Source: Nocardioides iriomotensis
Lineage (GTDB): Bacteria; Actinomycetota; Actinomycetes; Propionibacteriales; Nocardioidaceae
Direction: 5' to 3'
Length of the DNA stretch: 64,000 bases
Assembly: GCF_004168035.1 (NCBI RefSeq)
Contig: NZ_SDPU01000020.1
Location: 62,001-126,000 of the forward strand
Below are positions 1 to 64,000 of the stretch, piece after piece. The notes below the pieces were generated by a model, which worked only from the letters and a program-made list of their open reading frames with translations, did no database searches and was not told the origin of the DNA. A program made the position numbers and the translations under genes. Numbering within the stretch: the first letter of the stretch is position 1; every line of letters starts with the position of its first letter.

Positions 1-1
1 G

Positions 2-1720
2 CTGCTCCGTCAGTACCTCACGCCGTACCGGCGCGAGATCGCCGTCATCGTCGCGCTCCAGTTCGTCGCGACGATGGCCGCGCTCTACCTGCCCAGCCTC
101 AACGCCGACATCATCGACGACGGCGTGGCCCAGGGTGACACGGGCTTCATCGTGCGCACCGGCGCACTGATGCTCGGCGTCTCGCTCGTGCAGATCCTCT
201 GCAGCGTCGCCGCCGTGTACGTCGGGGCGCGGACCGCGAGCCTGCTCGGCCGCGACCTGCGCGCCTCGCTCTTCCGCCACGTCGGCTCGTTCTCCGGACG
301 CGAGCTGGCCGGCTTCGGCGCCCCGTCGCTGATCACCCGCACGACCAACGACGTGCAACAGGTGCAGATGCTCGTGCTGATGACCTTCACGATGATGGTC
401 ACCGCGCCGATCATGATGGTCGGCGGCGTGCTGATGGCCGTCCGGGAGGACCTCGGCCTGTCGTGGCTGGTCGCCGTCTCGGTGCCGCTGCTGTTCGCCT
501 CGGTCGGCCTGATCGCCTCGCGGATGGTGCCCGGGTTCCGCATCATGCAGACCCGGATCGACGGGGTCAACCGGGTGATGCGCGAGCAGATCACCGGCAT
601 CCGGGTGGTGCGCGCGTTCGTGCGCGAGCCCGTCGAGACCGAGCGGTTCGGCGAGGCCAACGCCGACCTGAGCCGCGTCGCGGTCAACGTCGGCCGCTGG
701 ATGGCCACGATGTTCCCGACCGTGATGCTCATCCTCAACGTGTCGAGCGTCGCCGTGCTGTGGTTCGGCGGGCACCGCGTCGACGACGGCGCGATGCAGG
801 TGGGTGCGTTGACCGCCTTCCTCGCCTACCTCGTGCAGATCCTGATGGCCGTGATGATGGCCAGCTTCATGCTGATGATGGTGCCGCGCGCGGCGGTCTG
901 TGCCGACCGCATCACCGAGGTGCTCGACACCGAGTCGTCCGTCGTACCGCCGGCCGACCCGGTCACCGAGCCCACCGGCTCCGGGCTGCGGATGCGTGGC
1001 GTCTCCTTCACCTACCCGGGCGCGGAGGCTCCGGTGCTCCGCGACGTCGACCTCGACGCGCGGCCCGGCCGGACGCTGGCCGTGATCGGCTCGACGGGTG
1101 CCGGCAAGACCACGCTGGTCAACCTGGTGCCGCGGCTGTTCGACGTGACCGGCGGCGTCGTCGAGGTGGCCGGCGTCGACGTGCGCCGGCTCGACCCCGA
1201 CGTGCTGTGGAGCCGGATCGGTCTCGTGCCGCAGAAGGCGTTCCTGTTCTCCGGCACGGTCGCCAGCAACCTCCGGCACGGCAAGCCCGATGCCACCGAG
1301 GAGGAGATGTGGCAGGCGCTCGAGGTCGCGCAGGCCCGTGACTTCGTGGAGGCGATGCCCGGCGGGCTCGAGGCGCCGATCGCGCAGGGCGGCACCAACG
1401 TCTCCGGCGGGCAGCGGCAGCGCCTCGCGATCGCCCGCGCGGTGATCCGGCGGCCCGAGGTCTACCTGTTCGACGACGCGTTCTCCGCGCTCGACCTGGC
1501 CACCGACCGGCGGCTGCGCGCCGCGCTGGCCCCGATCACCACCGACGCCACCGTCGTGGTCGTCGCCCAGCGTGTCTCCACGATCCTCGACGCCGACGAG
1601 ATCGTCGTGCTCGAGGACGGCGAGGTCGTCGGCCGCGGCACCCACGACGAGCTCGTCGCGACCAACGAGACCTACCAGGAGATCGTCGCGTCCCAGCTCA
1701 CCCCGGAGGAGGCGGCATGA
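2..1720 (+). CDS. ABC exporter half-transporter, subunit 1 (5' end outside window)
   Basis: This is a fused membrane-plus-ATPase half transporter that pumps a substrate out of the cell; the substrate cannot be read from sequence. The frame is already open at base 2, so the true start lies upstream. A multi-helix ABC exporter membrane region fills roughly the first 290 visible residues. The ATPase domain follows with Walker [10 protein letters not shown], signature VSGGQ and Walker B ending [10 protein letters not shown]. The residue after the Walker B aspartate is Asp rather than the catalytic Glu, a mark of the degenerate site in heterodimeric exporters such as LmrCD or TmrAB. The stop overlaps the start of the next ABC gene (ATGA), so the two are co-translated and probably form the heterodimer. 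Confidence 0.93.
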
Positions 1721-3717
1721 GCGACCGCAAGACCCTCAAGGTCACCGAGCGCGTCCAGATGGGCGGCGGCCCCGGCCGCGGCGGCCCGTTCGGCGGCGGC
1801 ATGGTGGGCCAGAAGTCGATGGACTTCGGCCCGTCCGCCAAGCGCCTCGTGGGCCGGCTGGCGCCCGAGCGCGGCAAGGTCGTCCTGGTGCTGCTGCTCG
1901 CGATCGCCTCGGTCACGCTCAGCGTCATCGGCCCGCGCGTCCTCGGCTTCGCGACGGACCTCATCTTCGAGGGCCTGTTCGGCCGCAACCTGCCCCCCGG
2001 CATGTCCAAGGCCGACGCCGTCGCCGCTCTCCGGGAGCGTGGCGACGACCGGCTCGCCGACATGCTCGCCGGCATGGACGTCGTGCCCGGTCAGGGCGTC
2101 GACTTCGGCGCGGTCGGCCACGTGCTGCTGCTCGTGCTCGGCGTGTACGTCGTCGCCTCGCTGCTCATGTGGCTCCAGGGCTACGTGCTCAACGACGTCG
2201 TGCAGTCCGCCGTACGCCGGATGCGCGACGACGTCGAGGCCAAGATCCACCGGCTGCCGCTGAGCTACTTCGACCGGCAGCCCCGCGGCGAGCTGCTGTC
2301 CCGGGTCACCAACGACATCGACAACATCAGCCAGACGCTGCAGCAGACCATGAGCCAGCTGCTCGTCTCGCTGCTCACCGTCGTCGGCGTGCTGGCGATG
2401 ATGTTCTCGATCTCGCCGACGCTCGCGCTGATCGCGTTGGTCACGGTGCCGGTCGGGATGGCGCTGACCGGCCAGATCATGAAGCGGTCGCAGGGCCTGT
2501 TCATCCAGCAGTGGCGCCGCACCGGCGCGCTCAACGGCCAGATCGAGGAGGCCTTCACCGGGCACAGCCTGGTCAAGGTGCTCGGTCGCCGGCGCGAGGT
2601 CGAGGCGGCCTTCGAGGCCGAGAACGACGAGCTCTACCAGGCGTCGTTCGGCGCGCAGTTCGTCAGCGGGCTGATCATGCCGGTGATGATGTTCCTCGGG
2701 AACCTCAACTACGTCGTGATCGCCGTCCTCGGCGGCCTCCGCGTCGCCAACGGCTCGATGAGCCTCGGCGAGGTGCAGGCGTTCATCCAGTACTCCCGCC
2801 AGTTCACCCAGCCGCTCACCCAGCTCGCCTCGATGGTCAACCTGCTCCAGTCCGGCGTCGCCTCGGCCGAGCGCGTCTTCGAGCTCCTGGACGCGGAGGA
2901 GGAGCCCGTCGAGTCCGACGCACCGCCGACGACCGGTGGCCGCGGCGAGGTCCGGTTCGAGGACGTGTCCTTCCGCTACGACCCCGACCGGCCGCTCATC
3001 GAGGACCTGTCTCTGGTCGCCCGGCCGGGCGAGACCGTCGCGATCGTCGGCCCGACCGGCGCCGGCAAGACCACCCTGGTCAACCTCGTCATGCGCTTCT
3101 ACGACGTCGACTCCGGCCGGATCACGCTCGACGGCGTCGACGTCGCGACGATGCGCCGTGCCGACCTGCGCGGCCGCACCGGCATGGTGCTGCAGGACAC
3201 CTGGCTGTTCGAGGGCACGATCCGCGACAACATCGCCTACGGCCGTCCGGGCGCGAGCGAGGAGGAGATCCTCGAGGCCGCGCGCGCGACGTACGTGGAC
3301 CGGTTCGTGCACAACCTGCCCGACGGCTACGACACCGTGATCGACGAGGAGGGCGGCTCGCTCTCGGCCGGCGAGCGGCAGCTCGTCACGATCGCCCGGG
3401 CGTTCCTCGCCAAGCCGGCGCTGCTGATCCTCGACGAGGCGACCAGCTCGGTCGACACGCGCACCGAGCTGCTGGTGCAGCACGCCATGGCCGCGCTGCG
3501 CACCGACCGCACCAGCTTCGTGATCGCGCACCGGCTGTCGACGATCCGCGACGCCGACCTGATCCTCGTGATGGAGGACGGCCGGATCGTCGAGCAGGGC
3601 AGCCACGACGAGCTGCTCGCCCGGGGCGGCGCCTACGCCGAGCTCTACCAGGCACAGTTCGCCGCGCCGGCCGACGACGCCGCGATCACGGCCGAGGAGC
3701 TCGGCGCCCCCGTGTGA
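1717..3717 (+). CDS. ABC exporter half-transporter, subunit 2
   Basis: The 666-residue partner of the upstream half transporter. After a Gly-rich cytoplasmic start (about 1-45) come the exporter membrane helices (about 50-350) and the nucleotide-binding domain (about 395-640). The ATPase motifs are complete: Walker [10 protein letters not shown], signature LSAGE, and Walker [13 protein letters not shown] with the catalytic Glu, then the switch histidine in IAHRLST. So this subunit supplies the competent Walker B, while its partner has Asp at that place. Start ATG overlaps the previous stop by four bases. Multidrug or lipid export is typical of the family, but nothing here fixes the substrate. 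Confidence 0.94.
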
Positions 3718-3748
3718 GGGGAGGGGACAGGGGTCGAGAACGAGGAAC

Positions 3749-3825
3749 GGCCCGTGGGCGGTGCGGTGTTCCCCTCAGGGAGGGGGTCCGCTCTCGAGCC
3801 GGACTCGCTCGAGCGCCCACGGGCC
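3749..3825 (-). ncRNA. Folded element closed by a 12-bp stem; 3' part of a small minus-strand transcript
   Basis: GGCCCGTGGGCG (3749-3760) and its exact reverse complement (3814-3825) close a 77-base element. Inside are two further perfect hairpins: CCCCTC/GAGGGG with a 3-base loop (3771-3785) and CTCGAGC/GCTCGAG (about 3794-3813). It could fold as a three-way junction on either strand. It lies after the stop of the plus-strand ABC gene and downstream of a minus-strand promoter and mini-ORF. It may be a bidirectional terminator, or the structured 3' part of a minus-strand small RNA; the multibranched form is more elaborate than a simple terminator. I do not recognise a named RNA family. Confidence 0.5.
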
Positions 3826-3892
3826 GGGTGACTGCCCTGGATTACCAGCGCGCACGACAACCATCGGCTGCGCCGTGCTGGTCGGTGCGCTG

Positions 3893-3931
3893 CTAGGAAG
3901 CAGCCACCTCACGCGTCCTGAAAGAATTCAC
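3893..3931 (-). CDS. 12-codon mini-ORF with perfect ribosome binding site
   Basis: GTG at 3931-3929 opens a frame encoding MNSFRTREVAAS and ending in TAG (3895-3893). Nine bases upstream is AAAGGAGGT (3949-3941), an uninterrupted match to the 16S anti-Shine-Dalgarno, the strongest such site I saw in the window. A promoter sits 30-60 bases further upstream. The peptide lies on the strand opposite both neighbouring genes, and no minus-strand gene follows before the convergent ABC gene. It is therefore not an ordinary leader of a downstream operon; a stand-alone short peptide or a dual-function small RNA fits better. Function unknown. The RBS, start and stop are seen; expression is inferred. Confidence 0.55.
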   Translation of the reverse strand: MNSFRTREVAAS

Positions 3932-3962
3932 TTCTGGACCACCTCCTTTCCCGTGTGCCCTC

Positions 3963-3992
3963 AGGCTACGACGGGGGACAAAGGCCCCTCAA
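3963..3992 (-). promoter_or_regulatory. Promoter for the minus-strand mini-ORF transcript
   Basis: Read on the minus strand, TTGAGG (3992-3987) and TAGCCT (3968-3963) are separated by 18 bases and fit a vegetative actinobacterial promoter. Transcription would begin near 3956, giving a short leader before the AAAGGAGGT site. The promoter is divergent from the MFS gene that starts at 4027. Predicted by pattern only. Confidence 0.45.
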
Positions 3993-4026
3993 GGGATTTC
4001 GCGGGTCGGATGAGAGGCTCTCGGTC

Positions 4027-5271
4027 GTGGCGAGACGGTGGAGGCGGGTGCTGACCGACGTCCGCCCCCTCCAGGTGTCCCCGCCGTACCGCCGGCTCTT
4101 CCTCGGCAACACCGTCGGGCAGCTCGGCCAGCAGATGACCGTCGTGACCATCGCGGTCCAGGTCTTCACGCTCACCGACTCGTCGTTCGCCGTCGGCCTG
4201 ATCGGTGTCCTCGGCCTGGTCCCGCTGGTCGGGTTCGGGCTGTACGCCGGCGCGATCGCCGACGCCATGGATCGGCGGCTGCTCGCACTCGTCGCCTCGG
4301 CCGGGTCGTGGCTGGTCTCCCTTGTGCTGGCCGCGCAGGCCTTCCTCGGCAACACGAACGTGCTCGTCATCTACACCTGTGTCGTCGTGCAGGCCGCCTG
4401 CTACGCCGCCACCAGCCCGGCCCGCGGCGCGATGATCGCCCGGCTCCTGCCGGCCGAGCTGCTGCCCGCCGCCAGCGCGCTCAACTCCGCGTCGTTCAAC
4501 CTGGGTTTCACGGTCGGCCCGATGCTCGGCGCGCTGCTCATCTCCGTCGGCGGGTTCGAGGTCGCCTACACTGCCGACGCGATCCTGTTCACCGCCACGC
4601 TGTACGCGATCTACCGCGTGCCGGCCATGCCGCCGGGCCGGGACAGCCCGCGCGCCGGCTTCCGCTCGGTGCTCGACGGGCTGGGCTTCCTGCGCCGCTC
4701 GCCGAACCTGCGGATGACCTTCGTGCTCGACCTGTGCGCGATGGTGTTCGCCCACCCCCGCGCGCTGTTCCCGGCGCTCGGCTACAAGGTCTTCGGCGGT
4801 GGGGCCGCGACGGTGGGCATCCTCCAGGCCGCCCCGGCCGTCGGCGCGCTGATGGCGTTCGTCGTGTCCGGATGGATCAGCCGGGTGCGGTGGCACGGCG
4901 TCGCGATCGTGCTGTCGATCCTCGTGTACGGCGCCGCGATCGGCTCGGTCGGCCTGGCCGGCTCGCTGTGGCTGGGCGTGGTGTTCCTCTGCATCGCCGG
5001 CGCCGCCGACTCGGTCAGCTCGGCGTTCCGCAACACCGTGCTCCAGGTCGCCGCGCCCGACGAGCTGCGCGGGCGGCTGCAGGGCGTGTTCATCGTGGTC
5101 GTGGCGGGGGGACCGCGCGCGGGCGACTTCCTCCTCGGCTCGGTCGGCGAGGCGACGTACGAACGGCTGGCGCTGGTCCTCGGCGGACTCGCCTGCATCG
5201 TCGGCGTGCTGGTCGCGGTCGCGATCCAGCGCTCCTTCCTGCGGTACGACGCCCTCCGCCCCACGCCCTGA
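4027..5271 (+). CDS. MFS transporter, EntS/MFS_3-like
   Basis: A 414-residue, 12-helix major facilitator. The N-terminal half resembles the enterobactin-exporter (EntS) subgroup: a short basic start, then LFLGNTVGQLGQQM and the ADAMDRR loop between helices 2 and 3. Substrate unknown; siderophore or drug export is typical of this subgroup. I chose GTG 4027 over the in-frame start at 3955 because the longer form would run through the divergent mini-ORF promoter, and because GAGGCT (4014-4019) lies seven bases upstream, as in the other leaderless genes of this window. It is a single gene with no regulator next to it. Confidence 0.85.
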   Translation: MARRWRRVLTDVRPLQVSPPYRRLFLGNTVGQLGQQMTVVTIAVQVFTLTDSSFAVGLIGVLGLVPLVGFGLYAGAIADAMDRRLLALVASAGSWLVSLVLAAQAFLGNTNVLVIYTCVVVQAACYAATSPARGAMIARLLPAELLPAASALNSASFNLGFTVGPMLGALLISVGGFEVAYTADAILFTATLYAIYRVPAMPPGRDSPRAGFRSVLDGLGFLRRSPNLRMTFVLDLCAMVFAHPRALFPALGYKVFGGGAATVGILQAAPAVGALMAFVVSGWISRVRWHGVAIVLSILVYGAAIGSVGLAGSLWLGVVFLCIAGAADSVSSAFRNTVLQVAAPDELRGRLQGVFIVVVAGGPRAGDFLLGSVGEATYERLALVLGGLACIVGVLVAVAIQRSFLRYDALRPTP

Positions 5272-5293
5272 GCGTGACCACGTTCACAACTGG

Positions 5294-5334
5294 TTGCGAG
5301 TGACAACTATCCGGGTATAGTTGCGTGAAGCAAC
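5294..5334 (+). promoter_or_regulatory. Promoter with overlapping inverted repeats, probable MarR operator
   Basis: TTGCGA (5294-5299) and TATAGT (5316-5321) are spaced by 16 bases and form a likely promoter for the MFS-marR operon. CAACTAT (5304-5310) and ATAGTTG (5317-5323) are a perfect 7-bp inverted repeat lying over the -10 element. A second perfect repeat, GTTGC/GCAAC (5320-5334), overlaps it. The GTTG/CAAC half-sites are what a dimeric MarR repressor would bind, and the operon ends with a MarR gene, so autoregulation is the simplest reading. Confidence 0.65.
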
Positions 5335-5365
5335 CATTCATCCGGTCCGACTGATCCGAGGTCCC

Positions 5366-6964
5366 GTGACGTCCACGCCCACCCAGCACGAACCCCTGAC
5401 CGCCGCGCCCGCGGAGCCGGTGCCGGTCGAGGAGGGCGGCGCGATGACGCACCGCGAGGTGCTCGAGGCGCTCTCCGGCCTGCTGCTCGCGATGTTCGTC
5501 GCGATGCTGTCGAGCACCGTGGTGTCCAACGCGCTCCCGGTGATCGTCGCCGACCTCGACGGCACCGAGTCCGGCTACACCTGGGTCATCGTCGCCACGC
5601 TGCTGGCGCTGACCGCGACGACGCCGATCTGGGGCAAGCTCGCCGACCTGTTCAGCAAGAAGGTGCTGGTGCAGGTCTCGTTGCTGATCTTCGTGGCCGG
5701 CTCGCTGCTGGCGGCGGTGTCGTCGTCGATGGGCATGCTGATCTCCGCCCGCGTCGTGCAGGGCGTCGGTGTCGGCGGCCTCTCGGCGCTGGTCCAGATC
5801 GTGATCGCCTCGATCGTGTCGCCGCGCGAGCGCGGCCGGTACTTCGGCTACCTCGGCGCCGTCTTCGCGGTCGCCACGGTCAGCGGCCCGCTCATCGGCG
5901 GCCTGATCGTCGACACGTCGTGGCTCGGGTGGCGCTGGTGCTTCGCGGTCGGCATCCCGGTCGCGGCCGTCGCGCTCGTCGTGCTGCAGAAGACCCTGCA
6001 CCTGCCCACCGTCCGCCGCGAGGGCGTGAAGATCGACTACCTCGGCGCGGCGCTCATCGCCGCCGGCGTCTCCGTGCTCCTGGTCTGGGTGTCGCTGGCC
6101 GGCAACCACTTCGGCTGGGCCTCGACCACGACCGCCCTGATGGTCGGCGGCGGCCTGGCGCTGCTCGCCCTGGCCGTGCTGGTCGAGTCCAAGGTGGCCG
6201 AGCCGGTGATCCCGCTGCGCCTGTTCAAGGACCGCACGATCACGCTGGCCTCGATCGCCTCGACGATGGTCGGGGTCGCGATGTTCGGCGCCACCGTGTT
6301 CCTCTCGCAGTTCTTCCAGCTCGCCCACGGCAAGACCCCGACCGTGGCCGGCCTGATGACGCTGCCGATGGTGGTCGGCCTGCTGCTCTCCAGCATCGTC
6401 ACCGGCCGGATCATCGCCCGCACCGGCGTCTGGAAGCGCTACCTCGTCGGCGGCTCCGTCCTCCTCGTCGTCGGGCTCGGCCTGCTGGCCACGCTCGACC
6501 ACACCACGTCGATGGTGACGGCGGGCGTCTCCATGGCCGTGATGGGCCTCGGTCTCGGCGCGGTCAACCAGAACCTCGTGCTCGCGGTCCAGAACGTCGC
6601 AGCCCAGCGCGACATGGGCGCGGCCAGCTCGCTCGCCGCGTTCTTCCGCACGATGGGTGGTGCGGCCGGGGTGTCCGCGCTGGGCGCCGCGCTCGGCCAC
6701 CAGGTCGCCGCGTCGGTGACGTCGGGCCTCGCCGAGCTGGGTATCGCGGTCCAGGGCGAGAGCGGGACGATCCCCGACATGGACAGCCTGCCGGCCCCGG
6801 TCCGGGCGGTGTTCGAGGCGGCGTACGGCGACGCGACGGGACACGTGTTCCTGATCGCCGTACCCTTTGCAGTCGTGGCCCTGGTGTGCATCCTGCTGAT
6901 CCGCGAGACCCCGCTCCGCACCACGATCGCGCGCGCCGACGAGCTCGAGGACGCCCGCGCGTGA
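5366..6964 (+). CDS. MFS drug efflux pump, DHA2 (EmrB/QacA-like) family
   Basis: A proton-driven exporter with about 14 predicted membrane helices (532 residues). Family marks are LSSTVVSNALPVIV in helix 1, WGKLADLFSKK between helices 2 and 3, and RVVQGVGVGG in helix 4. Two starts are possible: GTG 5366 as given, or ATG 5444, which has GGAGG eight bases upstream and would remove an acidic, Pro-rich tail of 26 residues. A start at 5321 is ruled out because it falls inside the -10 element. The stop overlaps the MarR start (GTGA), so pump and regulator form one operon, a usual arrangement for inducible drug efflux. Confidence 0.9.
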   Translation: MTSTPTQHEPLTAAPAEPVPVEEGGAMTHREVLEALSGLLLAMFVAMLSSTVVSNALPVIVADLDGTESGYTWVIVATLLALTATTPIWGKLADLFSKKVLVQVSLLIFVAGSLLAAVSSSMGMLISARVVQGVGVGGLSALVQIVIASIVSPRERGRYFGYLGAVFAVATVSGPLIGGLIVDTSWLGWRWCFAVGIPVAAVALVVLQKTLHLPTVRREGVKIDYLGAALIAAGVSVLLVWVSLAGNHFGWASTTTALMVGGGLALLALAVLVESKVAEPVIPLRLFKDRTITLASIASTMVGVAMFGATVFLSQFFQLAHGKTPTVAGLMTLPMVVGLLLSSIVTGRIIARTGVWKRYLVGGSVLLVVGLGLLATLDHTTSMVTAGVSMAVMGLGLGAVNQNLVLAVQNVAAQRDMGAASSLAAFFRTMGGAAGVSALGAALGHQVAASVTSGLAELGIAVQGESGTIPDMDSLPAPVRAVFEAAYGDATGHVFLIAVPFAVVALVCILLIRETPLRTTIARADELEDARA

Positions 6965-7401
6965 CCGGCAAGGCCGACCTGCTCCGGGCGGTCGAGGCGG
7001 AGGTCGTGGCGATGCTGCGGCGGGCCCGACGGGCCACCACCGACCGGGCCCGGCTCATCGACCCGGCCCTGGCCACGGTCGGCTACCAGGTGCTCGTCGC
7101 GCTGCGCGAGAACCCCGGCCTGCCGCAGTCGGCCCTCGTCGAGAAGCTCGACATGGACAAGGGCGCGGTGAGCCGCCAGGTGCACCTGCTGTCCGACCTC
7201 GGCCTGGTCGACAAGCACGCCGACCCCGAGGACCGGCGGGCCTGCCTGGTCTCGCTGTCCGAGGAGGGGGAGCGCCGGATGGGCGACCTCGAGCGCGAGC
7301 GCCGCTCGGCGTACGTCGCCCGCTTCGACGACTGGACGCCGGACGAGCTGACCGTCCTCGCCGACCAGCTCGCGAAGTACAACCGCACGCTGGAGAAGTA
7401 G
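6961..7401 (+). CDS. MarR-family transcriptional regulator
   Basis: A 146-residue winged-helix dimer that typically represses efflux genes until a ligand binds. The winged helix covers about residues 45-110: VGYQVLVALREN, then the recognition helix KGAVSRQVHLLSDLGLV and the wing DPEDRRACLVSLSEEG. The start GTG overlaps the stop of the MFS pump by four bases, so it is translated with it. The likely target is the inverted-repeat promoter at 5294-5334 in front of the pump. The inducing ligand cannot be predicted. Confidence 0.92.
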   Translation: MTGKADLLRAVEAEVVAMLRRARRATTDRARLIDPALATVGYQVLVALRENPGLPQSALVEKLDMDKGAVSRQVHLLSDLGLVDKHADPEDRRACLVSLSEEGERRMGDLERERRSAYVARFDDWTPDELTVLADQLAKYNRTLEK

Positions 7402-7421
7402 CGGCGAAGGAGCGGCCCGGA

Positions 7422-7439
7422 GTCCCGGAGGCTCGGGAC
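7422..7439 (+). terminator. Hairpin downstream of marR
   Basis: GTCCCG (7422-7427) and CGGGAC (7434-7439) form a perfect 6-bp inverted repeat around a 6-base loop, 20 bases after the marR stop. No T-run follows. The right arm overlaps the DevR-like box at 7435, so the repeat could be a short terminator or part of the operator. Confidence 0.4.
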
Positions 7440-7448
7440 CTATGACCC
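7435..7448 (+). promoter_or_regulatory. DevR/DosR-like box upstream of the PNPOx gene
   Basis: GGGACCTATGACCC lies 51 bases before the start codon. It differs by one base from the motif at 11020-11033 in front of the DoxX-USP operon, and resembles the mycobacterial DevR box core GGGACTWWAGTCCC as I remember it. A DevR-like regulator with a closely matching recognition helix is encoded nearby, so this is its probable site. Confidence 0.6.
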
Positions 7449-7499
7449 ATCCGGGATGCCGCCCGGCAGTCCACCCTTGAGTGCGAGGAGGAACCTGCC

Positions 7500-7904
7500 A
7501 TGACCACCCTGATGCCCGCCGAGCTCTCCGTCGAGGAGTGCCGCGACCTGCTGAGCCGTCACGTCGTCGGACGCGTCGCGCTGGCCACTCCCGGGGGACC
7601 CCGCATCGTGCCGGTGAACTACGCGATGCACGAGGACTCGATCGTGTTCCGCACCGCGCCGTACTCCGAGCTCGGCACCTACGGGTGGGACACCGAGCTC
7701 GCCTTCGAGGTCGACCACATCGACGAGGAGCGGCACACCGGCTGGAGCGTGATCGCGCTCGGCCGCGGCTCGCTCATCGAGGACCCCGGTGAGCTCGCGG
7801 AGATCCGCGGCCGCTGGGACCCGCACCCGTGGGCCGGCGGGTCCCGCCAGCTCTACATGCGGATCACCTGGCGCACCCTCACGGGGCGTCGGCTGGCCGG
7901 CTGA
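7500..7904 (+). CDS. Pyridoxamine 5'-phosphate oxidase-fold (flavin-binding) protein
   Basis: A 134-residue split-barrel protein of the PNPOx/FMN-binding class; such proteins bind FMN or F420 and reduce small substrates. The N-terminal LSVEECRDLLSRHVVGRVAL, then PVNYAMHEDSIVFRT and FEVDHIDEERHTGWSV, are typical of this group, which is common in mycobacterial dormancy regulons. ATG 7500 has GAGGAGG about ten bases upstream. A DevR-like box is 51 bases upstream and the DevS-like kinase gene starts 23 bases after the stop, so it probably belongs to the same hypoxia or redox response. The exact reaction is unknown. Confidence 0.85.
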   Translation: MTTLMPAELSVEECRDLLSRHVVGRVALATPGGPRIVPVNYAMHEDSIVFRTAPYSELGTYGWDTELAFEVDHIDEERHTGWSVIALGRGSLIEDPGELAEIRGRWDPHPWAGGSRQLYMRITWRTLTGRRLAG

Positions 7905-7927
7905 CCCGTCGCCACTAACCTGACCGC

Positions 7928-9496
7928 ATGACGCAGCTGGACCTGCCCGACAACGCGCGGGCCCTGCTCGACGCGGTCGTCGCCATCAGCTCCGACATCG
8001 AGCTGCACACCGTCCTCGACCGGATCGTGGTCGCGGCGTGCAAGATCACCGGCGCGCAGTACGGCGCGCTGGGCGTGGTCGGCAACGACCGGACGCTGGT
8101 CGACTTCGTGACGCACGGCCTCGACGACGAGCTGCGCGAGAAGATCGGGGACCTGCCCCGCGGCCACGGCATCCTCGGCCTGCTGATCGACCACCCCGAG
8201 CCGATCCGGCTGGAGCACCTGCAGCAGCACCCGCGCTCCTACGGCTTCCCCGCGAACCACCCGCCGATGGAGTCGTTCCTCGGCGTCCCGGTGCGCATCC
8301 GCGGCACCGTCTTCGGCAACCTGTACCTCACCGAGAAGGACGGCGGCCAGCCGTTCACCGAGACCGACGAGATGCTCGTCGACGCGCTCGCGACCGCGGC
8401 CGGCTTCGTCATCGACAACGCCCGCGCCTACGCACGCAGCGAACGCCGCCGGATGTGGCTGGAGGCGTCCGCGCGCGTCACCGAGGCCCTGCAGCCGCCC
8501 GTGCACGTCGATGCGGCGCTGCGCGACGTGGCGGTCGCCGCCTGCCGGGTCGCCGAGGCCGTCGCGGTGGCGGTGGTGCAGAGCCGTGACGGCGAGCGCA
8601 CCGTGACCGCCGTCGAGGGTCCCGGCACCGACCAGGTGCCGCACGTGCTCGTCGCGCTCGACGGCACGCTGGCCCGCTGCGAGGAGCAGGGGGAGCGGCT
8701 CGTCGTACCGGCGCCGGAGGGGTCGTCCGGCACCGTCCTGCTGGTGCCGCTGCGCGCCCACCTCGCGGCCGCCGGCGTCCTCCTGGTGCTGCTCGCCTCG
8801 GACCGCGGCGCGCTCGAGGGGGAGGAGATCGAGCTGCTCACCTCGTTCGCCGACCAGGCCGGCCTGGCCCTCGACCGGGCCCAGGCGGTGTCGGACCGCG
8901 AGGAGCTGCTGCTGGTCGCCGACCGCGACCGGATCGCGCGCGACCTGCACGACCTGGTGATCCAGCGGCTGTTCGCGACCGGGCTCGGGCTGCAGGGCGC
9001 CAGCCGGATCGCGGGCGACGAGGTGAAGGCCCGGCTGGCCAGCGCCGTCGACGACCTCGACGTCACGATCCGCGACATCCGGTCCACCATCTTCGAGCTG
9101 CAGCACGCCCACAGCGGGTCGCTGCGCGCCGACCTGCGCGGCGTCGTGAAGGAGTACGTCCCGACGCTGGGCTTCACCCCACTGGTGCGCACGACCGGGC
9201 CGCTCGACTCGGCGGTGACCCGCGAGCTCGCCGACCAGGTGCTCGCCGTGCTCCGCGAGGCGCTGTCCAACGTGGCCCGGCACGCCCGGGCCGACGCCGC
9301 CGTCGTGGAGGTCGAGGCGACGGCGCAGGAGCTGATGCTGACGGTGACCGACAACGGCACCGGGCTGCCGGAGCGGCGCGACGAGAGCGGCCTGCGCAAC
9401 GTCCGGCGGCGCGCCTCCGAGCACGGCGGTGCCGCACGGCTCCTCCCGGAGGAGCCGCACGGCACGCGGCTGGAGTGGGTCGTCCCGCTCGGGTGA
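7928..9496 (+). CDS. Two-GAF sensor histidine kinase, DevS/DosT-like
   Basis: A 522-residue soluble sensor kinase with GAF-A (about 20-160), GAF-B (about 175-325), HisKA_3 dimerisation helix with phospho-acceptor His341 in ARDLHDLVIQRLF, and a HATPase domain (about 420-520; DNGTGL, GLRNV). GAF-A closely resembles mycobacterial DosS/DosT, including GILGLLIDHPEPIRL and the NHPPM segment. His111 there appears to match the proximal haem ligand of DosS (from memory), so a haem sensor of O2, NO or CO is likely. TAACCT (7916-7921) ends six bases before the ATG, suggesting a leaderless mRNA. Its partner is probably the DevR-like regulator at 11050-11697. Confidence 0.9.
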   Translation: MTQLDLPDNARALLDAVVAISSDIELHTVLDRIVVAACKITGAQYGALGVVGNDRTLVDFVTHGLDDELREKIGDLPRGHGILGLLIDHPEPIRLEHLQQHPRSYGFPANHPPMESFLGVPVRIRGTVFGNLYLTEKDGGQPFTETDEMLVDALATAAGFVIDNARAYARSERRRMWLEASARVTEALQPPVHVDAALRDVAVAACRVAEAVAVAVVQSRDGERTVTAVEGPGTDQVPHVLVALDGTLARCEEQGERLVVPAPEGSSGTVLLVPLRAHLAAAGVLLVLLASDRGALEGEEIELLTSFADQAGLALDRAQAVSDREELLLVADRDRIARDLHDLVIQRLFATGLGLQGASRIAGDEVKARLASAVDDLDVTIRDIRSTIFELQHAHSGSLRADLRGVVKEYVPTLGFTPLVRTTGPLDSAVTRELADQVLAVLREALSNVARHARADAAVVEVEATAQELMLTVTDNGTGLPERRDESGLRNVRRRASEHGGAARLLPEEPHGTRLEWVVPLG

Positions 9497-9518
9497 GGAG
9501 CCGCGGCGACCGCACTGC

Positions 9519-10337
9519 TCAGACGTCGTCGTCCACGGGGACGACCAGCACCGGCACCTCGGCGTAGTGCAGGACGGCCCGGGTCACCGACCCGAAGCCG
9601 AACCCCTCGAACCGGTGCGTCACCCGCCGGCCGAGCGCCAGCAGCTGGGCGCCCTTCTCGGCCTCCGCGAGCAGCGCCATCGTCGGGTGCTGCGGGGTCA
9701 GGATGGAGCGCACCTCGACGTCGGGGAAGCGCTCGCTCCACAGCGTCACCTCGGAGTCGAACCGGCTGCCGACGTCGGCGCTGTCGTGGCTCTCCTGGCC
9801 GTGCACCAGCACGAGCGGTACGACGAGCCGCTCCGCGCGCCGGAACGCGAGGTGCAGCAGCCGGTGGTGCGCCCGGTCCGGGTCCAGCCCGACGACGATC
9901 GGGAGCTGGGTGTGCTCCTCCTGCTGCCAGCCGCCCGGGACCACCGTGACCGGGACCGGGGACCGGCCGGCCACCGCGACGGCCACGGAGCCGACGAGCA
10001 GCCGCGGGATCACCCCGTGGCCACGCTTGCCGACCACCAGCAGGCGGGCGTCGTCGAGGTGGTGCACCAGCATGTCCTCAGCCCGTCCGTCGTACACCGC
10101 GGTGACGACGTCCTGCCCGTGGATCCGGGAGGTCGCCCGCTCGAGGTCGCTCTGGGCACGGGCGTGGTGCCGGCCGGTCGCCGTCACGACCCGCAGGCGT
10201 GAGCCGACGGTGGCGGCCTCGTGGGCCGCCCATCGCAGCGCGCTGTCGCTGCCCTCGGAACCGTCGACGCCGACGACCACCGACCGGTGGGCCCGAGCCC
10301 ACGGATCGGTGGTCGTCTGGATCTGCGCCGAGGTCAC
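9519..10337 (-). CDS. Tandem universal stress protein (two USP domains)
   Basis: 272 residues with two USP domains (about 10-150 and 155-272), a form common in actinobacterial dormancy regulons. Domain 1 has an intact ATP-binding motif, G-x2-G-x9-G-S, in GKRGHGVIPRLLVGS. In domain 2 the second glycine is valine (GRRVTHRFEGFGFGS), so that site may be weaker. GTG 10337 overlaps the DoxX stop (GTGA), so the two are co-translated from the promoter carrying the box at 11020. An upstream in-frame extension is open but would run through the DoxX gene. Role: ATP-linked stress or persistence signalling (family knowledge); the partner is unknown. Confidence 0.9.
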   Translation of the reverse strand: MTSAQIQTTTDPWARAHRSVVVGVDGSEGSDSALRWAAHEAATVGSRLRVVTATGRHHARAQSDLERATSRIHGQDVVTAVYDGRAEDMLVHHLDDARLLVVGKRGHGVIPRLLVGSVAVAVAGRSPVPVTVVPGGWQQEEHTQLPIVVGLDPDRAHHRLLHLAFRRAERLVVPLVLVHGQESHDSADVGSRFDSEVTLWSERFPDVEVRSILTPQHPTMALLAEAEKGAQLLALGRRVTHRFEGFGFGSVTRAVLHYAEVPVLVVPVDDDV

Positions 10338-10930
10338 CGCAGCACCGGGTGCCGGCGGACCAGGTGGGTCTTCGCCCACGCCTTGCCGGCTCCCCAGGTG
10401 TCGCCGGCCAGCGTCAGGGCGAGCACCACGAGGACGATCGCACCGATCAGGTGGTCGTCGACGACCGGGTTGTTCTCCAGCGGCAGGGACGCGACGTACA
10501 TGAGCATGTAGAGCAGCGCGCCCGCGGCCGCGGCGATCCGCATCCCGACACCGGCGAACAGCGCGGCGCCGATGCCCAGCAGGCCGAGCATGAAGAGCCA
10601 GTCGACCCAGGTCTGCCCGGCCATGTCGTTGAAGATGCTGTGGAACGGGTTGTTCGCGGGGACACCGAACATGAGGAACCCTTCGGTGGGGCTGCCACCG
10701 TTGACCCAGGCGGCCGGACCGAAGCGGTCGAGGGTGCCCTCCTGGTCGTAGCCGGTGTGGAAGCCCAGCGCGAGCAGCTTGTCGAAGAACGCCCAGAGGA
10801 AGGTGACTCCGTACGCGATGCGGAGCACCGCGAGTCCCTGCCGGGCGGTCTCGTGCGTGACGATGTCCTTCTCGACGAGGAAAGCACCCTCGTCGACGGG
10901 TACGTCGTGACGGTGTCGGATGGTTGTCAT
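10334..10930 (-). CDS. DoxX-family membrane protein
   Basis: A 198-residue, four-helix integral membrane protein of the DoxX/DoxD class, whose members relate to thiosulfate:quinone oxidoreductase or act in redox protection in mycobacteria. Features are AVLRIAYGVTFLWAFFDKLLALGF at the first helix, a long outside loop, and helices near 105-125, 130-150 and 160-185. ATG 10930 has AGGAGG nine bases upstream, preferred over a longer in-frame form. It is first in an operon with the USP gene, 90 bases downstream of a DevR-like box. The substrate is not evident. Confidence 0.87.
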   Translation of the reverse strand: MTTIRHRHDVPVDEGAFLVEKDIVTHETARQGLAVLRIAYGVTFLWAFFDKLLALGFHTGYDQEGTLDRFGPAAWVNGGSPTEGFLMFGVPANNPFHSIFNDMAGQTWVDWLFMLGLLGIGAALFAGVGMRIAAAAGALLYMLMYVASLPLENNPVVDDHLIGAIVLVVLALTLAGDTWGAGKAWAKTHLVRRHPVLR

Positions 10931-11019
10931 GGCCTTTCGCCTCCTGGAGTGTCTTTCTGACAGCTCCAGGCTCGTCCGACCCAAGGTCCCTCAGCGAGGG
11001 CCGTGGGGCTCGTCCGGGC

Positions 11020-11033
11020 GGGACCAATGACCC
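11020..11033 (-). promoter_or_regulatory. DevR/DosR-like box upstream of the doxX-usp operon
   Basis: GGGACCAATGACCC (as written on the plus strand) differs by one base from the box at 7435-7448. It lies 90 bases upstream of the DoxX start. A half-matching site, GACCCAAGGTCCC (10978-10990), lies between it and the gene, so this promoter may carry two binding sites, as DosR promoters often do. Confidence 0.58.
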
Positions 11034-11049
11034 CTTCTAGAGCCGCGCC

Positions 11050-11697
11050 CTAGCTCCCCAGCAGCTTGGACGCCAGGACGGCGGCCTGCGTGCGGCGCTC
11101 CAGGCCGAGCTTGGCGAGGATGCTCGACACGTAGTTCTTCACGGTCTTCTCCGCGAGGAACATGCGCTCGGCGATCTGCCGGTTGGTGAGCCCCTCGGCG
11201 ACCAGCGCGAGGATCTTGCGCTCCTGCTCGGTGAGCGACGCGAGCTCCTCGTGCTGCTCGGGGCCGTTGCGCACCCGGTCGAGCACCTTCGCGGTCAGGC
11301 TCGGGTCGATCAGCGACTGGCCGGCCGCGACCCGTCGTACGGCGTCGACGAGGTCGGTGCCGCCGATCTGCTTGAGCACGTAGCCGGACGCGCCGGCGAG
11401 GATCGCCGCGAACAGCGCCTCGTCGTCGTCGTAGCTGGTCAGGATCAGCGCCTTGATGTCCGGGTCGACCGAGCGCACCTCGCGGCAGGTGTCGATGCCG
11501 CTGCCGTCGGGCAGCCGGGCGTCGAGCACCGCCACGTGTGGGCGGAGGGCCGGGATGCGGGCTGCCGCCTCGTGGGCCAGCCCGGACTCGCCGACCACCT
11601 CGATGTCGCCCTCGGCCTCGAGCAGCTCGCGCAGGCCGCGGCGGACCACCTCGTGGTCGTCGAGCAGGAACACACGCAGGGTCTCGCTGTCGCTCAC
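11050..11697 (-). CDS. devR: NarL/FixJ-family response regulator, DevR/DosR-like
   Basis: 215 residues with receiver domain (about 7-125; acidic pair LLDDHE, phospho-acceptor Asp59 in [11 protein letters not shown]) and LuxR-type HTH (about 146-210). The HTH segment [20 protein letters not shown] is nearly the same as mycobacterial DosR from memory, including the Lys and Asn that contact the Dos box, which supports the boxes at 7435 and 11020 as targets. GTG 11697 is chosen because TAGCGT (11710-11705) ends seven bases before it, fitting a leaderless mRNA. It likely accepts phosphate from the kinase at 7928-9496 and activates the PNPOx and doxX-usp units. Confidence 0.88.
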
Positions 11698-11743
11698 GGG
11701 GGCAACGCTAGCGCCACGGCCCAGCCGGGGAGGCCGTGACGCG

Positions 11744-12481
11744 TCAGTTGAACGTCGTGGGGTCGACCGCGATCCAGACGTGCTGCGCGGTGGCGACGAC
11801 CCGGCCGTCGGCGTCGTACAACGTGCCGGCGGTGAACGACTTCCGCCCGTCGACGCCCAGGCGTCGGCCCACGACCACGTGCGGCTCACCGACGACCGGG
11901 AGTGCGTCGACGCGGGCGGTCATCCGGCCGAGCACCATCGGCCGGCCCTCGAGGTCCTCGGACCAGCCGCCCACGCAGTCGAGCGCGGCCCAGGCGACCG
12001 CGACCCCGACGTGCTCGACGCTGTCCACCACGTCGCCGTGGTCGGCGAACGCGGCGTGCGGGACCCACAGCGACGCCACCGTGTCGGCCGCGCCGGGGAC
12101 GGGCCCGGGGTAGACCTGCAGGCCGTCGCCGGGTCCGCGGTCCGTCCCGCAGGCGAAGCAGCCGGGGAACGGGTGCTTCCGCAGTCCGGCGTACGACGCC
12201 ATCGCCTCCGCGGCGACGTCGGGCGCGACCGCCTCGACCGTCGGGAGCTCGTCGGGGACGAGCCGGGCCTCCGCGACGACCGCGTCGCCGTCGAGCAGAC
12301 GGGTCGTGGCGCCGTCGGCGGCGACCGCGAGCGCCGTGTCGAGCGGCGGCGGCATCCGTAGGGTGACCTCGACGGCGTGGCCGTCGGTGCCGGCCACCAG
12401 GGCGGCGAGCGAGCCGGCGGTGTAGCCGCCGTTGCCGGAGCGGGCCGGACCGCGGAAGCGGTGCTCGATGGTCAGCGTCAC
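11744..12481 (-). CDS. Hotdog-fold thioesterase-like protein
   Basis: A 245-residue protein of the PaaI/acyl-CoA thioesterase-like hotdog class, probably two hotdog repeats. The C-terminal part contains [20 protein letters not shown] and [23 protein letters not shown], a pattern seen in actinobacterial putative thioesterases; Cys-x2-Cys there could bind metal or be structural. GTG 12481 overlaps the photolyase stop (GTGA), so it is translated from the phr transcript. Why a thioesterase-like protein travels with a photolyase is unclear. The substrate is unknown. Confidence 0.7.
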
Positions 12482-13839
12482 TTCTTGATCTTCTCCAGCC
12501 GGGCCAGGGCCTCCGCGCGCTCCTCGCCGTGGTCGACGATCGGAGCAGGGTAGCCGTCGGGCAGCCCGCCGGGTGCGGAGGCCGGCTCGTGCACGTGCTG
12601 CGGGTCGAGGTGGCGCAGCTCGGGGACCCAGCGCTTGACGTACTCGCCCTGCGGGTCGAACTTCTTGCCCTGGCTGGTCGGGTTGAAGATCCGGAAGAAC
12701 GGTGCGGCGTCGGTGCCGCAGCCGGCGACCCACTGCCAGTTGTGCTGGTTGGAGGCGAGGTCGCCGTCGACGAGCCACCGCATGAAGTGCCGGGCGCCGT
12801 GCTGCCACTCGACGTGCAGGTCCTTGACCAGGAACGACGCCACGATCATCCGCACCCGGTTGTGCATCCAGCCGGTCGCCCGCAGCTGCCGCATCCCGGC
12901 GTCGACGACGGGGTAGCCGGTGCGGCCGCGCTTCCACGCGTCGAGCACCGGGTCCGGGTCGTCGTACTGCATGCGCGCGAACTCGGGCCGGAGGTACTCG
13001 CGCGCTGTCTCCGGCCGCTGGAACAGCACGTCGGCGTAGAACTCCCGCCAGGCCAGCTCCTTGCGGTAGGTGCCGATCGCCTTGCGGGTGTCGCCGGACA
13101 GGTCGGCGAGCATGGTGCGCGGGTGGATCTCGCCCCACTTGAGGTGGATCGACATCCGCGAGGTGGTGTCCTGGTCGGGCCGGTCGCGCCCGGTCTCGTA
13201 GTCGCCGAGGTCGCTCGCGACGTACTCCTGCCAACGCCTGCGGGCGGCGCGTTCGCCGGCCTCCGGCAGCTCGATCCCGTCGGGCAGCGCCGGGTCGGGG
13301 ATGTCGACCCTGTCGTCGAGCGCCAGCCAGTGCACGTCGGTCGGCGGGTCGACCGGCCCGCGCCAGCCGTGCTCGGCCCAGGCGCGGGAGAACGGCGTGT
13401 AGACCTTGTACGGCGAGCCGGACCCGTTGAGCACCCGCCCCGGCGCGACGGCGTACGGCGAGCCGGTCCGCACGAGCTCGATCCCGGCCTCCTCGAGCGC
13501 CTCCCCGACGTCGGCGTCGCGGCGCCGCCCGTAGGGCCCGTAGTCGGCGGCGATGTGCACGCGTGAGGCGCCGACCGCCCGGGCGGCGAGCACGACCTGG
13601 CGGACCGGGTCGCCGCGGACCACGGAGAGACCGGCGCGGCGCTGCCGGAGCGAGGCGTCGAGGGCGCGGAGCGAGGCCGCGAGGTAGGCCCGGCGCGGCA
13701 CGCCGGCCGGTCCCCACAGGGCCGGGTCGAGCACGAACAGGGGCAGCACCCCCTCGGACTCGCAGGCCTCCAGCAGGGCGGGGTTGTCGCCGAGCCGCAG
13801 GTCACGGCGGAACCACATCACGGTGCGCGTGTCGGTCAT
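12478..13839 (-). CDS. phr: Deoxyribodipyrimidine photolyase
   Basis: A 453-residue light-dependent DNA repair enzyme that splits cyclobutane pyrimidine dimers using FADH-. The antenna-binding alpha/beta domain is about 1-130 (VMWFRRDLRLGDNPALLEA) and the FAD-binding helical domain about 200-450, with GRTGYPVVDAGMRQL, WMHNRVRM and SNQHNWQWVAGCGTDAAPFF, closely matching E. coli PhrB. The Trp chain residues of class I CPD photolyases appear present. ATG 13839 is preferred to GTG 13848: CAGAGT (13852-13847) ends seven bases before it, and GGAGG lies too close to act as an RBS. It shares an operon with the downstream thioesterase-like gene. Confidence 0.93.
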   Translation of the reverse strand: MTDTRTVMWFRRDLRLGDNPALLEACESEGVLPLFVLDPALWGPAGVPRRAYLAASLRALDASLRQRRAGLSVVRGDPVRQVVLAARAVGASRVHIAADYGPYGRRRDADVGEALEEAGIELVRTGSPYAVAPGRVLNGSGSPYKVYTPFSRAWAEHGWRGPVDPPTDVHWLALDDRVDIPDPALPDGIELPEAGERAARRRWQEYVASDLGDYETGRDRPDQDTTSRMSIHLKWGEIHPRTMLADLSGDTRKAIGTYRKELAWREFYADVLFQRPETAREYLRPEFARMQYDDPDPVLDAWKRGRTGYPVVDAGMRQLRATGWMHNRVRMIVASFLVKDLHVEWQHGARHFMRWLVDGDLASNQHNWQWVAGCGTDAAPFFRIFNPTSQGKKFDPQGEYVKRWVPELRHLDPQHVHEPASAPGGLPDGYPAPIVDHGEERAEALARLEKIKK

Positions 13840-13886
13840 CGCCTCCACTCTGCCAGCGAGTCCCGGCGATACGTAAGAATGGCCGG

Positions 13887-14570
13887 GTGAGCGACCTGAT
13901 CGACACGACCGAGATGTACCTCCGGACCATCTACGAGCTGGTCGAGGAGGGCATCGTGCCCCTGCGTGCCCGCATCGCCGAGCGGCTGCACCAGAGCGGC
14001 CCGACGGTGTCGCAGACGGTGTCGCGGATGGAGCGCGACGGGCTGCTCACCGTCGAGGGCGACCGCCACCTCGAGCTGACCGAGGCGGGCCACCGGCTGG
14101 CCACCCGGGTGATGCGCAAGCACCGCCTCGCCGAGCGGCTGCTCACCGACGTGATCGGACTCGACTGGGAGCTCGTGCACGCCGAGGCGTGCCGCTGGGA
14201 GCACGTGATGTCCGAGACCGTCGAGCGGCGGCTGGTGGAGCTGCTCGGCCACCCGACCGAGTCGCCCTACGGCAACCCGATCCCCGGGCTCGAGGAGCTC
14301 GGCGAGACGGCCGGCGAGAACTTCATGTCCGACGTGGAGCCGCTCGACGCCGTGGCCGGGGCCGAGGAGACCCGGGTGATCATCCGGCGGATCAGCGAGG
14401 AGGTCCAGAAGGACGAGCACCTGATGGGCGCCCTGCGCCGCGTCGGTGCGCTCCCCGACAAGGTCGTCATCGTCGCCAAGGGCGCCGAGGGCGTGCTGAT
14501 CGGCAGCGGCGGCGAGACCGCCGAGGTCGACCCCGAGCTGGCCTCGCACATGTTCGTGCGCCGCCTCTGA
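13887..14570 (+). CDS. ideR: DtxR/IdeR-family metal-dependent repressor
   Basis: A 227-residue iron-dependent regulator. The N-terminal winged helix (about 1-75; DTTEMYLRTIYELVEEG, recognition region QSGPTVSQTVSRMERDGL) is followed by the metal-binding dimer domain (about 75-140; HRLAERLL, EACRWEHVMSE with typical His, Glu and Cys ligands) and an SH3-like C-terminal domain (about 150-227). It resembles IdeR/DmdR more than MntR because of the SH3 domain. GTG 13887 was chosen by the family N-terminus; AAGAAT ends six bases upstream, so it may be leaderless. It diverges from phr. No iron-uptake gene is adjacent, as expected for a global regulator. Confidence 0.88.
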   Translation: MSDLIDTTEMYLRTIYELVEEGIVPLRARIAERLHQSGPTVSQTVSRMERDGLLTVEGDRHLELTEAGHRLATRVMRKHRLAERLLTDVIGLDWELVHAEACRWEHVMSETVERRLVELLGHPTESPYGNPIPGLEELGETAGENFMSDVEPLDAVAGAEETRVIIRRISEEVQKDEHLMGALRRVGALPDKVVIVAKGAEGVLIGSGGETAEVDPELASHMFVRRL

Positions 14571-14583
14571 CCGGTCTCGACGG

Positions 14584-16494
14584 TCAGCCGCCGCCCTCCT
14601 GGACGGCCACCTCGGTGGCCACGCCCATCACCGCCGACATCGGCGGCGGGTCGTCGGCACCCACGACCATCTCGAGGTCGCCGATCCACGACAGGTTCAC
14701 CGCCACGACCCGGTCGCCGGCCAGGGCGAGTCCGACGGCGTGCAGCCAGGCGGTCCCGCACTCGGTGCACACCTCGGGCGCCGGGCTGCTGAACATCCGC
14801 CACGTCATGTCACCGCGGTCGACGGTGGTCACGGGCTGGTCGGAACAGGCCGCCAGGTCCTCCCGGGCGGCCGTGTAGGCATCGGCCGCGGCGGCCTCGC
14901 TCGGGTACTGCGTGAACGTGGTGATCCCGCGCGCGTTCAGGACGTCGTCCTCGCTGTGTCCGTCGTAGACCTCGACCGTCGCGCCGCGCTCGAGGAACGT
15001 GGCCGGGATGGTCTCCCGGCAGTCGTCGCTGCTGACGTCGGCGCGGGACCGGCTCCACGTCGTGCGGAACTCGGTCAGGTGCTCGAAGTCGGCCTGGGCG
15101 AGCAGGCCCGCCGCGTGCTGCTCGCCGCACCCGTCCGCGGCGAACACGCACATGGCCTGCACGACCGCCCCGACCGCCCCCTCGGCGCGGCCGGCCGCCT
15201 GCCGGATCCCCTGCAGGCTGCCGCCGCCCTCGTTGGCCTCGCTGCTGAGCAGCAGCGCGTTGTTCACCCGGACGGCGACGATGACCTCCATGCCCGGCGG
15301 GTACGAGCCGTCGAGCTCGCTGTACCGGGTGATCGTGTACGACGAGTCGCCGAGCGAGCCGGGCTCGACCGTCGTCACGGTGTCGGGTCCGCCGCCCTCG
15401 AAGGACTGGCGCGGGCAGCCCTCGTAGAGCGTCACGACCCGGGTCAGCTGGTCGAGCGCGTCGGACTCCGACGTGTAGGTAGTCAGCTCGCGCCCGCGGT
15501 AGTCCTCGGGCTGGCTGAACGTGGCGGCGAGCCGGTCCGCGTGGGGAAGGCGCTCGAGCTGCTCGTCGCACGCCTGCATCCCCGTGAACGCCTCCACGTC
15601 CGCGGCCGGTCCCTGCCGCTCCTCGTCGACCCCGGCGTCCGCCGGGTAGCCGTCGGCCAGCGGGAAGCCCGCCGGGATCGCGGTGACCGCGTCCGGGTCG
15701 ACGACCGGGGTCGGGTCCGCCGCGCGGGTCGGGGACGGGCTCGGCGACGGTCCCTGCGAGGCCGGCGGCGGCGCGGGCGCGGTGCGGTCCACGGCGCCGG
15801 TCCCGAAGGCGACCCCGCCCACGACGGCCGCGACCGCCAGGGTGGCGGCCGCGCCCTGCAGCGTCGTGCGGCGGCGACGGCGCGCGTCACCACGGCGGCG
15901 TACCTCGTCGGCGGGGAGCCGGTCCACGGGCACCTCCTCGGGGTCGCGGCGCCGGAGGGTGTCGAAGGGGTCGGCATGGTTGGCACCTCCGGTCCGGGCG
16001 CTGCTGGCAGTGGTGTCGGACAGCAGCTCGGCGAGGGCGGCGCGGCCGCGGGAGAGCCGGGCCTTGACGGTGCCCTCGGTGGCGCCGGTCTCGGCGGCGA
16101 CGGCCCGCACCGGCAGGTCGCAGAGGTGGTGCAGCACCAGGGCGCGCCGCTGCGGCTCGGGCAGCTGCCGGAGCGCCGCGATCACGGCCACCTGGTCGTC
16201 CACCTGCTGCGAGGGCGGTGTCGCGCGGACGGTCGGCTGCAGGGCCCGGTCGGGCGCCCGGCGGCCGCGGAGGGTGCGGCGCCAGCGGCTGACCGCGAGG
16301 CGGTACGCCGTCGTGCGCACCCACGCCTCGGGCGCCTGCGCCTTGTCGAGCCGGCCGCGGTGCGACCACGCCCGCACGAACGCCTCCTGCACGCACTCCT
16401 GCGCCTCGTCGCGGTCGCCGATCATCGCGTGCAGCTGGTGCACCAGGCGCCCGAACGACGCGGCGTAGAAGTCGTCGAACTCCTCCGCGTCCAT
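14584..16494 (-). CDS. ECF sigma factor fused to one membrane helix and an outside domain (copy 1)
   Basis: 636 residues in one frame. Sigma region 2 is about 8-77 (AQECVQEAFVRAWSH, AWVRTTAYRLAVSRWRR) and region 4 about 102-158 (LPEPQRRALVLHHLCDLPVRAVA, GTVKARLSRGR). An Arg-rich stretch (199-209) leads into one helix (211-232), a Pro/Ser-rich linker (239-258) and about 375 outside residues with several cysteine pairs (VCTECG, ADGCGEQ). The positive-inside rule puts the sigma part in the cytoplasm. It could be a membrane-held sigma factor released by proteolysis. A similarly built protein lies at 17898-19742, across the kynU gene. The outside domain is not recognised. Confidence 0.85.
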   Translation of the reverse strand: MDAEEFDDFYAASFGRLVHQLHAMIGDRDEAQECVQEAFVRAWSHRGRLDKAQAPEAWVRTTAYRLAVSRWRRTLRGRRAPDRALQPTVRATPPSQQVDDQVAVIAALRQLPEPQRRALVLHHLCDLPVRAVAAETGATEGTVKARLSRGRAALAELLSDTTASSARTGGANHADPFDTLRRRDPEEVPVDRLPADEVRRRGDARRRRRTTLQGAAATLAVAAVVGGVAFGTGAVDRTAPAPPPASQGPSPSPSPTRAADPTPVVDPDAVTAIPAGFPLADGYPADAGVDEERQGPAADVEAFTGMQACDEQLERLPHADRLAATFSQPEDYRGRELTTYTSESDALDQLTRVVTLYEGCPRQSFEGGGPDTVTTVEPGSLGDSSYTITRYSELDGSYPPGMEVIVAVRVNNALLLSSEANEGGGSLQGIRQAAGRAEGAVGAVVQAMCVFAADGCGEQHAAGLLAQADFEHLTEFRTTWSRSRADVSSDDCRETIPATFLERGATVEVYDGHSEDDVLNARGITTFTQYPSEAAAADAYTAAREDLAACSDQPVTTVDRGDMTWRMFSSPAPEVCTECGTAWLHAVGLALAGDRVVAVNLSWIGDLEMVVGADDPPPMSAVMGVATEVAVQEGGG

Positions 16495-16600
16495 GCCTGC
16501 CCCCCGTCCGGTCGTGCTCGTCGGTCCCGCTCGTCGTGTCGCTGTCTCGGGAGGTCTACGCCCGGGCGGGCGCCGAGGTTGCGCGGGGAGCGGACATTTC

Positions 16601-17860
16601 TCAGGTCACCAGGTTGCGCACCCGGTAGGCCGGGTCGAGGTGCTCCTCGCCGGTCATCACGGTGACCAGGTGCTCGACCGCGTCCCACACGTCGGCGTGC
16701 GTCACGTAGAGCGGCGCGAAGCCGAACCGCGCGACGTCCGGCGTCCGGAAGTCACCCACCACGCCGCGGGCGATCAGAGCCTGCACGACGCCGTACGCCT
16801 CGGGGTGCCGCAGGGACACCTGGCTGCCCCGTCGTGCGTGCTCGCGCGGCGTGATCACCTCGAACGTGTCGCCGAGCCGCGCCTCGACGAGCCGGATGAA
16901 CAGGTCGGTCAGCGACAGGCTCGTCGCGCGCAGCGCCGCGGGGTCGACGTCGTCGAACACCGAGAGCGCCGCGTCGAGCGCCGACAGCGCCAGCACCGGC
17001 GGTGTGCCCGACGCCATCCGCCGGACGCCGTCGGCCGGGACGTGGTCGCGCTGCATCTCGAACGGCGTCGCGTGCCCCATCCAGCCCGTGATCGGCTGGC
17101 GCAGCTCGCCCTGGAGCCGCTCCGCGACGTACGCGTAGGCGGGCGAGCCCGGGCCACCGTTGAGATACTTGTAGGTGCAGCCGACCGCGAGGTCGGCGTC
17201 GGCGCCGGCGAGGTCGACGGGCACCGCGCCGGCCGAGTGGCAGAGGTCCCACTGCACCAGCGCACCGGCGTCGTGAGCCGCGGCGGTGATGCCGGGCAGG
17301 TCGTACATCGCGCCGCTGCGGAAGTCGACGTGGGTCAGCGCCAGCAGCGCGACGTCGTCGTCGAGCGCGGCCACCGGGTCGGCCGGGTCGCACCAGCGCA
17401 CCTCGAGGCCGAGCAGCTCCGCGACGCCGGCGGCGACGTAGCCGTCGGTCGGGAAGGTGGTCGGCTCGACCACGACGGTACGGCGGCCGGGGCGCAGCCG
17501 CGACGCGGCGACCATCGTCTTGAACAGCAGCACGGTCGTGGAGTCCCCGACGTGGACGTCGGAGGACGGGACGCCGATCAGCGCGGCGATCTTCGCACCC
17601 ACGCGGGCCGGCAGGTTGATCCAGTCGGCGTCGTTCCAGGACGAGATCAGGCCGCGGCCCCACTCGTCGCCGACCACGCGGGCCAGGTGCGGGGCGACGG
17701 CGCGCGGCAGGGCGCCGAGCGAGTTGCCGTCGAGGTACACGACGCCGTCCGGGAGGTCGAACAGGTCGGCGGGGTCGCCGTGCCGACCCTCGGTGCGCAG
17801 CGGGTCGGCGGCGTCGAGGGCCAAGGCGGTGTCGCGGGAGAGCGGGGACGGGTCGGTCAC
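16601..17860 (-). CDS. kynU: Kynureninase
   Basis: A 419-residue PLP enzyme that cleaves kynurenine (or 3-hydroxykynurenine) to anthranilate (or 3-hydroxyanthranilate) and alanine in tryptophan breakdown. Typical features are YLDGNSLGALP near the N-terminus, the PLP aspartate in VQWDLCHSAGAVPVDL, the Schiff-base lysine in GCTYKYLNGGPG, and GWMGH. GTG 17860 is supported by TAGGCT (17873-17868) seven bases upstream, so its mRNA is probably leaderless. No tryptophan dioxygenase or kynurenine formamidase is nearby. It sits between the two sigma-membrane fusion genes on the same strand, with gaps of 106 and 37 bases. Confidence 0.94.
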   Translation of the reverse strand: MTDPSPLSRDTALALDAADPLRTEGRHGDPADLFDLPDGVVYLDGNSLGALPRAVAPHLARVVGDEWGRGLISSWNDADWINLPARVGAKIAALIGVPSSDVHVGDSTTVLLFKTMVAASRLRPGRRTVVVEPTTFPTDGYVAAGVAELLGLEVRWCDPADPVAALDDDVALLALTHVDFRSGAMYDLPGITAAAHDAGALVQWDLCHSAGAVPVDLAGADADLAVGCTYKYLNGGPGSPAYAYVAERLQGELRQPITGWMGHATPFEMQRDHVPADGVRRMASGTPPVLALSALDAALSVFDDVDPAALRATSLSLTDLFIRLVEARLGDTFEVITPREHARRGSQVSLRHPEAYGVVQALIARGVVGDFRTPDVARFGFAPLYVTHADVWDAVEHLVTVMTGEEHLDPAYRVRNLVT

Positions 17861-17897
17861 CCGCCGCAGCCTAGGCCGTGCCGGGGCCCGGGGCGGC

Positions 17898-19742
17898 TCA
17901 GCCGTCGTCGTCGACGAGGTCGAGCTCGCGCAGCCGGTCGCCGGCGCGCACGGTCAGCGCCTCGAACCGGTCGGGCGTGACGTCGTACTTCGGTGCCGAG
18001 ACGAAGGTCAGCTGGGCCACGGTGCGGCCGATCCGCACGAAGCCGACCCGGAACCGGATCGACTCCTTGTCGGAGATCTCCGTGCGCAGGGCGTAGACCG
18101 AGCGGTCGGCGCCGTTCCTCTGGTAGGTGTTCGAGGACACCACGGACGTGGCGAGGTCGCGGTCCTCGCAGTTCGACACGCTGGAGCGGACGCCCGACAG
18201 GAACTTACGGGCGGCCTTCTCGTCGCGGAAGCGGCCGTAGGTCTCGCTGAGCCCGAACCGCGCCGGCAGCTTCGCCTGCGGGATCAGGAAGGTGCGCGAA
18301 CGGGTCTCGCGCGCGCCGGTCTTGCCGAAGTTGGCGCGGTCGCAGGACGTCGCGGCGGGGTTGGGCGTGCCGCTGGTCGCGTCGATACCGACCCACGGGT
18401 CGTTGATCCGGCCGACCGGCGGCAGGTCGGCGACCGCGATCATGGCCGGCTCCTCGCCGGAGGGCGGTGGCGGCACGACGGAGTACGCCGGGCGCTTGGC
18501 GCAGCCCTCGGAGCCGCTGCGCGCGCACAGCATCGACACCGAGTCGGCCAGCGACTGGGTGATCTCCTCCGCCGGTGGTGGGTCGGCGCCGACCGAGCGG
18601 GCGACGGTGGTCGTCACGACGGCCCCGATGCGCGCGACTCCCACCGAGTAGGTGGTGACCGGCTTCTCCCAGACCCGGACCATCAGGACGTTGGCCTCGG
18701 CGCCGATGTTGTCGACCCGGTAGGCGTCGAGCAGCTGCAGGCGCGCGAGCCGGCAGCCGGCGTACCAGCCCAGCGTGGTCCGGTAGCCGCGCTTGGCCGC
18801 CTTGACCGACTCGGAGATCTCGACGGTCTGGGTGGCCGCGCGGTCGGACTTGCCCGTGGTGGTCTCGAACTCCCGGACGATCGCCGCGAGCCCGTCGGGG
18901 TCGGCGTACCGCTGCTGCTGGCAGATGGTGTTGATGCCGTCACCGGCGGTGTTGGCGTGCGTGCGCAGGACCTCCCACTCCTGGGACCGGCCGAGCCGGC
19001 GGATCTGGTCCTTGTCGAGCATGTTGTCCGCGGTCGGCAGCTCGGCGACCTTGCTCGTCCGCTCGGTCACCGGCTGGGGGCGCAGCATCCGGAGGTTGCC
19101 GTCGGCGGTGACCTGACGGCCGCCGGGCTCGTAGGCGACGGCGCCGGCGCCGATCGCCACGGCGACGGCGACCATCGCGGCGGCGACGGTGTGGCCCTGC
19201 CGGCGCTTCTGGCCCTGGCGGCGGATCAGCGGCGCCCGGGGGAGCGTCACCGAGGACGCCGCACCGATGAGCTGGAGCAGCCGGACCCGCACCGCCTCCG
19301 CGGGTACGTCGAGCGCCTCCGCGAGCGAGGCCACGCCGGCCGTGAGGTTGCGCTGGGCCACGTCCTGGGTGAGTCCGAGCTCGCGCGCGGCCGCGGGCGC
19401 CGGGACGCCGGCGAGCAGGATCAGCAGCACGGCACGGCGCTGCGCGGTGGGGAGCTTGGCGAGGGCGTCGAGGATCCGCCGGTCGTCGTCGGTGATGCCC
19501 TTGTTGCGGTGCCAGATGCGACCGGCGTGACGGCGCTGCGCGAGCTGCCAGGCGCGGGCCCGGACCCAGCCCTCGCGGTCGTCGAGCGGACCGACCTTGC
19601 GCCACAGGTGCCAGGCGGCGACGTACGCGTCCTTGACCGCGCTCTGCGCGGCGGTCAGGTCACCGGTGAGGAGGAAGGTCTGGAGCAGGAGGGCGCGACG
19701 GGTCGCCTGGTAGAAGGAGTCGAAGCTCTCCTCCCGCTGCAT
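17898..19742 (-). CDS. ECF-sigma-like protein fused to one membrane helix and an outside domain (copy 2)
   Basis: 614 residues with the same plan as the protein at 14584-16494 but little evident identity. A diverged sigma region 2 (about 8-80; AAQSAVKDAYVAAWHLWRK, GWVRARAWQLAQRRH) and region 4 (about 88-148; LAKLPTAQRRAVLLILLAGV) precede a basic stretch (RRQGQKRRQG, about 174-183), one helix (184-204) and a 400-residue outside part with scattered cysteines. The acidic region 2 surface is weaker than usual, so DNA or RNAP binding is less certain than in copy 1. ATG 19742 has GGGAGG eight bases upstream. The outside domain is unrecognised; a signalling role is inferred from architecture. Confidence 0.75.
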   Translation of the reverse strand: MQREESFDSFYQATRRALLLQTFLLTGDLTAAQSAVKDAYVAAWHLWRKVGPLDDREGWVRARAWQLAQRRHAGRIWHRNKGITDDDRRILDALAKLPTAQRRAVLLILLAGVPAPAAARELGLTQDVAQRNLTAGVASLAEALDVPAEAVRVRLLQLIGAASSVTLPRAPLIRRQGQKRRQGHTVAAAMVAVAVAIGAGAVAYEPGGRQVTADGNLRMLRPQPVTERTSKVAELPTADNMLDKDQIRRLGRSQEWEVLRTHANTAGDGINTICQQQRYADPDGLAAIVREFETTTGKSDRAATQTVEISESVKAAKRGYRTTLGWYAGCRLARLQLLDAYRVDNIGAEANVLMVRVWEKPVTTYSVGVARIGAVVTTTVARSVGADPPPAEEITQSLADSVSMLCARSGSEGCAKRPAYSVVPPPPSGEEPAMIAVADLPPVGRINDPWVGIDATSGTPNPAATSCDRANFGKTGARETRSRTFLIPQAKLPARFGLSETYGRFRDEKAARKFLSGVRSSVSNCEDRDLATSVVSSNTYQRNGADRSVYALRTEISDKESIRFRVGFVRIGRTVAQLTFVSAPKYDVTPDRFEALTVRAGDRLRELDLVDDDG

Positions 19743-19885
19743 GCGTCAGCCTCCCAACACCTCCCCGTGCCGTCCTCAGAACCCCACCACGATAGAAGGT
19801 GATCCCACGGGAGGCCGAATCCGCGTGGCCGGGATCACGGCGTGGGTCCGCGGATCGCGCGCCCGGCTCGACCAGACTGGCGGCG

Positions 19886-21151
19886 ATGACCGACCTGCTC
19901 GCCCGTCCGACCCGCTCGCTCCCGCCGTCGTCCGGCCCGTCGGGGCCGGTGGCCCGGCCGCTGTGGCTGAGCGCCGCGTTCGCCGGCGTCGTCGCCTCCG
20001 GCGCGATGCTGCTGGCCTGCATGGCGGTGGGGCTGGTGGGCTGGTTCGCCTCCGACGCCGGCGCCCACGGCGACACCCGGGACGCGATCCGGGTCGGGGC
20101 GGTCGCGTGGCTGCTCGGCCACGGCTCCGGCCTCACTCTCGGCGCCACCACCGTCGGCGTCGTCCCGCTGGGGCTCACCGCCGTGTGCGGGTACGTCGTG
20201 CTCCGCCTCGGCCGCTGGGCCCGGCTGACCTCGGCCGACGAGGACGCGCCGGCCGTCGCGCTGGCCGCGATCGTCCTCGCCGGCGTCTACGCCCTGGTCG
20301 CGCTGGTCACCGCCCTGCTCGCCTCCGTCCCGGCGGCCGAGCCGGGCCTGATGCCGTCGTTCACCGGCGCGTTCCTCCTCGCCCTCGTCGGGGGTGGGCT
20401 CGGCCTGCTCCGCCGCGGCGACACCTCGTGGTGGGCGACCCGCGTGCCCGAGACCGCCCGCGCGGTCGTCCGCGGTGCCCTCGGCGTCGCGCTGGCCGTG
20501 CTCGCCGCCGGATCGGTGCTCGTCACCGTGGCACTGGCGCTCGACATCGGCACCGCCGCCAGCGTGCTCTCACGGCTGCACACCGACGGCACCGGGGCCG
20601 CGCTGTTCACGCTCGTCACCGGCGCGGTGGCCCCCAACGCCGCGCTGCTCGGTGCGGCGTACCTGCTGGGGCCGGGCTTCGCCGTCGGCACCGGCACGGT
20701 CGTCGCCCCCTCGGGCGCGCTGCTCGGCCCGGTCCCAGCGTTCCCGCTGCTCGCCGCGCTCCCGGCGCCCGGCCCCGCCTCGGCCTGGACGAGCGCGCTG
20801 ATCGGCGTCCCCGTGCTGCTCGCGGTCGTGGTCGGCTTCCTGACCGTCCGCCGGCACCCGACCTCCCGGTTCGAACAGGGCGCGATCCGTGGCCTCGGGG
20901 CCGGCGTCGTCGGCGCCCTGCTGCTCTCCGTCGCCGTCGCGCTGGCCGGGGGACCGGTCGGACCGGGCCGGATGGCCGACGTCGGCACGCCGTTCCTCGA
21001 CGTGCTCGCCGCGGCGGTCGTCAGCCTCGGCCTGGGCGCGCTGGCCGGGGCCGTCGCCGCGACGTGGTGGCTGCGCCGGCACGGCCTGGTCGAGGACGCG
21101 GTGACCGAGCCCGAGCGTGATCCCGACACCGAGGACACCGTCCGGCTCTGA
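19886..21151 (+). CDS. perM: PerM-like (DUF6350) integral membrane protein
   Basis: A 421-residue polytopic protein with about nine to ten hydrophobic helices and almost no soluble domain, ending in an acidic tail. Its place directly before purN-purH matches mycobacterial perM (Rv0955-Rv0956-Rv0957), where PerM supports cell division and persistence. The assignment rests on this synteny and on membrane topology rather than motifs. ATG 19886 is chosen over an open extension to 19799: CAGACT (19873-19878) ends seven bases before it, consistent with a leaderless mRNA. It diverges from the sigma-fusion gene at 19742. Confidence 0.78.
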   Translation: MTDLLARPTRSLPPSSGPSGPVARPLWLSAAFAGVVASGAMLLACMAVGLVGWFASDAGAHGDTRDAIRVGAVAWLLGHGSGLTLGATTVGVVPLGLTAVCGYVVLRLGRWARLTSADEDAPAVALAAIVLAGVYALVALVTALLASVPAAEPGLMPSFTGAFLLALVGGGLGLLRRGDTSWWATRVPETARAVVRGALGVALAVLAAGSVLVTVALALDIGTAASVLSRLHTDGTGAALFTLVTGAVAPNAALLGAAYLLGPGFAVGTGTVVAPSGALLGPVPAFPLLAALPAPGPASAWTSALIGVPVLLAVVVGFLTVRRHPTSRFEQGAIRGLGAGVVGALLLSVAVALAGGPVGPGRMADVGTPFLDVLAAAVVSLGLGALAGAVAATWWLRRHGLVEDAVTEPERDPDTEDTVRL

Positions 21152-21176
21152 CCCACCGCGGCACTAGGGTGCTGCC

Positions 21177-21809
21177 GTGACCGCCACCCCCGCCCGGCTC
21201 GTGGTGCTCGTCTCGGGCTCCGGCACCAACCTCCAGGCGCTGCTCGACGCCGCGGCCGACCCGGCCTACGGCGCCGAGGTGGTCGCCGTCGGCGCGGACC
21301 GCGACGGGATCGAGGGTCTCGCCCGGGCCGAGCGCGCGGGCATCCCGACGTTCGTGCACCGGGTGAAGGACTACGCGACCCGCGAGGCGTGGGACGCCGC
21401 CCTGAGCGCCGCGTGCGCGGAGCACGAGCCGGACCTCGTGGTGCTGGCCGGGTTCATGAAGCTGACCGGCGCCACCTTCCTGGCGTCGTACGGCGGACGC
21501 ACGGTCAACACGCACCCGGCGCTCTCGCCGTCGTTCCCGGGGATGCACGGGCCGGCCGACGCCCTGGCGTACGGCGTGAAGGTGACGGGGGCGACGCTCT
21601 TCGTCGTCGACGCCGGGGTCGACACCGGCCCGATCGTCGACCAGGTGACGGTGCGGGTCGAGGACGACGACGACGTCGAGACCCTGCACGAGCGGATCAA
21701 GGTCGCCGAGCGCGCGATGCTCGTCGACTGCGTGGGCCGGATGGCCCGCGAGGGCTTCACGATCAGCGACCGGAAGGTGCGTTTCGGCGGGGCGCCGGCT
21801 GGCGGATAG
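21177..21809 (+). CDS. purN: Phosphoribosylglycinamide formyltransferase (PurN)
   Basis: A 210-residue enzyme of de novo purine synthesis that transfers formyl from 10-formyl-tetrahydrofolate to GAR. It has the N-terminal nucleotide-binding [15 protein letters not shown], the catalytic Asn and His in [12 protein letters not shown], and the catalytic Asp in [14 protein letters not shown] 21177 is preceded by TAGGGT (21165-21170) with a six-base gap, so it may be transcribed leaderless, apart from perM. A ZTP riboswitch separates it from purH. Confidence 0.96.
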
Positions 21810-21812
21810 TCT

Positions 21813-21886
21813 GGGCGCACACGACTGGCGCAGGTGGGCAACCACCAGGGAGTGCAAGGTCGAGCGCATCGAACGCCTGGGTGCCC
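21813..21886 (+). ncRNA. ZTP (pfl) riboswitch upstream of purH
   Basis: The consensus elements occur in order: GACTGGCG (21822-21829), hairpin GGTGG-GCAA-CCACC (21832-21845), AGGGAGTG, and the pseudoknot strand CGCCTGGGT (21874-21882). A stem pairs GCAC (21817-21820) with GTGC (21852-21855). ZTP riboswitches sense ZMP/ZTP, which builds up when 10-formyl-THF is short, and raise expression of purine and folate genes. PurH, just downstream, consumes ZMP (AICAR) and 10-formyl-THF, so the placement fits. TAGTCT (21807-21812) overlapping the purN stop could be a private -10 element. Confidence 0.92.
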
Positions 21887-21927
21887 TCGCTGATCGAACG
21901 ACACGAACGATCGACGAGGAGCAGCAC

Positions 21928-23517
21928 ATGTCAGACCGACGTCCCGTCAAGCGGGCGCTCATCTCCGTCTACGACAAGACCGGCCTCGAGGACCTGGCCC
22001 GCGGCCTGCACGACGCCGGCGTCGCCATCGTCTCGACCGGCTCGACCGCGTCGCGGATCGCCGACACCGGCGTCCCGGTGACCAAGGTCGAGGACCTGAC
22101 CGGCTTCCCCGAGTGCCTCGACGGCCGGGTCAAGACGCTGCACCCCAAGGTGCACGCCGGGATCCTCGCCGACCTCCGCCTCGACTCCCACCGCGAGCAG
22201 CTCGCCGAGCTCGGCGTCGAGCCGTTCGACCTGGTCGTGTCGAACCTGTACCCGTTCACCGAGACCGTGATGAGCGGCGCCACCCCCGACGAGTGCGTCG
22301 AGCAGATCGACATCGGCGGCCCGTCGATGGTCCGCGCCGCCGCCAAGAACCACCCGTCCGTCGCGATCGTGACCTCGCCCGCGCAGTACGACGACGCGCT
22401 CGACGCGGTGCGCGGCGGCGGCTTCACGCTGGCTCAGCGGCAGCGCCTCGCCGCCGACGCGTTCGTGCACACGGCGACGTACGACGTGCACGTGGCGTCC
22501 TGGATGGGCAGCGTGCTCACCGACACCAGCGAGGGCTCGGGCTTCCCGGCGTGGATGGGCGCCACGTGGGAGAAGAAGGCCGTGCTGCGCTACGGCGAGA
22601 ACCCGCACCAGCGCGCCGCGGTCTACACCTCCGGCTTCGTGCCCGAGCCCGGCCTCGCGCAGGCCGAGCAGCTGCACGGCAAGGAGATGTCCCACAACAA
22701 CTACGTCGACGCCGACGCGGCCCGGCGGGCGGCGTACGACTTCCCGACCGGCACCCCGGCCGTCGCGATCATCAAGCACGCCAACCCCTGCGGCATCGCG
22801 GTCGGCGCGGACGTCGCCGAGGCGCACCGCAAGGCGCACGCCTGCGACCCGGTGTCGGCCTTCGGCGGCGTGATCGCCACCAACGTGCCGGTGAGCAAGG
22901 AGATGGCCGAGCAGGTCGCCGAGATCTTCACCGAGGTGATCGTCGCGCCCGGCTACGACGACGGCGCCGTCGAGGTTCTCGCCCAGAAGAAGAACATCCG
23001 GATCCTCGTCTGCGAGCCCGCCGACAACGCCGGCATCGAGACCCGCGCGATCACCGGCGGTCTGCTGATCCAGGCCAGCGACGCGGTCGACGCCCGTGCG
23101 GGTGACGGGGGCGACGGTGGCGACGACCCGGCGACCTGGACGCTCGCCGCCGGTGACCCGCTCTCCGACGCCGAGCTCGCCGACCTGGCCTTCGCCTGGC
23201 GCGCCTGCCGGGCGGTGAAGTCCAACGCCATCCTGCTCGCCAAGGACGGCGCCTCCGTCGGCGTCGGGATGGGCCAGGTCAACCGGGTCGACTCATGCCG
23301 CCTCGCCGTCGAGCGCGCCGGCGACCGCGCGGCCGGGTCGCTCGCCGCCTCCGACGCGTTCTTCCCCTTCGCCGACGGCCCGCAGGTGCTGCTCGACGCC
23401 GGGGTCCGGGCCATCGTGCAGCCGGGTGGCTCGAAGCGGGACCCGGAGGTCGTGGAGGCCGTCCGCGCCGCCGGGGTCAGCATGTACCTGACGAACACCC
23501 GGCACTTCTTCCACTGA
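21928..23517 (+). CDS. purH: Bifunctional AICAR transformylase/IMP cyclohydrolase
   Basis: A 529-residue enzyme for the last two steps of IMP synthesis. The IMP cyclohydrolase domain is N-terminal (about 1-200; [37 protein letters not shown]) and the AICAR transformylase domain C-terminal (about 205-529; [18 protein letters not shown] with catalytic Lys-His, and [11 protein letters not shown]). ATG 21928 has GAGGAG about six bases upstream and lies 42 bases after the riboswitch aptamer. FolD follows 26 bases downstream and supplies the folate co-substrate. Confidence 0.97.
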
Positions 23518-23543
23518 GCGACGGGTCTGAAAGGATCACCGCG

Positions 23544-24410
23544 ATGACCGCACAGATTCTCGACGGCAAGGCCACGCTCGCGACGATCAAGGACGAGCTC
23601 CGCGAGCGCGTCGCCCGCCTCCAGGAGCAGGGCGTCGTGCCGGGTCTCGGCACGGTGCTCGTCGGCGACGACCCGGGCTCGCACTGGTACGTCGGCGCCA
23701 AGCACAAGGACTGCGCCTCGATCGGGATCACCTCGATCCGGCGCGACCTGCCCGCCACCGCGACGCAGGCCGAGGTCGAGAACGTCATCGACCAGCTCAA
23801 CGCCGACCCCGACTGCACCGGGTTCCTGGTGCAGCAGCCGACCGGCCTCGACGAGTTCGCCCTGCTCTCGCGGGTCGACCCCGACAAGGACGTCGACGGG
23901 CTGCACCCGGTCAACCTCGGCAAGCTGGTGCTGGGCCGGCCCGGGCCGCTGCCGTGCACGCCGGTCGGCGTGATCGAGCTGCTCCGCCGGCACGGCGTGG
24001 AGATCGCCGGCGCCGAGGTGTGCGTCGTGGGCCGCGGCCTCACCGTGGGACGGCCGCTCGGCCTGCTGCTCACCCGACGCTCGGAGAACGCCACCGTCAC
24101 GCTCTGCCACACCGGCACCCGTGACCTCGCCAAGCACGTCCGCGAGGCCGACATCGTCGTCGCGGCGGCCGGCGTGCCCGGCATCATCACCGCCGACATG
24201 GTCAAGCCCGGCGCGGCGCTGCTCGACGTCGGCGTCTCACGCGTCGACGGCAAGATCGCGGGAGACCTCGCGGACGACGTTTACGACGTGGCGGGCTGGG
24301 TGTCGCCGAACCCCGGTGGAGTCGGCCCGATGACCCGCGCCATGCTGCTCAGCAACGTCGTCGAGCGGGCCGAGCAGCTCGCCGCCCGGGCCGATGCAGT
24401 CCGTGCCTGA
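23544..24410 (+). CDS. folD: Methylenetetrahydrofolate dehydrogenase/cyclohydrolase
   Basis: A 288-residue bifunctional enzyme that makes 10-formyl-THF from 5,10-methylene-THF with NADP. The catalytic Tyr and Lys are in [10 protein letters not shown], and DGLHPVNLG and the nucleotide-binding [16 protein letters not shown] follow. The position after purH and the ZTP riboswitch fits, since FolD makes the formyl donor for PurN and PurH. The downstream DUF3017 gene overlaps its 3' end, as is common in actinobacteria. Confidence 0.96.
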
Positions 24411-24750
24411 CACCCGCGACCAGCTCGTGACCACGCCGCCCACCCCGCCGCCCCCGGCGCCCGAACCGCCTCCGCGCCGGCTCCCGCAGACGGTCGGCGG
24501 CACGGTGTTCGTGGTGATCGTCGGCATCGTGCTGGTCGGCCTCGCGCTCGTCGTGTGGGGCGCCTGGCGGACCGGGCTCGTGTGGATGGGCGTCGCGATG
24601 CTCGTGGGCGCGCTGACCCGCGCGGTGCTGAGCGAGCGCGCGGCCGGCATGCTCCGGGTCCGGCGGCGCTGGTCCGACGTCGTGCTGCTGACCGTCTCCG
24701 GCCTGGGCCTGATCACGCTCGCCGTGATCGTCCCCAGCCAGCCCCTGTAA
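24394..24750 (+). CDS. DUF3017 membrane protein
   Basis: 118 residues: a Pro-rich cytoplasmic start (about 10-35) and three hydrophobic helices (about 38-58, 62-80 and 95-115). DUF3017 proteins follow folD in many actinobacteria, and this synteny is the main basis for the name. ATG 24394 overlaps folD by 17 bases; GTG 24403 is an equally possible start. The function of the family is unknown. A long palindrome after the stop ends transcription toward mdh. Confidence 0.8.
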
Positions 24751-24753
24751 CGG

Positions 24754-24810
24754 CGAGAGGCCACTTTCCCACCGACACGCCCGGCGTGTCGGTGGGAAAG
24801 TGGCCTCTCG
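24754..24810. terminator. 57-base near-perfect palindrome between convergent genes
   Basis: Bases 24754-24781 and 24783-24810 are exact reverse complements (28 bp) around one central base. It lies between the stops of the DUF3017 gene (plus) and mdh (minus), with 3 and 28 bases of flank. Convergent position and symmetry fit a bidirectional terminator. The stem is far longer than termination needs, and there is no T-run. Confidence 0.8.
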
Positions 24811-24838
24811 GCGCACCCGGCGGCGCCGGGCACGCGGA

Positions 24839-25828
24839 TCAGATCAGGCCGAGCCCCTTCACCGCGTCGCGCTCGTCGGCGAGCTCGGCGGCGGTGGCGT
24901 CCATCTTGGCGCGCGAGAAGTCGTCGATCTCGAGGCCCTGGACGATCTCCCACGAGCCGTCCTTGGTGGTGACGGGGTAGGAGTAGATCAGGCCCTCGGG
25001 GACGCCGTACGACCCGTCGGACTTGACCGCCATCGACACCCAGTCGCCGTCGGGCGTGCCCTGCAGCCAGTCGCGGGCGGCGTCGATGGTCGCCGAGGCG
25101 GCGGACGCGGCCGAGGAGGAGCCGCGCGCGTCGATGATGGCGGCGCCGCGCTTGGCGACGGTCGGGATGAAGTCGTTCTCGATCCAGGCCTGGTCGTCGA
25201 CGACCTCGGCGGCGTTCTTGCCGCCCACCTCGGCGTGGAAGATGTCGGGGTACTGCGTCGCCGAGTGGTTGCCCCAGATCGACATCTTCTTGATGTCGGT
25301 GACCTTCGCGCCGGTCTTCGCCGCGAGCTGCGAGATGGCGCGGTTGTGGTCGAGCCGGGTGAGCGCCGAGAACCGCTCGCTCGGGATGTCGGGGGCGTTG
25401 GTCATCGCGATGAGCGCGTTGGTGTTGGCCGGGTTGCCGGTGACGCCGACGCGTACGTCGTCCGCCGCGACCGCGTTGAGGGCCCTGCCCTGCGCGGTGA
25501 AGATCGCGCCGTTGGCCTCGAGCAGGTCGCCGCGCTCCATGCCCGGGCCGCGCGGGCGGGCGCCGACGAGGAGGGCGAGGTTGACGCCGTCGAAGATCGT
25601 GTTCGGGTCGTCGCCGATCTCGACGCCGGCCAGCGTGGAGAACGCGCAGTCGTCGAGCTCCATGACGACACCCTCGAGCGCCTTGAGCGCCGGAGTGATC
25701 TCCAGCAGCTGCAGCTGGATCGGGGTGTCCGGGCCGAGCAGCGAGCCGCTGGCGAGACGGAACAGCAGGCTGTAGCCGATCTGGCCGGCAGCGCCGGTGA
25801 CGGCGACCTTGACGGGGGCGTTGCTCAC
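24839..25828 (-). CDS. mdh: Malate dehydrogenase
   Basis: A 329-residue NAD-dependent enzyme of the citric acid cycle (malate to oxaloacetate), of the long bacterial type related to cytosolic MDH. The Rossmann motif [17 protein letters not shown] is at the N-terminus, [11 protein letters not shown] binds NAD and substrate, and the catalytic pair is Asp in LTRLDHNRA and His in [23 protein letters not shown] is the mobile loop with substrate-binding arginines. GTG 25828 has GAGGAG five bases upstream. It stands alone; the histidine kinase gene follows 56 bases upstream on the same strand. Confidence 0.96.
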
Positions 25829-25884
25829 GACGACTCCTCGGAAAAGCTCGGGTGGATGCTCGTGACGCTAGCAGCGCTCCCGGC

Positions 25885-27240
25885 TCACGCCGTCGGCAGC
25901 CTGACCTCGACCGTCGAGCCGTCCAGCAGGCGGGCGGTGCCCCCGTGGGCGGCCGCGACCGAGCGGACGATCGCGAGGCCGAGGCCGGTGCCCTCGTCCG
26001 CCAGTCCGGTACGGCGCCGGGCCTCGTCGAGCCGGACGAACCGCTCGAACACGCGCTCCCGATCGTCGGCGGGGACCCCCGCGCCGTCGTCGGCCACGTG
26101 CAGCACGGCGTGCCCCTCCTCGGCGGCGAGCGTGACCGTGACAGCGGACCGCGCGTGCCGCACGGCGTTGGACAGCAGGTTCCGCACCAGCCGGGCGAGA
26201 TCGTCCCGGTGGCCGCGCACCGGCGCCGGCTGCAGCGAGCAGGCGAGCGGCACGGGCGACGACGTGCGGGCCCGCTCGATCTCCTCGCGCACCACGTCGT
26301 CGAGGTCGAGCAGCCGCGGCGGCCGGTCCCCGCCGCCGGCGTCGGAGCGGGCGAGGAACAGCAGGTCGCGCACCAGCGTCTCCATCCGGTCGCTCTCGGC
26401 CAGGGCGCCACGGGCGACGGCCGGCCAGTCGGCCCGCTCGGGGTCGGCCAGCGCCACCTCGAGCTCGGCGCGCAGCGCGGTCAGCGGGCTCTGCAGGTCG
26501 TGGGAGGCGTGTGCGACGAACTCCCGCTGCCGGGTGTCGGCCTCCTCGAGCCGGGCGAGCATGGCGTTCATCGTGACGGCGAGACGGGCCACCTCGTCGC
26601 CCGTCGGCGGCTCGGGCACCCGCCGGTCGAGCACCTGGCCGTCGACCGCCGCGACCCCGGCGCGGATCGTCTCGACGGGGCGGAGCGTCCGTCCGACGAG
26701 CACCCACACCAGGCCGCACAGGGCGACGACCAGCAGGGGGACCGCCACCAGCAGCCCGCTCACCAGCGAGGCGCCGGCCTCCTGTGCCGACTCCAGGCTC
26801 GGCCCGACGTACACCACCGCAGGACCGCCGTCGGATGTCCGCGCCGCGAGCGCCCAGACCCGGTAGTCCTCGGTCTCGTCGTCGTCGGGCACGCCGCGCA
26901 TCGTGTGGACCTCGGGGTCCGTCCCGCGCGGCCGCAGGTCGGACACGGCCGGCGCGCCGACGATGCTCTCCGACGCCGCGAGCACGTGGCCCTCCCCGTC
27001 GACCACCTGGGCGAACGAGTCGTCACCGATCGCGTCGACCTCCGCGGGCAGCGTGCCGGCGGCGAGCTGCGCGGCGAGCGTGGCCGCGCGCGAGCGGGCG
27101 ACGTCGTCGCTCGACGCCGCGAGCGAACGGGTGAGCCCGGCCACGAGCAGGACGGACGCGAGCGCCAGCGTGGCCGCGACGACGAGTCCGGCCACCAGCG
27201 TCGTGCGCGCCCGCACGGAGCGGGGGAGCAGCCGGGGCAT
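25885..27240 (-). CDS. Sensor histidine kinase
   Basis: A 451-residue membrane sensor kinase. One helix near 12-36, an outside sensor of about 120 residues, a second helix near 160-183, then HAMP (about 185-240), HisKA with phospho-acceptor His in HASHDLQSPLTALRAEL, and HATPase (about 340-450; NLLSNAVRHA, DDGAGVP, EGTGLGLAIV). ATG 27240 shares a base with the stop of its response regulator (ATGA), so they are co-translated partners. The signal is unknown; the divergent PepSY-like gene suggests an envelope stress or metal signal. Confidence 0.93.
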   Translation of the reverse strand: MPRLLPRSVRARTTLVAGLVVAATLALASVLLVAGLTRSLAASSDDVARSRAATLAAQLAAGTLPAEVDAIGDDSFAQVVDGEGHVLAASESIVGAPAVSDLRPRGTDPEVHTMRGVPDDDETEDYRVWALAARTSDGGPAVVYVGPSLESAQEAGASLVSGLLVAVPLLVVALCGLVWVLVGRTLRPVETIRAGVAAVDGQVLDRRVPEPPTGDEVARLAVTMNAMLARLEEADTRQREFVAHASHDLQSPLTALRAELEVALADPERADWPAVARGALAESDRMETLVRDLLFLARSDAGGGDRPPRLLDLDDVVREEIERARTSSPVPLACSLQPAPVRGHRDDLARLVRNLLSNAVRHARSAVTVTLAAEEGHAVLHVADDGAGVPADDRERVFERFVRLDEARRRTGLADEGTGLGLAIVRSVAAAHGGTARLLDGSTVEVRLPTA

Positions 27241-27917
27241 CAGCCGCCGCCGGGATCGAGCCGGTAGCCGGCGCCCCGCACGGTCTGGATCGACGCGCGC
27301 CCGAACGGCAGGTCGATCCGGGTGCGGAGCTGCCGCACGTAGACCTCCACGATGTTGGGGTCGCCGTCGAAGGCGAAGTCCCAGACCCGGTCGAGGATCT
27401 CCTGCTTCGCCAGCACCTCGCCCGGGTGGCGCATCAGCAGCTCGAGGAGCGCGAACTGGCGCGGGGTGAGCTCCAGGGGCTCGTCGCCCCGCCGCACCTG
27501 GTGCGCGGCCGGGTCGAGCGTGAGGTCGCCGACGGTCACGACCGTCGGCCGCTCGCCACCCCCTCGCCGGAGCAGTGCGCGCAGCCGGGCGAGCAGCACG
27601 ACGTACGAGAAGGGCTTGGCGAGGTAGTCGTCGGCGCCGGTGTCGAGGGCGTGCGCCTCGTCGCTGTCGCCGTCCTTCGCGGTGAGCATCAGGATCGGGG
27701 TCCAGTTGCCCGCCTCGCGCAGCCGCGCGCAGAGCGTGTAGCCGTCGGTGCCGGGCAGCATCACGTCGAGGACGATCACGTCGTAGGGGAACTCCTGGGC
27801 GTACCAGGCGCCCTCGTCGCCGTCGGCCGCGACGTCGACGGCGAAGGCCTCTGTCTCCAGGCCGCGCCGCAGCGCGCCGGCCAGCCGGGCGTCGTCGTCG
27901 ACCACGAGCACGCGCAC
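27240..27917 (-). CDS. OmpR-family response regulator
   Basis: 225 residues with receiver domain (about 1-115; VVDDDARLAGALRRGL, phospho-acceptor Asp in DVIVLDVMLPGTDGY, conserved Lys in LAKPFS) and winged-helix DNA-binding domain (about 128-222; LTPRQFALLELLMRHPG, NIVEVYVRQLRTRI, VRGAGYRL). It pairs with the kinase gene that overlaps its 3' end. Tandem 7-base repeats spaced 11 apart in the divergent control region (27940-27997) are the expected form of its own binding sites. Confidence 0.94.
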   Translation of the reverse strand: MRVLVVDDDARLAGALRRGLETEAFAVDVAADGDEGAWYAQEFPYDVIVLDVMLPGTDGYTLCARLREAGNWTPILMLTAKDGDSDEAHALDTGADDYLAKPFSYVVLLARLRALLRRGGGERPTVVTVGDLTLDPAAHQVRRGDEPLELTPRQFALLELLMRHPGEVLAKQEILDRVWDFAFDGDPNIVEVYVRQLRTRIDLPFGRASIQTVRGAGYRLDPGGG

Positions 27918-27939
27918 GTGCCCACGGTGGCACGTCGCG

Positions 27940-27997
27940 GCTGAACGCGCGCTGAGCGACGCCGGGTCGGTCCAGGCGGGTTCAGCGTCGCTTCAGG
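27940..27997. promoter_or_regulatory. Two inverted pairs of 11-spaced direct repeats, probable OmpR-type operator
   Basis: GCTGAAC (27940-27946) and GCTGAGC (27951-27957) are direct repeats 11 bases apart. GTTCAGC (27980-27986) and CTTCAGG (27991-27997) repeat the same word on the other strand with the same 11-base step. OmpR-family regulators bind such tandem half-sites. The array lies between the response regulator gene and the divergent PepSY-like gene, so the regulator probably controls both. Confidence 0.65.
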
Positions 27998-28039
27998 TGC
28001 GGTGCGCGAGCCTGGCAGCCTCATCCCGAGGAGGTCGAC

Positions 28040-28375
28040 ATGAACAAGCGCACCAAGGTCGCCGCCGTGGTCGGCGGGGCCGTCGTGATCGCGGGCGTGG
28101 CCGGCGGGGTCGCGGTCGCGACCGGCGACGACGGCGACGTCACGGTCACGGGACCCGAGGCTGACCGGGCCACCCAGGCGGCGCTCGCCGCCACCCACGG
28201 TGGTACGGCGAACAGCGTCGAGCGCGACAGCGAGGACGGCGCCACCTGGGAGGTCGAGGTGACGAAGGAGGACGGCAGCACCGTCGACGTCCGCCTCGAC
28301 GAGCAGATGCAGGTCGTCGTGATCGAGGGCGACCACGAGGACGCCGGAGAGGGCGGGTCCGGCGGGGACGACTGA
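28040..28375 (+). CDS. Small PepSY-like exported or membrane-anchored protein
   Basis: 111 residues. A short basic start and one hydrophobic helix (about 7-28) act as signal or anchor. A PepSY-like fold follows (about 40-98) in which [20 protein letters not shown] is the typical strand pair, then an acidic Gly-rich tail. ATG 28040 has GAGGAGG eight bases upstream. It is divergent from a two-component system across its probable operator; PepSY-domain genes are frequent targets of such systems. PepSY domains are thought to inhibit peptidases or sense the periplasm; its exact role is unknown. Confidence 0.8.
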
Positions 28376-28454
28376 GCGCGGACGAGACCTCGCGTGCGTT
28401 CCGCACGCGCGGCAGGATGGGACGGCCGGTGCACGCCGGCGACGGCATGAGATA

Positions 28455-28468
28455 TCTTGACGTCAAGA
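28455..28468 (+). promoter_or_regulatory. 14-base palindrome upstream of icd
   Basis: TCTTGACGTCAAGA is a perfect palindrome 46 bases before the isocitrate dehydrogenase start. It overlaps TATCTT (28453-28458), a possible -10 element. The place and symmetry suggest an operator for a dimeric regulator of icd. No regulator gene is adjacent, so the factor is unknown. Confidence 0.5.
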
Positions 28469-28513
28469 AACTTTCCTCGACCCACGCCGTACGTGCGGAA
28501 CGGAGCCACTCAC

Positions 28514-30742
<2,229 letters not shown>

Positions 30743-30762
30743 CTTCCCGCACGACCCGCACG

Positions 30763-30792
30763 ACGGGCTCCGCCGACCTCGGCGGGGCCCGT
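30763..30792 (+). terminator. Terminator after icd
   Basis: Bases 30763-30776 pair with 30779-30792 (13 Watson-Crick pairs and one G-U), followed by a T-rich stretch (GTTGTCGTTT ending at 30800). It lies 20 bases after the icd stop and matches an intrinsic terminator. Confidence 0.8.
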
Positions 30793-30857
30793 TGTCGTTT
30801 CCGGTCCGGCGGCCAGGGGAACCGTTCCCGGTACGACGACAGGACGGGGGAACGGTC

Positions 30858-31127
30858 ATGGTCGACCGCACCGACGACGGGGACGACGACGAGACGTTCC
30901 GCGAGTGGAACCAACGTCGACTCCGAGGATTCCTGACGAGCGCGGCGGCGTTCCTGATCCTGTTCGGCATCTTTGCGCTCGTCGCCCCCTGGCTGCCGGC
31001 GAGGTCGCCCGAGCAGGAGGACGCGAACCCGTGGCTGTGGACCGGCGTCGGCCTCGTGCTCGTCGCCGTCGGGTCCTTCTGGCTCTACAAGCGCGTGAAG
31101 CGCGACGGCTTCCACCCGATCAGCTAG
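30858..31127 (+). CDS. Small two-helix membrane protein (paralogue 1)
   Basis: 89 residues: an acidic start, then two hydrophobic helices (about 26-46 and 58-77) and a basic C-terminus, so both ends should be cytoplasmic. The core (FLTSAAAFLILFGIFALVAPWLPARSP) matches the next gene in spacing and several residues, so the two look like tandem paralogues. ATG 30858 has a GGGGGAA stretch upstream as a weak RBS. Function unknown. Confidence 0.7.
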   Translation: MVDRTDDGDDDETFREWNQRRLRGFLTSAAAFLILFGIFALVAPWLPARSPEQEDANPWLWTGVGLVLVAVGSFWLYKRVKRDGFHPIS

Positions 31128-31188
31128 ACCACCGTTTGCCGCGCCGCCGCCGCGGGCATTCCCAGGTCAGACCGTCCTGGGGGGACAG

Positions 31189-31434
31189 ATGACCCGTTGG
31201 TTGCGCAAGCGCGAGCGCGGCTACGTCACGTCGCTCGCCACCATGCTGGTGCTCGCCGGCTTCTACGCCGTCGTCTCGCAGTTCCTGCCTCCGCCACCGG
31301 GCGAGGAGAGCGCTCCATCGCTCCGGTTGCTCGTCGTCGGGCTCGCGCTGGCCGTGCTCGGGGCCGCCGTGCTCGTCGCCCGGCACCGCTCCGGGAACGT
31401 CCCCATGGCCTCGACGTCGAAGCCGTCGGGGTAG
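31189..31434 (+). CDS. Small two-helix membrane protein (paralogue 2), overlapping mpaB-like gene
   Basis: 81 residues: basic start RKRERG, two hydrophobic helices (about 14-34 and 44-63), basic tail. It aligns by eye with the preceding protein: TS-A-x-LxL-G-x-A-V-x-LP, then EE-x-P and VGLxLxxxG. That resemblance argues it is real although its last 172 bases overlap the opposite-strand MpaB-like gene. ATG 31189 has GGGGGG upstream; CCCAGG/CCTGGG (31161-31181) could pair over this RBS. Function unknown. Confidence 0.62.
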   Translation: MTRWLRKRERGYVTSLATMLVLAGFYAVVSQFLPPPPGEESAPSLRLLVVGLALAVLGAAVLVARHRSGNVPMASTSKPSG

Positions 31435-32234
31435 CTCCGGATCCACCGCAGGTCGCGCACGGTCAGCGGCTCCCGGCGGGCCGGCAGCAGCCGCTCCAGC
31501 CGGCCGCGCAGCCGCAGACCGCCGCGCGCCACGCGCACCACCCACGCCGGGGGAGCGTGGTAGCCGAACGCCGCCAGCAGCGGCTCGTCCATCAGCGTCC
31601 GCGCGAACAGCCGCACCGGGGCCGCGAGCACGCGCGGGTAGAACGTCGTCATCAGCGACATCGTGGCGTCGGCGACCCGTCGGCCGCCCTCGTCGAAGGC
31701 GAAGTGCGCGGCCTCGTAGTCGTCGAGCAGCCGGGCGAACCCGTCGAACGTCTCCGGGACCTCCTTGATCCCCATGCGCCGGCCGAGCTCGCGGTAGTAG
31801 CGCGTGCTCGCCGCCACCTCGCCGGGCGTGAACGGCCGCCAGCCGTAGTCGTCCATCCACCGCTTCGGCACCACGACGAACGTCGCGAGCACGTAGCGCA
31901 TGTCGTCGTTCGAGATGTCGTAGGCGCCGTGCATCTGGTTGATCCGGCGGACCGCGCGCCGGCCGCCGTCGGAGTCGAGGCCGTGGGTGGCGACCTCGTC
32001 GAGCAGGAGGCTCGTGTCGTCGTACCGCTTCTGCGGACGCCGCGCGAACTCACCCGTCTCGTCGAGCAGCCGGCCGATCGACGGCACCGCGTAGGTGCGG
32101 AACAGCGCGAACGACAGCGACTGGTTCATGTCCCACGGGAACTCGTGCCGGACGGTGAGGCCGTACATCTCCTCGTAGTCCGTCTCCGGGTCGAGCCGGG
32201 CGAGCTGCCGGAGCCAGTGGGTGCGGCGCAGCAT
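31263..32234 (-). CDS. MpaB-family (DUF2236) oxygenase
   Basis: 323 residues of the MpaB/DUF2236 class, haem-dependent oxygenases that include latex-clearing proteins. Typical features are RLDPETDYEEMYGLTVRHEFPWD near the start, LLDETGEF, an Arg-rich middle with NQMHGAYDISNDDMRYV, and TFVVVPKRW. The family body ends near RSYPDGFDVEAMGTFP; the last 40 or so Ser/Thr-rich residues have no match in my memory and overlap the opposite gene. ATG 32234 was chosen because GAGACT ends seven bases upstream behind a TTGACA box, so the mRNA is probably leaderless. Substrate unknown. Confidence 0.83.
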   Translation of the reverse strand: MLRRTHWLRQLARLDPETDYEEMYGLTVRHEFPWDMNQSLSFALFRTYAVPSIGRLLDETGEFARRPQKRYDDTSLLLDEVATHGLDSDGGRRAVRRINQMHGAYDISNDDMRYVLATFVVVPKRWMDDYGWRPFTPGEVAASTRYYRELGRRMGIKEVPETFDGFARLLDDYEAAHFAFDEGGRRVADATMSLMTTFYPRVLAAPVRLFARTLMDEPLLAAFGYHAPPAWVVRVARGGLRLRGRLERLLPARREPLTVRDLRWIRSYPDGFDVEAMGTFPERCRATSTAAPSTASASPTTSNRSDGALSSPGGGGRNCETTA

Positions 32235-32241
32235 GCCGTCG

Positions 32242-32270
32242 AGTCTCGACAGTGACACCAACACTGTCAA
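32242..32270 (-). promoter_or_regulatory. mpaB promoter with a perfect inverted repeat (TetR-type operator)
   Basis: On the minus strand, TTGACA (32270-32265) and GAGACT (32247-32242) are 17 bases apart, seven bases before the ATG. GACAGTG and CACTGTC (32248-32268) form a perfect 7-bp inverted repeat with a 7-base spacer lying across the promoter. The form suits a TetR-family repressor, but none is adjacent. Confidence 0.65.
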
Positions 32271-32280
32271 GGTCCAGGAG

Positions 32281-32967
32281 TCAGGGGCGCAGGTCCGGCG
32301 GCAGGTCCGGTACGGGCCAGGTCGGGTCGGGCCGGAACGCCGCCCAGCCCTCGCTGTACGGCGGACGCCCGGCCTCGACCTCGGCGATCGCGTCGCGCGC
32401 CGCGGCGTGGATCCGGTCGGCCTCGTCCTGCGTGAACCGGCCCTGCTCGACGGCCGCGACCAGCTCGTGCTCGTCCTTCATCGTGATCGTCCCGTCCGGC
32501 TCGACCTCGACGTCGAGCACGTGGTCCCGGGTCCAGAGGTTGCGGTCGTCGCGTACGTGCGGGTCCTCGAGGTTGACGTACCAGCCGTCGAAGCGGCCGT
32601 CGTCGGCCCAGAACAGCCAGACCGACCACGGCCTGCCCGTCGGCGCGTACCGGATGTTGCCGCGCCCGAACCAGGTGCCCCACCGCTGCACCCGCGGCGC
32701 GGTGAACATCTCCTCGATCGGCGCGTCGCGCATGCTGCGGCCGTCCGGCCGCTCGGGCCGGGCCACCGGCGTGCCGGGCGCGATCCACGCCACCAGGGCG
32801 TCGGCGTCGTCGCGGACGACGGTCACCGGGTGCACCGTCTGGGGGTCGCCCGGTCGCCAGCCCGGCCGCAGGTAGCGCCACCAGACCTGCTCGCCGGGCT
32901 GCCAGAAGGGTGGCGTGCCGCTCGGCCGGCGGGGTGGGGTGTCGGTCGTCTCGGTCGTTCGCGGCAT
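32281..32967 (-). CDS. DUF402 domain protein
   Basis: 228 residues with a DUF402 barrel (about 95-200: WFGRGNIRYAPTGRPWSVWLFW, WYVNLEDPHVRD, DHVLDVEVEPDG). Some members are nucleoside di- or triphosphate phosphatases; the conserved acidic residues in DHxLDVxV and KDExEL are the usual metal ligands and are present. ATG 32967 has CACGAT ending seven bases upstream, fitting a leaderless mRNA. A Pro/Arg-rich N-terminal extension is not part of the known domain. Substrate unproven. Confidence 0.8.
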   Translation of the reverse strand: MPRTTETTDTPPRRPSGTPPFWQPGEQVWWRYLRPGWRPGDPQTVHPVTVVRDDADALVAWIAPGTPVARPERPDGRSMRDAPIEEMFTAPRVQRWGTWFGRGNIRYAPTGRPWSVWLFWADDGRFDGWYVNLEDPHVRDDRNLWTRDHVLDVEVEPDGTITMKDEHELVAAVEQGRFTQDEADRIHAAARDAIAEVEAGRPPYSEGWAAFRPDPTWPVPDLPPDLRP

Positions 32968-33037
32968 CGCGGCGATCGTGCCACGCGCCACACCGCCGGG
33001 CGGGAATAGGTCGGGTGCGCGGTGTCTTGGGCCAGGT

Positions 33038-34264
33038 GTGACCGCGCCAGCCACCACGACCGACCGCACCGCGCCGGGCCGCGCGACGTACCCGTCGCCG
33101 CGCCGGGTCGCGGCCGCCATCGCCGCGCTCTCCGTGGGCTCGTTCGCGATCGGGACCACCGAGTTCGTGACGATGGGCCTGCTGCCGGAGATGGCCGAGA
33201 GCGTCTCGGTGTCGATCCCGGCGGCCGGGCACGTGATCTCGGCGTACGCCCTCGGCGTCGTCGTCGGCGCCCCGGTCATCGCCGTCTTCGGCGCCAAGCT
33301 GCCGCGCCGTGCGCTGATCATCGGGCTGATGGTCGCGTTCGCGGTCGCCAACGTGACCAGCGCGCTCGCCCAGGACTACGGCCAGCTGACGCTGGCCCGA
33401 TTCGTGTCGGGCATCCCGCACGGCGCGTACTTCGGCCTCGCCTCCCTAGTCGGCGCCTCGCTGGTGCCGCCGGAGCGCCGCGGCCGCGCGGTCAGCCGCG
33501 TGATGCTCGGGCTGCCGCTGGCCACCGTCGCCGGCGTCCCGCTCGGCACCTGGATGGGTCAGCACCTCGGCTGGCGCGTGACGTACGGCGCCGTGGCGCT
33601 CGTCGCGGTCGCCACCGTGCTGCTCGTGCTCGCGCTGGTGCCGTCGACGCCCGGTGACCCCGAGGCAACGGGCCGGCGCGAGCTGCGGGCGTTCCGTGAG
33701 CCGCAGGTGTGGCTCACGCTGCTCGTCGGCGCCGTCGGGTTCGGCGGCATGTTCGCGATGTACTCCTACATCGCCCCGACGGTCACCGAGGTCACCGGCC
33801 AGTCGCGGTCGATGATCCCGGTCTTCCTGCTGGCGTTCGGCCTCGGCGCGGTGATCGGCACGATCCTCGGCGGCCGGCTCGCCGACTGGTCGGTGCTGCG
33901 CTCCCTGGTCGCGAGCGGCGCGGCGATGGGCGTCGGCCTCGCGGTCTTCTCGTTCTCGTCCGCGGCGCTGTGGCCGGGCCTGCTCACGGTGTTCTTCGTG
34001 TCCGCGGCCGGCGGGGTGCTGACGATCAACCTGCAGCTGCGGCTCATGCACGTCGCGGGTGATGCCAAGACGATCGGCGCCGCGCTCAACCACTCCTCGC
34101 TCAACATCGCCAATGCCCTGGGCGCGTGGCTGGGCGGCCTCGTGATCGCCGCCGGCTGGGGCTACGCCTCCACCGCGTGGGTGGGCGTGGCGCTGTCCGC
34201 CGCCGGGCTCGTGCTGCTCGCGTGGTCGGTGCTGCTGCACCGGCGCGACGTCGTCAGGGCCTGA
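33038..34264 (+). CDS. MFS transporter, AraJ/arabinose-efflux type
   Basis: 408 residues and 12 helices. The first helix motif SVGSFAIGTTEFVTMGLLPEMA is characteristic of the AraJ/YdhP sugar-efflux-like subgroup of DHA1 exporters. Other features are GAPVIAVFGAKLPRR between helices 2 and 3 and FVSGIPHGAYFG in helix 4. GTG 33038 opens the frame after a short leader; upstream extension would run into the divergent DUF402 promoter. It converges with and overlaps the GNAT gene by 11 bases. Substrate unknown. Confidence 0.88.
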   Translation: MTAPATTTDRTAPGRATYPSPRRVAAAIAALSVGSFAIGTTEFVTMGLLPEMAESVSVSIPAAGHVISAYALGVVVGAPVIAVFGAKLPRRALIIGLMVAFAVANVTSALAQDYGQLTLARFVSGIPHGAYFGLASLVGASLVPPERRGRAVSRVMLGLPLATVAGVPLGTWMGQHLGWRVTYGAVALVAVATVLLVLALVPSTPGDPEATGRRELRAFREPQVWLTLLVGAVGFGGMFAMYSYIAPTVTEVTGQSRSMIPVFLLAFGLGAVIGTILGGRLADWSVLRSLVASGAAMGVGLAVFSFSSAALWPGLLTVFFVSAAGGVLTINLQLRLMHVAGDAKTIGAALNHSSLNIANALGAWLGGLVIAAGWGYASTAWVGVALSAAGLVLLAWSVLLHRRDVVRA

Positions 34265-35387
34265 ACTCGCGCGCGAGCAGGTCGTACGCCAAGTGGTCGA
34301 CGTACGTCCCGTCCCGCAGGCGCGCCTGCTCCCGCTCGCGGCCGACGTAGGTGAAGCCGTTCCGCTCGATCACCCGCTGCGACCCGACGTTGCCGTCCGC
34401 GTGCAGCACGGTGAGCCGGTGCAGGCCGAGACCGCCGTCCTCGACAGGCACGAACGCGTGCCGCACGGCCAGCCGGACCGCGGCGGTCATCACGCCGCGC
34501 CCCCGGACGTCGGGGTGCGCCCAGTAGCCGACCTCGGCCGTCGCGCCGGGACGCAGGTCGAACAGCGACAGCGCCCCGAGGAGCTCGTCGGTCGCGGGGT
34601 CGGCGACCGCCCAGGAGACCCCCTCCGCTGACGCCAGCTGCTCGCGGCGGGTCTCCAGGTAGGCCTCCGCGTCGGCACGCGTGTACGGCGACGGCATCCG
34701 CGACAGCCAGTGCTGGGTGGTCGGGTCCTGGCAGGCCTCGACGACCCGGGGCACGTCGCCGGCTCGGAACGGGCGCAGCGACACCGTCGGACCGTCGATC
34801 CGCGGCGCGTCGAGCCAGGGCGTCCGCGGCTCGCGCGGCTCGCCGTGCAGCAGCACGCCGACCCAGGCGTCGCGCAGGTCGCCGCGCTGCGTCAGCCAGC
34901 GCCGCACGGTGCCGTCGCAGGAGAAGCCCAGCCGCCACGCCAGCCGGCGCGACGCCCAGTTGCCCTGGTGGGCCCACCAGATCACCGTCTCGAGCCGCTG
35001 CGTGCGGAAGCCCCACTCCAGCAGCAGCCGGCAGGCCCGCTCCATCAGCCCGCGTCCGCGCGCGCACGGGTGCGCGCTGAAGGCGATCTCGGCCCGCAGG
35101 GCGCCCCGGTCGTGCAGCTCGACCGTCCCGCAGAACCGCGGCGTCCCGGTCTCGTCGGCCGCCTCGACGGCGAACGCCCAGGACGTCCCCCTCTCCCAGC
35201 CGGCCGGGATGATCTCGGTCGCGAACACCCGGGCCGACTCCTCGGACGCCGGGACCGGGACGGTCGTCCAGGCGACCATCGCCGGGTCCGTGCCCTGCTC
35301 CAGCAGGGCGGGCACGTCGCCCTCGTCATGGGCGCGCAGCGTCACCAGGCCGTCGGTGAGGGTGGGCACGTCGTCCGGGAAGCGCAT
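34254..35387 (-). CDS. Tandem GNAT acetyltransferase (RimJ/RimL-like, two domains)
   Basis: 377 residues with two GNAT domains in tandem (about 8-175 and 195-370). Each has the acetyl-CoA pyrophosphate loop: CARGRGLMERACRLLL in the first and VRGRGVMTAAVRLAV in the second, each followed by the typical N-x-x-S-x-R helix (GNWASRRLAWRLGF and GNVGSQRVIERNGF). Both sites look intact. RimJ/RimL types acetylate protein N-termini or small amines. ATG 35387 has CAGGGT ending six bases upstream, consistent with a leaderless mRNA. Confidence 0.9.
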   Translation of the reverse strand: MRFPDDVPTLTDGLVTLRAHDEGDVPALLEQGTDPAMVAWTTVPVPASEESARVFATEIIPAGWERGTSWAFAVEAADETGTPRFCGTVELHDRGALRAEIAFSAHPCARGRGLMERACRLLLEWGFRTQRLETVIWWAHQGNWASRRLAWRLGFSCDGTVRRWLTQRGDLRDAWVGVLLHGEPREPRTPWLDAPRIDGPTVSLRPFRAGDVPRVVEACQDPTTQHWLSRMPSPYTRADAEAYLETRREQLASAEGVSWAVADPATDELLGALSLFDLRPGATAEVGYWAHPDVRGRGVMTAAVRLAVRHAFVPVEDGGLGLHRLTVLHADGNVGSQRVIERNGFTYVGREREQARLRDGTYVDHLAYDLLAREFRP

Positions 35388-35471
35388 GCCGCAACCCTGG
35401 CGATCACGAGCACCCCTCGCAAACTCTTATCCTTGGTGCATGGACGACTGTCATAGACGGATGACCCGACG

Positions 35472-37903
<2,432 letters not shown>

Positions 37904-37911
37904 GGGCGCCC

Positions 37912-38433
37912 ATGACCACCATCGGCGTGGCCATCGCCGTGCCCGAACCCTGGGGCGGCCGGCTGCAGGACTACCGCACCGAGCTCGGCGACGCGACCGC
38001 CGCCGGCATCCCCACCCACATCACCCTCATGCCGCCGTTCGAGGTGGCTGATCCCGACCTGCCCACGGTGGAGCAGCACCTCGCCGAGGCCTCGGCGATG
38101 AACACCGCGTTCCGCGTGCACCTGCGCGGCACCGGCACCTTCCGCCCGGTGTCGCCCGTCGTGTTCGTGGTGGTCGTCGAGGGCATCTCGGGCTGCGAGC
38201 AGCTCGCGCTGTCCGTGCGTCGCGGCCCGCTCGCCACCGAGCTCCAGTTCCCCTACCACCCGCACGTCACCGTCGCGCACCACCTCGACGACGAGGCGCT
38301 GGACAAGGCCTTCGGGGAGCTGGCCGACTTCGACTGCACCTTCGAGGTCGACCGCTTCCACCTCTACGTGCACGACGCCGAGCGGGGCTGGGAGCCGACC
38401 CGCGCCTACCCGCTCACCGCCGCCGCGGACTGA
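37912..38433 (+). CDS. 2'-5' RNA ligase/phosphodiesterase-superfamily protein
   Basis: A 173-residue 2H-phosphoesterase-fold protein. The two catalytic motifs are present: HITL (about 36-39) and HVTV (about 119-122), each as H-x-T within a strand. Such proteins hydrolyse cyclic phosphodiesters or join RNA ends; the physiological substrate in bacteria is often unclear. ATG 37912 lies eight bases after the trpS stop, so it is co-transcribed with trpS. A yihY gene follows 46 bases later. Confidence 0.88.
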   Translation: MTTIGVAIAVPEPWGGRLQDYRTELGDATAAGIPTHITLMPPFEVADPDLPTVEQHLAEASAMNTAFRVHLRGTGTFRPVSPVVFVVVVEGISGCEQLALSVRRGPLATELQFPYHPHVTVAHHLDDEALDKAFGELADFDCTFEVDRFHLYVHDAERGWEPTRAYPLTAAAD

Positions 38434-38479
38434 GGGCAGCGGTACTTTTGGAGCGGTCCCGGCTGGGTAGGAGACCCGC

Positions 38480-39592
38480 ATGCCGACGATGAAGGAGCGT
38501 GCCACCGCCACGGTCGCGCGCGTGCGTGAGCGCTACTCGATCGTCGACCACCTCGTCCGGATGGTCCGGCACTACAGCACCGTGAACGGCAACGCCCAGG
38601 CCGGTGCCGTGACCTACTTCGGCTTCCTGTCCTTCTTCCCGATCCTCGCGCTCGGCTTCTGGGCGGTCGGCATCCTCGCGCACGTCTACCCCGACCTCAA
38701 GGCCGACATCGCTGCCGAGGTGGAGAACCTCCTCCCCGGGGTGATCGGCCGCGACGAGGGCGAGATCCCGCTCAAGACCTTCGAGGACTACGGCGGCCGG
38801 GTCGGGCTCATCGGTCTGCTCGGCGTGCTCTACTCCGGGCTCGGCTGGCTGTCCGGCATGCGTTCCGCCCTCGAGGTCATGTTCGTGCTGCCGCGGCGGG
38901 AGCAGCCGAACTTCGTGTTCGGCAAGCTCCGCGACCTGGGCACGCTCGGTGTCATCGGTCTCACCCTCGTCGTCTCGGTCATCCTGACCGGGCTGATCAC
39001 CGGGTTCTCCGAGCGGATCCTGGGCTGGCTCGGCATCGACGCCGCGGCCACGCTGCCGAACGCGCTGCTGTGGCTGATCGGGCACGCCCTCGGAGTCGTC
39101 GCGTCGGTCGTGCTGCTGCTCGCGATGTTCCGGCTGCTGGCCGCGCCGCACCTGCCGCGGCACGCGATGATCACCGGCGCGACGCTCGGCGCGGTGGGGT
39201 TCGAGGTGCTCAAGAGCCTCGCCGGCTTCCTGATCGGGCTGACGAAGGGGCAGGCGTCGTTCCAGGCCTTCGGCGTGACCCTGATCCTGGTGATCTGGAT
39301 CAACTACTTCTCGCGACTGGTGATGTACGCCGCCGCGTGGTCCCACACGTCGCCTGCCGCTGTCGAGCACCGGCGCAAGGAGGCGACCTTCTCGCCCGGC
39401 GCCGCCCTGGTCGGCATCGCCGGTGAGCAGCCGTCCTCGCCGGTGGAGGCGGAGCCCGACAGCGATGGGACGGCGTCGGACCACCGGGCGGGGGACGCCG
39501 GCCGGGCCTCGCGCACCGGGCTCGCCGTGGTCGGGGGCCTGCTGGCGCTCGTCGGCGGCCTGGTCGCCACCCGGCGGCGCCCGGGCCGCTGA
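38480..39592 (+). CDS. YihY/BrkB-family membrane protein
   Basis: 370 residues with six predicted helices in the first 290 residues (VTYFGFLSFFPILALGFWAVGILA, then GLLGVLYSGLGWLSGMRSALE and IWINYFSRLVMYAAAW), all typical of YihY/UPF0761. These were once called ribonuclease BN in error; a transport or envelope role is suspected. A charged tail of about 80 residues ends in one more helix and a basic end. ATG 38480 has a TAGGAG site about nine bases upstream. Confidence 0.9.
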   Translation: MPTMKERATATVARVRERYSIVDHLVRMVRHYSTVNGNAQAGAVTYFGFLSFFPILALGFWAVGILAHVYPDLKADIAAEVENLLPGVIGRDEGEIPLKTFEDYGGRVGLIGLLGVLYSGLGWLSGMRSALEVMFVLPRREQPNFVFGKLRDLGTLGVIGLTLVVSVILTGLITGFSERILGWLGIDAAATLPNALLWLIGHALGVVASVVLLLAMFRLLAAPHLPRHAMITGATLGAVGFEVLKSLAGFLIGLTKGQASFQAFGVTLILVIWINYFSRLVMYAAAWSHTSPAAVEHRRKEATFSPGAALVGIAGEQPSSPVEAEPDSDGTASDHRAGDAGRASRTGLAVVGGLLALVGGLVATRRRPGR

Positions 39593-39635
39593 CCCACCCC
39601 GCCGGCGGCTACCGGGCGCGGGGCAGGATGGCCGG

Positions 39636-39884
39636 GTGAGGTTCGAACGCAAGCACGCCGTCCTGTTCCTGCTGATCGCGGCATGGAACGTGTTCAGCTA
39701 CGCCAACTTCGCCAAGAACCTCGCCGAGGCGCACGCTCGCGGCGAGGACCGGCCGACCGGCTACTGGGTCGCGCACATCGTGCTCATCGTGGTGAACCTG
39801 GCGATCGCCGCGATCCTCGGCCGGCTCGGCTGGAAGGCCTGGCGGGCGACCGGCACGTCCGCGTCCGACCGGGTCACCTCGTGA
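39636..39884 (+). CDS. SCO4848-family small membrane protein
   Basis: 82 residues and two helices (about 8-28 and 47-68) with the family pattern W-x-FSYANFAKNL between them and TGYWVAHIVL at the second. The match is to the actinobacterial SCO4848 family as I remember it; function unknown. GTG 39636 has CAGGAT ending six bases upstream, suggesting a leaderless mRNA. Its stop overlaps the start of the dehydratase gene (GTGA). Confidence 0.78.
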   Translation: MRFERKHAVLFLLIAAWNVFSYANFAKNLAEAHARGEDRPTGYWVAHIVLIVVNLAIAAILGRLGWKAWRATGTSASDRVTS

Positions 39885-40819
39885 CCCTGTCGGTGCTGCC
39901 GGGCCGCGCCGACGTCGAGGCCGCCCGCGACCTGGTCGGCCCCGCCGTCCGCCGTACCCCCGTGGTGGAGGTGGCCGGCGACGAGCTCGGCGTCATGGGC
40001 CGGGTGGTGCTCAAGCTGGAGCTGCTGCAGCACGCCGGGTCGTTCAAGGCGCGCGGCGCGATGAACAACGTGCTGTCCCTGCACGAGGGCGTCGAGGGCG
40101 TCGCCGCCGCGTCGGGCGGCAACCACGGCGCGGCCGTCGCCTGGGCGGCCCGCCGCGCCGGGCTCGCCGCCGACGTGTTCGCTCCGGCTTCCGCCACACC
40201 CGCGAAGCTCGAGCGCATCGAGGCGTACGGCGCTCGCCTGCACCGCGTCGACGGGCACGTCGGCGAGGCGCTCGCGGCCTGCCAGGAGCACAGCGAGCGC
40301 GAGGGCGTGCCGGTCGTGCACCCCTACGACACGTTCGCCACGGTCGCGGGCGCCGGCACGCTCGGCCTCGAGCTCGAGGAGCAGGTGCCCGACGCCGACC
40401 GGGTGCTGATCGCGTGCGGCGGGGGCGGCCTCTACGCCGGCGTGGCGACCGCACTGGCCGGCGTCGTCCCGGTGCAGCCCGTCGAGCCCGCCCTCTGCGC
40501 CCACCTGCACGACGCGCTCGCCGCGGGCCACCCCGTCGACCGGCCGTCGGAAGGCGTCGCAGCCGACGCGCTGGGACCGCCGCGGATCGGCGACCACGCC
40601 TTCGCCCTCGCGACCGCCCAGGGCGCCTCGTCGCTGCTGGTCGACGAGGACGCGATCCTGCCGGCGCGGCAGTGGCTGTGGGACCACCTGCGCGTGCTGG
40701 CCGAGCCGGCCGCCTGCGTCCCGCTCGCCGCCGTGCTGAGCGGCGTCGTGCCCGTCGCGGCGGGGGAGACCGTCGCGCTGGTGGTCAGCGGCGGTAACAA
40801 CACGACGCTCCCGTCGTGA
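39881..40819 (+). CDS. PLP-dependent serine/threonine dehydratase-like enzyme
   Basis: A 312-residue fold-type II PLP enzyme. The Schiff-base lysine is in GSFKARGAMNN (about 50), the phosphate-binding loop is CGGGGLYAG, and ASGGNHGAAVAWAA is the substrate-binding region. This matches the threonine/serine ammonia-lyase group without the regulatory ACT domain of IlvA, so a catabolic or racemase-type role is likely. It is co-translated with the SCO4848-like gene. Substrate not determined. Confidence 0.87.
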   Translation: MTLSVLPGRADVEAARDLVGPAVRRTPVVEVAGDELGVMGRVVLKLELLQHAGSFKARGAMNNVLSLHEGVEGVAAASGGNHGAAVAWAARRAGLAADVFAPASATPAKLERIEAYGARLHRVDGHVGEALAACQEHSEREGVPVVHPYDTFATVAGAGTLGLELEEQVPDADRVLIACGGGGLYAGVATALAGVVPVQPVEPALCAHLHDALAAGHPVDRPSEGVAADALGPPRIGDHAFALATAQGASSLLVDEDAILPARQWLWDHLRVLAEPAACVPLAAVLSGVVPVAAGETVALVVSGGNNTTLPS

Positions 40820-40837
40820 GTGGGTAGGAGGCTCGGG

Positions 40838-41731
40838 ATGATGCGCTCGGTGGTCGCGGCGGTCCTCGCCGCCACGCTGTCACTGTCCTGCTCCGGCGGG
40901 ACGGCGCCCGAGCGACCGCGCGACGAGGCCACCGCGCTGGCGAAGGAGCCGTCCTCGTCGACCGTGTCTGCCTCGCCGTCCGCGTCGGCTTCGCGGACCC
41001 CGACGGGCATGGCCGGGCGTCTCCAGGCGTCCGCCGACGTGCTGCGCGACCCCGCGTCCGACGCCCGGGCGCTGCGCGAGGCGGGGGAGGGCTTCCAGCT
41101 CGACGTGCGCGCGCTGGCCGACCGTTCGTCGAGGTCCCAGCGTGCGGTGCTCGCCGACCTGGGACCCGACGCCGCGACCGTGGTGCGCGCGTGCCTCGCC
41201 GCGGCGGCGCCGCTGCGCGACCTCACCCCGCCGCAGAAGAAGCTGCCGCGCTGGCGGATCGTCCGGCCGCCGGCCCCGTCGGTCCTGCTGCGCTACTACC
41301 GCGCCGCCGAGCGCCGTACCGGCGTGCCGTGGGAGTACCTCGCCGCCATCCACCTCACCGAGACCCGGATGGGCCGGATCCGCGGCACCAGCACCGCCGG
41401 CGCGCAGGGCCCGATGCAGTTCCTGCCCTCGACGTGGGAGATGTACGGCGCCGGTGGCGACATCAACGACCCGCGGGACGCGATCTTCGCCGCCGCGCGG
41501 CTGCTGAAGGCCAACGGCGCCCCGCGTCGCATGGCGCAGGCGCTGTACCACTACAACCCGTCCGACTACTACGTCCGCGCGATCACGTCGTACGCCCGCA
41601 GCATGCGACAGGTCCGCTGGGCCTACACCGGCTACTGGCAGTGGCGGGTGCTCTACCGGCACGTCAAGGGCGTCTACGCGTTGCCGATCGGCTACCCGAG
41701 GAAGCCCGCGGTGCTCATCGAGCCGAGCTGA
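40838..41731 (+). CDS. Lipoprotein with lytic transglycosylase (SLT) domain
   Basis: 297 residues. A lipobox SLSCS near residue 18 marks an exported lipoprotein; a Ser/Thr/Pro-rich spacer follows to about residue 65. The SLT-like domain (about 155-275) has the catalytic Glu in LTETRMGRI, then TAGAQGPMQFLPSTWEMYG and ALYHYNPSDYYVRAI. It probably cleaves peptidoglycan glycan strands. ATG 40838 has TAGGAGG six bases upstream; ATG 40841 is possible. It ends exactly where the convergent DUF1707 gene ends (TGATCA). Confidence 0.87.
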   Translation: MMRSVVAAVLAATLSLSCSGGTAPERPRDEATALAKEPSSSTVSASPSASASRTPTGMAGRLQASADVLRDPASDARALREAGEGFQLDVRALADRSSRSQRAVLADLGPDAATVVRACLAAAAPLRDLTPPQKKLPRWRIVRPPAPSVLLRYYRAAERRTGVPWEYLAAIHLTETRMGRIRGTSTAGAQGPMQFLPSTWEMYGAGGDINDPRDAIFAAARLLKANGAPRRMAQALYHYNPSDYYVRAITSYARSMRQVRWAYTGYWQWRVLYRHVKGVYALPIGYPRKPAVLIEPS

Positions 41732-42388
41732 TCAGCGCACCACGTTGACGAGCAGGACGTTCGCCAGCCACAGCCCGAAGAACGCGAGGACGAAGATCGT
41801 GACGATCTTCCGGGCGTTCGGGTCGATCCGCACCGTGGTGCGGGCCGACGTGACCCGGAGCGGCACCGGCGCCGGCGCGTCCGCCTCGAGCGAGGCGAGG
41901 GCCGTGTGCAGCTCGCCGCGGGTGCGGGCCTGCAGGGCCAGCCCGGTCCGCCGGTCGAGCTCCTCCTGGCCGAAGGCGCCCTCAGCGAAGTGCCGGCTCA
42001 GCTCGGCGACCGCCGACTCACGCTCGGCGTCGTCGACCAGGACGTGAGCCTGGCTGCGGGTGAGCTCGTCGGCCTGGCCCTCCTGCATCGCCTGGTACGT
42101 CGCCCCCAGCTCGCGCGAGAGCACGGACAGGTCGATCCGGCCCCCGGCGTCGACCGAGGCCGCGAGCCGGCGCCGCATCGCCACGCTGGCCAGGCCGCCG
42201 TCGGTCAGCTCGAGGTACTCGCCCTCGCTCATGTGGTGGCGCAGCAGCATCTGGTTGGCGACGGCCCACTCGACGGCGGCGTCGACCTTCGCCGGCTCCG
42301 CGTGGAGGGTCGACACGAGGCCGTCGGACGTGGTCACGCCCTGGGCGACGGCTTCCAGGACCTGGATATCGAGTGGCTGGTGCGACAC
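41732..42388 (-). CDS. DUF1707 (SHOCT-like) membrane protein
   Basis: 218 residues. An N-terminal region (about 1-95) of short helices, perhaps a winged helix (LEAVAQGVTTSDGLVSTLHA, MLLRHHMSEGEYLELTDGGL), precedes a DUF1707 segment (about 125-180: VDDAERESAVAELSRHFAEGAF, EELDRRTGLALQARTRGEL), and one C-terminal helix (about 198-216). DUF1707 proteins are common actinobacterial membrane-associated proteins of unknown role. GTG 42388 has GACACT ending six bases upstream. The winged-helix reading is an inference. Confidence 0.75.
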   Translation of the reverse strand: MSHQPLDIQVLEAVAQGVTTSDGLVSTLHAEPAKVDAAVEWAVANQMLLRHHMSEGEYLELTDGGLASVAMRRRLAASVDAGGRIDLSVLSRELGATYQAMQEGQADELTRSQAHVLVDDAERESAVAELSRHFAEGAFGQEELDRRTGLALQARTRGELHTALASLEADAPAPVPLRVTSARTTVRIDPNARKIVTIFVLAFFGLWLANVLLVNVVR

Positions 42389-42426
42389 CGCACCAGTGTC
42401 GGGGACGTGCGCGTCCCGTGGGCGCG

Positions 42427-42894
42427 TTACGGCGCAACCGACGTGACCGGCTCGTGCCGCACGGGGAAGCTCACGCTGTTGGCGATGAAGCAGAGCTGGT
42501 TGGCGCGGTGGTGCGCCTTCTCGGCGGCGGCGACCATCGAGGCGTCGGCGACGGTGACCCGCGGGCGCAGCAGCGCCTCGGTGAACCGGCCGCTCCCGTC
42601 GGGGTCGGTGGTCATCGAACCGTGCGCCTCGTCGACGTACGACGTCACCACGACGCCCTCGGACACGCACACGTGCAGGTACGACAGCAGGTGGCACTCC
42701 GACAGTGCGGCCAGCAGGAACAGCTCGGGGTTCCAGCGCGTCCGGTCACCGCGGAACGTCGGGTCGGACGAGCCCAGCAGATCCGGCCGGCCCTCCGTGA
42801 CGAGCGTGTGGTCGCGGCTGTAGCTGCGGTAGCCCGCCGTGCCCTCGCCGGTGTTGCCGGTCCACGTGACGGTGACGTCGTACGCGTGCTCCAT
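42427..42894 (-). CDS. OsmC-family peroxidase-like protein
   Basis: A 155-residue OsmC/Ohr-fold protein. The first redox cysteine is in ALSECHLLSYLHVCVSEGV; the position where Ohr has a second catalytic cysteine lies in AHHRANQLCFIANSV and keeps a cysteine. These enzymes reduce organic hydroperoxides. ATG 42894 has CAGGAT ending six bases upstream, and the longer in-frame form would cross this promoter, so the short start is preferred. Adjacent to DUF1707 on the same strand. Confidence 0.88.
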   Translation of the reverse strand: MEHAYDVTVTWTGNTGEGTAGYRSYSRDHTLVTEGRPDLLGSSDPTFRGDRTRWNPELFLLAALSECHLLSYLHVCVSEGVVVTSYVDEAHGSMTTDPDGSGRFTEALLRPRVTVADASMVAAAEKAHHRANQLCFIANSVSFPVRHEPVTSVAP

Positions 42895-42965
42895 GCGCCC
42901 ATCCTGTCTGGTCATGCCGTTTGGGAGCGCGCCGGCGGGCAACCCTCGGGATGGAGGTTTTGACC

Positions 42966-43100
42966 ATGTGCGAAGCGAAGTCACCCGGCGGCAACCTGAG
43001 CTGTGCACGGCACCACTGCGACGGCCGCGGCCACGTGTGGGTGCACGCGAGCTCGGCCCCGGACGCGAAGGCCGACGCCGACTACGCGCTGGAGTACTGA
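42966..43100 (+). CDS. 44-residue Cys/His-rich small protein
   Basis: A short gene with strong signals: GGAGG (42954-42958) seven bases before ATG 42966, GC-rich third positions throughout, and TGA at 43100. The peptide has three cysteines (residues 2, 13, 18) and four histidines (16, 17, 23, 27) in the first 27 residues, a spacing such as C-x2-HHC and GHVWVH that could hold a zinc or iron-sulfur site. The C-terminal part is Ala/Asp-rich. It lies between the OsmC and sdhB genes on its own strand. I do not recognise the family. Confidence 0.7.
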   Translation: MCEAKSPGGNLSCARHHCDGRGHVWVHASSAPDAKADADYALEY

Positions 43101-43103
43101 AGC

Positions 43104-43121
43104 CCGACGGCTCACCGTCGG
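43104..43121. terminator. Bidirectional hairpin at the end of sdhB and the small gene
   Basis: CCGACGG (43104-43110) and CCGTCGG (43115-43121) pair around CTCA. The hairpin starts three bases after the small gene's stop and covers the last codons of sdhB, so it can serve both convergent units. Confidence 0.6.
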
Positions 43122-43867
43122 AAGATCAGCGCCCGCTTCACTTCCTGGATCGCCTTCGTCACCTCGATGCCCCGCGGGCACGCCTCGGTGCAGTTGAAGG
43201 TCGTGCGGCAGCGCCACACGCCCTCCTGGTCGTTGAGGATCTCCAGGCGCTGGTCGGTGCCCTCGTCGCGGCTGTCGAAGATGAACCGGTGCGCGCCGAC
43301 GATCGCCTGCGGGCCGAAGTACTGCCCGTCGGTCCAGTAGACCGGGCACGAGGTCGTGCAGGCGGCGCACAGGATGCACTTGGTGGTGTCGTCGAAGCGG
43401 TCTCGGTCCTTCTGCGACTGCAGCCGCTCGCGGGTCGGCTCGTTGCCGGTCGTGATGAGGAACGGCATCACCGAGCGGTACGCCGCGAAGAACGGCTCCA
43501 TGTCGACGACGAGGTCCTTGAGCACCGGGAGGCCCTTGATCGGCTCGACGGTGATCGGCTCGGACGGGTTCACGTCCTTGAGCAGCGTCTTGCAGGCCAG
43601 CCGGTTCTTGCCGTTGATCCGCATCGCGTCGGAGCCGCAGACACCGTGCGCGCAGGAGCGGCGGAAGGTGAGCGACCCGTCGAGGTCCCACTTGACCTTG
43701 TGCAGCGCGTCGAGCACGCGGTCGGTCGGCTCGGCCGTGACCTGGTAGCTCTCCCAGTGCTGCTCCTCCGACACCTCGGGGTTGTAGCGCAGGATCTTGA
43801 CCGTGACGGTCATGGTCGTGGTGCTGGTGGCAGGCGCGGCGCCCGCCTCGGTCGTGGCGGTCGACAT
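43112..43867 (-). CDS. sdhB: Succinate dehydrogenase iron-sulfur subunit
   Basis: 251 residues. The [2Fe-2S] ligands are in the N-terminal domain (SCAHGVCGSDAM, with Asp in the third position as in E. coli SdhB, then LACKT). The C-terminal domain carries the [4Fe-4S] set CILCAACTTSCPVYW and the [3Fe-4S] set CRTTFNCTEACPRG. It passes electrons from SdhA flavin to quinone. Its start overlaps the sdhA stop by one base. Last gene of the sdhCDAB operon. Confidence 0.97.
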   Translation of the reverse strand: MSTATTEAGAAPATSTTTMTVTVKILRYNPEVSEEQHWESYQVTAEPTDRVLDALHKVKWDLDGSLTFRRSCAHGVCGSDAMRINGKNRLACKTLLKDVNPSEPITVEPIKGLPVLKDLVVDMEPFFAAYRSVMPFLITTGNEPTRERLQSQKDRDRFDDTTKCILCAACTTSCPVYWTDGQYFGPQAIVGAHRFIFDSRDEGTDQRLEILNDQEGVWRCRTTFNCTEACPRGIEVTKAIQEVKRALIFRR

Positions 43868-45615
43868 CAGTACTTGCGCTCCATCGGCTTGTAGCGGGTC
43901 TCGATGACGGGCTTGTAGTCGAGGCGGACGGTGCCGTCCTCCTGGCGGTAGGCCATCGTGTGCCGCATGAAGTTCACGTCGTCACGGGTGGGGTAGTCCT
44001 CGCGGAAGTGGCCGCCGCGGGACTCGTTGCGCGCCAGCGCGGACACGACCAGCACCTCGGCGAGGTCGAGCAGGAAGCCGAGCTCGATGGCCTCGAGCAG
44101 GTCGGTGTTGAACCGCTTGCCCTTGTCCTGGACCGAGACGTTGACGTAGCGCGCCTTGAGGCCCTCGATGTCCGCGAGCGCCTGCTTGAGCGAGCCCTCG
44201 GTGCGGTAGACCTGCGCGTTGATGTCCATCGTCGCCTGGAGCTCCTGGCGGATGGCCGCCACGCGCTCGGAGCCGCCGGCGTCACGCATGTGCTCGATCA
44301 TGTCGACCACGCGGCCCTCCGGGCGCTCCTCGACGATGTCGTCGAAGTCGGTCGACGCGGCGTACTCCGCGGCGTAGATGCCGGCCCTGCGGCCGAACAC
44401 GTTGATGTCGAGCAGCGAGTTGGTGCCGAGCCGGTTGGCGCCGTGCACCGAGACGCAGGCGACCTCGCCCGCGGCGTACAGACCGGGGATCACCGTGTGG
44501 TTGTCGGCCAGCGCCTCGCCCTTGATGTTGGTCGGGATGCCGCCCATCGCGTAGTGCGCGGTCGGGAACACCGGGATCATCTCGGTGTAGGGCTCGACGC
44601 CGAGGTAGGTGCGCGCGAACTCCGTGATGTCGGGGAGCTTCGCGTCGATCTGCTCCTTCGGCAGGTGCGTCAGGTCGAGGTAGACGTAGGCCTTGTCGGG
44701 ACCGGAGCCGCGACCCTCGCGCACCTCGTTGGCCATCGCGCGGGCGACCATGTCGCGCGGCGCGAGGTCCTTGATGGTGGGGGCGTAGCGCTCCATGAAG
44801 CGCTCGTTCTCGCTGTTGCGGAGGATGCCGCCCTCGCCGCGCGCGGCCTCGGACAGCAGCACGCCGAGGCCGGCCAGGCCGGTCGGGTGGAACTGGAAGA
44901 ACTCCATGTCCTCGAGCGGCAGGCCCTTGCGCCACACGATGCCCATGCCGTCGCCGGTGAGCGTGTGGGCGTTGGAGGTGGTGCGGAAGACCTTGCCGAA
45001 GCCACCCGTCGCGAAGATGACGGCCTTGGCGTTGAAGACGTGGATCTCGCCGGTGGCGAGCTCGTAGGCGACGACGCCGTTGACGCTGACGCCGCCCTTG
45101 TCCTCCACGGTCAGCAGGTCGAGCACGTAGAACTCGTTGTAGAACTCCACGCCGTGCTTGATGCACTGCTGGTAGAGCGTCTGCAGGATCATGTGGCCGG
45201 TGCGGTCGGCCGCGAAGCACGACCGGCGTACGGCGGCCTCGCCGTGGTTGCGGGTGTGGCCACCGAAGCGACGCTGGTCGATCTTGCCCTCGTCGGTGCG
45301 GTTGAACGGCAGGCCCATCTTCTCCAGGTCGAGCACCGCGTCGATGGCCTCCTTGGCCATCACCTCCGCGGCGTCCTGGTCGACGAGGTAGTCACCGCCC
45401 TTGACGGTGTCGAACGTGTGCCACTCCCAGTTGTCCTCCTCGACGTTGGCGAGGGCCGCGCACATGCCGCCCTGGGCCGCGCCGGTGTGGGAGCGGGTGG
45501 GGTAGAGCTTGGTGAGGACCGCCGTGCGGGTGCGCTGGCCGGACTCGAGGGCCGCGCGCATGCCGGCGCCACCCGCACCGACGATGACGACGTCGTACTT
45601 GTGGTGCTGAACCAT
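43867..45615 (-). CDS. sdhA: Succinate dehydrogenase flavoprotein subunit
   Basis: The 582-residue catalytic subunit, which oxidises succinate to fumarate with covalently held FAD. The N-terminal dinucleotide motif is [16 protein letters not shown], and the FAD-linking histidine lies in [16 protein letters not shown]. Also visible are the active-site loop [19 protein letters not shown], and the capping-domain [22 protein letters not shown] 45615 has GAGG seven bases upstream. Operon order is sdhC-sdhD-sdhA-sdhB. Confidence 0.97.
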
Positions 45616-45627
45616 GAGGAGCCTCGC

Positions 45628-46059
45628 TTACTTGACCCGGCAGACCTCGAGCGTGGAGCTCGGGTCGATGCAGGGGTCGAACGTGAAGATGACCAGCGTG
45701 CCGAGCACGAGCACGATGAACGCCGAGAAGTAGAGCAGCGTCTTGAGCCAGAAGCGGGTCTGCTGCTTGGTGGCGTAGTCGTTGATGATCGTGCGGAGAC
45801 CGTTCATGCCGTGCAGCTCCGCGAGCCACAGCATCGCCAGGTCCCAGACCTGCCAGAACGGGTTGGCCCACTTGCCCGCGACGAACGCGAAGTCGATGGC
45901 GTGGATGCCCTTGCCGAGCATGAGGTTCACGAACAGGTGGCCGAAGACCAGCACCAGCAGCAGCACCCCGGAGGCGCGCATGAACAGCCAGGTGTTGAGC
46001 TCGAAGTTGGAGGCCTTCGCCGGACGGGACCGGGGAGCCTGGATCGCCGGGGCGCTCAT
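45628..46059 (-). CDS. sdhD: Succinate dehydrogenase membrane anchor subunit
   Basis: 143 residues with three helices (about 28-50, 75-95 and 110-132). The family residues FELNTWLFMRASGVLLLVLVFGH give the haem-ligand His in helix 1, and LHGMNGLRTIINDY is the quinone-site loop. It overlaps sdhC by one base. The tail ends in CIDPSSTLEVCRVK, which places two cysteines outside the membrane. Confidence 0.93.
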   Translation of the reverse strand: MSAPAIQAPRSRPAKASNFELNTWLFMRASGVLLLVLVFGHLFVNLMLGKGIHAIDFAFVAGKWANPFWQVWDLAMLWLAELHGMNGLRTIINDYATKQQTRFWLKTLLYFSAFIVLVLGTLVIFTFDPCIDPSSTLEVCRVK

Positions 46060-46442
46060 CAGTGGCCACCTCCGAAGACGTTGGAGAGGTGCCGGATCAC
46101 GAAGGGGATCATCAGCACGACCCAGATGCCGAGGACGCCGTACGTCATCTGCTTCTGGAAGCGCGGACCCTTCGACCAGAAGTCGACGAGGATGACCCGG
46201 ATGCCGTTGAGGCCGTGGAACAGGAAGGCGGCGACGAGGCCGACCTCCATGATCCCGACGATCGGGTTCTTGTAGGTCTCGACCGCGGTGTTGTACGCCT
46301 CGGGGGAGACCCGCACCATCGAGGTGTCGATGACGTGGGCGAAGAGGAAGAAGAAGAGCGTGACGCCGGTGATGCGGTGGGCGACCCACGACCACATGCC
46401 TTCACGGCCCCGGTACAGCGTTCCTGCCGGACTGCTGGGCAA
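46059..46442 (-). CDS. sdhC: Succinate dehydrogenase cytochrome b556 subunit
   Basis: 127 residues with three helices. The family start TLYRGREGMWSWVAHRITGV is present and FFFLFAHVIDTSMV supplies the haem His; FHGLNGIRVILVDFW is the second conserved helix. The start is TTG 46442, with AAAGG eight bases upstream; this is chosen because the family normally has about 15 residues before the GREGMWSW motif. First gene of the sdh operon. Confidence 0.9.
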   Translation of the reverse strand: MPSSPAGTLYRGREGMWSWVAHRITGVTLFFFLFAHVIDTSMVRVSPEAYNTAVETYKNPIVGIMEVGLVAAFLFHGLNGIRVILVDFWSKGPRFQKQMTYGVLGIWVVLMIPFVIRHLSNVFGGGH

Positions 46443-46575
46443 GGGAGGAACCTTTCGGAGATGACCGGACGGGTAACCCCAGCACTCTATTCCTGGCCCA
46501 CCCGGTCCGTCGTCGCCAGGGGCTGTGACATCGATTACCGCACGGTCCCCTTGTCGAAAGGACCGGCGGGTCGCG

Positions 46576-47988
46576 TCAGACGAAGGTGGGGAACGTCGGC
46601 GCGGGCAGCGGCCCGGCCACCCGGTTGCGCGCGGCCTCGTAGCCGTGCGCGATCTGGACCAGCGTCGCCTCGCTGCCGGCGGTGCCCCAGAACGACACCG
46701 CCACCGGCAGCCCGCCCGCGAGCCCGGACGGGACGGTCACCAGCGGGTAGCCGGCCATCGCCGCCGGCTGGGTGCAGGCGCCGGGGTGGTGCTCGGCGTT
46801 GACCAGGTCGATCGGCACGGCCGGGGCGTACGACGGGGTGACCAGGGCGTCGAGGTCGTGCTCGCGCAGCACCGCGTCGATGCCCTCGTCGCGGCCGGCC
46901 TTGACGCAGCGGGCCCGGGCCGCGACGTACTCCTCGCTCCCGACGGCCGGGCCGTCCAGGGCACGCTCGAAGTGGAACTGGCCGAAGTACTCGAGCTCGC
47001 GGTCGGCGTGCTGCTTGTTGAAGGCGACGACCTCCTCCAGCGTCCGGGGCACGTCGCCGGGGCGGGTGGCGAGGTAGTCGGCGAGGCCGCTGCGCAGCTC
47101 GGCGAGCAGCACCAGCAGCTCGTCCTCCCAGCCGGCGTCCTCCATCGACAGCAGGTCGGTGCCGTCGACGATCTCCGCCCCCTCGGCGGCGAGCAGGCCG
47201 ACCGCCCGCTCGGCGGCGGTGTCGGCGTGCGCGGAGTAGCCCCAGTAGATCTTCCGCGGCACCCCGATCCGCTTGCCCGCGAGCCGGCCGTCGACCGCGT
47301 GCGCGGCGTAGTCGGTGCCGTCGCCCGTGAGGACCGTGAGCAGGGTGGCGGCGTCGCGGACCGAGGTCGCCATCGGGCCGGGCGCGTCCTGCGAGCGGCT
47401 GATCGGGACGACGCCGTCGGTCGGCACCAGCCCGACGGTGGGCTTGATCCCGACCACGCCGTTGAACGCGGCCGGACAGGTGATCGAGCCGTCGGTCTCC
47501 GTGCCGATGGCGAAGCGCGCCTGGCCGGCGGCGACCGCGGCGCCGCTGCCCGACGACGAGCCGCCGGCCGACCGGTTGAGGCCGTAGGGGTTGCGGGTGA
47601 GCCCGCCGTACGCGCTCCAGCCCGACGTCGAGAGGCCGTCGCGGATGTTCGCCCACTCGCTGAGGTTCGTCTTGCCGAGCACGACCATCCCGGCCTCGCG
47701 CAGCCGCTGGACCAGGGCAGCGTCCTTGGTCGGGTTCGGCACGTCCGCGAGCGCGAGGGACCCGGCGGTCGTCGGCAGGTCGTGGGTGTCGACGTTGTCC
47801 TTCACGAGCACGGGCACCCCGTGCAACGGCCCGCGCGAGCGACCCTCGGCCGCCTCGGTGTCGCGGGCCTCGGCCTGCCCCAGCGCGTCCGGGTGCAGGG
47901 TGCAGATCGCGTTGGTGTGCACGTCGACGGTGTCGATCCGGTCGAGCAGCTGCTCCACCTGCTCGCGGGACCCAGGGGCGTCAGGCAT
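46576..47988 (-). CDS. Amidase-signature family hydrolase
   Basis: A 470-residue amidase-signature enzyme. The catalytic triad is visible: Lys in VPVLVKDNVDT (about 62), the cis-Ser in the Gly-Ser-rich GGSSSGSGAAVAAG (about 140), and the nucleophile Ser in TETDGSITCPAAFNGVVG (about 165). It hydrolyses an amide of unknown identity. It resembles stand-alone amidases rather than GatA since no gatC or gatB is nearby. It lies 133 bases upstream of sdhC on the same strand. Confidence 0.92.
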   Translation of the reverse strand: MPDAPGSREQVEQLLDRIDTVDVHTNAICTLHPDALGQAEARDTEAAEGRSRGPLHGVPVLVKDNVDTHDLPTTAGSLALADVPNPTKDAALVQRLREAGMVVLGKTNLSEWANIRDGLSTSGWSAYGGLTRNPYGLNRSAGGSSSGSGAAVAAGQARFAIGTETDGSITCPAAFNGVVGIKPTVGLVPTDGVVPISRSQDAPGPMATSVRDAATLLTVLTGDGTDYAAHAVDGRLAGKRIGVPRKIYWGYSAHADTAAERAVGLLAAEGAEIVDGTDLLSMEDAGWEDELLVLLAELRSGLADYLATRPGDVPRTLEEVVAFNKQHADRELEYFGQFHFERALDGPAVGSEEYVAARARCVKAGRDEGIDAVLREHDLDALVTPSYAPAVPIDLVNAEHHPGACTQPAAMAGYPLVTVPSGLAGGLPVAVSFWGTAGSEATLVQIAHGYEAARNRVAGPLPAPTFPTFV

Positions 47989-48099
47989 GGAGTGGGTCTA
48001 TCACGCCGCGGCATGTCGATCCTTCCCAAGGCTGCCCGCGGTCGCCACACTGCCGATCAGCAGGCGCATCGGGCGCCTGCGTCCACGCAAGGGGGAAAC

Positions 48100-48465
48100 A
48101 TGTCCGAGTACACACCGCCGCCTCCGCCGCCCAGCGATCCTGCGGGCTGGGGACAGCAACCGGGCCCGACCAGCCCGCCGGCCAAGGGCTTCTTCGGGGC
48201 GCTGTTCGACTTCTCGTTCAACAGCTTCGTGACGCCGAGCATCGTGAAGGTCGTCTACGTGCTGGCGACCATCGCCCTGGCCGTCGGCTTCGTCGGCTTC
48301 CTGATCGCGGCCATCGCCACAGGCGAATCGACCGCCATCCTGTTCACACTGGTCCTCGGCCCGATCCTGGCGATCCTGTACCTGGCGCTCATCCGGATGA
48401 CGCTGGAGTTCTACTACGCGCTGGTGCGGATGTCGGAGGACATCCACCGAGGACGCCAGGCCTGA
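48100..48465 (+). CDS. DUF4282 membrane protein
   Basis: 121 residues. A Pro/Gly-rich start (SEYTPPPPPPSDPAGWGQQP) leads to two helices (about 50-75 and 82-105), then FYYALVRMSEDIHR, which is the DUF4282 signature end. The family is widespread in actinobacteria and of unknown role. ATG 48100 has a GGGGGAA stretch upstream. A hairpin terminator follows the stop. Confidence 0.8.
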   Translation: MSEYTPPPPPPSDPAGWGQQPGPTSPPAKGFFGALFDFSFNSFVTPSIVKVVYVLATIALAVGFVGFLIAAIATGESTAILFTLVLGPILAILYLALIRMTLEFYYALVRMSEDIHRGRQA

Positions 48466-48480
48466 CCCCGACGCACGATC

Positions 48481-48513
48481 GGCACCGCGGGCCGGCCGGC
48501 CGGACGCGGTGCC
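48481..48513 (+). terminator. Terminator after the DUF4282 gene
   Basis: GGCACCGCG (48481-48489) pairs with CGCGGTGCC (48505-48513), followed by TTTCGTGTG. It lies 15 bases after the stop and before the mutase gene promoter. Confidence 0.75.
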
Positions 48514-48581
48514 TTTCGTGTGTCGACCAGTGGGATGTCTCACGATGACCGTCGCCACCCGCCCGCCGTACCCTCACAAGC

Positions 48582-50168
<1,587 letters not shown>

Positions 50169-50182
50169 GCCATGCTGGGGGC

Positions 50183-50815
50183 GTGACCCGCGCCCCCGTC
50201 GTCGCCCTCGCCGCGCTGCTGCTCACGCTGGCCGGCTGCACGGACGCGACGGAGACGCCGGCCGCGCCCGAGTCGACCCCCGCGCAGCCCGCGCCGACGA
50301 GCGCGGCCGAGCCCAGCCCGAGCGAGCCGCCGAGCCCGCCGGCGTTCGGCACGGTCGTCGCCGAGGACGACGTCAACGCCTCCGAGGGCGAGGTGACCGT
50401 CAGCGACCCGTCGCAGCTCGCGGTCGTCGACGCGTTCGTCCGCTACACGCAGGTGCGGCTCGAGATGCTCAACCGCGCCGAGGTCGACCAGGCGGCGCTC
50501 GACGAGGTGGCGACCGGCGAGGCGGTCACCCAGGTCACGTCGTACGCCGACCGCCTCGCGCGCCGCGGCGAGCACGTCGTGGGCAGCATCGTCGTCAACG
50601 TCAACAGGGTCGAGGTCGAGGGCACGACCGCCACGATCGACACCTGCATGCAGAACTCCTCGGTCGACGTGGACGGGTCCGGCCAGGTCGTCGAGAAGAA
50701 GGCCCCGGCGGCGTACCTCGGCCGCGTCGACGCGCTCCAGGTCAGCTCCGACACCTGGGTGATCGCGGACATCACCGTGGACTTCGCGGAGCAGTGCCCG
50801 CTCGTGGTCGGCTAG
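50183..50815 (+). CDS. Lipoprotein, NTF2-like outside domain suspected
   Basis: 210 residues. Signal peptide with lipobox LAGC (Cys about 19), then a Pro/Ala/Ser-rich spacer to about 60 and an alpha-beta domain (VVDAFVRYTQVRLEMLNRAEVDQAALDEVATGEA). The conserved TCMQNSSVDVDG and the C-terminal TWVIADITVDFAEQCP hold two cysteines that could pair. GTG 50183 has CATGCT ending six bases upstream. It resembles the following lipoprotein in plan and motifs, so the two are paralogues. Function unknown. Confidence 0.8.
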   Translation: MTRAPVVALAALLLTLAGCTDATETPAAPESTPAQPAPTSAAEPSPSEPPSPPAFGTVVAEDDVNASEGEVTVSDPSQLAVVDAFVRYTQVRLEMLNRAEVDQAALDEVATGEAVTQVTSYADRLARRGEHVVGSIVVNVNRVEVEGTTATIDTCMQNSSVDVDGSGQVVEKKAPAAYLGRVDALQVSSDTWVIADITVDFAEQCPLVVG

Positions 50816-50858
50816 GCTGCGGCTCGCACCGTCGCCAGCCTCGGGGGAGACCGCACCA

Positions 50859-51446
50859 GTGAAGAAGACACTCGTGCCGACCGTCGTCCTGGCCTGCGCG
50901 CTCTCGGTCCTCGCCGGTTGCTCGTCCGACGCCGACACCCCCGCCCGCGAGGTCGAGCTGGGCACGTCGCAGCCCAGCGAGCCGTCCCCGAGCCCGACCG
51001 AGTCCGAGGACCCCGCCGGCGAGGCGGACGACGAGGGGCACGAGATCTACCCCGGTCGTGTCGCGGTGAAGGACGACGAGCGGCAGGCGGTGGCCGACGC
51101 CTGGATCGCCTACTGGCAGACCCGGTTCGACGCGTTCGCCGGTCCCGAGCTGGACCCGGCCGCGCTGGGCGAGGTCGCCACGGGGAAGGCCGCCGAGCAG
51201 GTCATCGCCTACGTGCGCTACCTGCAGGACGAGAAGCTCTACACCCGGGGCGACGCCGTGATCGCGGTCGGGGCGGTCAGGATCACCGGCCGGCAGGCCA
51301 CCGTCCGGAGCTGTGCCCAGAACTGGTCGGTGGACGTGAAGCAGGGCAACGACCGGCCGACGGAGCCGCTGAACCCCTTCTACACGTTTCGGGGCGTGCT
51401 CAGCGGGCATCCGACGGCTGGGTGGTGGCGGACGCGGTCCGCCTGA
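50859..51446 (+). pseudogene. Lipoprotein paralogue with C-terminal frameshift
   Basis: 195 residues in frame from GTG 50859, with lipobox LAGC and a domain like the preceding protein (VADAWIAYWQTRFDAFAGPELDPAALGEVATGKA; RSCAQNWSVDV). The frame then ends in GHPTAGWWRTRSA. In another frame from about 51400 the sequence reads ASDGWVVADAVRLSTAPCQV and stops at 51469, matching the paralogue end TWVIADITVDFAEQCP and restoring the second cysteine. A single indel at about 51390-51412 explains this. It may be a real mutation or a sequencing error; I marked it broken because the last strand is lost. Confidence 0.7.
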
Positions 51447-51498
51447 GCACGGCGCCGTGTCAGGTCTGAGCGAGCGCGAACGGAACGACGGGGGATCG

Positions 51499-52509
51499 AT
51501 GAGCCTGACGAGACTGGCCGTGAAGGCCGCGCTGACGCTGGGGGCCGGCACCGCGCTGGCGTTCCTGGGGCAGGCTGCGGCGAACGCCGACGGCTTCGAC
51601 AGCGCCGGGTCGTCGTGCGGCGGCGGCAGCTACTGCGTGCAGGTGACCTACACCGGCACGGCCGCCCCGAGCGGCGGTGGCGGTGGATCGGTGGTCGCGA
51701 GCGTCCCGCCGATCTGCTGGTACGAGCCCTGGATGGACCCCGACGCGGCCCTCAAGGAGGTCCGCGAGATGTGGAACACGCCGCACCACTCGGGCAAGGA
51801 GTACGTCGCCGGCTACGGCTCGGTCGACCGCTACGAGGAGGCCAAGAAGAACGCTCCCGAGGGGAGCATGTGGTACCTCCTCAAGTGCTCCGTGAGCATG
51901 TCCGACGACCGCGTGGGCGAGTACGCCGGCATCGCGCTGAAGTATCCCGACGACCTCGGGTTCATCCCCAACTACACGACCCTGGTGGGCCCGGGTGGCG
52001 AGCCGCCGGCCCCGGCCGTCGACGTCGAGGTGCTGCGTGACGCGGCCTACGACTCCATGGACATCCCGGAGCCCGAGATCAACCGCAACCCCGAGGTCAC
52101 CGGGTCCGGCGCGACCCTGGTCAACCTCGACACGATGTTCTGGGCCGACGGCTACGCCGACACCTGGGACATCACCGCCAGAGTCGGTCCGGTCTCCGCG
52201 ACCGTCGTCGCCGAGGCCCAGGACTTCGTGCTGACCTCGCCGGCCGGCGGGCAGACCTGCACCTACGAGCAGTTCACGACGCCGTACGCCGGTGGCAGCG
52301 ACACCTCCGGCGGCTGCGCGTTCCCGTTCACCCGCGCCTCGCTCGGGTACGACAGCGGGTTCCCGGTGCTGGCGACGGCCACCTGGGGCGCCACGTGGAC
52401 CGGCACGCCGGCGCCGACGGCGCCACAGGGACTCCCGCCGGTGACGACGAGCACCACGGTCGACGTTCCCGTCTCGGAGTCGCAGGCGCTGGTTCGCAAC
52501 GTCTCCTGA
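51499..52509 (+). CDS. Secreted protein of unknown function
   Basis: 336 residues with a classical signal peptide (VKAALTLGAGTALAFLGQAAANA, cleavage after about 32) and no further helix, so it is probably exported. The mature part has Cys pairs (SCGGGSYC, PPICWYEP, KCSVSMSDDR, QTCTYEQF, GGCAFPF) and a C-terminal beta-rich segment (TATWGATWTGTPAP). It follows the two lipoproteins on the same strand and probably belongs with them. ATG 51499 lies behind a GGGGGAT stretch. I do not recognise the family. Confidence 0.78.
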   Translation: MSLTRLAVKAALTLGAGTALAFLGQAAANADGFDSAGSSCGGGSYCVQVTYTGTAAPSGGGGGSVVASVPPICWYEPWMDPDAALKEVREMWNTPHHSGKEYVAGYGSVDRYEEAKKNAPEGSMWYLLKCSVSMSDDRVGEYAGIALKYPDDLGFIPNYTTLVGPGGEPPAPAVDVEVLRDAAYDSMDIPEPEINRNPEVTGSGATLVNLDTMFWADGYADTWDITARVGPVSATVVAEAQDFVLTSPAGGQTCTYEQFTTPYAGGSDTSGGCAFPFTRASLGYDSGFPVLATATWGATWTGTPAPTAPQGLPPVTTSTTVDVPVSESQALVRNVS

Positions 52510-52527
52510 ACGGGTAACCTCCGGGGA

Positions 52528-53715
52528 GTGCTACGACCCGACCACCTCGCGCATCTCGAGCGTGCCGTCACGGCCGCGCGCGACGAGCTGGTCGACCTGC
52601 GGCGCGACCTGCACGCCCACCCGGAGCTCGCGTGGGAGGAGGAGCGCAGCACCGCGCTCGTCGCCAAGCGGCTCGACGAGCAGGGCATCCGGGTGCGGAT
52701 GCTCCCTCGCAGCGGACTGATCGCCGAGATCGGGAAGCGTGAGGGCCCGGCGGTCGCGCTCCGCGCCGACCTCGACGCCCTCCCGGTCGAGGACCGCAGC
52801 GGCGAGCCGTGGGCCAGCACGGTCCCCGGCGTCGCGCACGCCTGCGGCCACGACGTGCACACCGCCGCACTCGTGGGTGCCGGGCTCGCCCTGGCCGAGC
52901 TCGACCAGGCCGGAGAGCTGCCCGGCCGGGTGCGGCTGCTCTTCCAGCCGGCCGAGGAGATCATGCCCGGCGGTGCCCTGGAGCTGATCGCCGGCGGCGC
53001 GCTGGACGACGTCGTGCACGTCTTCGGCCTGCACTGCGACCCGTCCGTCGACGTCGGCGAGGTCGGCCTCCGCGAGGGACCGATCACCGGCGCGGCCGAC
53101 GCGCTCACCATCCGGCTGTCCGGGCGCGGCGGCCACACTTCCCGCCCGCACCTCACCGAGGACCTCACCTACGCGGTCGGCAAGCTCGTCACCGAGCTGC
53201 CCGGCGCCCTGTCGCGTCGCCTCGACCCGCGCGCCGGCGCCAGCCTGGTCTGGGGCATGGTCCGGGCCGGCTCCGCCAAGAACGTCATCCCCGCCAGCGG
53301 CGAGGTCGCCGGCACCCTGCGCATGCTCGACGCGGTCGCCTGGGCGGACGCCGAGGACCTCGTCCGCGAGCTGATCGCCCACATCCTCGCGCCGTACGGC
53401 GTGGGCGCCGAGATCACCTACGTCCGGGGTGTGCCGCCGGTCGTCAACGAGACGGTGTCCACCGCGCTGCTGGCGGGCGCCGTGTCCTCCGTGCTCGGCC
53501 CGACCGGGCTGGTCTCGACGCCGCAGAGCCTCGGCGGGGAGGACTTCGCCTGGTACGTCGAGTCCGTGCCCGGCGCCATGGGCCGGCTCGGCACCCGCAC
53601 GCCAGGCGGGCACACCTACGACCTTCACCAGGGCGACCTCGTGGTCGACGAGCGGTCCGTCGCCGTCGGCGCCAAGGTGCTCGCCGCGGTGGCGCTCACG
53701 ACCCTGGACGCATGA
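52528..53715 (+). CDS. M20-family amidohydrolase (N-acyl-amino-acid hydrolase type)
   Basis: A 395-residue metallopeptidase-fold hydrolase. The catalytic domain has RRDLHAHPELAWEE at the start, ALRADLDALPV, HACGHDVHTAALVGAG (metal ligands), FQPAEEIMPGGALELI (catalytic Glu pair) and the C-terminal SLGGEDFAWY. A dimerisation insert lies about 180-290 with GGHTSRPH. Such enzymes cleave N-acyl amino acids or related amides. GTG 52528 has TAACCT (52515-52520) ending seven bases upstream. It precedes the nucleoside operon but has its own promoter. Confidence 0.92.
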   Translation: MLRPDHLAHLERAVTAARDELVDLRRDLHAHPELAWEEERSTALVAKRLDEQGIRVRMLPRSGLIAEIGKREGPAVALRADLDALPVEDRSGEPWASTVPGVAHACGHDVHTAALVGAGLALAELDQAGELPGRVRLLFQPAEEIMPGGALELIAGGALDDVVHVFGLHCDPSVDVGEVGLREGPITGAADALTIRLSGRGGHTSRPHLTEDLTYAVGKLVTELPGALSRRLDPRAGASLVWGMVRAGSAKNVIPASGEVAGTLRMLDAVAWADAEDLVRELIAHILAPYGVGAEITYVRGVPPVVNETVSTALLAGAVSSVLGPTGLVSTPQSLGGEDFAWYVESVPGAMGRLGTRTPGGHTYDLHQGDLVVDERSVAVGAKVLAAVALTTLDA

Positions 53716-53876
53716 CCACCGTCACCGGTCCGGGAGGCCTTGTGGCGCCTGGGGTCACCGCTCGGTAACACTTCCCTCCGGCGGCTCGTTTTTTGCTGAG
53801 GTGTCCGGGTTCAGGCACTAGGGTGACCCCTGATTTCGGCGCCTAATAGGTGGCGCAGCAACCATGAGGAGGCATC

Positions 53877-54938
53877 TTGCGTCGCCTGACCAAGATCGCA
53901 GCAGCATCCGCAGTCCTGAGCCTCGCGCTCACGGCCTGCGCCAACGACAGTGACACGGCGGCCGAGGACGACCTCTGCGGCGGCGGCGGCGACGGGCCCA
54001 ACGTCGGCCTCGCCTACGACGTCGGTGGTCGCGGCGACCAGTCGTTCAACGACGCCGCCGCGCGCGGCATGGAGCAGGCCAAGGAGGAGCTCGGCGCGAC
54101 CTGCACCGAGGCCCAGGCCCAGGACGGCGAGCCCGAGTCGGCCCGCGAGGACCGCCTCCGCACCCTGGCCGAGGACGGTCACGACCCGATCATCGGCACC
54201 GGCTTCGCCTACAGCCTGGCGGTCGACGCGGTCGCCCCGGACTTCCCGGACACCAGCTTCGGCGTGGTCGACGGCTTCGACCCGACCGGTGACGAGGCCA
54301 ACGACAACGTCGCCTACCTCGGCTTCGCCGAGAACGAGGGCTCCTTCCTCGTCGGCGTCGCGGCCGCGCTCAAGACCCAGACCGACCACGTCGGCTTCGT
54401 CGGTGGCGTGCACAACGACCTGATCAAGAAGTTCGAGGCCGGCTACACCGCGGGTGTCGAGGCCGTGAACCCCGACATCACGGTCGACGTCACCTATATC
54501 GAGGAGGAGGACCTCTCCGGGTTCGCCGACCCGGCCGGTGGCAAGGCCGCCGCCGCGGCGATGTACGAGAACGGCGCGGACATCGTCTACCACGCCTCCG
54601 GCGGCTCGGGCTCCGGTGTCTTCGACGCCGCGGTCGAGGCCGGCGACGACATGTGGGCCATCGGTGTCGACTCCGACCAGTACCTCACCGCGTCGGACGA
54701 CCAGAAGGAGCACATCCTCACCTCGATGCTGAAGCGCGTCGACACGGCGACCTTCAACGAGATCAAGTCGGTCGCCGACGACAAGCCGCTGTCCTCGTAC
54801 CAGTCCTACGACCTGGCCGCCGACGGTGTCGGCTACTCGACCTCGGGTGGCTACATCGACGACATCAAGGACCAGATCGACGAGTGGGCCGAGAAGATCA
54901 AGAGCGGCGAGGTGGAGGTCCCGTCGACCGTCAAGTGA
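53877..54938 (+). CDS. BMP-family nucleoside-binding lipoprotein
   Basis: 353 residues. Lipobox LALTACAND marks a lipoprotein; the mature part is a BMP-family substrate-binding protein (PNVGLAYDVGGRGDQSFNDAA, GTGFAYSLAVDAVAPDFP, SFLVGVAAALKT, GSGVFDAA, WAIGVDSDQYL). BMP proteins bind nucleosides. The start is TTG 53877 with GAGGAGG four bases before it; no in-frame ATG is better. It is followed by the ATPase and two permeases, with a hairpin between, so it is the receptor of that importer. Confidence 0.92.
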   Translation: MRRLTKIAAASAVLSLALTACANDSDTAAEDDLCGGGGDGPNVGLAYDVGGRGDQSFNDAAARGMEQAKEELGATCTEAQAQDGEPESAREDRLRTLAEDGHDPIIGTGFAYSLAVDAVAPDFPDTSFGVVDGFDPTGDEANDNVAYLGFAENEGSFLVGVAAALKTQTDHVGFVGGVHNDLIKKFEAGYTAGVEAVNPDITVDVTYIEEEDLSGFADPAGGKAAAAAMYENGADIVYHASGGSGSGVFDAAVEAGDDMWAIGVDSDQYLTASDDQKEHILTSMLKRVDTATFNEIKSVADDKPLSSYQSYDLAADGVGYSTSGGYIDDIKDQIDEWAEKIKSGEVEVPSTVK

Positions 54939-54970
54939 CGGCCTGACGGACCCGCACGGCATGACACACG

Positions 54971-55006
54971 GGCCCGGGGCCACGCGATAGCGTGTGGCCC
55001 CGGGCC
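54971..55006 (+). terminator. Hairpin between receptor and ATPase genes
   Basis: Bases 54971-54986 pair with 54991-55006 (15 Watson-Crick pairs and one G-U) around ATAG. It lies 32 bases after the receptor gene and 77 before the ATPase. A strong stem here commonly gives partial termination, so the receptor is made in excess over membrane parts. Confidence 0.7.
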
Positions 55007-55083
55007 TGTCCCATGGACAGGGAGCCCCGTGATCGGGGAGCGCAGGCGGGGGAGCACAACGACGTGCAACGAGAGGGAAGCCC

Positions 55084-56640
55084 GTGACGGCCACCGACAC
55101 CGAACCCGGCGCCACCCACGCGACCGACGCCGTCCGCGTCCGCGGGGTCGGCAAGCGGTTCCCCGGCGTCATCGCCAACCACGACGTCGACATCACCATC
55201 CGCAGCGGCACCGTGCACGCGCTGATCGGGGAGAACGGCGCCGGCAAGTCCACGCTGATGAAGATCCTGTACGGCGTGCAGAAGCCCGACGAGGGCACGC
55301 TGACCGTCAACGGCAAGGACGTCTCGTTCTCCTCGCCCACCGACGCGATCGCCCAGGGCATCGGCATGGTGTTCCAGCACTTCATGCTGGCCGACAACCT
55401 CACCGTGCTCGAGAACGTCGTGCTGGGCGCCGAGAAGATGTACGGCATCGGTGACAAGGCCCGGGCCGAGATCGTCCGCATCTCCCAGGCCTACGGCTTC
55501 GGCCTCGACCCCGACGAGCTCGTCGAGGACCTCGGCGTCGGTGAGCGACAGCGGGTCGAGATCCTCAAGGTGCTCTACCGCGGCGCCAAGATCATCATCC
55601 TCGACGAGCCGACCGCCGTGCTCGTGCCGCAGGAGGTGGACGCGCTCTTCGCCAACCTGCGCGAGCTCAAGGCGCAGGGCAACACGATCCTGTTCATCTC
55701 CCACAAGCTCGACGAGGTCCTCGCGATCGCCGACGACATCACCGTCATGCGGCGCGGCACCACGGTGGGGGAGGCGAAGCCCCAGGGCGCCACCAAGCGC
55801 CAGCTCGCCGAGCTGATGGTCGGCTCCGAGCTCCCCTCGCCCGAGACCGAGGAGTCGACGGTCACCGACCAGGTCCTCCTCGAGGTCGTCGACCTGACCC
55901 TGCACGACTCGTTCGGCCGCGCCCTGCTCTCCGACATCGACCTGACGATCAGGAAGGGTGAGGTCGTCGGGATCGCCGGCGTCGAGGGCAACGGCCAGGC
56001 CGAGCTCGTCGAGGCGATCATGGGCATGCGCAAGCCCAGCGCCGGCAGGATCTCCGTCGGCGGCCAGGACATCAGCCACTGGGACACCCGCGAGCGCCGC
56101 GGGGCCGGGATCGGCTACATCCCCGAGGATCGCCACCGGCACGGCCTCCTCCTCGACGCCCCGCTCTGGGAGAACCGCGTGCTCGGCTTCCAGGACCGCC
56201 CTCCGGCGGTGAAGGGCATCATGATCGACCGCGGAGCGGCCCGCGAGGACACCGAACGCATCGTCCGGGAGTACGACGTCCGCACCCCCGGGATCGACAC
56301 CGCTGCCCGGGCGCTCTCCGGCGGCAACCAGCAGAAGCTGATCGTGGGCCGCGAGATGAGCGGCGACCCGGTCCTGCTGATTGCCGCCCACCCGACCCGC
56401 GGTGTCGACGTCGGGGCGCAGGCCGCGATCTGGGAGCACATCAAGCGGGCCCGCCGCCAGGGACTCGCGGTGCTGCTGGTCTCGGCCGACCTCGACGAGC
56501 TGATCGGACTGTCCGACCGGATCGAGGTGATCCTGCGCGGTCGGTTGGTCGGCGAGTTCGACCCGAAGCAGATCACCCCGCAGGACCTGGGCTCCGCGAT
56601 GACCGGTGGCCATGACGACGAGACGGAGGCGCAGCAGTGA
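55084..56640 (+). CDS. Nucleoside ABC importer ATPase (two nucleotide-binding domains)
   Basis: A 518-residue fused ATPase of the BMP/NupO type. Domain 1 (about 15-250) has Walker A GENGAGKST and Walker B IIILDEPTAVL. Domain 2 (about 262-510) has a degenerate Walker A GVEGNGQAE and Walker B LLIAAHPTRGVDV without the catalytic Glu, which is normal for this family. It powers uptake through the two permeases that follow with four-base overlaps. GTG 55084 opens after the leader holding the hairpin at 54971. Confidence 0.94.
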   Translation: MTATDTEPGATHATDAVRVRGVGKRFPGVIANHDVDITIRSGTVHALIGENGAGKSTLMKILYGVQKPDEGTLTVNGKDVSFSSPTDAIAQGIGMVFQHFMLADNLTVLENVVLGAEKMYGIGDKARAEIVRISQAYGFGLDPDELVEDLGVGERQRVEILKVLYRGAKIIILDEPTAVLVPQEVDALFANLRELKAQGNTILFISHKLDEVLAIADDITVMRRGTTVGEAKPQGATKRQLAELMVGSELPSPETEESTVTDQVLLEVVDLTLHDSFGRALLSDIDLTIRKGEVVGIAGVEGNGQAELVEAIMGMRKPSAGRISVGGQDISHWDTRERRGAGIGYIPEDRHRHGLLLDAPLWENRVLGFQDRPPAVKGIMIDRGAAREDTERIVREYDVRTPGIDTAARALSGGNQQKLIVGREMSGDPVLLIAAHPTRGVDVGAQAAIWEHIKRARRQGLAVLLVSADLDELIGLSDRIEVILRGRLVGEFDPKQITPQDLGSAMTGGHDDETEAQQ

Positions 56641-57755
56641 CCCCGCTGAGGAAGGCCGTCGGTTCGCTGGTGGCGCCGCTGGTGGCCGTGGTCGCGGCCA
56701 TGCTGATCACCAGCGTGGTCGTGGCCCTGTCCGGCAGCAGCCCGATGGAGTTCTGGCAGATCATCTTCGAGCCGCCGGCCGACCGCGTCTACGTCAACAT
56801 CGTCAACCAGTCGTCGATGATCTTCCTGTCCGCTCTCGCGGCGGCCATCGGCTTCCGGATGAACCTGTTCAACATCGGCGTCGAGGGCCAGTACCAGATG
56901 GCCTCCTACGTCTCCGCCGTCGTCGTCGGCGCCGCCTTCGTCCCGGGCCCGCTCAACGTGGTGCTGGGCCTGGTCGTCGCCGTCGTGACCGGCGCGCTCT
57001 GGGCCGGCATCGCCGGTGTCCTCAAGGTGACCCGCGGCGTCAGCGAGGTCATCTCGACGATCATGCTCAACGCGATCGCGGGCACCCTCGTCGGCTACTT
57101 CATGAGCACCTACGGCATCCGCACGGGCAACGCCCGGCAGACCGCGACGATCCCCGAGAGCAGCCGCGTCCCGGGCTTCACACCGTTCCTGGAACGTGAC
57201 GGTGCGATCTGGTCGTTGGTCCTGATCGCGGTCCTGGCCGGCATCGCGTTCTCGTTCGTGCTCAACCGCACCCGGTTCGGCTTCGACCTGCGCGCCACGG
57301 GCATGTCGGAGACCGCGGCCGTCGCGTCCGGCGTCAAGGTCAGCCGGATGATCGTGATCTCGATGCTGATCTCCGGCGGCATCGCCGGACTGATCTGGAT
57401 GCCCGCCTTCTTCGGGTCGGCGTACAGCTACGGCACCGCCTACCAGGCCGGCCTCGGCTTCACCGGCATCGCCGTCGCGCTGCTGGGCCGCAACCGGCCG
57501 CTCGGCATCATGTTCGGCGCGCTGCTGTTCGCCTTCCTCAACGAGCAGTCCAACCGCTTGACGCTCAACAGCGACATCTCGCAGAACGTCGTGCTGATCA
57601 CCCAGGGCGTCATCGTGCTCGCGGTGGTCGTCGCCTACGAGGTCGTGCGCCGTCGCCAGGCGGCCGCCGAGCAGCGTGCGGTCACCCAGAAGCTGCAGGC
57701 CGAACCGCGAGGTTCCGGCACCGGCCCCTCTGACACCACGGAGGTGAAGGCATGA
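56637..57755 (+). CDS. Nucleoside ABC importer permease 1
   Basis: 372 residues and about ten helices of the BPD_transp_2 type; the family motif FRMNLFNIGVEGQYQMASY (about 75-95) is the contact loop for the ATPase. GVSEVISTIMLNAIAG and GLIWMPAFFGSAYSY are also typical. It overlaps the ATPase stop and the next permease start, so the order ATPase-permease-permease is co-translated. It forms a heterodimeric channel with permease 2. Confidence 0.93.
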   Translation: MTPLRKAVGSLVAPLVAVVAAMLITSVVVALSGSSPMEFWQIIFEPPADRVYVNIVNQSSMIFLSALAAAIGFRMNLFNIGVEGQYQMASYVSAVVVGAAFVPGPLNVVLGLVVAVVTGALWAGIAGVLKVTRGVSEVISTIMLNAIAGTLVGYFMSTYGIRTGNARQTATIPESSRVPGFTPFLERDGAIWSLVLIAVLAGIAFSFVLNRTRFGFDLRATGMSETAAVASGVKVSRMIVISMLISGGIAGLIWMPAFFGSAYSYGTAYQAGLGFTGIAVALLGRNRPLGIMFGALLFAFLNEQSNRLTLNSDISQNVVLITQGVIVLAVVVAYEVVRRRQAAAEQRAVTQKLQAEPRGSGTGPSDTTEVKA

Positions 57756-59014
57756 GCCAGACGGCCACCTCGACCGGCACGCCCGGCGCCGCTCCCCAGG
57801 AGCCGCGCGCGGCCCGGTTCTCCTACTTCTGGCTGCTGCTGGCGCTGGGCGCCATCGTCACGGTCTCGGCCGTCCGGCTGATCACCGGCCAGGACCAGCT
57901 CGACTCGTCGGGCAGCCTCCGCGCGGCGATCCTGGCCACCTGCCCGATCCTGATGGCCGCGATCGGCGGCATGTGGAGCGAGCGCGCCGGCGTCGTCAAC
58001 ATCGGCCTCGAGGGTCAGATGATCCTGGGCACCTGGGGCGCGGCGTACTTCACCTACTACTACGGCCCGTGGGTCGGGATCCTCGGCGCCGCGCTGATGG
58101 GTGCCGTCGGGGGCGCGCTGCACGCGCTCGCCACCGTCACCTTCGGGGTCGACCACATCGTCAGCGGTGTGGCGGTCAACATCATCGGCCTCGGTGCCGC
58201 GGCGTTCCTGGCCGAGGCCTACTTCACGGGACTGCCCGGCGGTGGCCCCCGGCAGCTCAGCGGCCTCGACCGGCCGCTGTCCATCACCGTGCCGGGGCTC
58301 GCCGACGGGGCCGAGTCGCTGTCGGACAAGGGCTGGTTCTTCGTCAGCGACGTCGCGTCGCTCGTGTCCGCGCTGAGCACCAACCTCAGCATCCTGACGG
58401 TGCTCGTCTTCGCCCTGGTCGGGGTGAGCGGGTGGGTGCTGTGGCGCACGAGCTTCGGCCTGCGGCTGCGCTCGTGCGGCGAGAACCCCCAGGCCTCGGA
58501 GTCCCTGGGCGTCAACGTGATCCTCTACAAGTGGATCGCGGTCGTGGTCTCCGGCGCGCTGGCCGGCGTCGGCGGCGGCTTCCTCGCCCTGGTCGCGTCC
58601 AGCGGGTTCGTGACCGGCCAGACCGGTGGCCGCGGCTACATCGGCCTCGCCGCGATGATCTTCGGCAACTGGCGTCCGGGCGGCATCCTCGCCGGCTCCC
58701 TCATGTTCGGCTACACCGACAGCCTTCCGCTGCGCTCCGCCGACACCATCCACGCGCTGCTGCTGCTCGTCGCGATCGGCCTGTTCGCGCTGGCGATCTG
58801 GCGGTTCACCCGCAAGCAGACCCGGCAGGCGATCGTGTTCGGCGTCATCGGCCTGCTGTTCCTGGTGTGGTTCCTCACCACCGACCAGGTGCCGCGGGAG
58901 TTCACCGGCATGACGCCGTACATCGCGACCCTGCTGGTCCTTGCCTTCTCCGCCCAGCGGCTGCGGATGCCCAAGGCCGACGGCCAGGTCTACCGCAAGG
59001 GCAGCGCTGGATGA
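57752..59014 (+). CDS. Nucleoside ABC importer permease 2
   Basis: 420 residues, about ten helices, of the same BPD_transp_2 type; GVVNIGLEGQMILGTW is the ATPase contact loop and GVDHIVSGVAVNIIG the second conserved segment. It is the partner of permease 1 and overlaps it by four bases. Its stop overlaps the cytidine deaminase start, so uptake and the first catabolic step are linked. Confidence 0.93.
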   Translation: MSQTATSTGTPGAAPQEPRAARFSYFWLLLALGAIVTVSAVRLITGQDQLDSSGSLRAAILATCPILMAAIGGMWSERAGVVNIGLEGQMILGTWGAAYFTYYYGPWVGILGAALMGAVGGALHALATVTFGVDHIVSGVAVNIIGLGAAAFLAEAYFTGLPGGGPRQLSGLDRPLSITVPGLADGAESLSDKGWFFVSDVASLVSALSTNLSILTVLVFALVGVSGWVLWRTSFGLRLRSCGENPQASESLGVNVILYKWIAVVVSGALAGVGGGFLALVASSGFVTGQTGGRGYIGLAAMIFGNWRPGGILAGSLMFGYTDSLPLRSADTIHALLLLVAIGLFALAIWRFTRKQTRQAIVFGVIGLLFLVWFLTTDQVPREFTGMTPYIATLLVLAFSAQRLRMPKADGQVYRKGSAG

Positions 59015-59421
59015 GCGCGGCCGACTTCACCCAGCAGGACTGGGAGGAGCTCAAGGCGCAGGCCGTCGAGGTCATGCAGCGCGCCTACGCGCCGTACTCC
59101 CGCTACAAGGTCGGCGCGGCCGCCCGGGTCGACGACGGCCGGGTGGTCGTGGGCTGCAACGTCGAGAACGCCGCGTACGGCGTGGGCCTGTGCGCGGAGT
59201 GCGGGATGGTCTCGTCGCTGCACGCCACCGGCGGCGGCCGGCTCACCCACGCGGTGTGCGTCGACGGCCGCGGCGCGGTGATCATGCCGTGCGGCCGGTG
59301 CCGCCAGGTGCTGTTCGAGAACGGCGGGCCCGACCTGCTGCTCTGGACCGTCTCGGGCGTCAAGCCGATGAGCGAGGTGCTCCCTGATGCCTTCGGTCCC
59401 GATGCGCTCGACAACGCTTGA
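59011..59421 (+). CDS. cdd: Cytidine deaminase
   Basis: A 136-residue zinc enzyme that turns cytidine or deoxycytidine into uridine or deoxyuridine. Substrate site YAPYSRYKVGAAA (about 26-38), zinc ligand Cys and catalytic Glu in GLCAECGMVSSLHA, and the second zinc pair in MPCGRCRQVLFE. It overlaps permease 2 by four bases; its last 35 bases overlap the P450 gene in another frame. Confidence 0.96.
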   Translation: MSAADFTQQDWEELKAQAVEVMQRAYAPYSRYKVGAAARVDDGRVVVGCNVENAAYGVGLCAECGMVSSLHATGGGRLTHAVCVDGRGAVIMPCGRCRQVLFENGGPDLLLWTVSGVKPMSEVLPDAFGPDALDNA

Positions 59422-60598
59422 CCTGAGCGCTCCGGCCTTCGTCGCCGACCCCTACCCGTTCCTCGCCGAGGAGCGCGCGCAGGGACCGGTCGCCTGGCAC
59501 GAGGCGTCGGGGATGTACCTCACCTTCGACCACGCCGCGGCCGGGGCCGTGCTCCGCGACCGTCGGCTCGGCCGGATCTGGAGGGACAGGGAGCCGGCGG
59601 CGTACCTCGAGCCGTTCAACCTGCTCCACCGGCACCAGATGATGGAGAACGAGCCGCCCGAGCACACCCGGATGCGCCGGCTCGTCTCGTCCGCGTTCAA
59701 CCGCGGCCACGTGGAGCGGCTGCGGCCGCGGGTCCGTGAGCTCGCCGCGGGACTTCTCGCCGAGGTCGACCCGGACGGCTTCGACGTGATCGGGCAGTAC
59801 GCCGAACCGCTGCCCGTGCTGGTGATCGCCGAGCTCCTCGGCGTCCCGGCCGCGCTCGCGCCCGACCTGCGCGACTGGTCCCAGGCCATCGTGAAGATGT
59901 ACGAGGTCGCACCCAGCGAGGCCGTCGTCGCCGCGGCCGTCCGGGCAGCCACCGACTTCGCCGCGACCGTGCGCGAGGTGGCTCGCGAGCGTGCCGCCGA
60001 CCCGCGTGACGACCTGGTGTCCGACCTCGTCCGCGGCGGCGGGCTGAGCGAGGACGAGGTCGTCGCGTCCGCGGTGCTGCTGCTCAACGCCGGCCACGAG
60101 GCGTCCGTCAACGTGTTCGGCAACGGCCTCGCGGCGATGCTGCGTGCCGGGGTCCGCCCGCCCGGCGACACGGCCGACGAGGTGGCGACGTGCGTCGAGG
60201 AGATGCTGCGCTTTGACTCCGCGCTCCAGCTGTTCGAGCGCACCGCGACCGCCGAGGTCGAGGTGGCGGGCGTGAGGGTCGAGCCCGGCCGGAAGATCGC
60301 CGCGCTGCTCGGCGCGGCCAACCGCGACCCGGCGGTCTTCGACGACGCCGACACGTTCCGGGCCGACCGCGACCCCAACCCGCACCTGGCGTTCGGGGCC
60401 GGCGTGCACTTCTGCCTCGGGGCGCCCCTGGCGCGGATGGAGCTGGTCGAGTCCCTCGGCCACCTCCTGCGCACCGTCCCCCACCTGACCCTCGCGGCCG
60501 AGCCCGAGCCCCGGGGTACCTTCGTGCTCCGCGGCTACCACCGCGTCACGGTTTCGGGGACCATGACCAACCCCACGACAAGCGAGGGAGACCGATGA
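59387..60598 (+). CDS. Cytochrome P450 inside the nucleoside operon
   Basis: A 403-residue bacterial P450. The K-helix-type motif is EEMLRFDSALQLFERTA, and the haem loop FGAGVHFCLGAPLARME gives ligand Cys343. The I-helix reads LLNAGHEASVNVFGNG: the usual AGxET acid-alcohol pair is changed to Glu-Ala-Ser, so oxygen activation may differ. ATG 59387 overlaps cdd by 35 bases and its stop overlaps deoA (ATGA), so it is truly part of the operon. No ferredoxin or reductase is adjacent. A nucleoside or its base as substrate is suggested only by context. Confidence 0.92.
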   Translation: MPSVPMRSTTLDLSAPAFVADPYPFLAEERAQGPVAWHEASGMYLTFDHAAAGAVLRDRRLGRIWRDREPAAYLEPFNLLHRHQMMENEPPEHTRMRRLVSSAFNRGHVERLRPRVRELAAGLLAEVDPDGFDVIGQYAEPLPVLVIAELLGVPAALAPDLRDWSQAIVKMYEVAPSEAVVAAAVRAATDFAATVREVARERAADPRDDLVSDLVRGGGLSEDEVVASAVLLLNAGHEASVNVFGNGLAAMLRAGVRPPGDTADEVATCVEEMLRFDSALQLFERTATAEVEVAGVRVEPGRKIAALLGAANRDPAVFDDADTFRADRDPNPHLAFGAGVHFCLGAPLARMELVESLGHLLRTVPHLTLAAEPEPRGTFVLRGYHRVTVSGTMTNPTTSEGDR

Positions 60599-61884
60599 GC
60601 GAGGCGCACGACGCCGTCGAGGTGATCATCGCCAAGCGCGGCAGGAGCGAGCTGACCGACGCGCAGATCGACTGGGTGGTGGACGCCTACACCCGCGGTG
60701 TCGTCGCCGACGAGCAGATGTCGGCGCTGGCGATGGCGATCCTGCTCAACGGCATGAACCGCCGCGAGATCTCCCGCTGGACCGCCGCGATGATCGCGTC
60801 GGGGGAGCGGATGGACTTCTCCTCGCTGTCGCGGCCGACCGCCGACAAGCACTCCACGGGCGGAGTCGGCGACAAGATCACGCTGCCGCTCGCGCCGCTC
60901 GTCGCCGCCTGCGGGGTCGCCGTCCCCCAGCTGTCCGGACGCGGCCTCGGCCACACCGGCGGCACCCTCGACAAGCTGGAGTCCGTGCCGGGCTGGCGCG
61001 CCGACCTCACCAACCAGGAGATGCTCGACCAGCTCGAGGACGTCGGCGCGGTCATCTGCGCCGCCGGCGCCGGTCTCGCCCCCGCCGACAAGAAGCTCTA
61101 CGCCCTGCGCGACGTCACCGGCACCGTCGAGGCGATCCCGCTGATCGCCAGCTCGATCATGAGCAAGAAGATCGCCGAGGGCACCGGCACGCTCGTGCTC
61201 GACGTCAAGGTGGGCACCGGCGCCTTCATGAAGGACGAGGCCACCGCGCGGGAGCTCGCGGAGACGATGGTCGCGCTCGGGACGGACGCCGGCGTCACCA
61301 CCGTCGCGCTGCTGACCGACATGTCGACCCCGCTCGGTCGCACCGCCGGCAACGCGCTCGAGGTCCGGGAGTCCGTCGAGGTGCTGGCCGGCGGCGGCCC
61401 CGAGGACGTCGTCGAGCTCACCCTCGCGCTCGCCCGCGAGATGCTCGCCGGCGCCGGCCGCAGCGACGTCGACCCGGCCGACAAGCTCGCCGACGGCTCG
61501 GCGATGGACGCCTGGCGACGGATGATCGCGGCCCAGGGCGGCGACCCCGACGCGACGCTGCCGACCGCGCGCGAGACCCACGTCGTCACCGCGGACACGG
61601 ACGGCGTCGTCACCCGGATGGACGCGATGGCCGTCGGGCTCGCGGCCTGGCGGCTCGGCGCCGGCCGGGCGCGCAAGGAGGACCCGGTGCAGGCCGGGGC
61701 CGGCGTCGAGGTCCACGCCCGGCCCGGCGAGCAGGTCACCGCCGGCCAGCCGCTGCTCACGCTGCACACCGACGAGCCCGACCGCTTCGAGCGCGCCCTC
61801 GCCTCGCTCGAGGGCGGCGTCGACGTCGGGGACGCGGCGTCGTACACGGCCTCGCCGCTGGTCATCGACCGGGTGGCCCCGTAG
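60595..61884 (+). CDS. deoA: Thymidine phosphorylase
   Basis: A 429-residue enzyme that splits thymidine or deoxyuridine with phosphate to give the base and deoxyribose 1-phosphate. The N-terminal VEVIIAKRGRSELTDAQIDW, then the phosphate-binding KHSTGGVGDKITLPLAPL, GRGLGHTGGTLDKLES and the substrate site LYALRDVTGTVEAIPLIA are typical of type II pyrimidine nucleoside phosphorylases. ATG 60595 overlaps the P450 stop. The operon thus imports nucleosides, deaminates cytidine and cleaves the product. Confidence 0.96.
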   Translation: MSEAHDAVEVIIAKRGRSELTDAQIDWVVDAYTRGVVADEQMSALAMAILLNGMNRREISRWTAAMIASGERMDFSSLSRPTADKHSTGGVGDKITLPLAPLVAACGVAVPQLSGRGLGHTGGTLDKLESVPGWRADLTNQEMLDQLEDVGAVICAAGAGLAPADKKLYALRDVTGTVEAIPLIASSIMSKKIAEGTGTLVLDVKVGTGAFMKDEATARELAETMVALGTDAGVTTVALLTDMSTPLGRTAGNALEVRESVEVLAGGGPEDVVELTLALAREMLAGAGRSDVDPADKLADGSAMDAWRRMIAAQGGDPDATLPTARETHVVTADTDGVVTRMDAMAVGLAAWRLGAGRARKEDPVQAGAGVEVHARPGEQVTAGQPLLTLHTDEPDRFERALASLEGGVDVGDAASYTASPLVIDRVAP

Positions 61885-61952
61885 CCCTCGGTGCAGATCG
61901 GGCGGTCGGGACATAATGGCCAGGACCTGATCCTGGACCGAGCGGGGGACAC

Positions 61953-64000
61953 GTGCGGCTGAGCCTGACGCTCGTCGACGGCAGGAACGGCCGGCCGGTC
62001 GACGCCCTCGTCGACTTCGACACCTCCCAGCCGGTCGGTGACCTGGTGCCCGCGCTGGTGCGGCTGCTGGGGGAGCAGGTGCACGACTCGTTCGCGCGCC
62101 GCGTGCCCGTCTGGGTCGACGGCGAGGAGGTCGAGCCGCAGACCCCGGCCGGCGCGGCGGGGGTGCACAGCGGTGCCGTGCTCAGCCTGTTCGAGCCCGC
62201 CGACCGGGTCGCGCGCACCGCGCCCGCCGGCGTCGCCGAGCTGCGGGTCGTGTCCGGGCCCGGCGCCGGCCGGATCCACCGGCTGCCGCTCGGGGAGACG
62301 GTCGTCGGCAACGGGGCGACCGGCTGGTCGCTGCCCGACCTGCGGCTGCCGTCGAAGGCGCTGACGCTGGCCGTCGGCGCCGACGGCTCGGTCACCGTCA
62401 CCCCCGCGAGCGGGTTCGCCGTGGAGCTCGACGGCACGGAGGTCGAGGAGGGCGGCGCCGACTGGCCGGTCGGCGGCTACCTCGCCGCCGGCGGGACGGT
62501 CCTGGTGCGCGCGGAGGTGGGCGAGCCCGCCGCTGACGTCGAGGCTCGTCCCGACGAGGCGCTGGTCGACTTCAACCGGCCGCCGCGCATGCTGCCGCCG
62601 GACCGCGAGCGCAGCTTCCACCTGCCCGACCCGCCGCAGGAGCTGCGCAAGCGCCCGATCCCCTGGGTGATGGTCGTCGTACCCCTCGTCGTCGCGATGC
62701 CGATGGCGTACATCTTCGGCCCACGGATGCTGGTCTTCGCGCTGCTGTCGCCGGTGATGATCCTGGCCAACTTCTTCAGCGACCGGAAGAACAACCGCAA
62801 GGACGTCAAGGAGCGTCAGCAGAAGTACGACGAGACGCTCGCCTCCGTCACCGAGCGGATCGAGGCCGGACTGCTCGCCGAGCAGGCGGAGCGCCGGCTC
62901 TCGTGCCCCGACCCCGCCACGATGCTGATGCAGGCGATCGGCCCGGGGGCGCGCCTCTGGGAGCGCCGGCACAACGACCCCGACTACCTGCGGCTGCGCG
63001 TCGGCCTCGGTGAGCTGCCCGCGAGCATCAAGGTCGAGGAGCGCCGCGACAAGACCGACGCGGAGGCCGCGCCGCGCACGCTCGACCTGGTGCCGGTCTG
63101 GCTCGACGTCCAGCAGCTCGGCGTCGTCGGCGTGGCCGGCGACCTCGAGACAGCGCCGCCGATCGCGCACTGGATGGTCGCGCAGGCGGCGCTGCTGCAC
63201 AGCCCGCGCGACGTCCGCATCACCGTGCTGAGCGACGCCGAGGGCGAGAGCGACTGGAGCTGGGTGCGGTGGCTCCCGCACGCCCGCATCGGCGGGGACC
63301 CCGAGGCGCTCGCGCTCGGCACCCAGCAGGACTCCGTGGGCCGTCGCCTCGCCGAGCTGACCGCGCTGGTCGAGCAGCGGCAGGCCAACATCCGCGACAA
63401 GGTGCGCGCCACGCCCGACGTGCTCGTCGTGCTCGACGGCGCGCGGCGGCTGCGCACCCTCCCCGCCGTCGTCGACCTGCTCCGCCGCGGCCCGGCCGTC
63501 GGCGTGATGGTGCTGTGCGTCGAGGACGAGGTCCGGCAGCTCCCCGAGGAGTGCCGCGCGGTCGTCGCCTGCGCGGCGGGCGAGATACGGATCCAGGAGA
63601 CCGCGTCGGAGGGCACGGCCGGCATCACGCCGGACCTGGTCGAGGTCCCCTGGTGCGAGACCGTCGCCCGCGCCCTCTCGCCGCTGCGCGACACCACCCC
63701 GGAGGAGGAGGCGACCGGCCTGCCTGCCTCCGCGCGCCTGCTCGAGGAGATCAGGCTCGACCCGCCCACGCCCGAAGGCATCGCGCCGCGCTGGCTGCGC
63801 GGACGCACGACCGAGGTGGTCGTCGGTGCCGGGTACGACGGCCCGTTCCGGATCGACCTGCGCCGCGACGGCCCGCACGCCCTGATCGCGGGCACCACCG
63901 GCTCCGGCAAGTCGGAGTTCCTGCAGACGCTCGTCGCGTCGCTGGCGGTGGCCAACCGGCCCGACGAGCTGACCTTCGTGCTCGTGGACTACAAGGGCGG
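61953..64000 (+). CDS. EccC-like FtsK/SpoIIIE ATPase of a type VII secretion system (3' end outside window)
   Basis: About 682 codons are open from GTG 61953 to the window end. N-terminal beta-grasp-like (about 1-85) and FHA-like (about 90-195) regions precede two helices (about 230-272) and a cytoplasmic part with the first FtsK/SpoIIIE ATPase beginning (Walker A GTTGSGKSE, about 646-654; LVDYKGG at the end). EccC has three such ATPase domains and drives export of WXG100 substrates in ESX systems. No other ESX gene is visible upstream, so the cluster must continue past the right edge. A GGGGGA stretch lies upstream of the start. Confidence 0.85.
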   Translation, partial: MRLSLTLVDGRNGRPVDALVDFDTSQPVGDLVPALVRLLGEQVHDSFARRVPVWVDGEEVEPQTPAGAAGVHSGAVLSLFEPADRVARTAPAGVAELRVVSGPGAGRIHRLPLGETVVGNGATGWSLPDLRLPSKALTLAVGADGSVTVTPASGFAVELDGTEVEEGGADWPVGGYLAAGGTVLVRAEVGEPAADVEARPDEALVDFNRPPRMLPPDRERSFHLPDPPQELRKRPIPWVMVVVPLVVAMPMAYIFGPRMLVFALLSPVMILANFFSDRKNNRKDVKERQQKYDETLASVTERIEAGLLAEQAERRLSCPDPATMLMQAIGPGARLWERRHNDPDYLRLRVGLGELPASIKVEERRDKTDAEAAPRTLDLVPVWLDVQQLGVVGVAGDLETAPPIAHWMVAQAALLHSPRDVRITVLSDAEGESDWSWVRWLPHARIGGDPEALALGTQQDSVGRRLAELTALVEQRQANIRDKVRATPDVLVVLDGARRLRTLPAVVDLLRRGPAVGVMVLCVEDEVRQLPEECRAVVACAAGEIRIQETASEGTAGITPDLVEVPWCETVARALSPLRDTTPEEEATGLPASARLLEEIRLDPPTPEGIAPRWLRGRTTEVVVGAGYDGPFRIDLRRDGPHALIAGTTGSGKSEFLQTLVASLAVANRPDELTFVLVDYKG

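Follow-up and report, generated by a model that had tools for sequence, protein, structure and literature searches.

What does a small transcript do when it carries a strong ribosome-binding site, an ORF of 12 codons and no gene behind them? The question is raised by a minus-strand unit in Nocardioides iriomotensis. The window referred to throughout is the whole stretch of 64,000 nucleotides that was analysed (positions 62,001 to 126,000 of contig NZ_SDPU01000020.1). On one side of the unit a plus-strand ABC exporter gene, with the Pfam domains ABC_membrane and ABC_tran, has its 3' end at 3717; on the other side lies a plus-strand MFS gene with MFS_3 and MFS_1 domains. An initial annotation, made from the sequence, had described it as a stand-alone small transcript with a structured end, and all of the parts that it named are present in their places at 3992–3735. 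The promoter TTGAGG-18-TAGCCT matches the sequence, and AAAGGAGGT, nine bases, GTG, twelve codons and TAG (3931–3893) were all found. As far as this motif goes, the ribosome-binding site deserves to be called the best in the window: AAAGGAGGTG, a 10-mer, matches exactly once and gains no other match when one mismatch is allowed, where 0.88 matches would be expected by chance. There is also, as had been said, no minus-strand gene 3' of the unit, the next gene in that direction being the ABC exporter on the opposite strand.

Family identity and distribution

The suggestion that this unit was undescribed is not borne out. The Rfam covariance model of RF02471 (Ms_IGR-5) matches the minus strand at 3956–3742 with 111.5 bits (E 2.7e-24), above the curated cut-off of 45, and this is the only RF02471 match in the 4.7-Mb genome. 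By score the window RNA belongs to the same family, with which it shares the 5' region and the terminator. Compared with 200 shuffles, the fold of the RNA has z = -5.30, and this, the Rfam match and conservation in relatives rule out a chance origin. The description as a stand-alone unit with a 12-codon ORF, a strong Shine-Dalgarno (SD) sequence and a structured end is supported in all its parts, the ORF in the sense that it looks translated. The Rfam description has neither the ORF, nor the pseudoknot, nor the members in a second phylum reported below, and it pairs the SD with the end of the ORF. This is a known family, the anatomy of which can probably be corrected and extended by comparison. 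The coordinates are given in Table 1.

The M. smegmatis sRNAs were reportedly first described by Li et al. in 2013. In the passages of open-licence papers that were available, the S. lividans homologue is a transcript validated by RNA-seq (PMC8079986), the S. avermitilis homologue is an sRNA transcription unit (PMC8780764), ncMSMEG15794c of M. smegmatis overlaps IGR-5 (PMC10454040), and the homologues of M. abscessus and M. smegmatis carry ribosome footprints (PMC4974804). The available passages of the last paper report footprints on other mycobacterial sRNAs as well, and conclude that for the many protected ncRNAs translation is not clearly evidenced. Within these same passages on Ms_IGR-5 homologues, the ORF, the P1 helix and the pseudoknot are not described and no function is given. 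The name scr4389, guessed to be that of the Streptomyces homologue, was dropped when a literature search gave nothing.

Table 1. Features of the RF02471 unit in the window
Feature	Position	Strand	Basis or remark
Promoter	3963..3992	-	-35 TTGAGG 3992-3987, 18-nt spacer, -10 TAGCCT 3968-3963; sequence and relatives
RF02471 / Ms_IGR-5 RNA, whole match	3742..3956	-	cmscan 111.5 bits, gathering 45; z -5.30; 5' end guessed at ACAC (3956)
Extended Shine-Dalgarno GAAAGGAGGUGGUCC	3936..3950	-	Complementary to 16S 3' tail with one G.U
12-codon ORF and stop, GTG...TAG, MNSFRTREVAAS	3893..3931	-	Frame, start and stop conserved
Pseudoknot 5' strand GGAC, within ORF codons 5-6	3915..3918	-	Covariation with terminator loop
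P1 5' strand GGUGGCUGC, last base of codon 8 to second base of codon 11	3900..3908	-	Pair probability ~0.85 in window RNA
P2 hairpin 5' strand, UAG stop codon included	3885..3896	-	Minimum-energy fold; P2 pairs poorly supported, 51.0%
P2 hairpin 3' strand	3845..3855	-	Minimum-energy fold
Unpaired AAUCC-type stretch, between P2 and P1 3' strand	3838..3844	-	Column frequencies, 100 aligned loci
P1 3' strand GCAGUCACC, immediately 5' of terminator stem	3827..3835	-	Unpaired in RF02471 consensus
P3 terminator element	3748..3826	-	Outer stem 3826-3814 with 3760-3748; P3a 3813-3793; P3b 3790-3764
Pseudoknot 3' strand GUCC, P3a loop	3801..3804	-	Covariation with ORF tetramer
Pyrimidine-rich tail 3' of terminator stem	3735..3747	-	Sequence; weak U-tract

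The Rfam model matched 34 of 39 relatives. Across the phylum it matched 57 of 296 genomes, with 26 of the 296 above the cut-off, and R1, a covariance model built in this analysis from 15 sequences, matched 100 of 396 phylum genomes. RF02471 occurs in many, not all, of the sampled Actinomycetota. Fourteen previously negative actinobacterial genomes were still without a match under laxer filters, so the RNA has been lost or has diverged in some lineages, either by lineage-specific loss or by strong divergence. The genomes without a match include one from the window's own family (G214), G225, G257, G268, G353, G380 and eight others. Phages and plasmids gave no blastn match to the RNA and viral contigs no exact pattern match; these searches rule out a mobile or phage origin at the level of blastn-detectable or exact copies, divergent copies aside.

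The locus sets used below have the following limits. Of at least 119 stretches found by a pattern that fixes GGAGGTGRTCC, 80 were used, and four matches among relatives were left out of the locus set. Two loci truncated by contig ends (L052 and L070) are absent from all parsed sets, and L128, which is the same place as L271, was left out of the 207-locus and distinct-locus frame counts. Nine loci outside the 207-locus set (L203, L205, L206, L207, L209, L218, L219, L223 and L225) all have a 12-codon ORF in the usual frame.

Promoter, terminator and 16S docking site

At matching positions upstream, 156 loci share an A-rich stretch, TTG and TA...T. The promoter boxes of the window RNA are far from consensus, its tail UUCCUCGUUCUCG is a weak U-tract, and a simple consensus scan of 3000–5000 found neither a promoter-like nor a terminator-like site. 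The case for the promoter and the terminator therefore rests on conservation in the relatives.

The SD core GGAGGTG is all but invariant in 156 loci, an invariance that is partly built in, 80 loci coming from the SD-fixing pattern and the parser requiring the core; the model-found loci passing the SD parser number 117 of 117. The 15-mer GAAAGGAGGTGRTCC occurs twice in the 4.7-Mb genome, here and as its complement at a site which is taken to be the 16S 3' end. In E. coli numbering the docking stretch is the single-stranded tail that follows helix 45. When pairing with the 16S tail CUGGAUCACCUCCUUUC was assessed base by base in 207 loci, positions 1–15 failed in 16 of 3105 cells, the 16th tail position paired in 189 loci and the 17th in 69. 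The common changes in the docking site, A to G opposite U and C to U opposite G, keep the pairing. In this comparison, to which the same caveat on pattern and parser applies, the SD can base-pair with about 15 nt of the 16S tail, and its changes almost only preserve pairing.

Reading frame and peptide

Start codons (ATG, GTG or TTG, 6–13 nt 3' of the SD core) fall in the three frames relative to GAG in the ratio 88/11/3 in 114 distinct covariance-model-found loci, on which no ORF filter was placed. The distance from SD to GAG keeps no frame in the same loci (54/34/26). Among 193 distinct sequences of all kinds the frames are 167/15/3, with the first in-frame stop at the same place in 185. A canonical start with an ORF of 8–18 codons is present in 176 of 197 parsed loci, a further 20 have only a near-cognate start, and one (L022) lacks a usable start codon. 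Of 207 parsed loci, 196 have their selected ORF in the main frame, a count favoured by the parser, which required an ORF of 8–18 codons running past GAG. L030 was scored as out of frame owing to a GTG, and also has an in-frame CTG ORF. From start to P1 the distance is 23 nt in 125 loci, 29 nt in 39, 26 nt in 17, 32 nt in 14 and 38 nt in one. The start codons are TTG (93, a count on which the mycobacteria-rich sample weighs), ATG (66), GTG (27), CTG (10), ATT (5), ATC (4) and ATA (1), and stop codons interchange among loci in the same way. Comparison thus points to a conserved short ORF, probably translated, within the RNA pairings, as is expected of leader attenuators.

The peptide is a different matter. 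In 123 twelve-codon ORFs, none of the three positions of codons 2–4 is fixed. In codons 5 (nGG) and 7 (mostly nGT) the first position varies and positions 2 and 3 are fixed, so that the residue is replaced; in codon 6 (ACn) it is the third base that is free. Codons 8–9, GAG GTG, are invariant in 123 of 123, a figure to be read with the ORFs having been picked for containing EV and with the pattern and the parser requiring GRGGTG; all 117 model-found loci have GAGGTG. At codon 11, variation at the second position gives Ala or Val, with some silent change. The silent changes that the initial annotation looked for are therefore seen at the third position of codon 6 and partly at codon 11, and not at codons 5 and 7. 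The fixed bases of the ORF are those that pair, and most of the codon pattern is, judged by comparison, a reflection of paired bases rather than of residues.

Nine distant loci (L231, L234, L235, L238, L246, L247, L264, L266 and L270) have an ORF in another frame. Seven of these start with TTG and two with ATT, and from the same RNA segment they would encode unrelated peptides of 10–12 residues, such as LGDHCGGGSS and LLKTSGGDCR, which end in GGGSS, GGGCG, GGGCS, GGDCR or GGDCS. This is the strongest argument that translation has been kept and the peptide has not, and on the whole comparison translation looks conserved and the peptide does not. Constraint at the amino-acid level was not found: codons 2–4 have no third-position excess, and the nine loci use the other frame. 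On the codon pattern and these nine loci the peptide was rejected as the main reading, and the micropeptide that had been proposed is disfavoured accordingly.

Secondary structure

In the minimum-energy fold of the window RNA, GGUGGCUGC in the ORF pairs with GCAGUCACC before the terminator to form P1. The folded element of the initial annotation stands as to its outer stem, 3826–3748. Its 77 bases are only the terminator hairpin, and the fold begins within the ORF, the end of which pairs with 3827–3835. In 100 aligned loci, nine of them from the second phylum, 98.7% of P1 cells are paired, with changes on both sides at five of the nine pairs and six pair types at one position. The paired changes that the initial annotation had asked for in the stems are present. 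The covariation score of the whole structure is 0.602 in these loci against 0.173 when shuffled and at most 0.072 when slid, on alignments fitted to models that already hold P1, P3 and P3a, which helps P1, and with shuffles that ignore relatedness. An earlier alignment set gave 98.0% paired for P1 and a covariation score of 0.453. In an alignment-free duplex search of 77 loci, 70 allowed a comparison with the alignment. The P1 partner was the best one in 46 of these; in the remaining 24, mostly Streptomyces-like and distant, another site gave the best duplex.

The Rfam helix of the SD with the ORF end pairs in 63, 44, 95, 87, 89 and 93 of the 100 sequences at its six positions, and the RF02471 consensus leaves GCAGUCACC, the 3' strand of P1, unpaired. 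With 44 to 95 of 100 per position against 98.7%, this helix has weaker support than P1 and was rejected. Two P2 pairs in the model are also poorly supported, at 51.0% paired. The AAUCC-type stretch at 3838–3844 on the minus strand is conserved though unpaired, with one C present in 98 of 100 sequences.

Pseudoknot

The pseudoknot was not included in any of the models. The ORF tetramer is GGAC in 91 of 100 rows, 82 of which have GUCC in the terminator-loop slice. The other nine rows have GGAU (4), CGAC (3), CGAU (1) and AGAC (1). Seven of the nine have the exact complement in the loop slice, some of these seven being close relatives, one pairs through a G.U, and L063 has lost the loop. Real partners scored 5.17 against 4.42 for swapped partners (sd 0.08, 98 rows), or 5.15 against 4.42 (sd 0.09, 100 rows), in a swapping that takes no account of relatedness. 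Further pseudoknot types are GUGACC/GGUCAC, GCGACC/GGUCGC and UGUGACG/CGUCACA, and a type from the second phylum is GACU/AGUC. The partner was not found in L063, L231, L234, L238 and L246, the last four of which all have the other-frame form.

A local hairpin of GUCC in the SD with GGAC in the ORF, though part of the minimum-energy fold of the window RNA, was rejected on the evidence of the nine variant rows: the SD is unchanged in eight of them, changing in L063 only, whereas the terminator loop follows in eight, one of these by way of a G.U.

Members in a second phylum

A locus in a Spirochaetia bacterium (L128) prompted a search of its phylum, which is apparently Spirochaetota. R1 matched three of 100 genomes of this phylum. 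R2, a second model that was trained on three of the eleven loci, matched 11 of 296 (L271–L281), eight of these loci being new. Their G+C contents range from 28 to 65%, which argues against contamination by a single actinobacterium. The SD core and an ORF of 14–17 codons with EV near its end (GEVAER, CEVAEQ, CEVTLL and similar) are found in all 11, TTGAC is present upstream in eight, and several have a U-run 3' of the terminator. On the first three of these loci RF02471 scored below the cut-off in two (39.5 and 29.4 bits) and had no match in the third. The label 'Actinobacteria sRNA' is therefore too narrow.

Genomic context

A supported downstream gene within 1.5 kb was called, by a home-made heuristic with homology support, in 55 of the 80 pattern-found loci. 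It is on the opposite strand in 32 of the 55 and on the same strand in 23. These genes differ between lineages, none being constant, and in the window no co-directional gene lies behind the terminator. In the window and in L055, L061, L067 and L090 the RNA is convergent with the ABC exporter gene; in L063, L083, L100, L116 and L129 it follows this same gene on one strand. The RNA keeps its place beside the exporter (1717–3717 in the window) in opposite orientations, as if inverted in place. Having no constant downstream gene and being found in both orientations, the RNA behaves as an independent gene. The attenuator reading was rejected for want of a constant gene in the 55 loci. ARAGORN found neither a tRNA nor a tmRNA, and so no tRNA-like domain, in ten loci, and both identities were rejected on this ground.

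Proposed mechanism and alternatives

The promoter pattern, docking site, frame, P1, pseudoknot and terminator stem each have comparative support, and it seems that the act of reading matters and the tiny product does not. The preferred reading, at a probability of about 45%, is that of a stand-alone, ribosome-gated structured RNA which acts in trans or through its own turnover. On the comparative evidence the unit would be transcribed from its own promoter as an RNA of about 215 nt ending in its own hairpin, and the 5' end of this RNA can base-pair with some 15 nt of the 16S tail. The short ORF, of 12 codons here, would be opened by a start codon shortly downstream. By comparison the second half of this ORF also lies within the fold, codons 5–6 pairing with the terminator loop and codons 8–11 with the bases before the terminator. 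Counted from the first nucleotide of the start codon, the leading edge of an initiating ribosome is about 15 nt away, GGAC 13 nt and P1 23 nt, so an initiating ribosome would already compete with the pseudoknot. An elongating ribosome would open P1 and terminate at the P1/P2 junction, and ribosome-bound and ribosome-free molecules would have different 3' structures. Such a two-state RNA might read out translation capacity, in trans or through its own stability, since no gene is consistently placed in cis; this is the least certain step. The peptide would be a by-product. A gate of this kind, lacking an output, would be only part of a mechanism. A bolder form of the reading is more doubtful: that RF02471 is an ancient cross-phylum stand-alone switch, with the translating ribosome as its ligand, which reports translation capacity in trans without a cis gene or a functional peptide, the 16S tail being the dock, the ORF the sensor, and P1 with the pseudoknot the switch.

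The main rivals are two other readings that make the RNA itself the active molecule. It may be a decoy that captures the 30S subunit through the 16S tail, the start and the fold holding the ribosome and the ORF only stabilising the complex. The complementarity to about 15 nt of the tail with almost only pairing-preserving changes, and the occurrence of the 15-mer otherwise only at the genome's 16S 3' end, would suit this, as would a strong dock with a weak start, TTG being the commonest start (93 of 206 ORFs in the mycobacteria-rich sample) and near-cognates also being used. A decoy requires neither a reading frame nor a fixed stop, yet both are kept, and it is considered unlikely. A conventional trans-acting antisense sRNA, binding target mRNAs through its SD-like region or its AAUCC-type stretch, is likewise unlikely: the RNA is a stand-alone unit with its own terminator and a conserved unpaired AAUCC-type stretch, but such an sRNA needs neither the frame constraint nor covariation within the ORF.

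The readings that depend on a product or a neighbouring gene fare worse than the ribosome-gated RNA. That a 12-residue micropeptide acts in the cell is highly improbable. In its favour are the apparent conservation of TREVA(A) within the class, silent changes at codon 6 and partly at codon 11, and the ribosome footprints on homologues reported in the available passages of PMC4974804; against this, most of the conserved residues are encoded by bases that form P1 and the pseudoknot, codons 5 and 7 change their first base and codons 2–4 vary freely, and an unrelated peptide comes from the other frame in nine loci. Still less credence is given to a cis-acting leader or attenuator of the next gene, governed by translation of the leader ORF. 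The ORF, pairings and terminator are arranged as in a leader-peptide attenuator and 23 of 55 loci have a same-strand downstream gene, but here the next gene is the ABC exporter on the opposite strand, as it is on the opposite strand in 32 of 55 loci, the genes vary by lineage, and in relatives the RNA has either orientation beside the same exporter gene.

Comparison with known systems

Leader-peptide attenuators, such as tnaC, erm and the trp leaders, are alike in having a short ORF with an SD, translation of which disturbs pairings ahead of a terminator; they differ in that the window RNA has no regulated gene behind its terminator, and there is no competition between that terminator and P1. 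Among dual-function sRNAs, those that carry a short ORF (RNAIII, SgrS, Spot 42/SpfP) are likewise stand-alone. In these the peptide is reported to act, whereas in RF02471 the peptide sequence, and even its frame, is not conserved. Like the window RNA, tmRNA is a structured, pseudoknotted RNA with a short internal ORF, but the ORF of the window RNA has its own SD and start, and ARAGORN was negative in the ten loci. Frameshift or stall pseudoknots resemble it in being placed just ahead of a ribosome; the RF02471 pseudoknot differs in being reachable by an initiating ribosome, in an ORF of 12 codons with no second frame that continues.

Comparison gives an sRNA catalogued as non-coding a conserved frame but no conserved peptide, corrects its fold and extends its membership to a second phylum. 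Should the gate prove real, bacteria have a stand-alone means of converting ribosome traffic into RNA structure, beside attenuators and riboswitches. The question of Ms_IGR-5 function becomes testable by a few point changes that separate peptide, frame, docking and fold.

Other features of the window

A minus-strand ORF of 644 aa at 3606–1672, antisense to the ABC exporter gene, is taken as a high-G+C artefact. A ZMP/ZTP riboswitch aptamer (RF01750) is present at 21811–21889 of the window on the plus strand, with 45.1 bits against a cut-off of 39.
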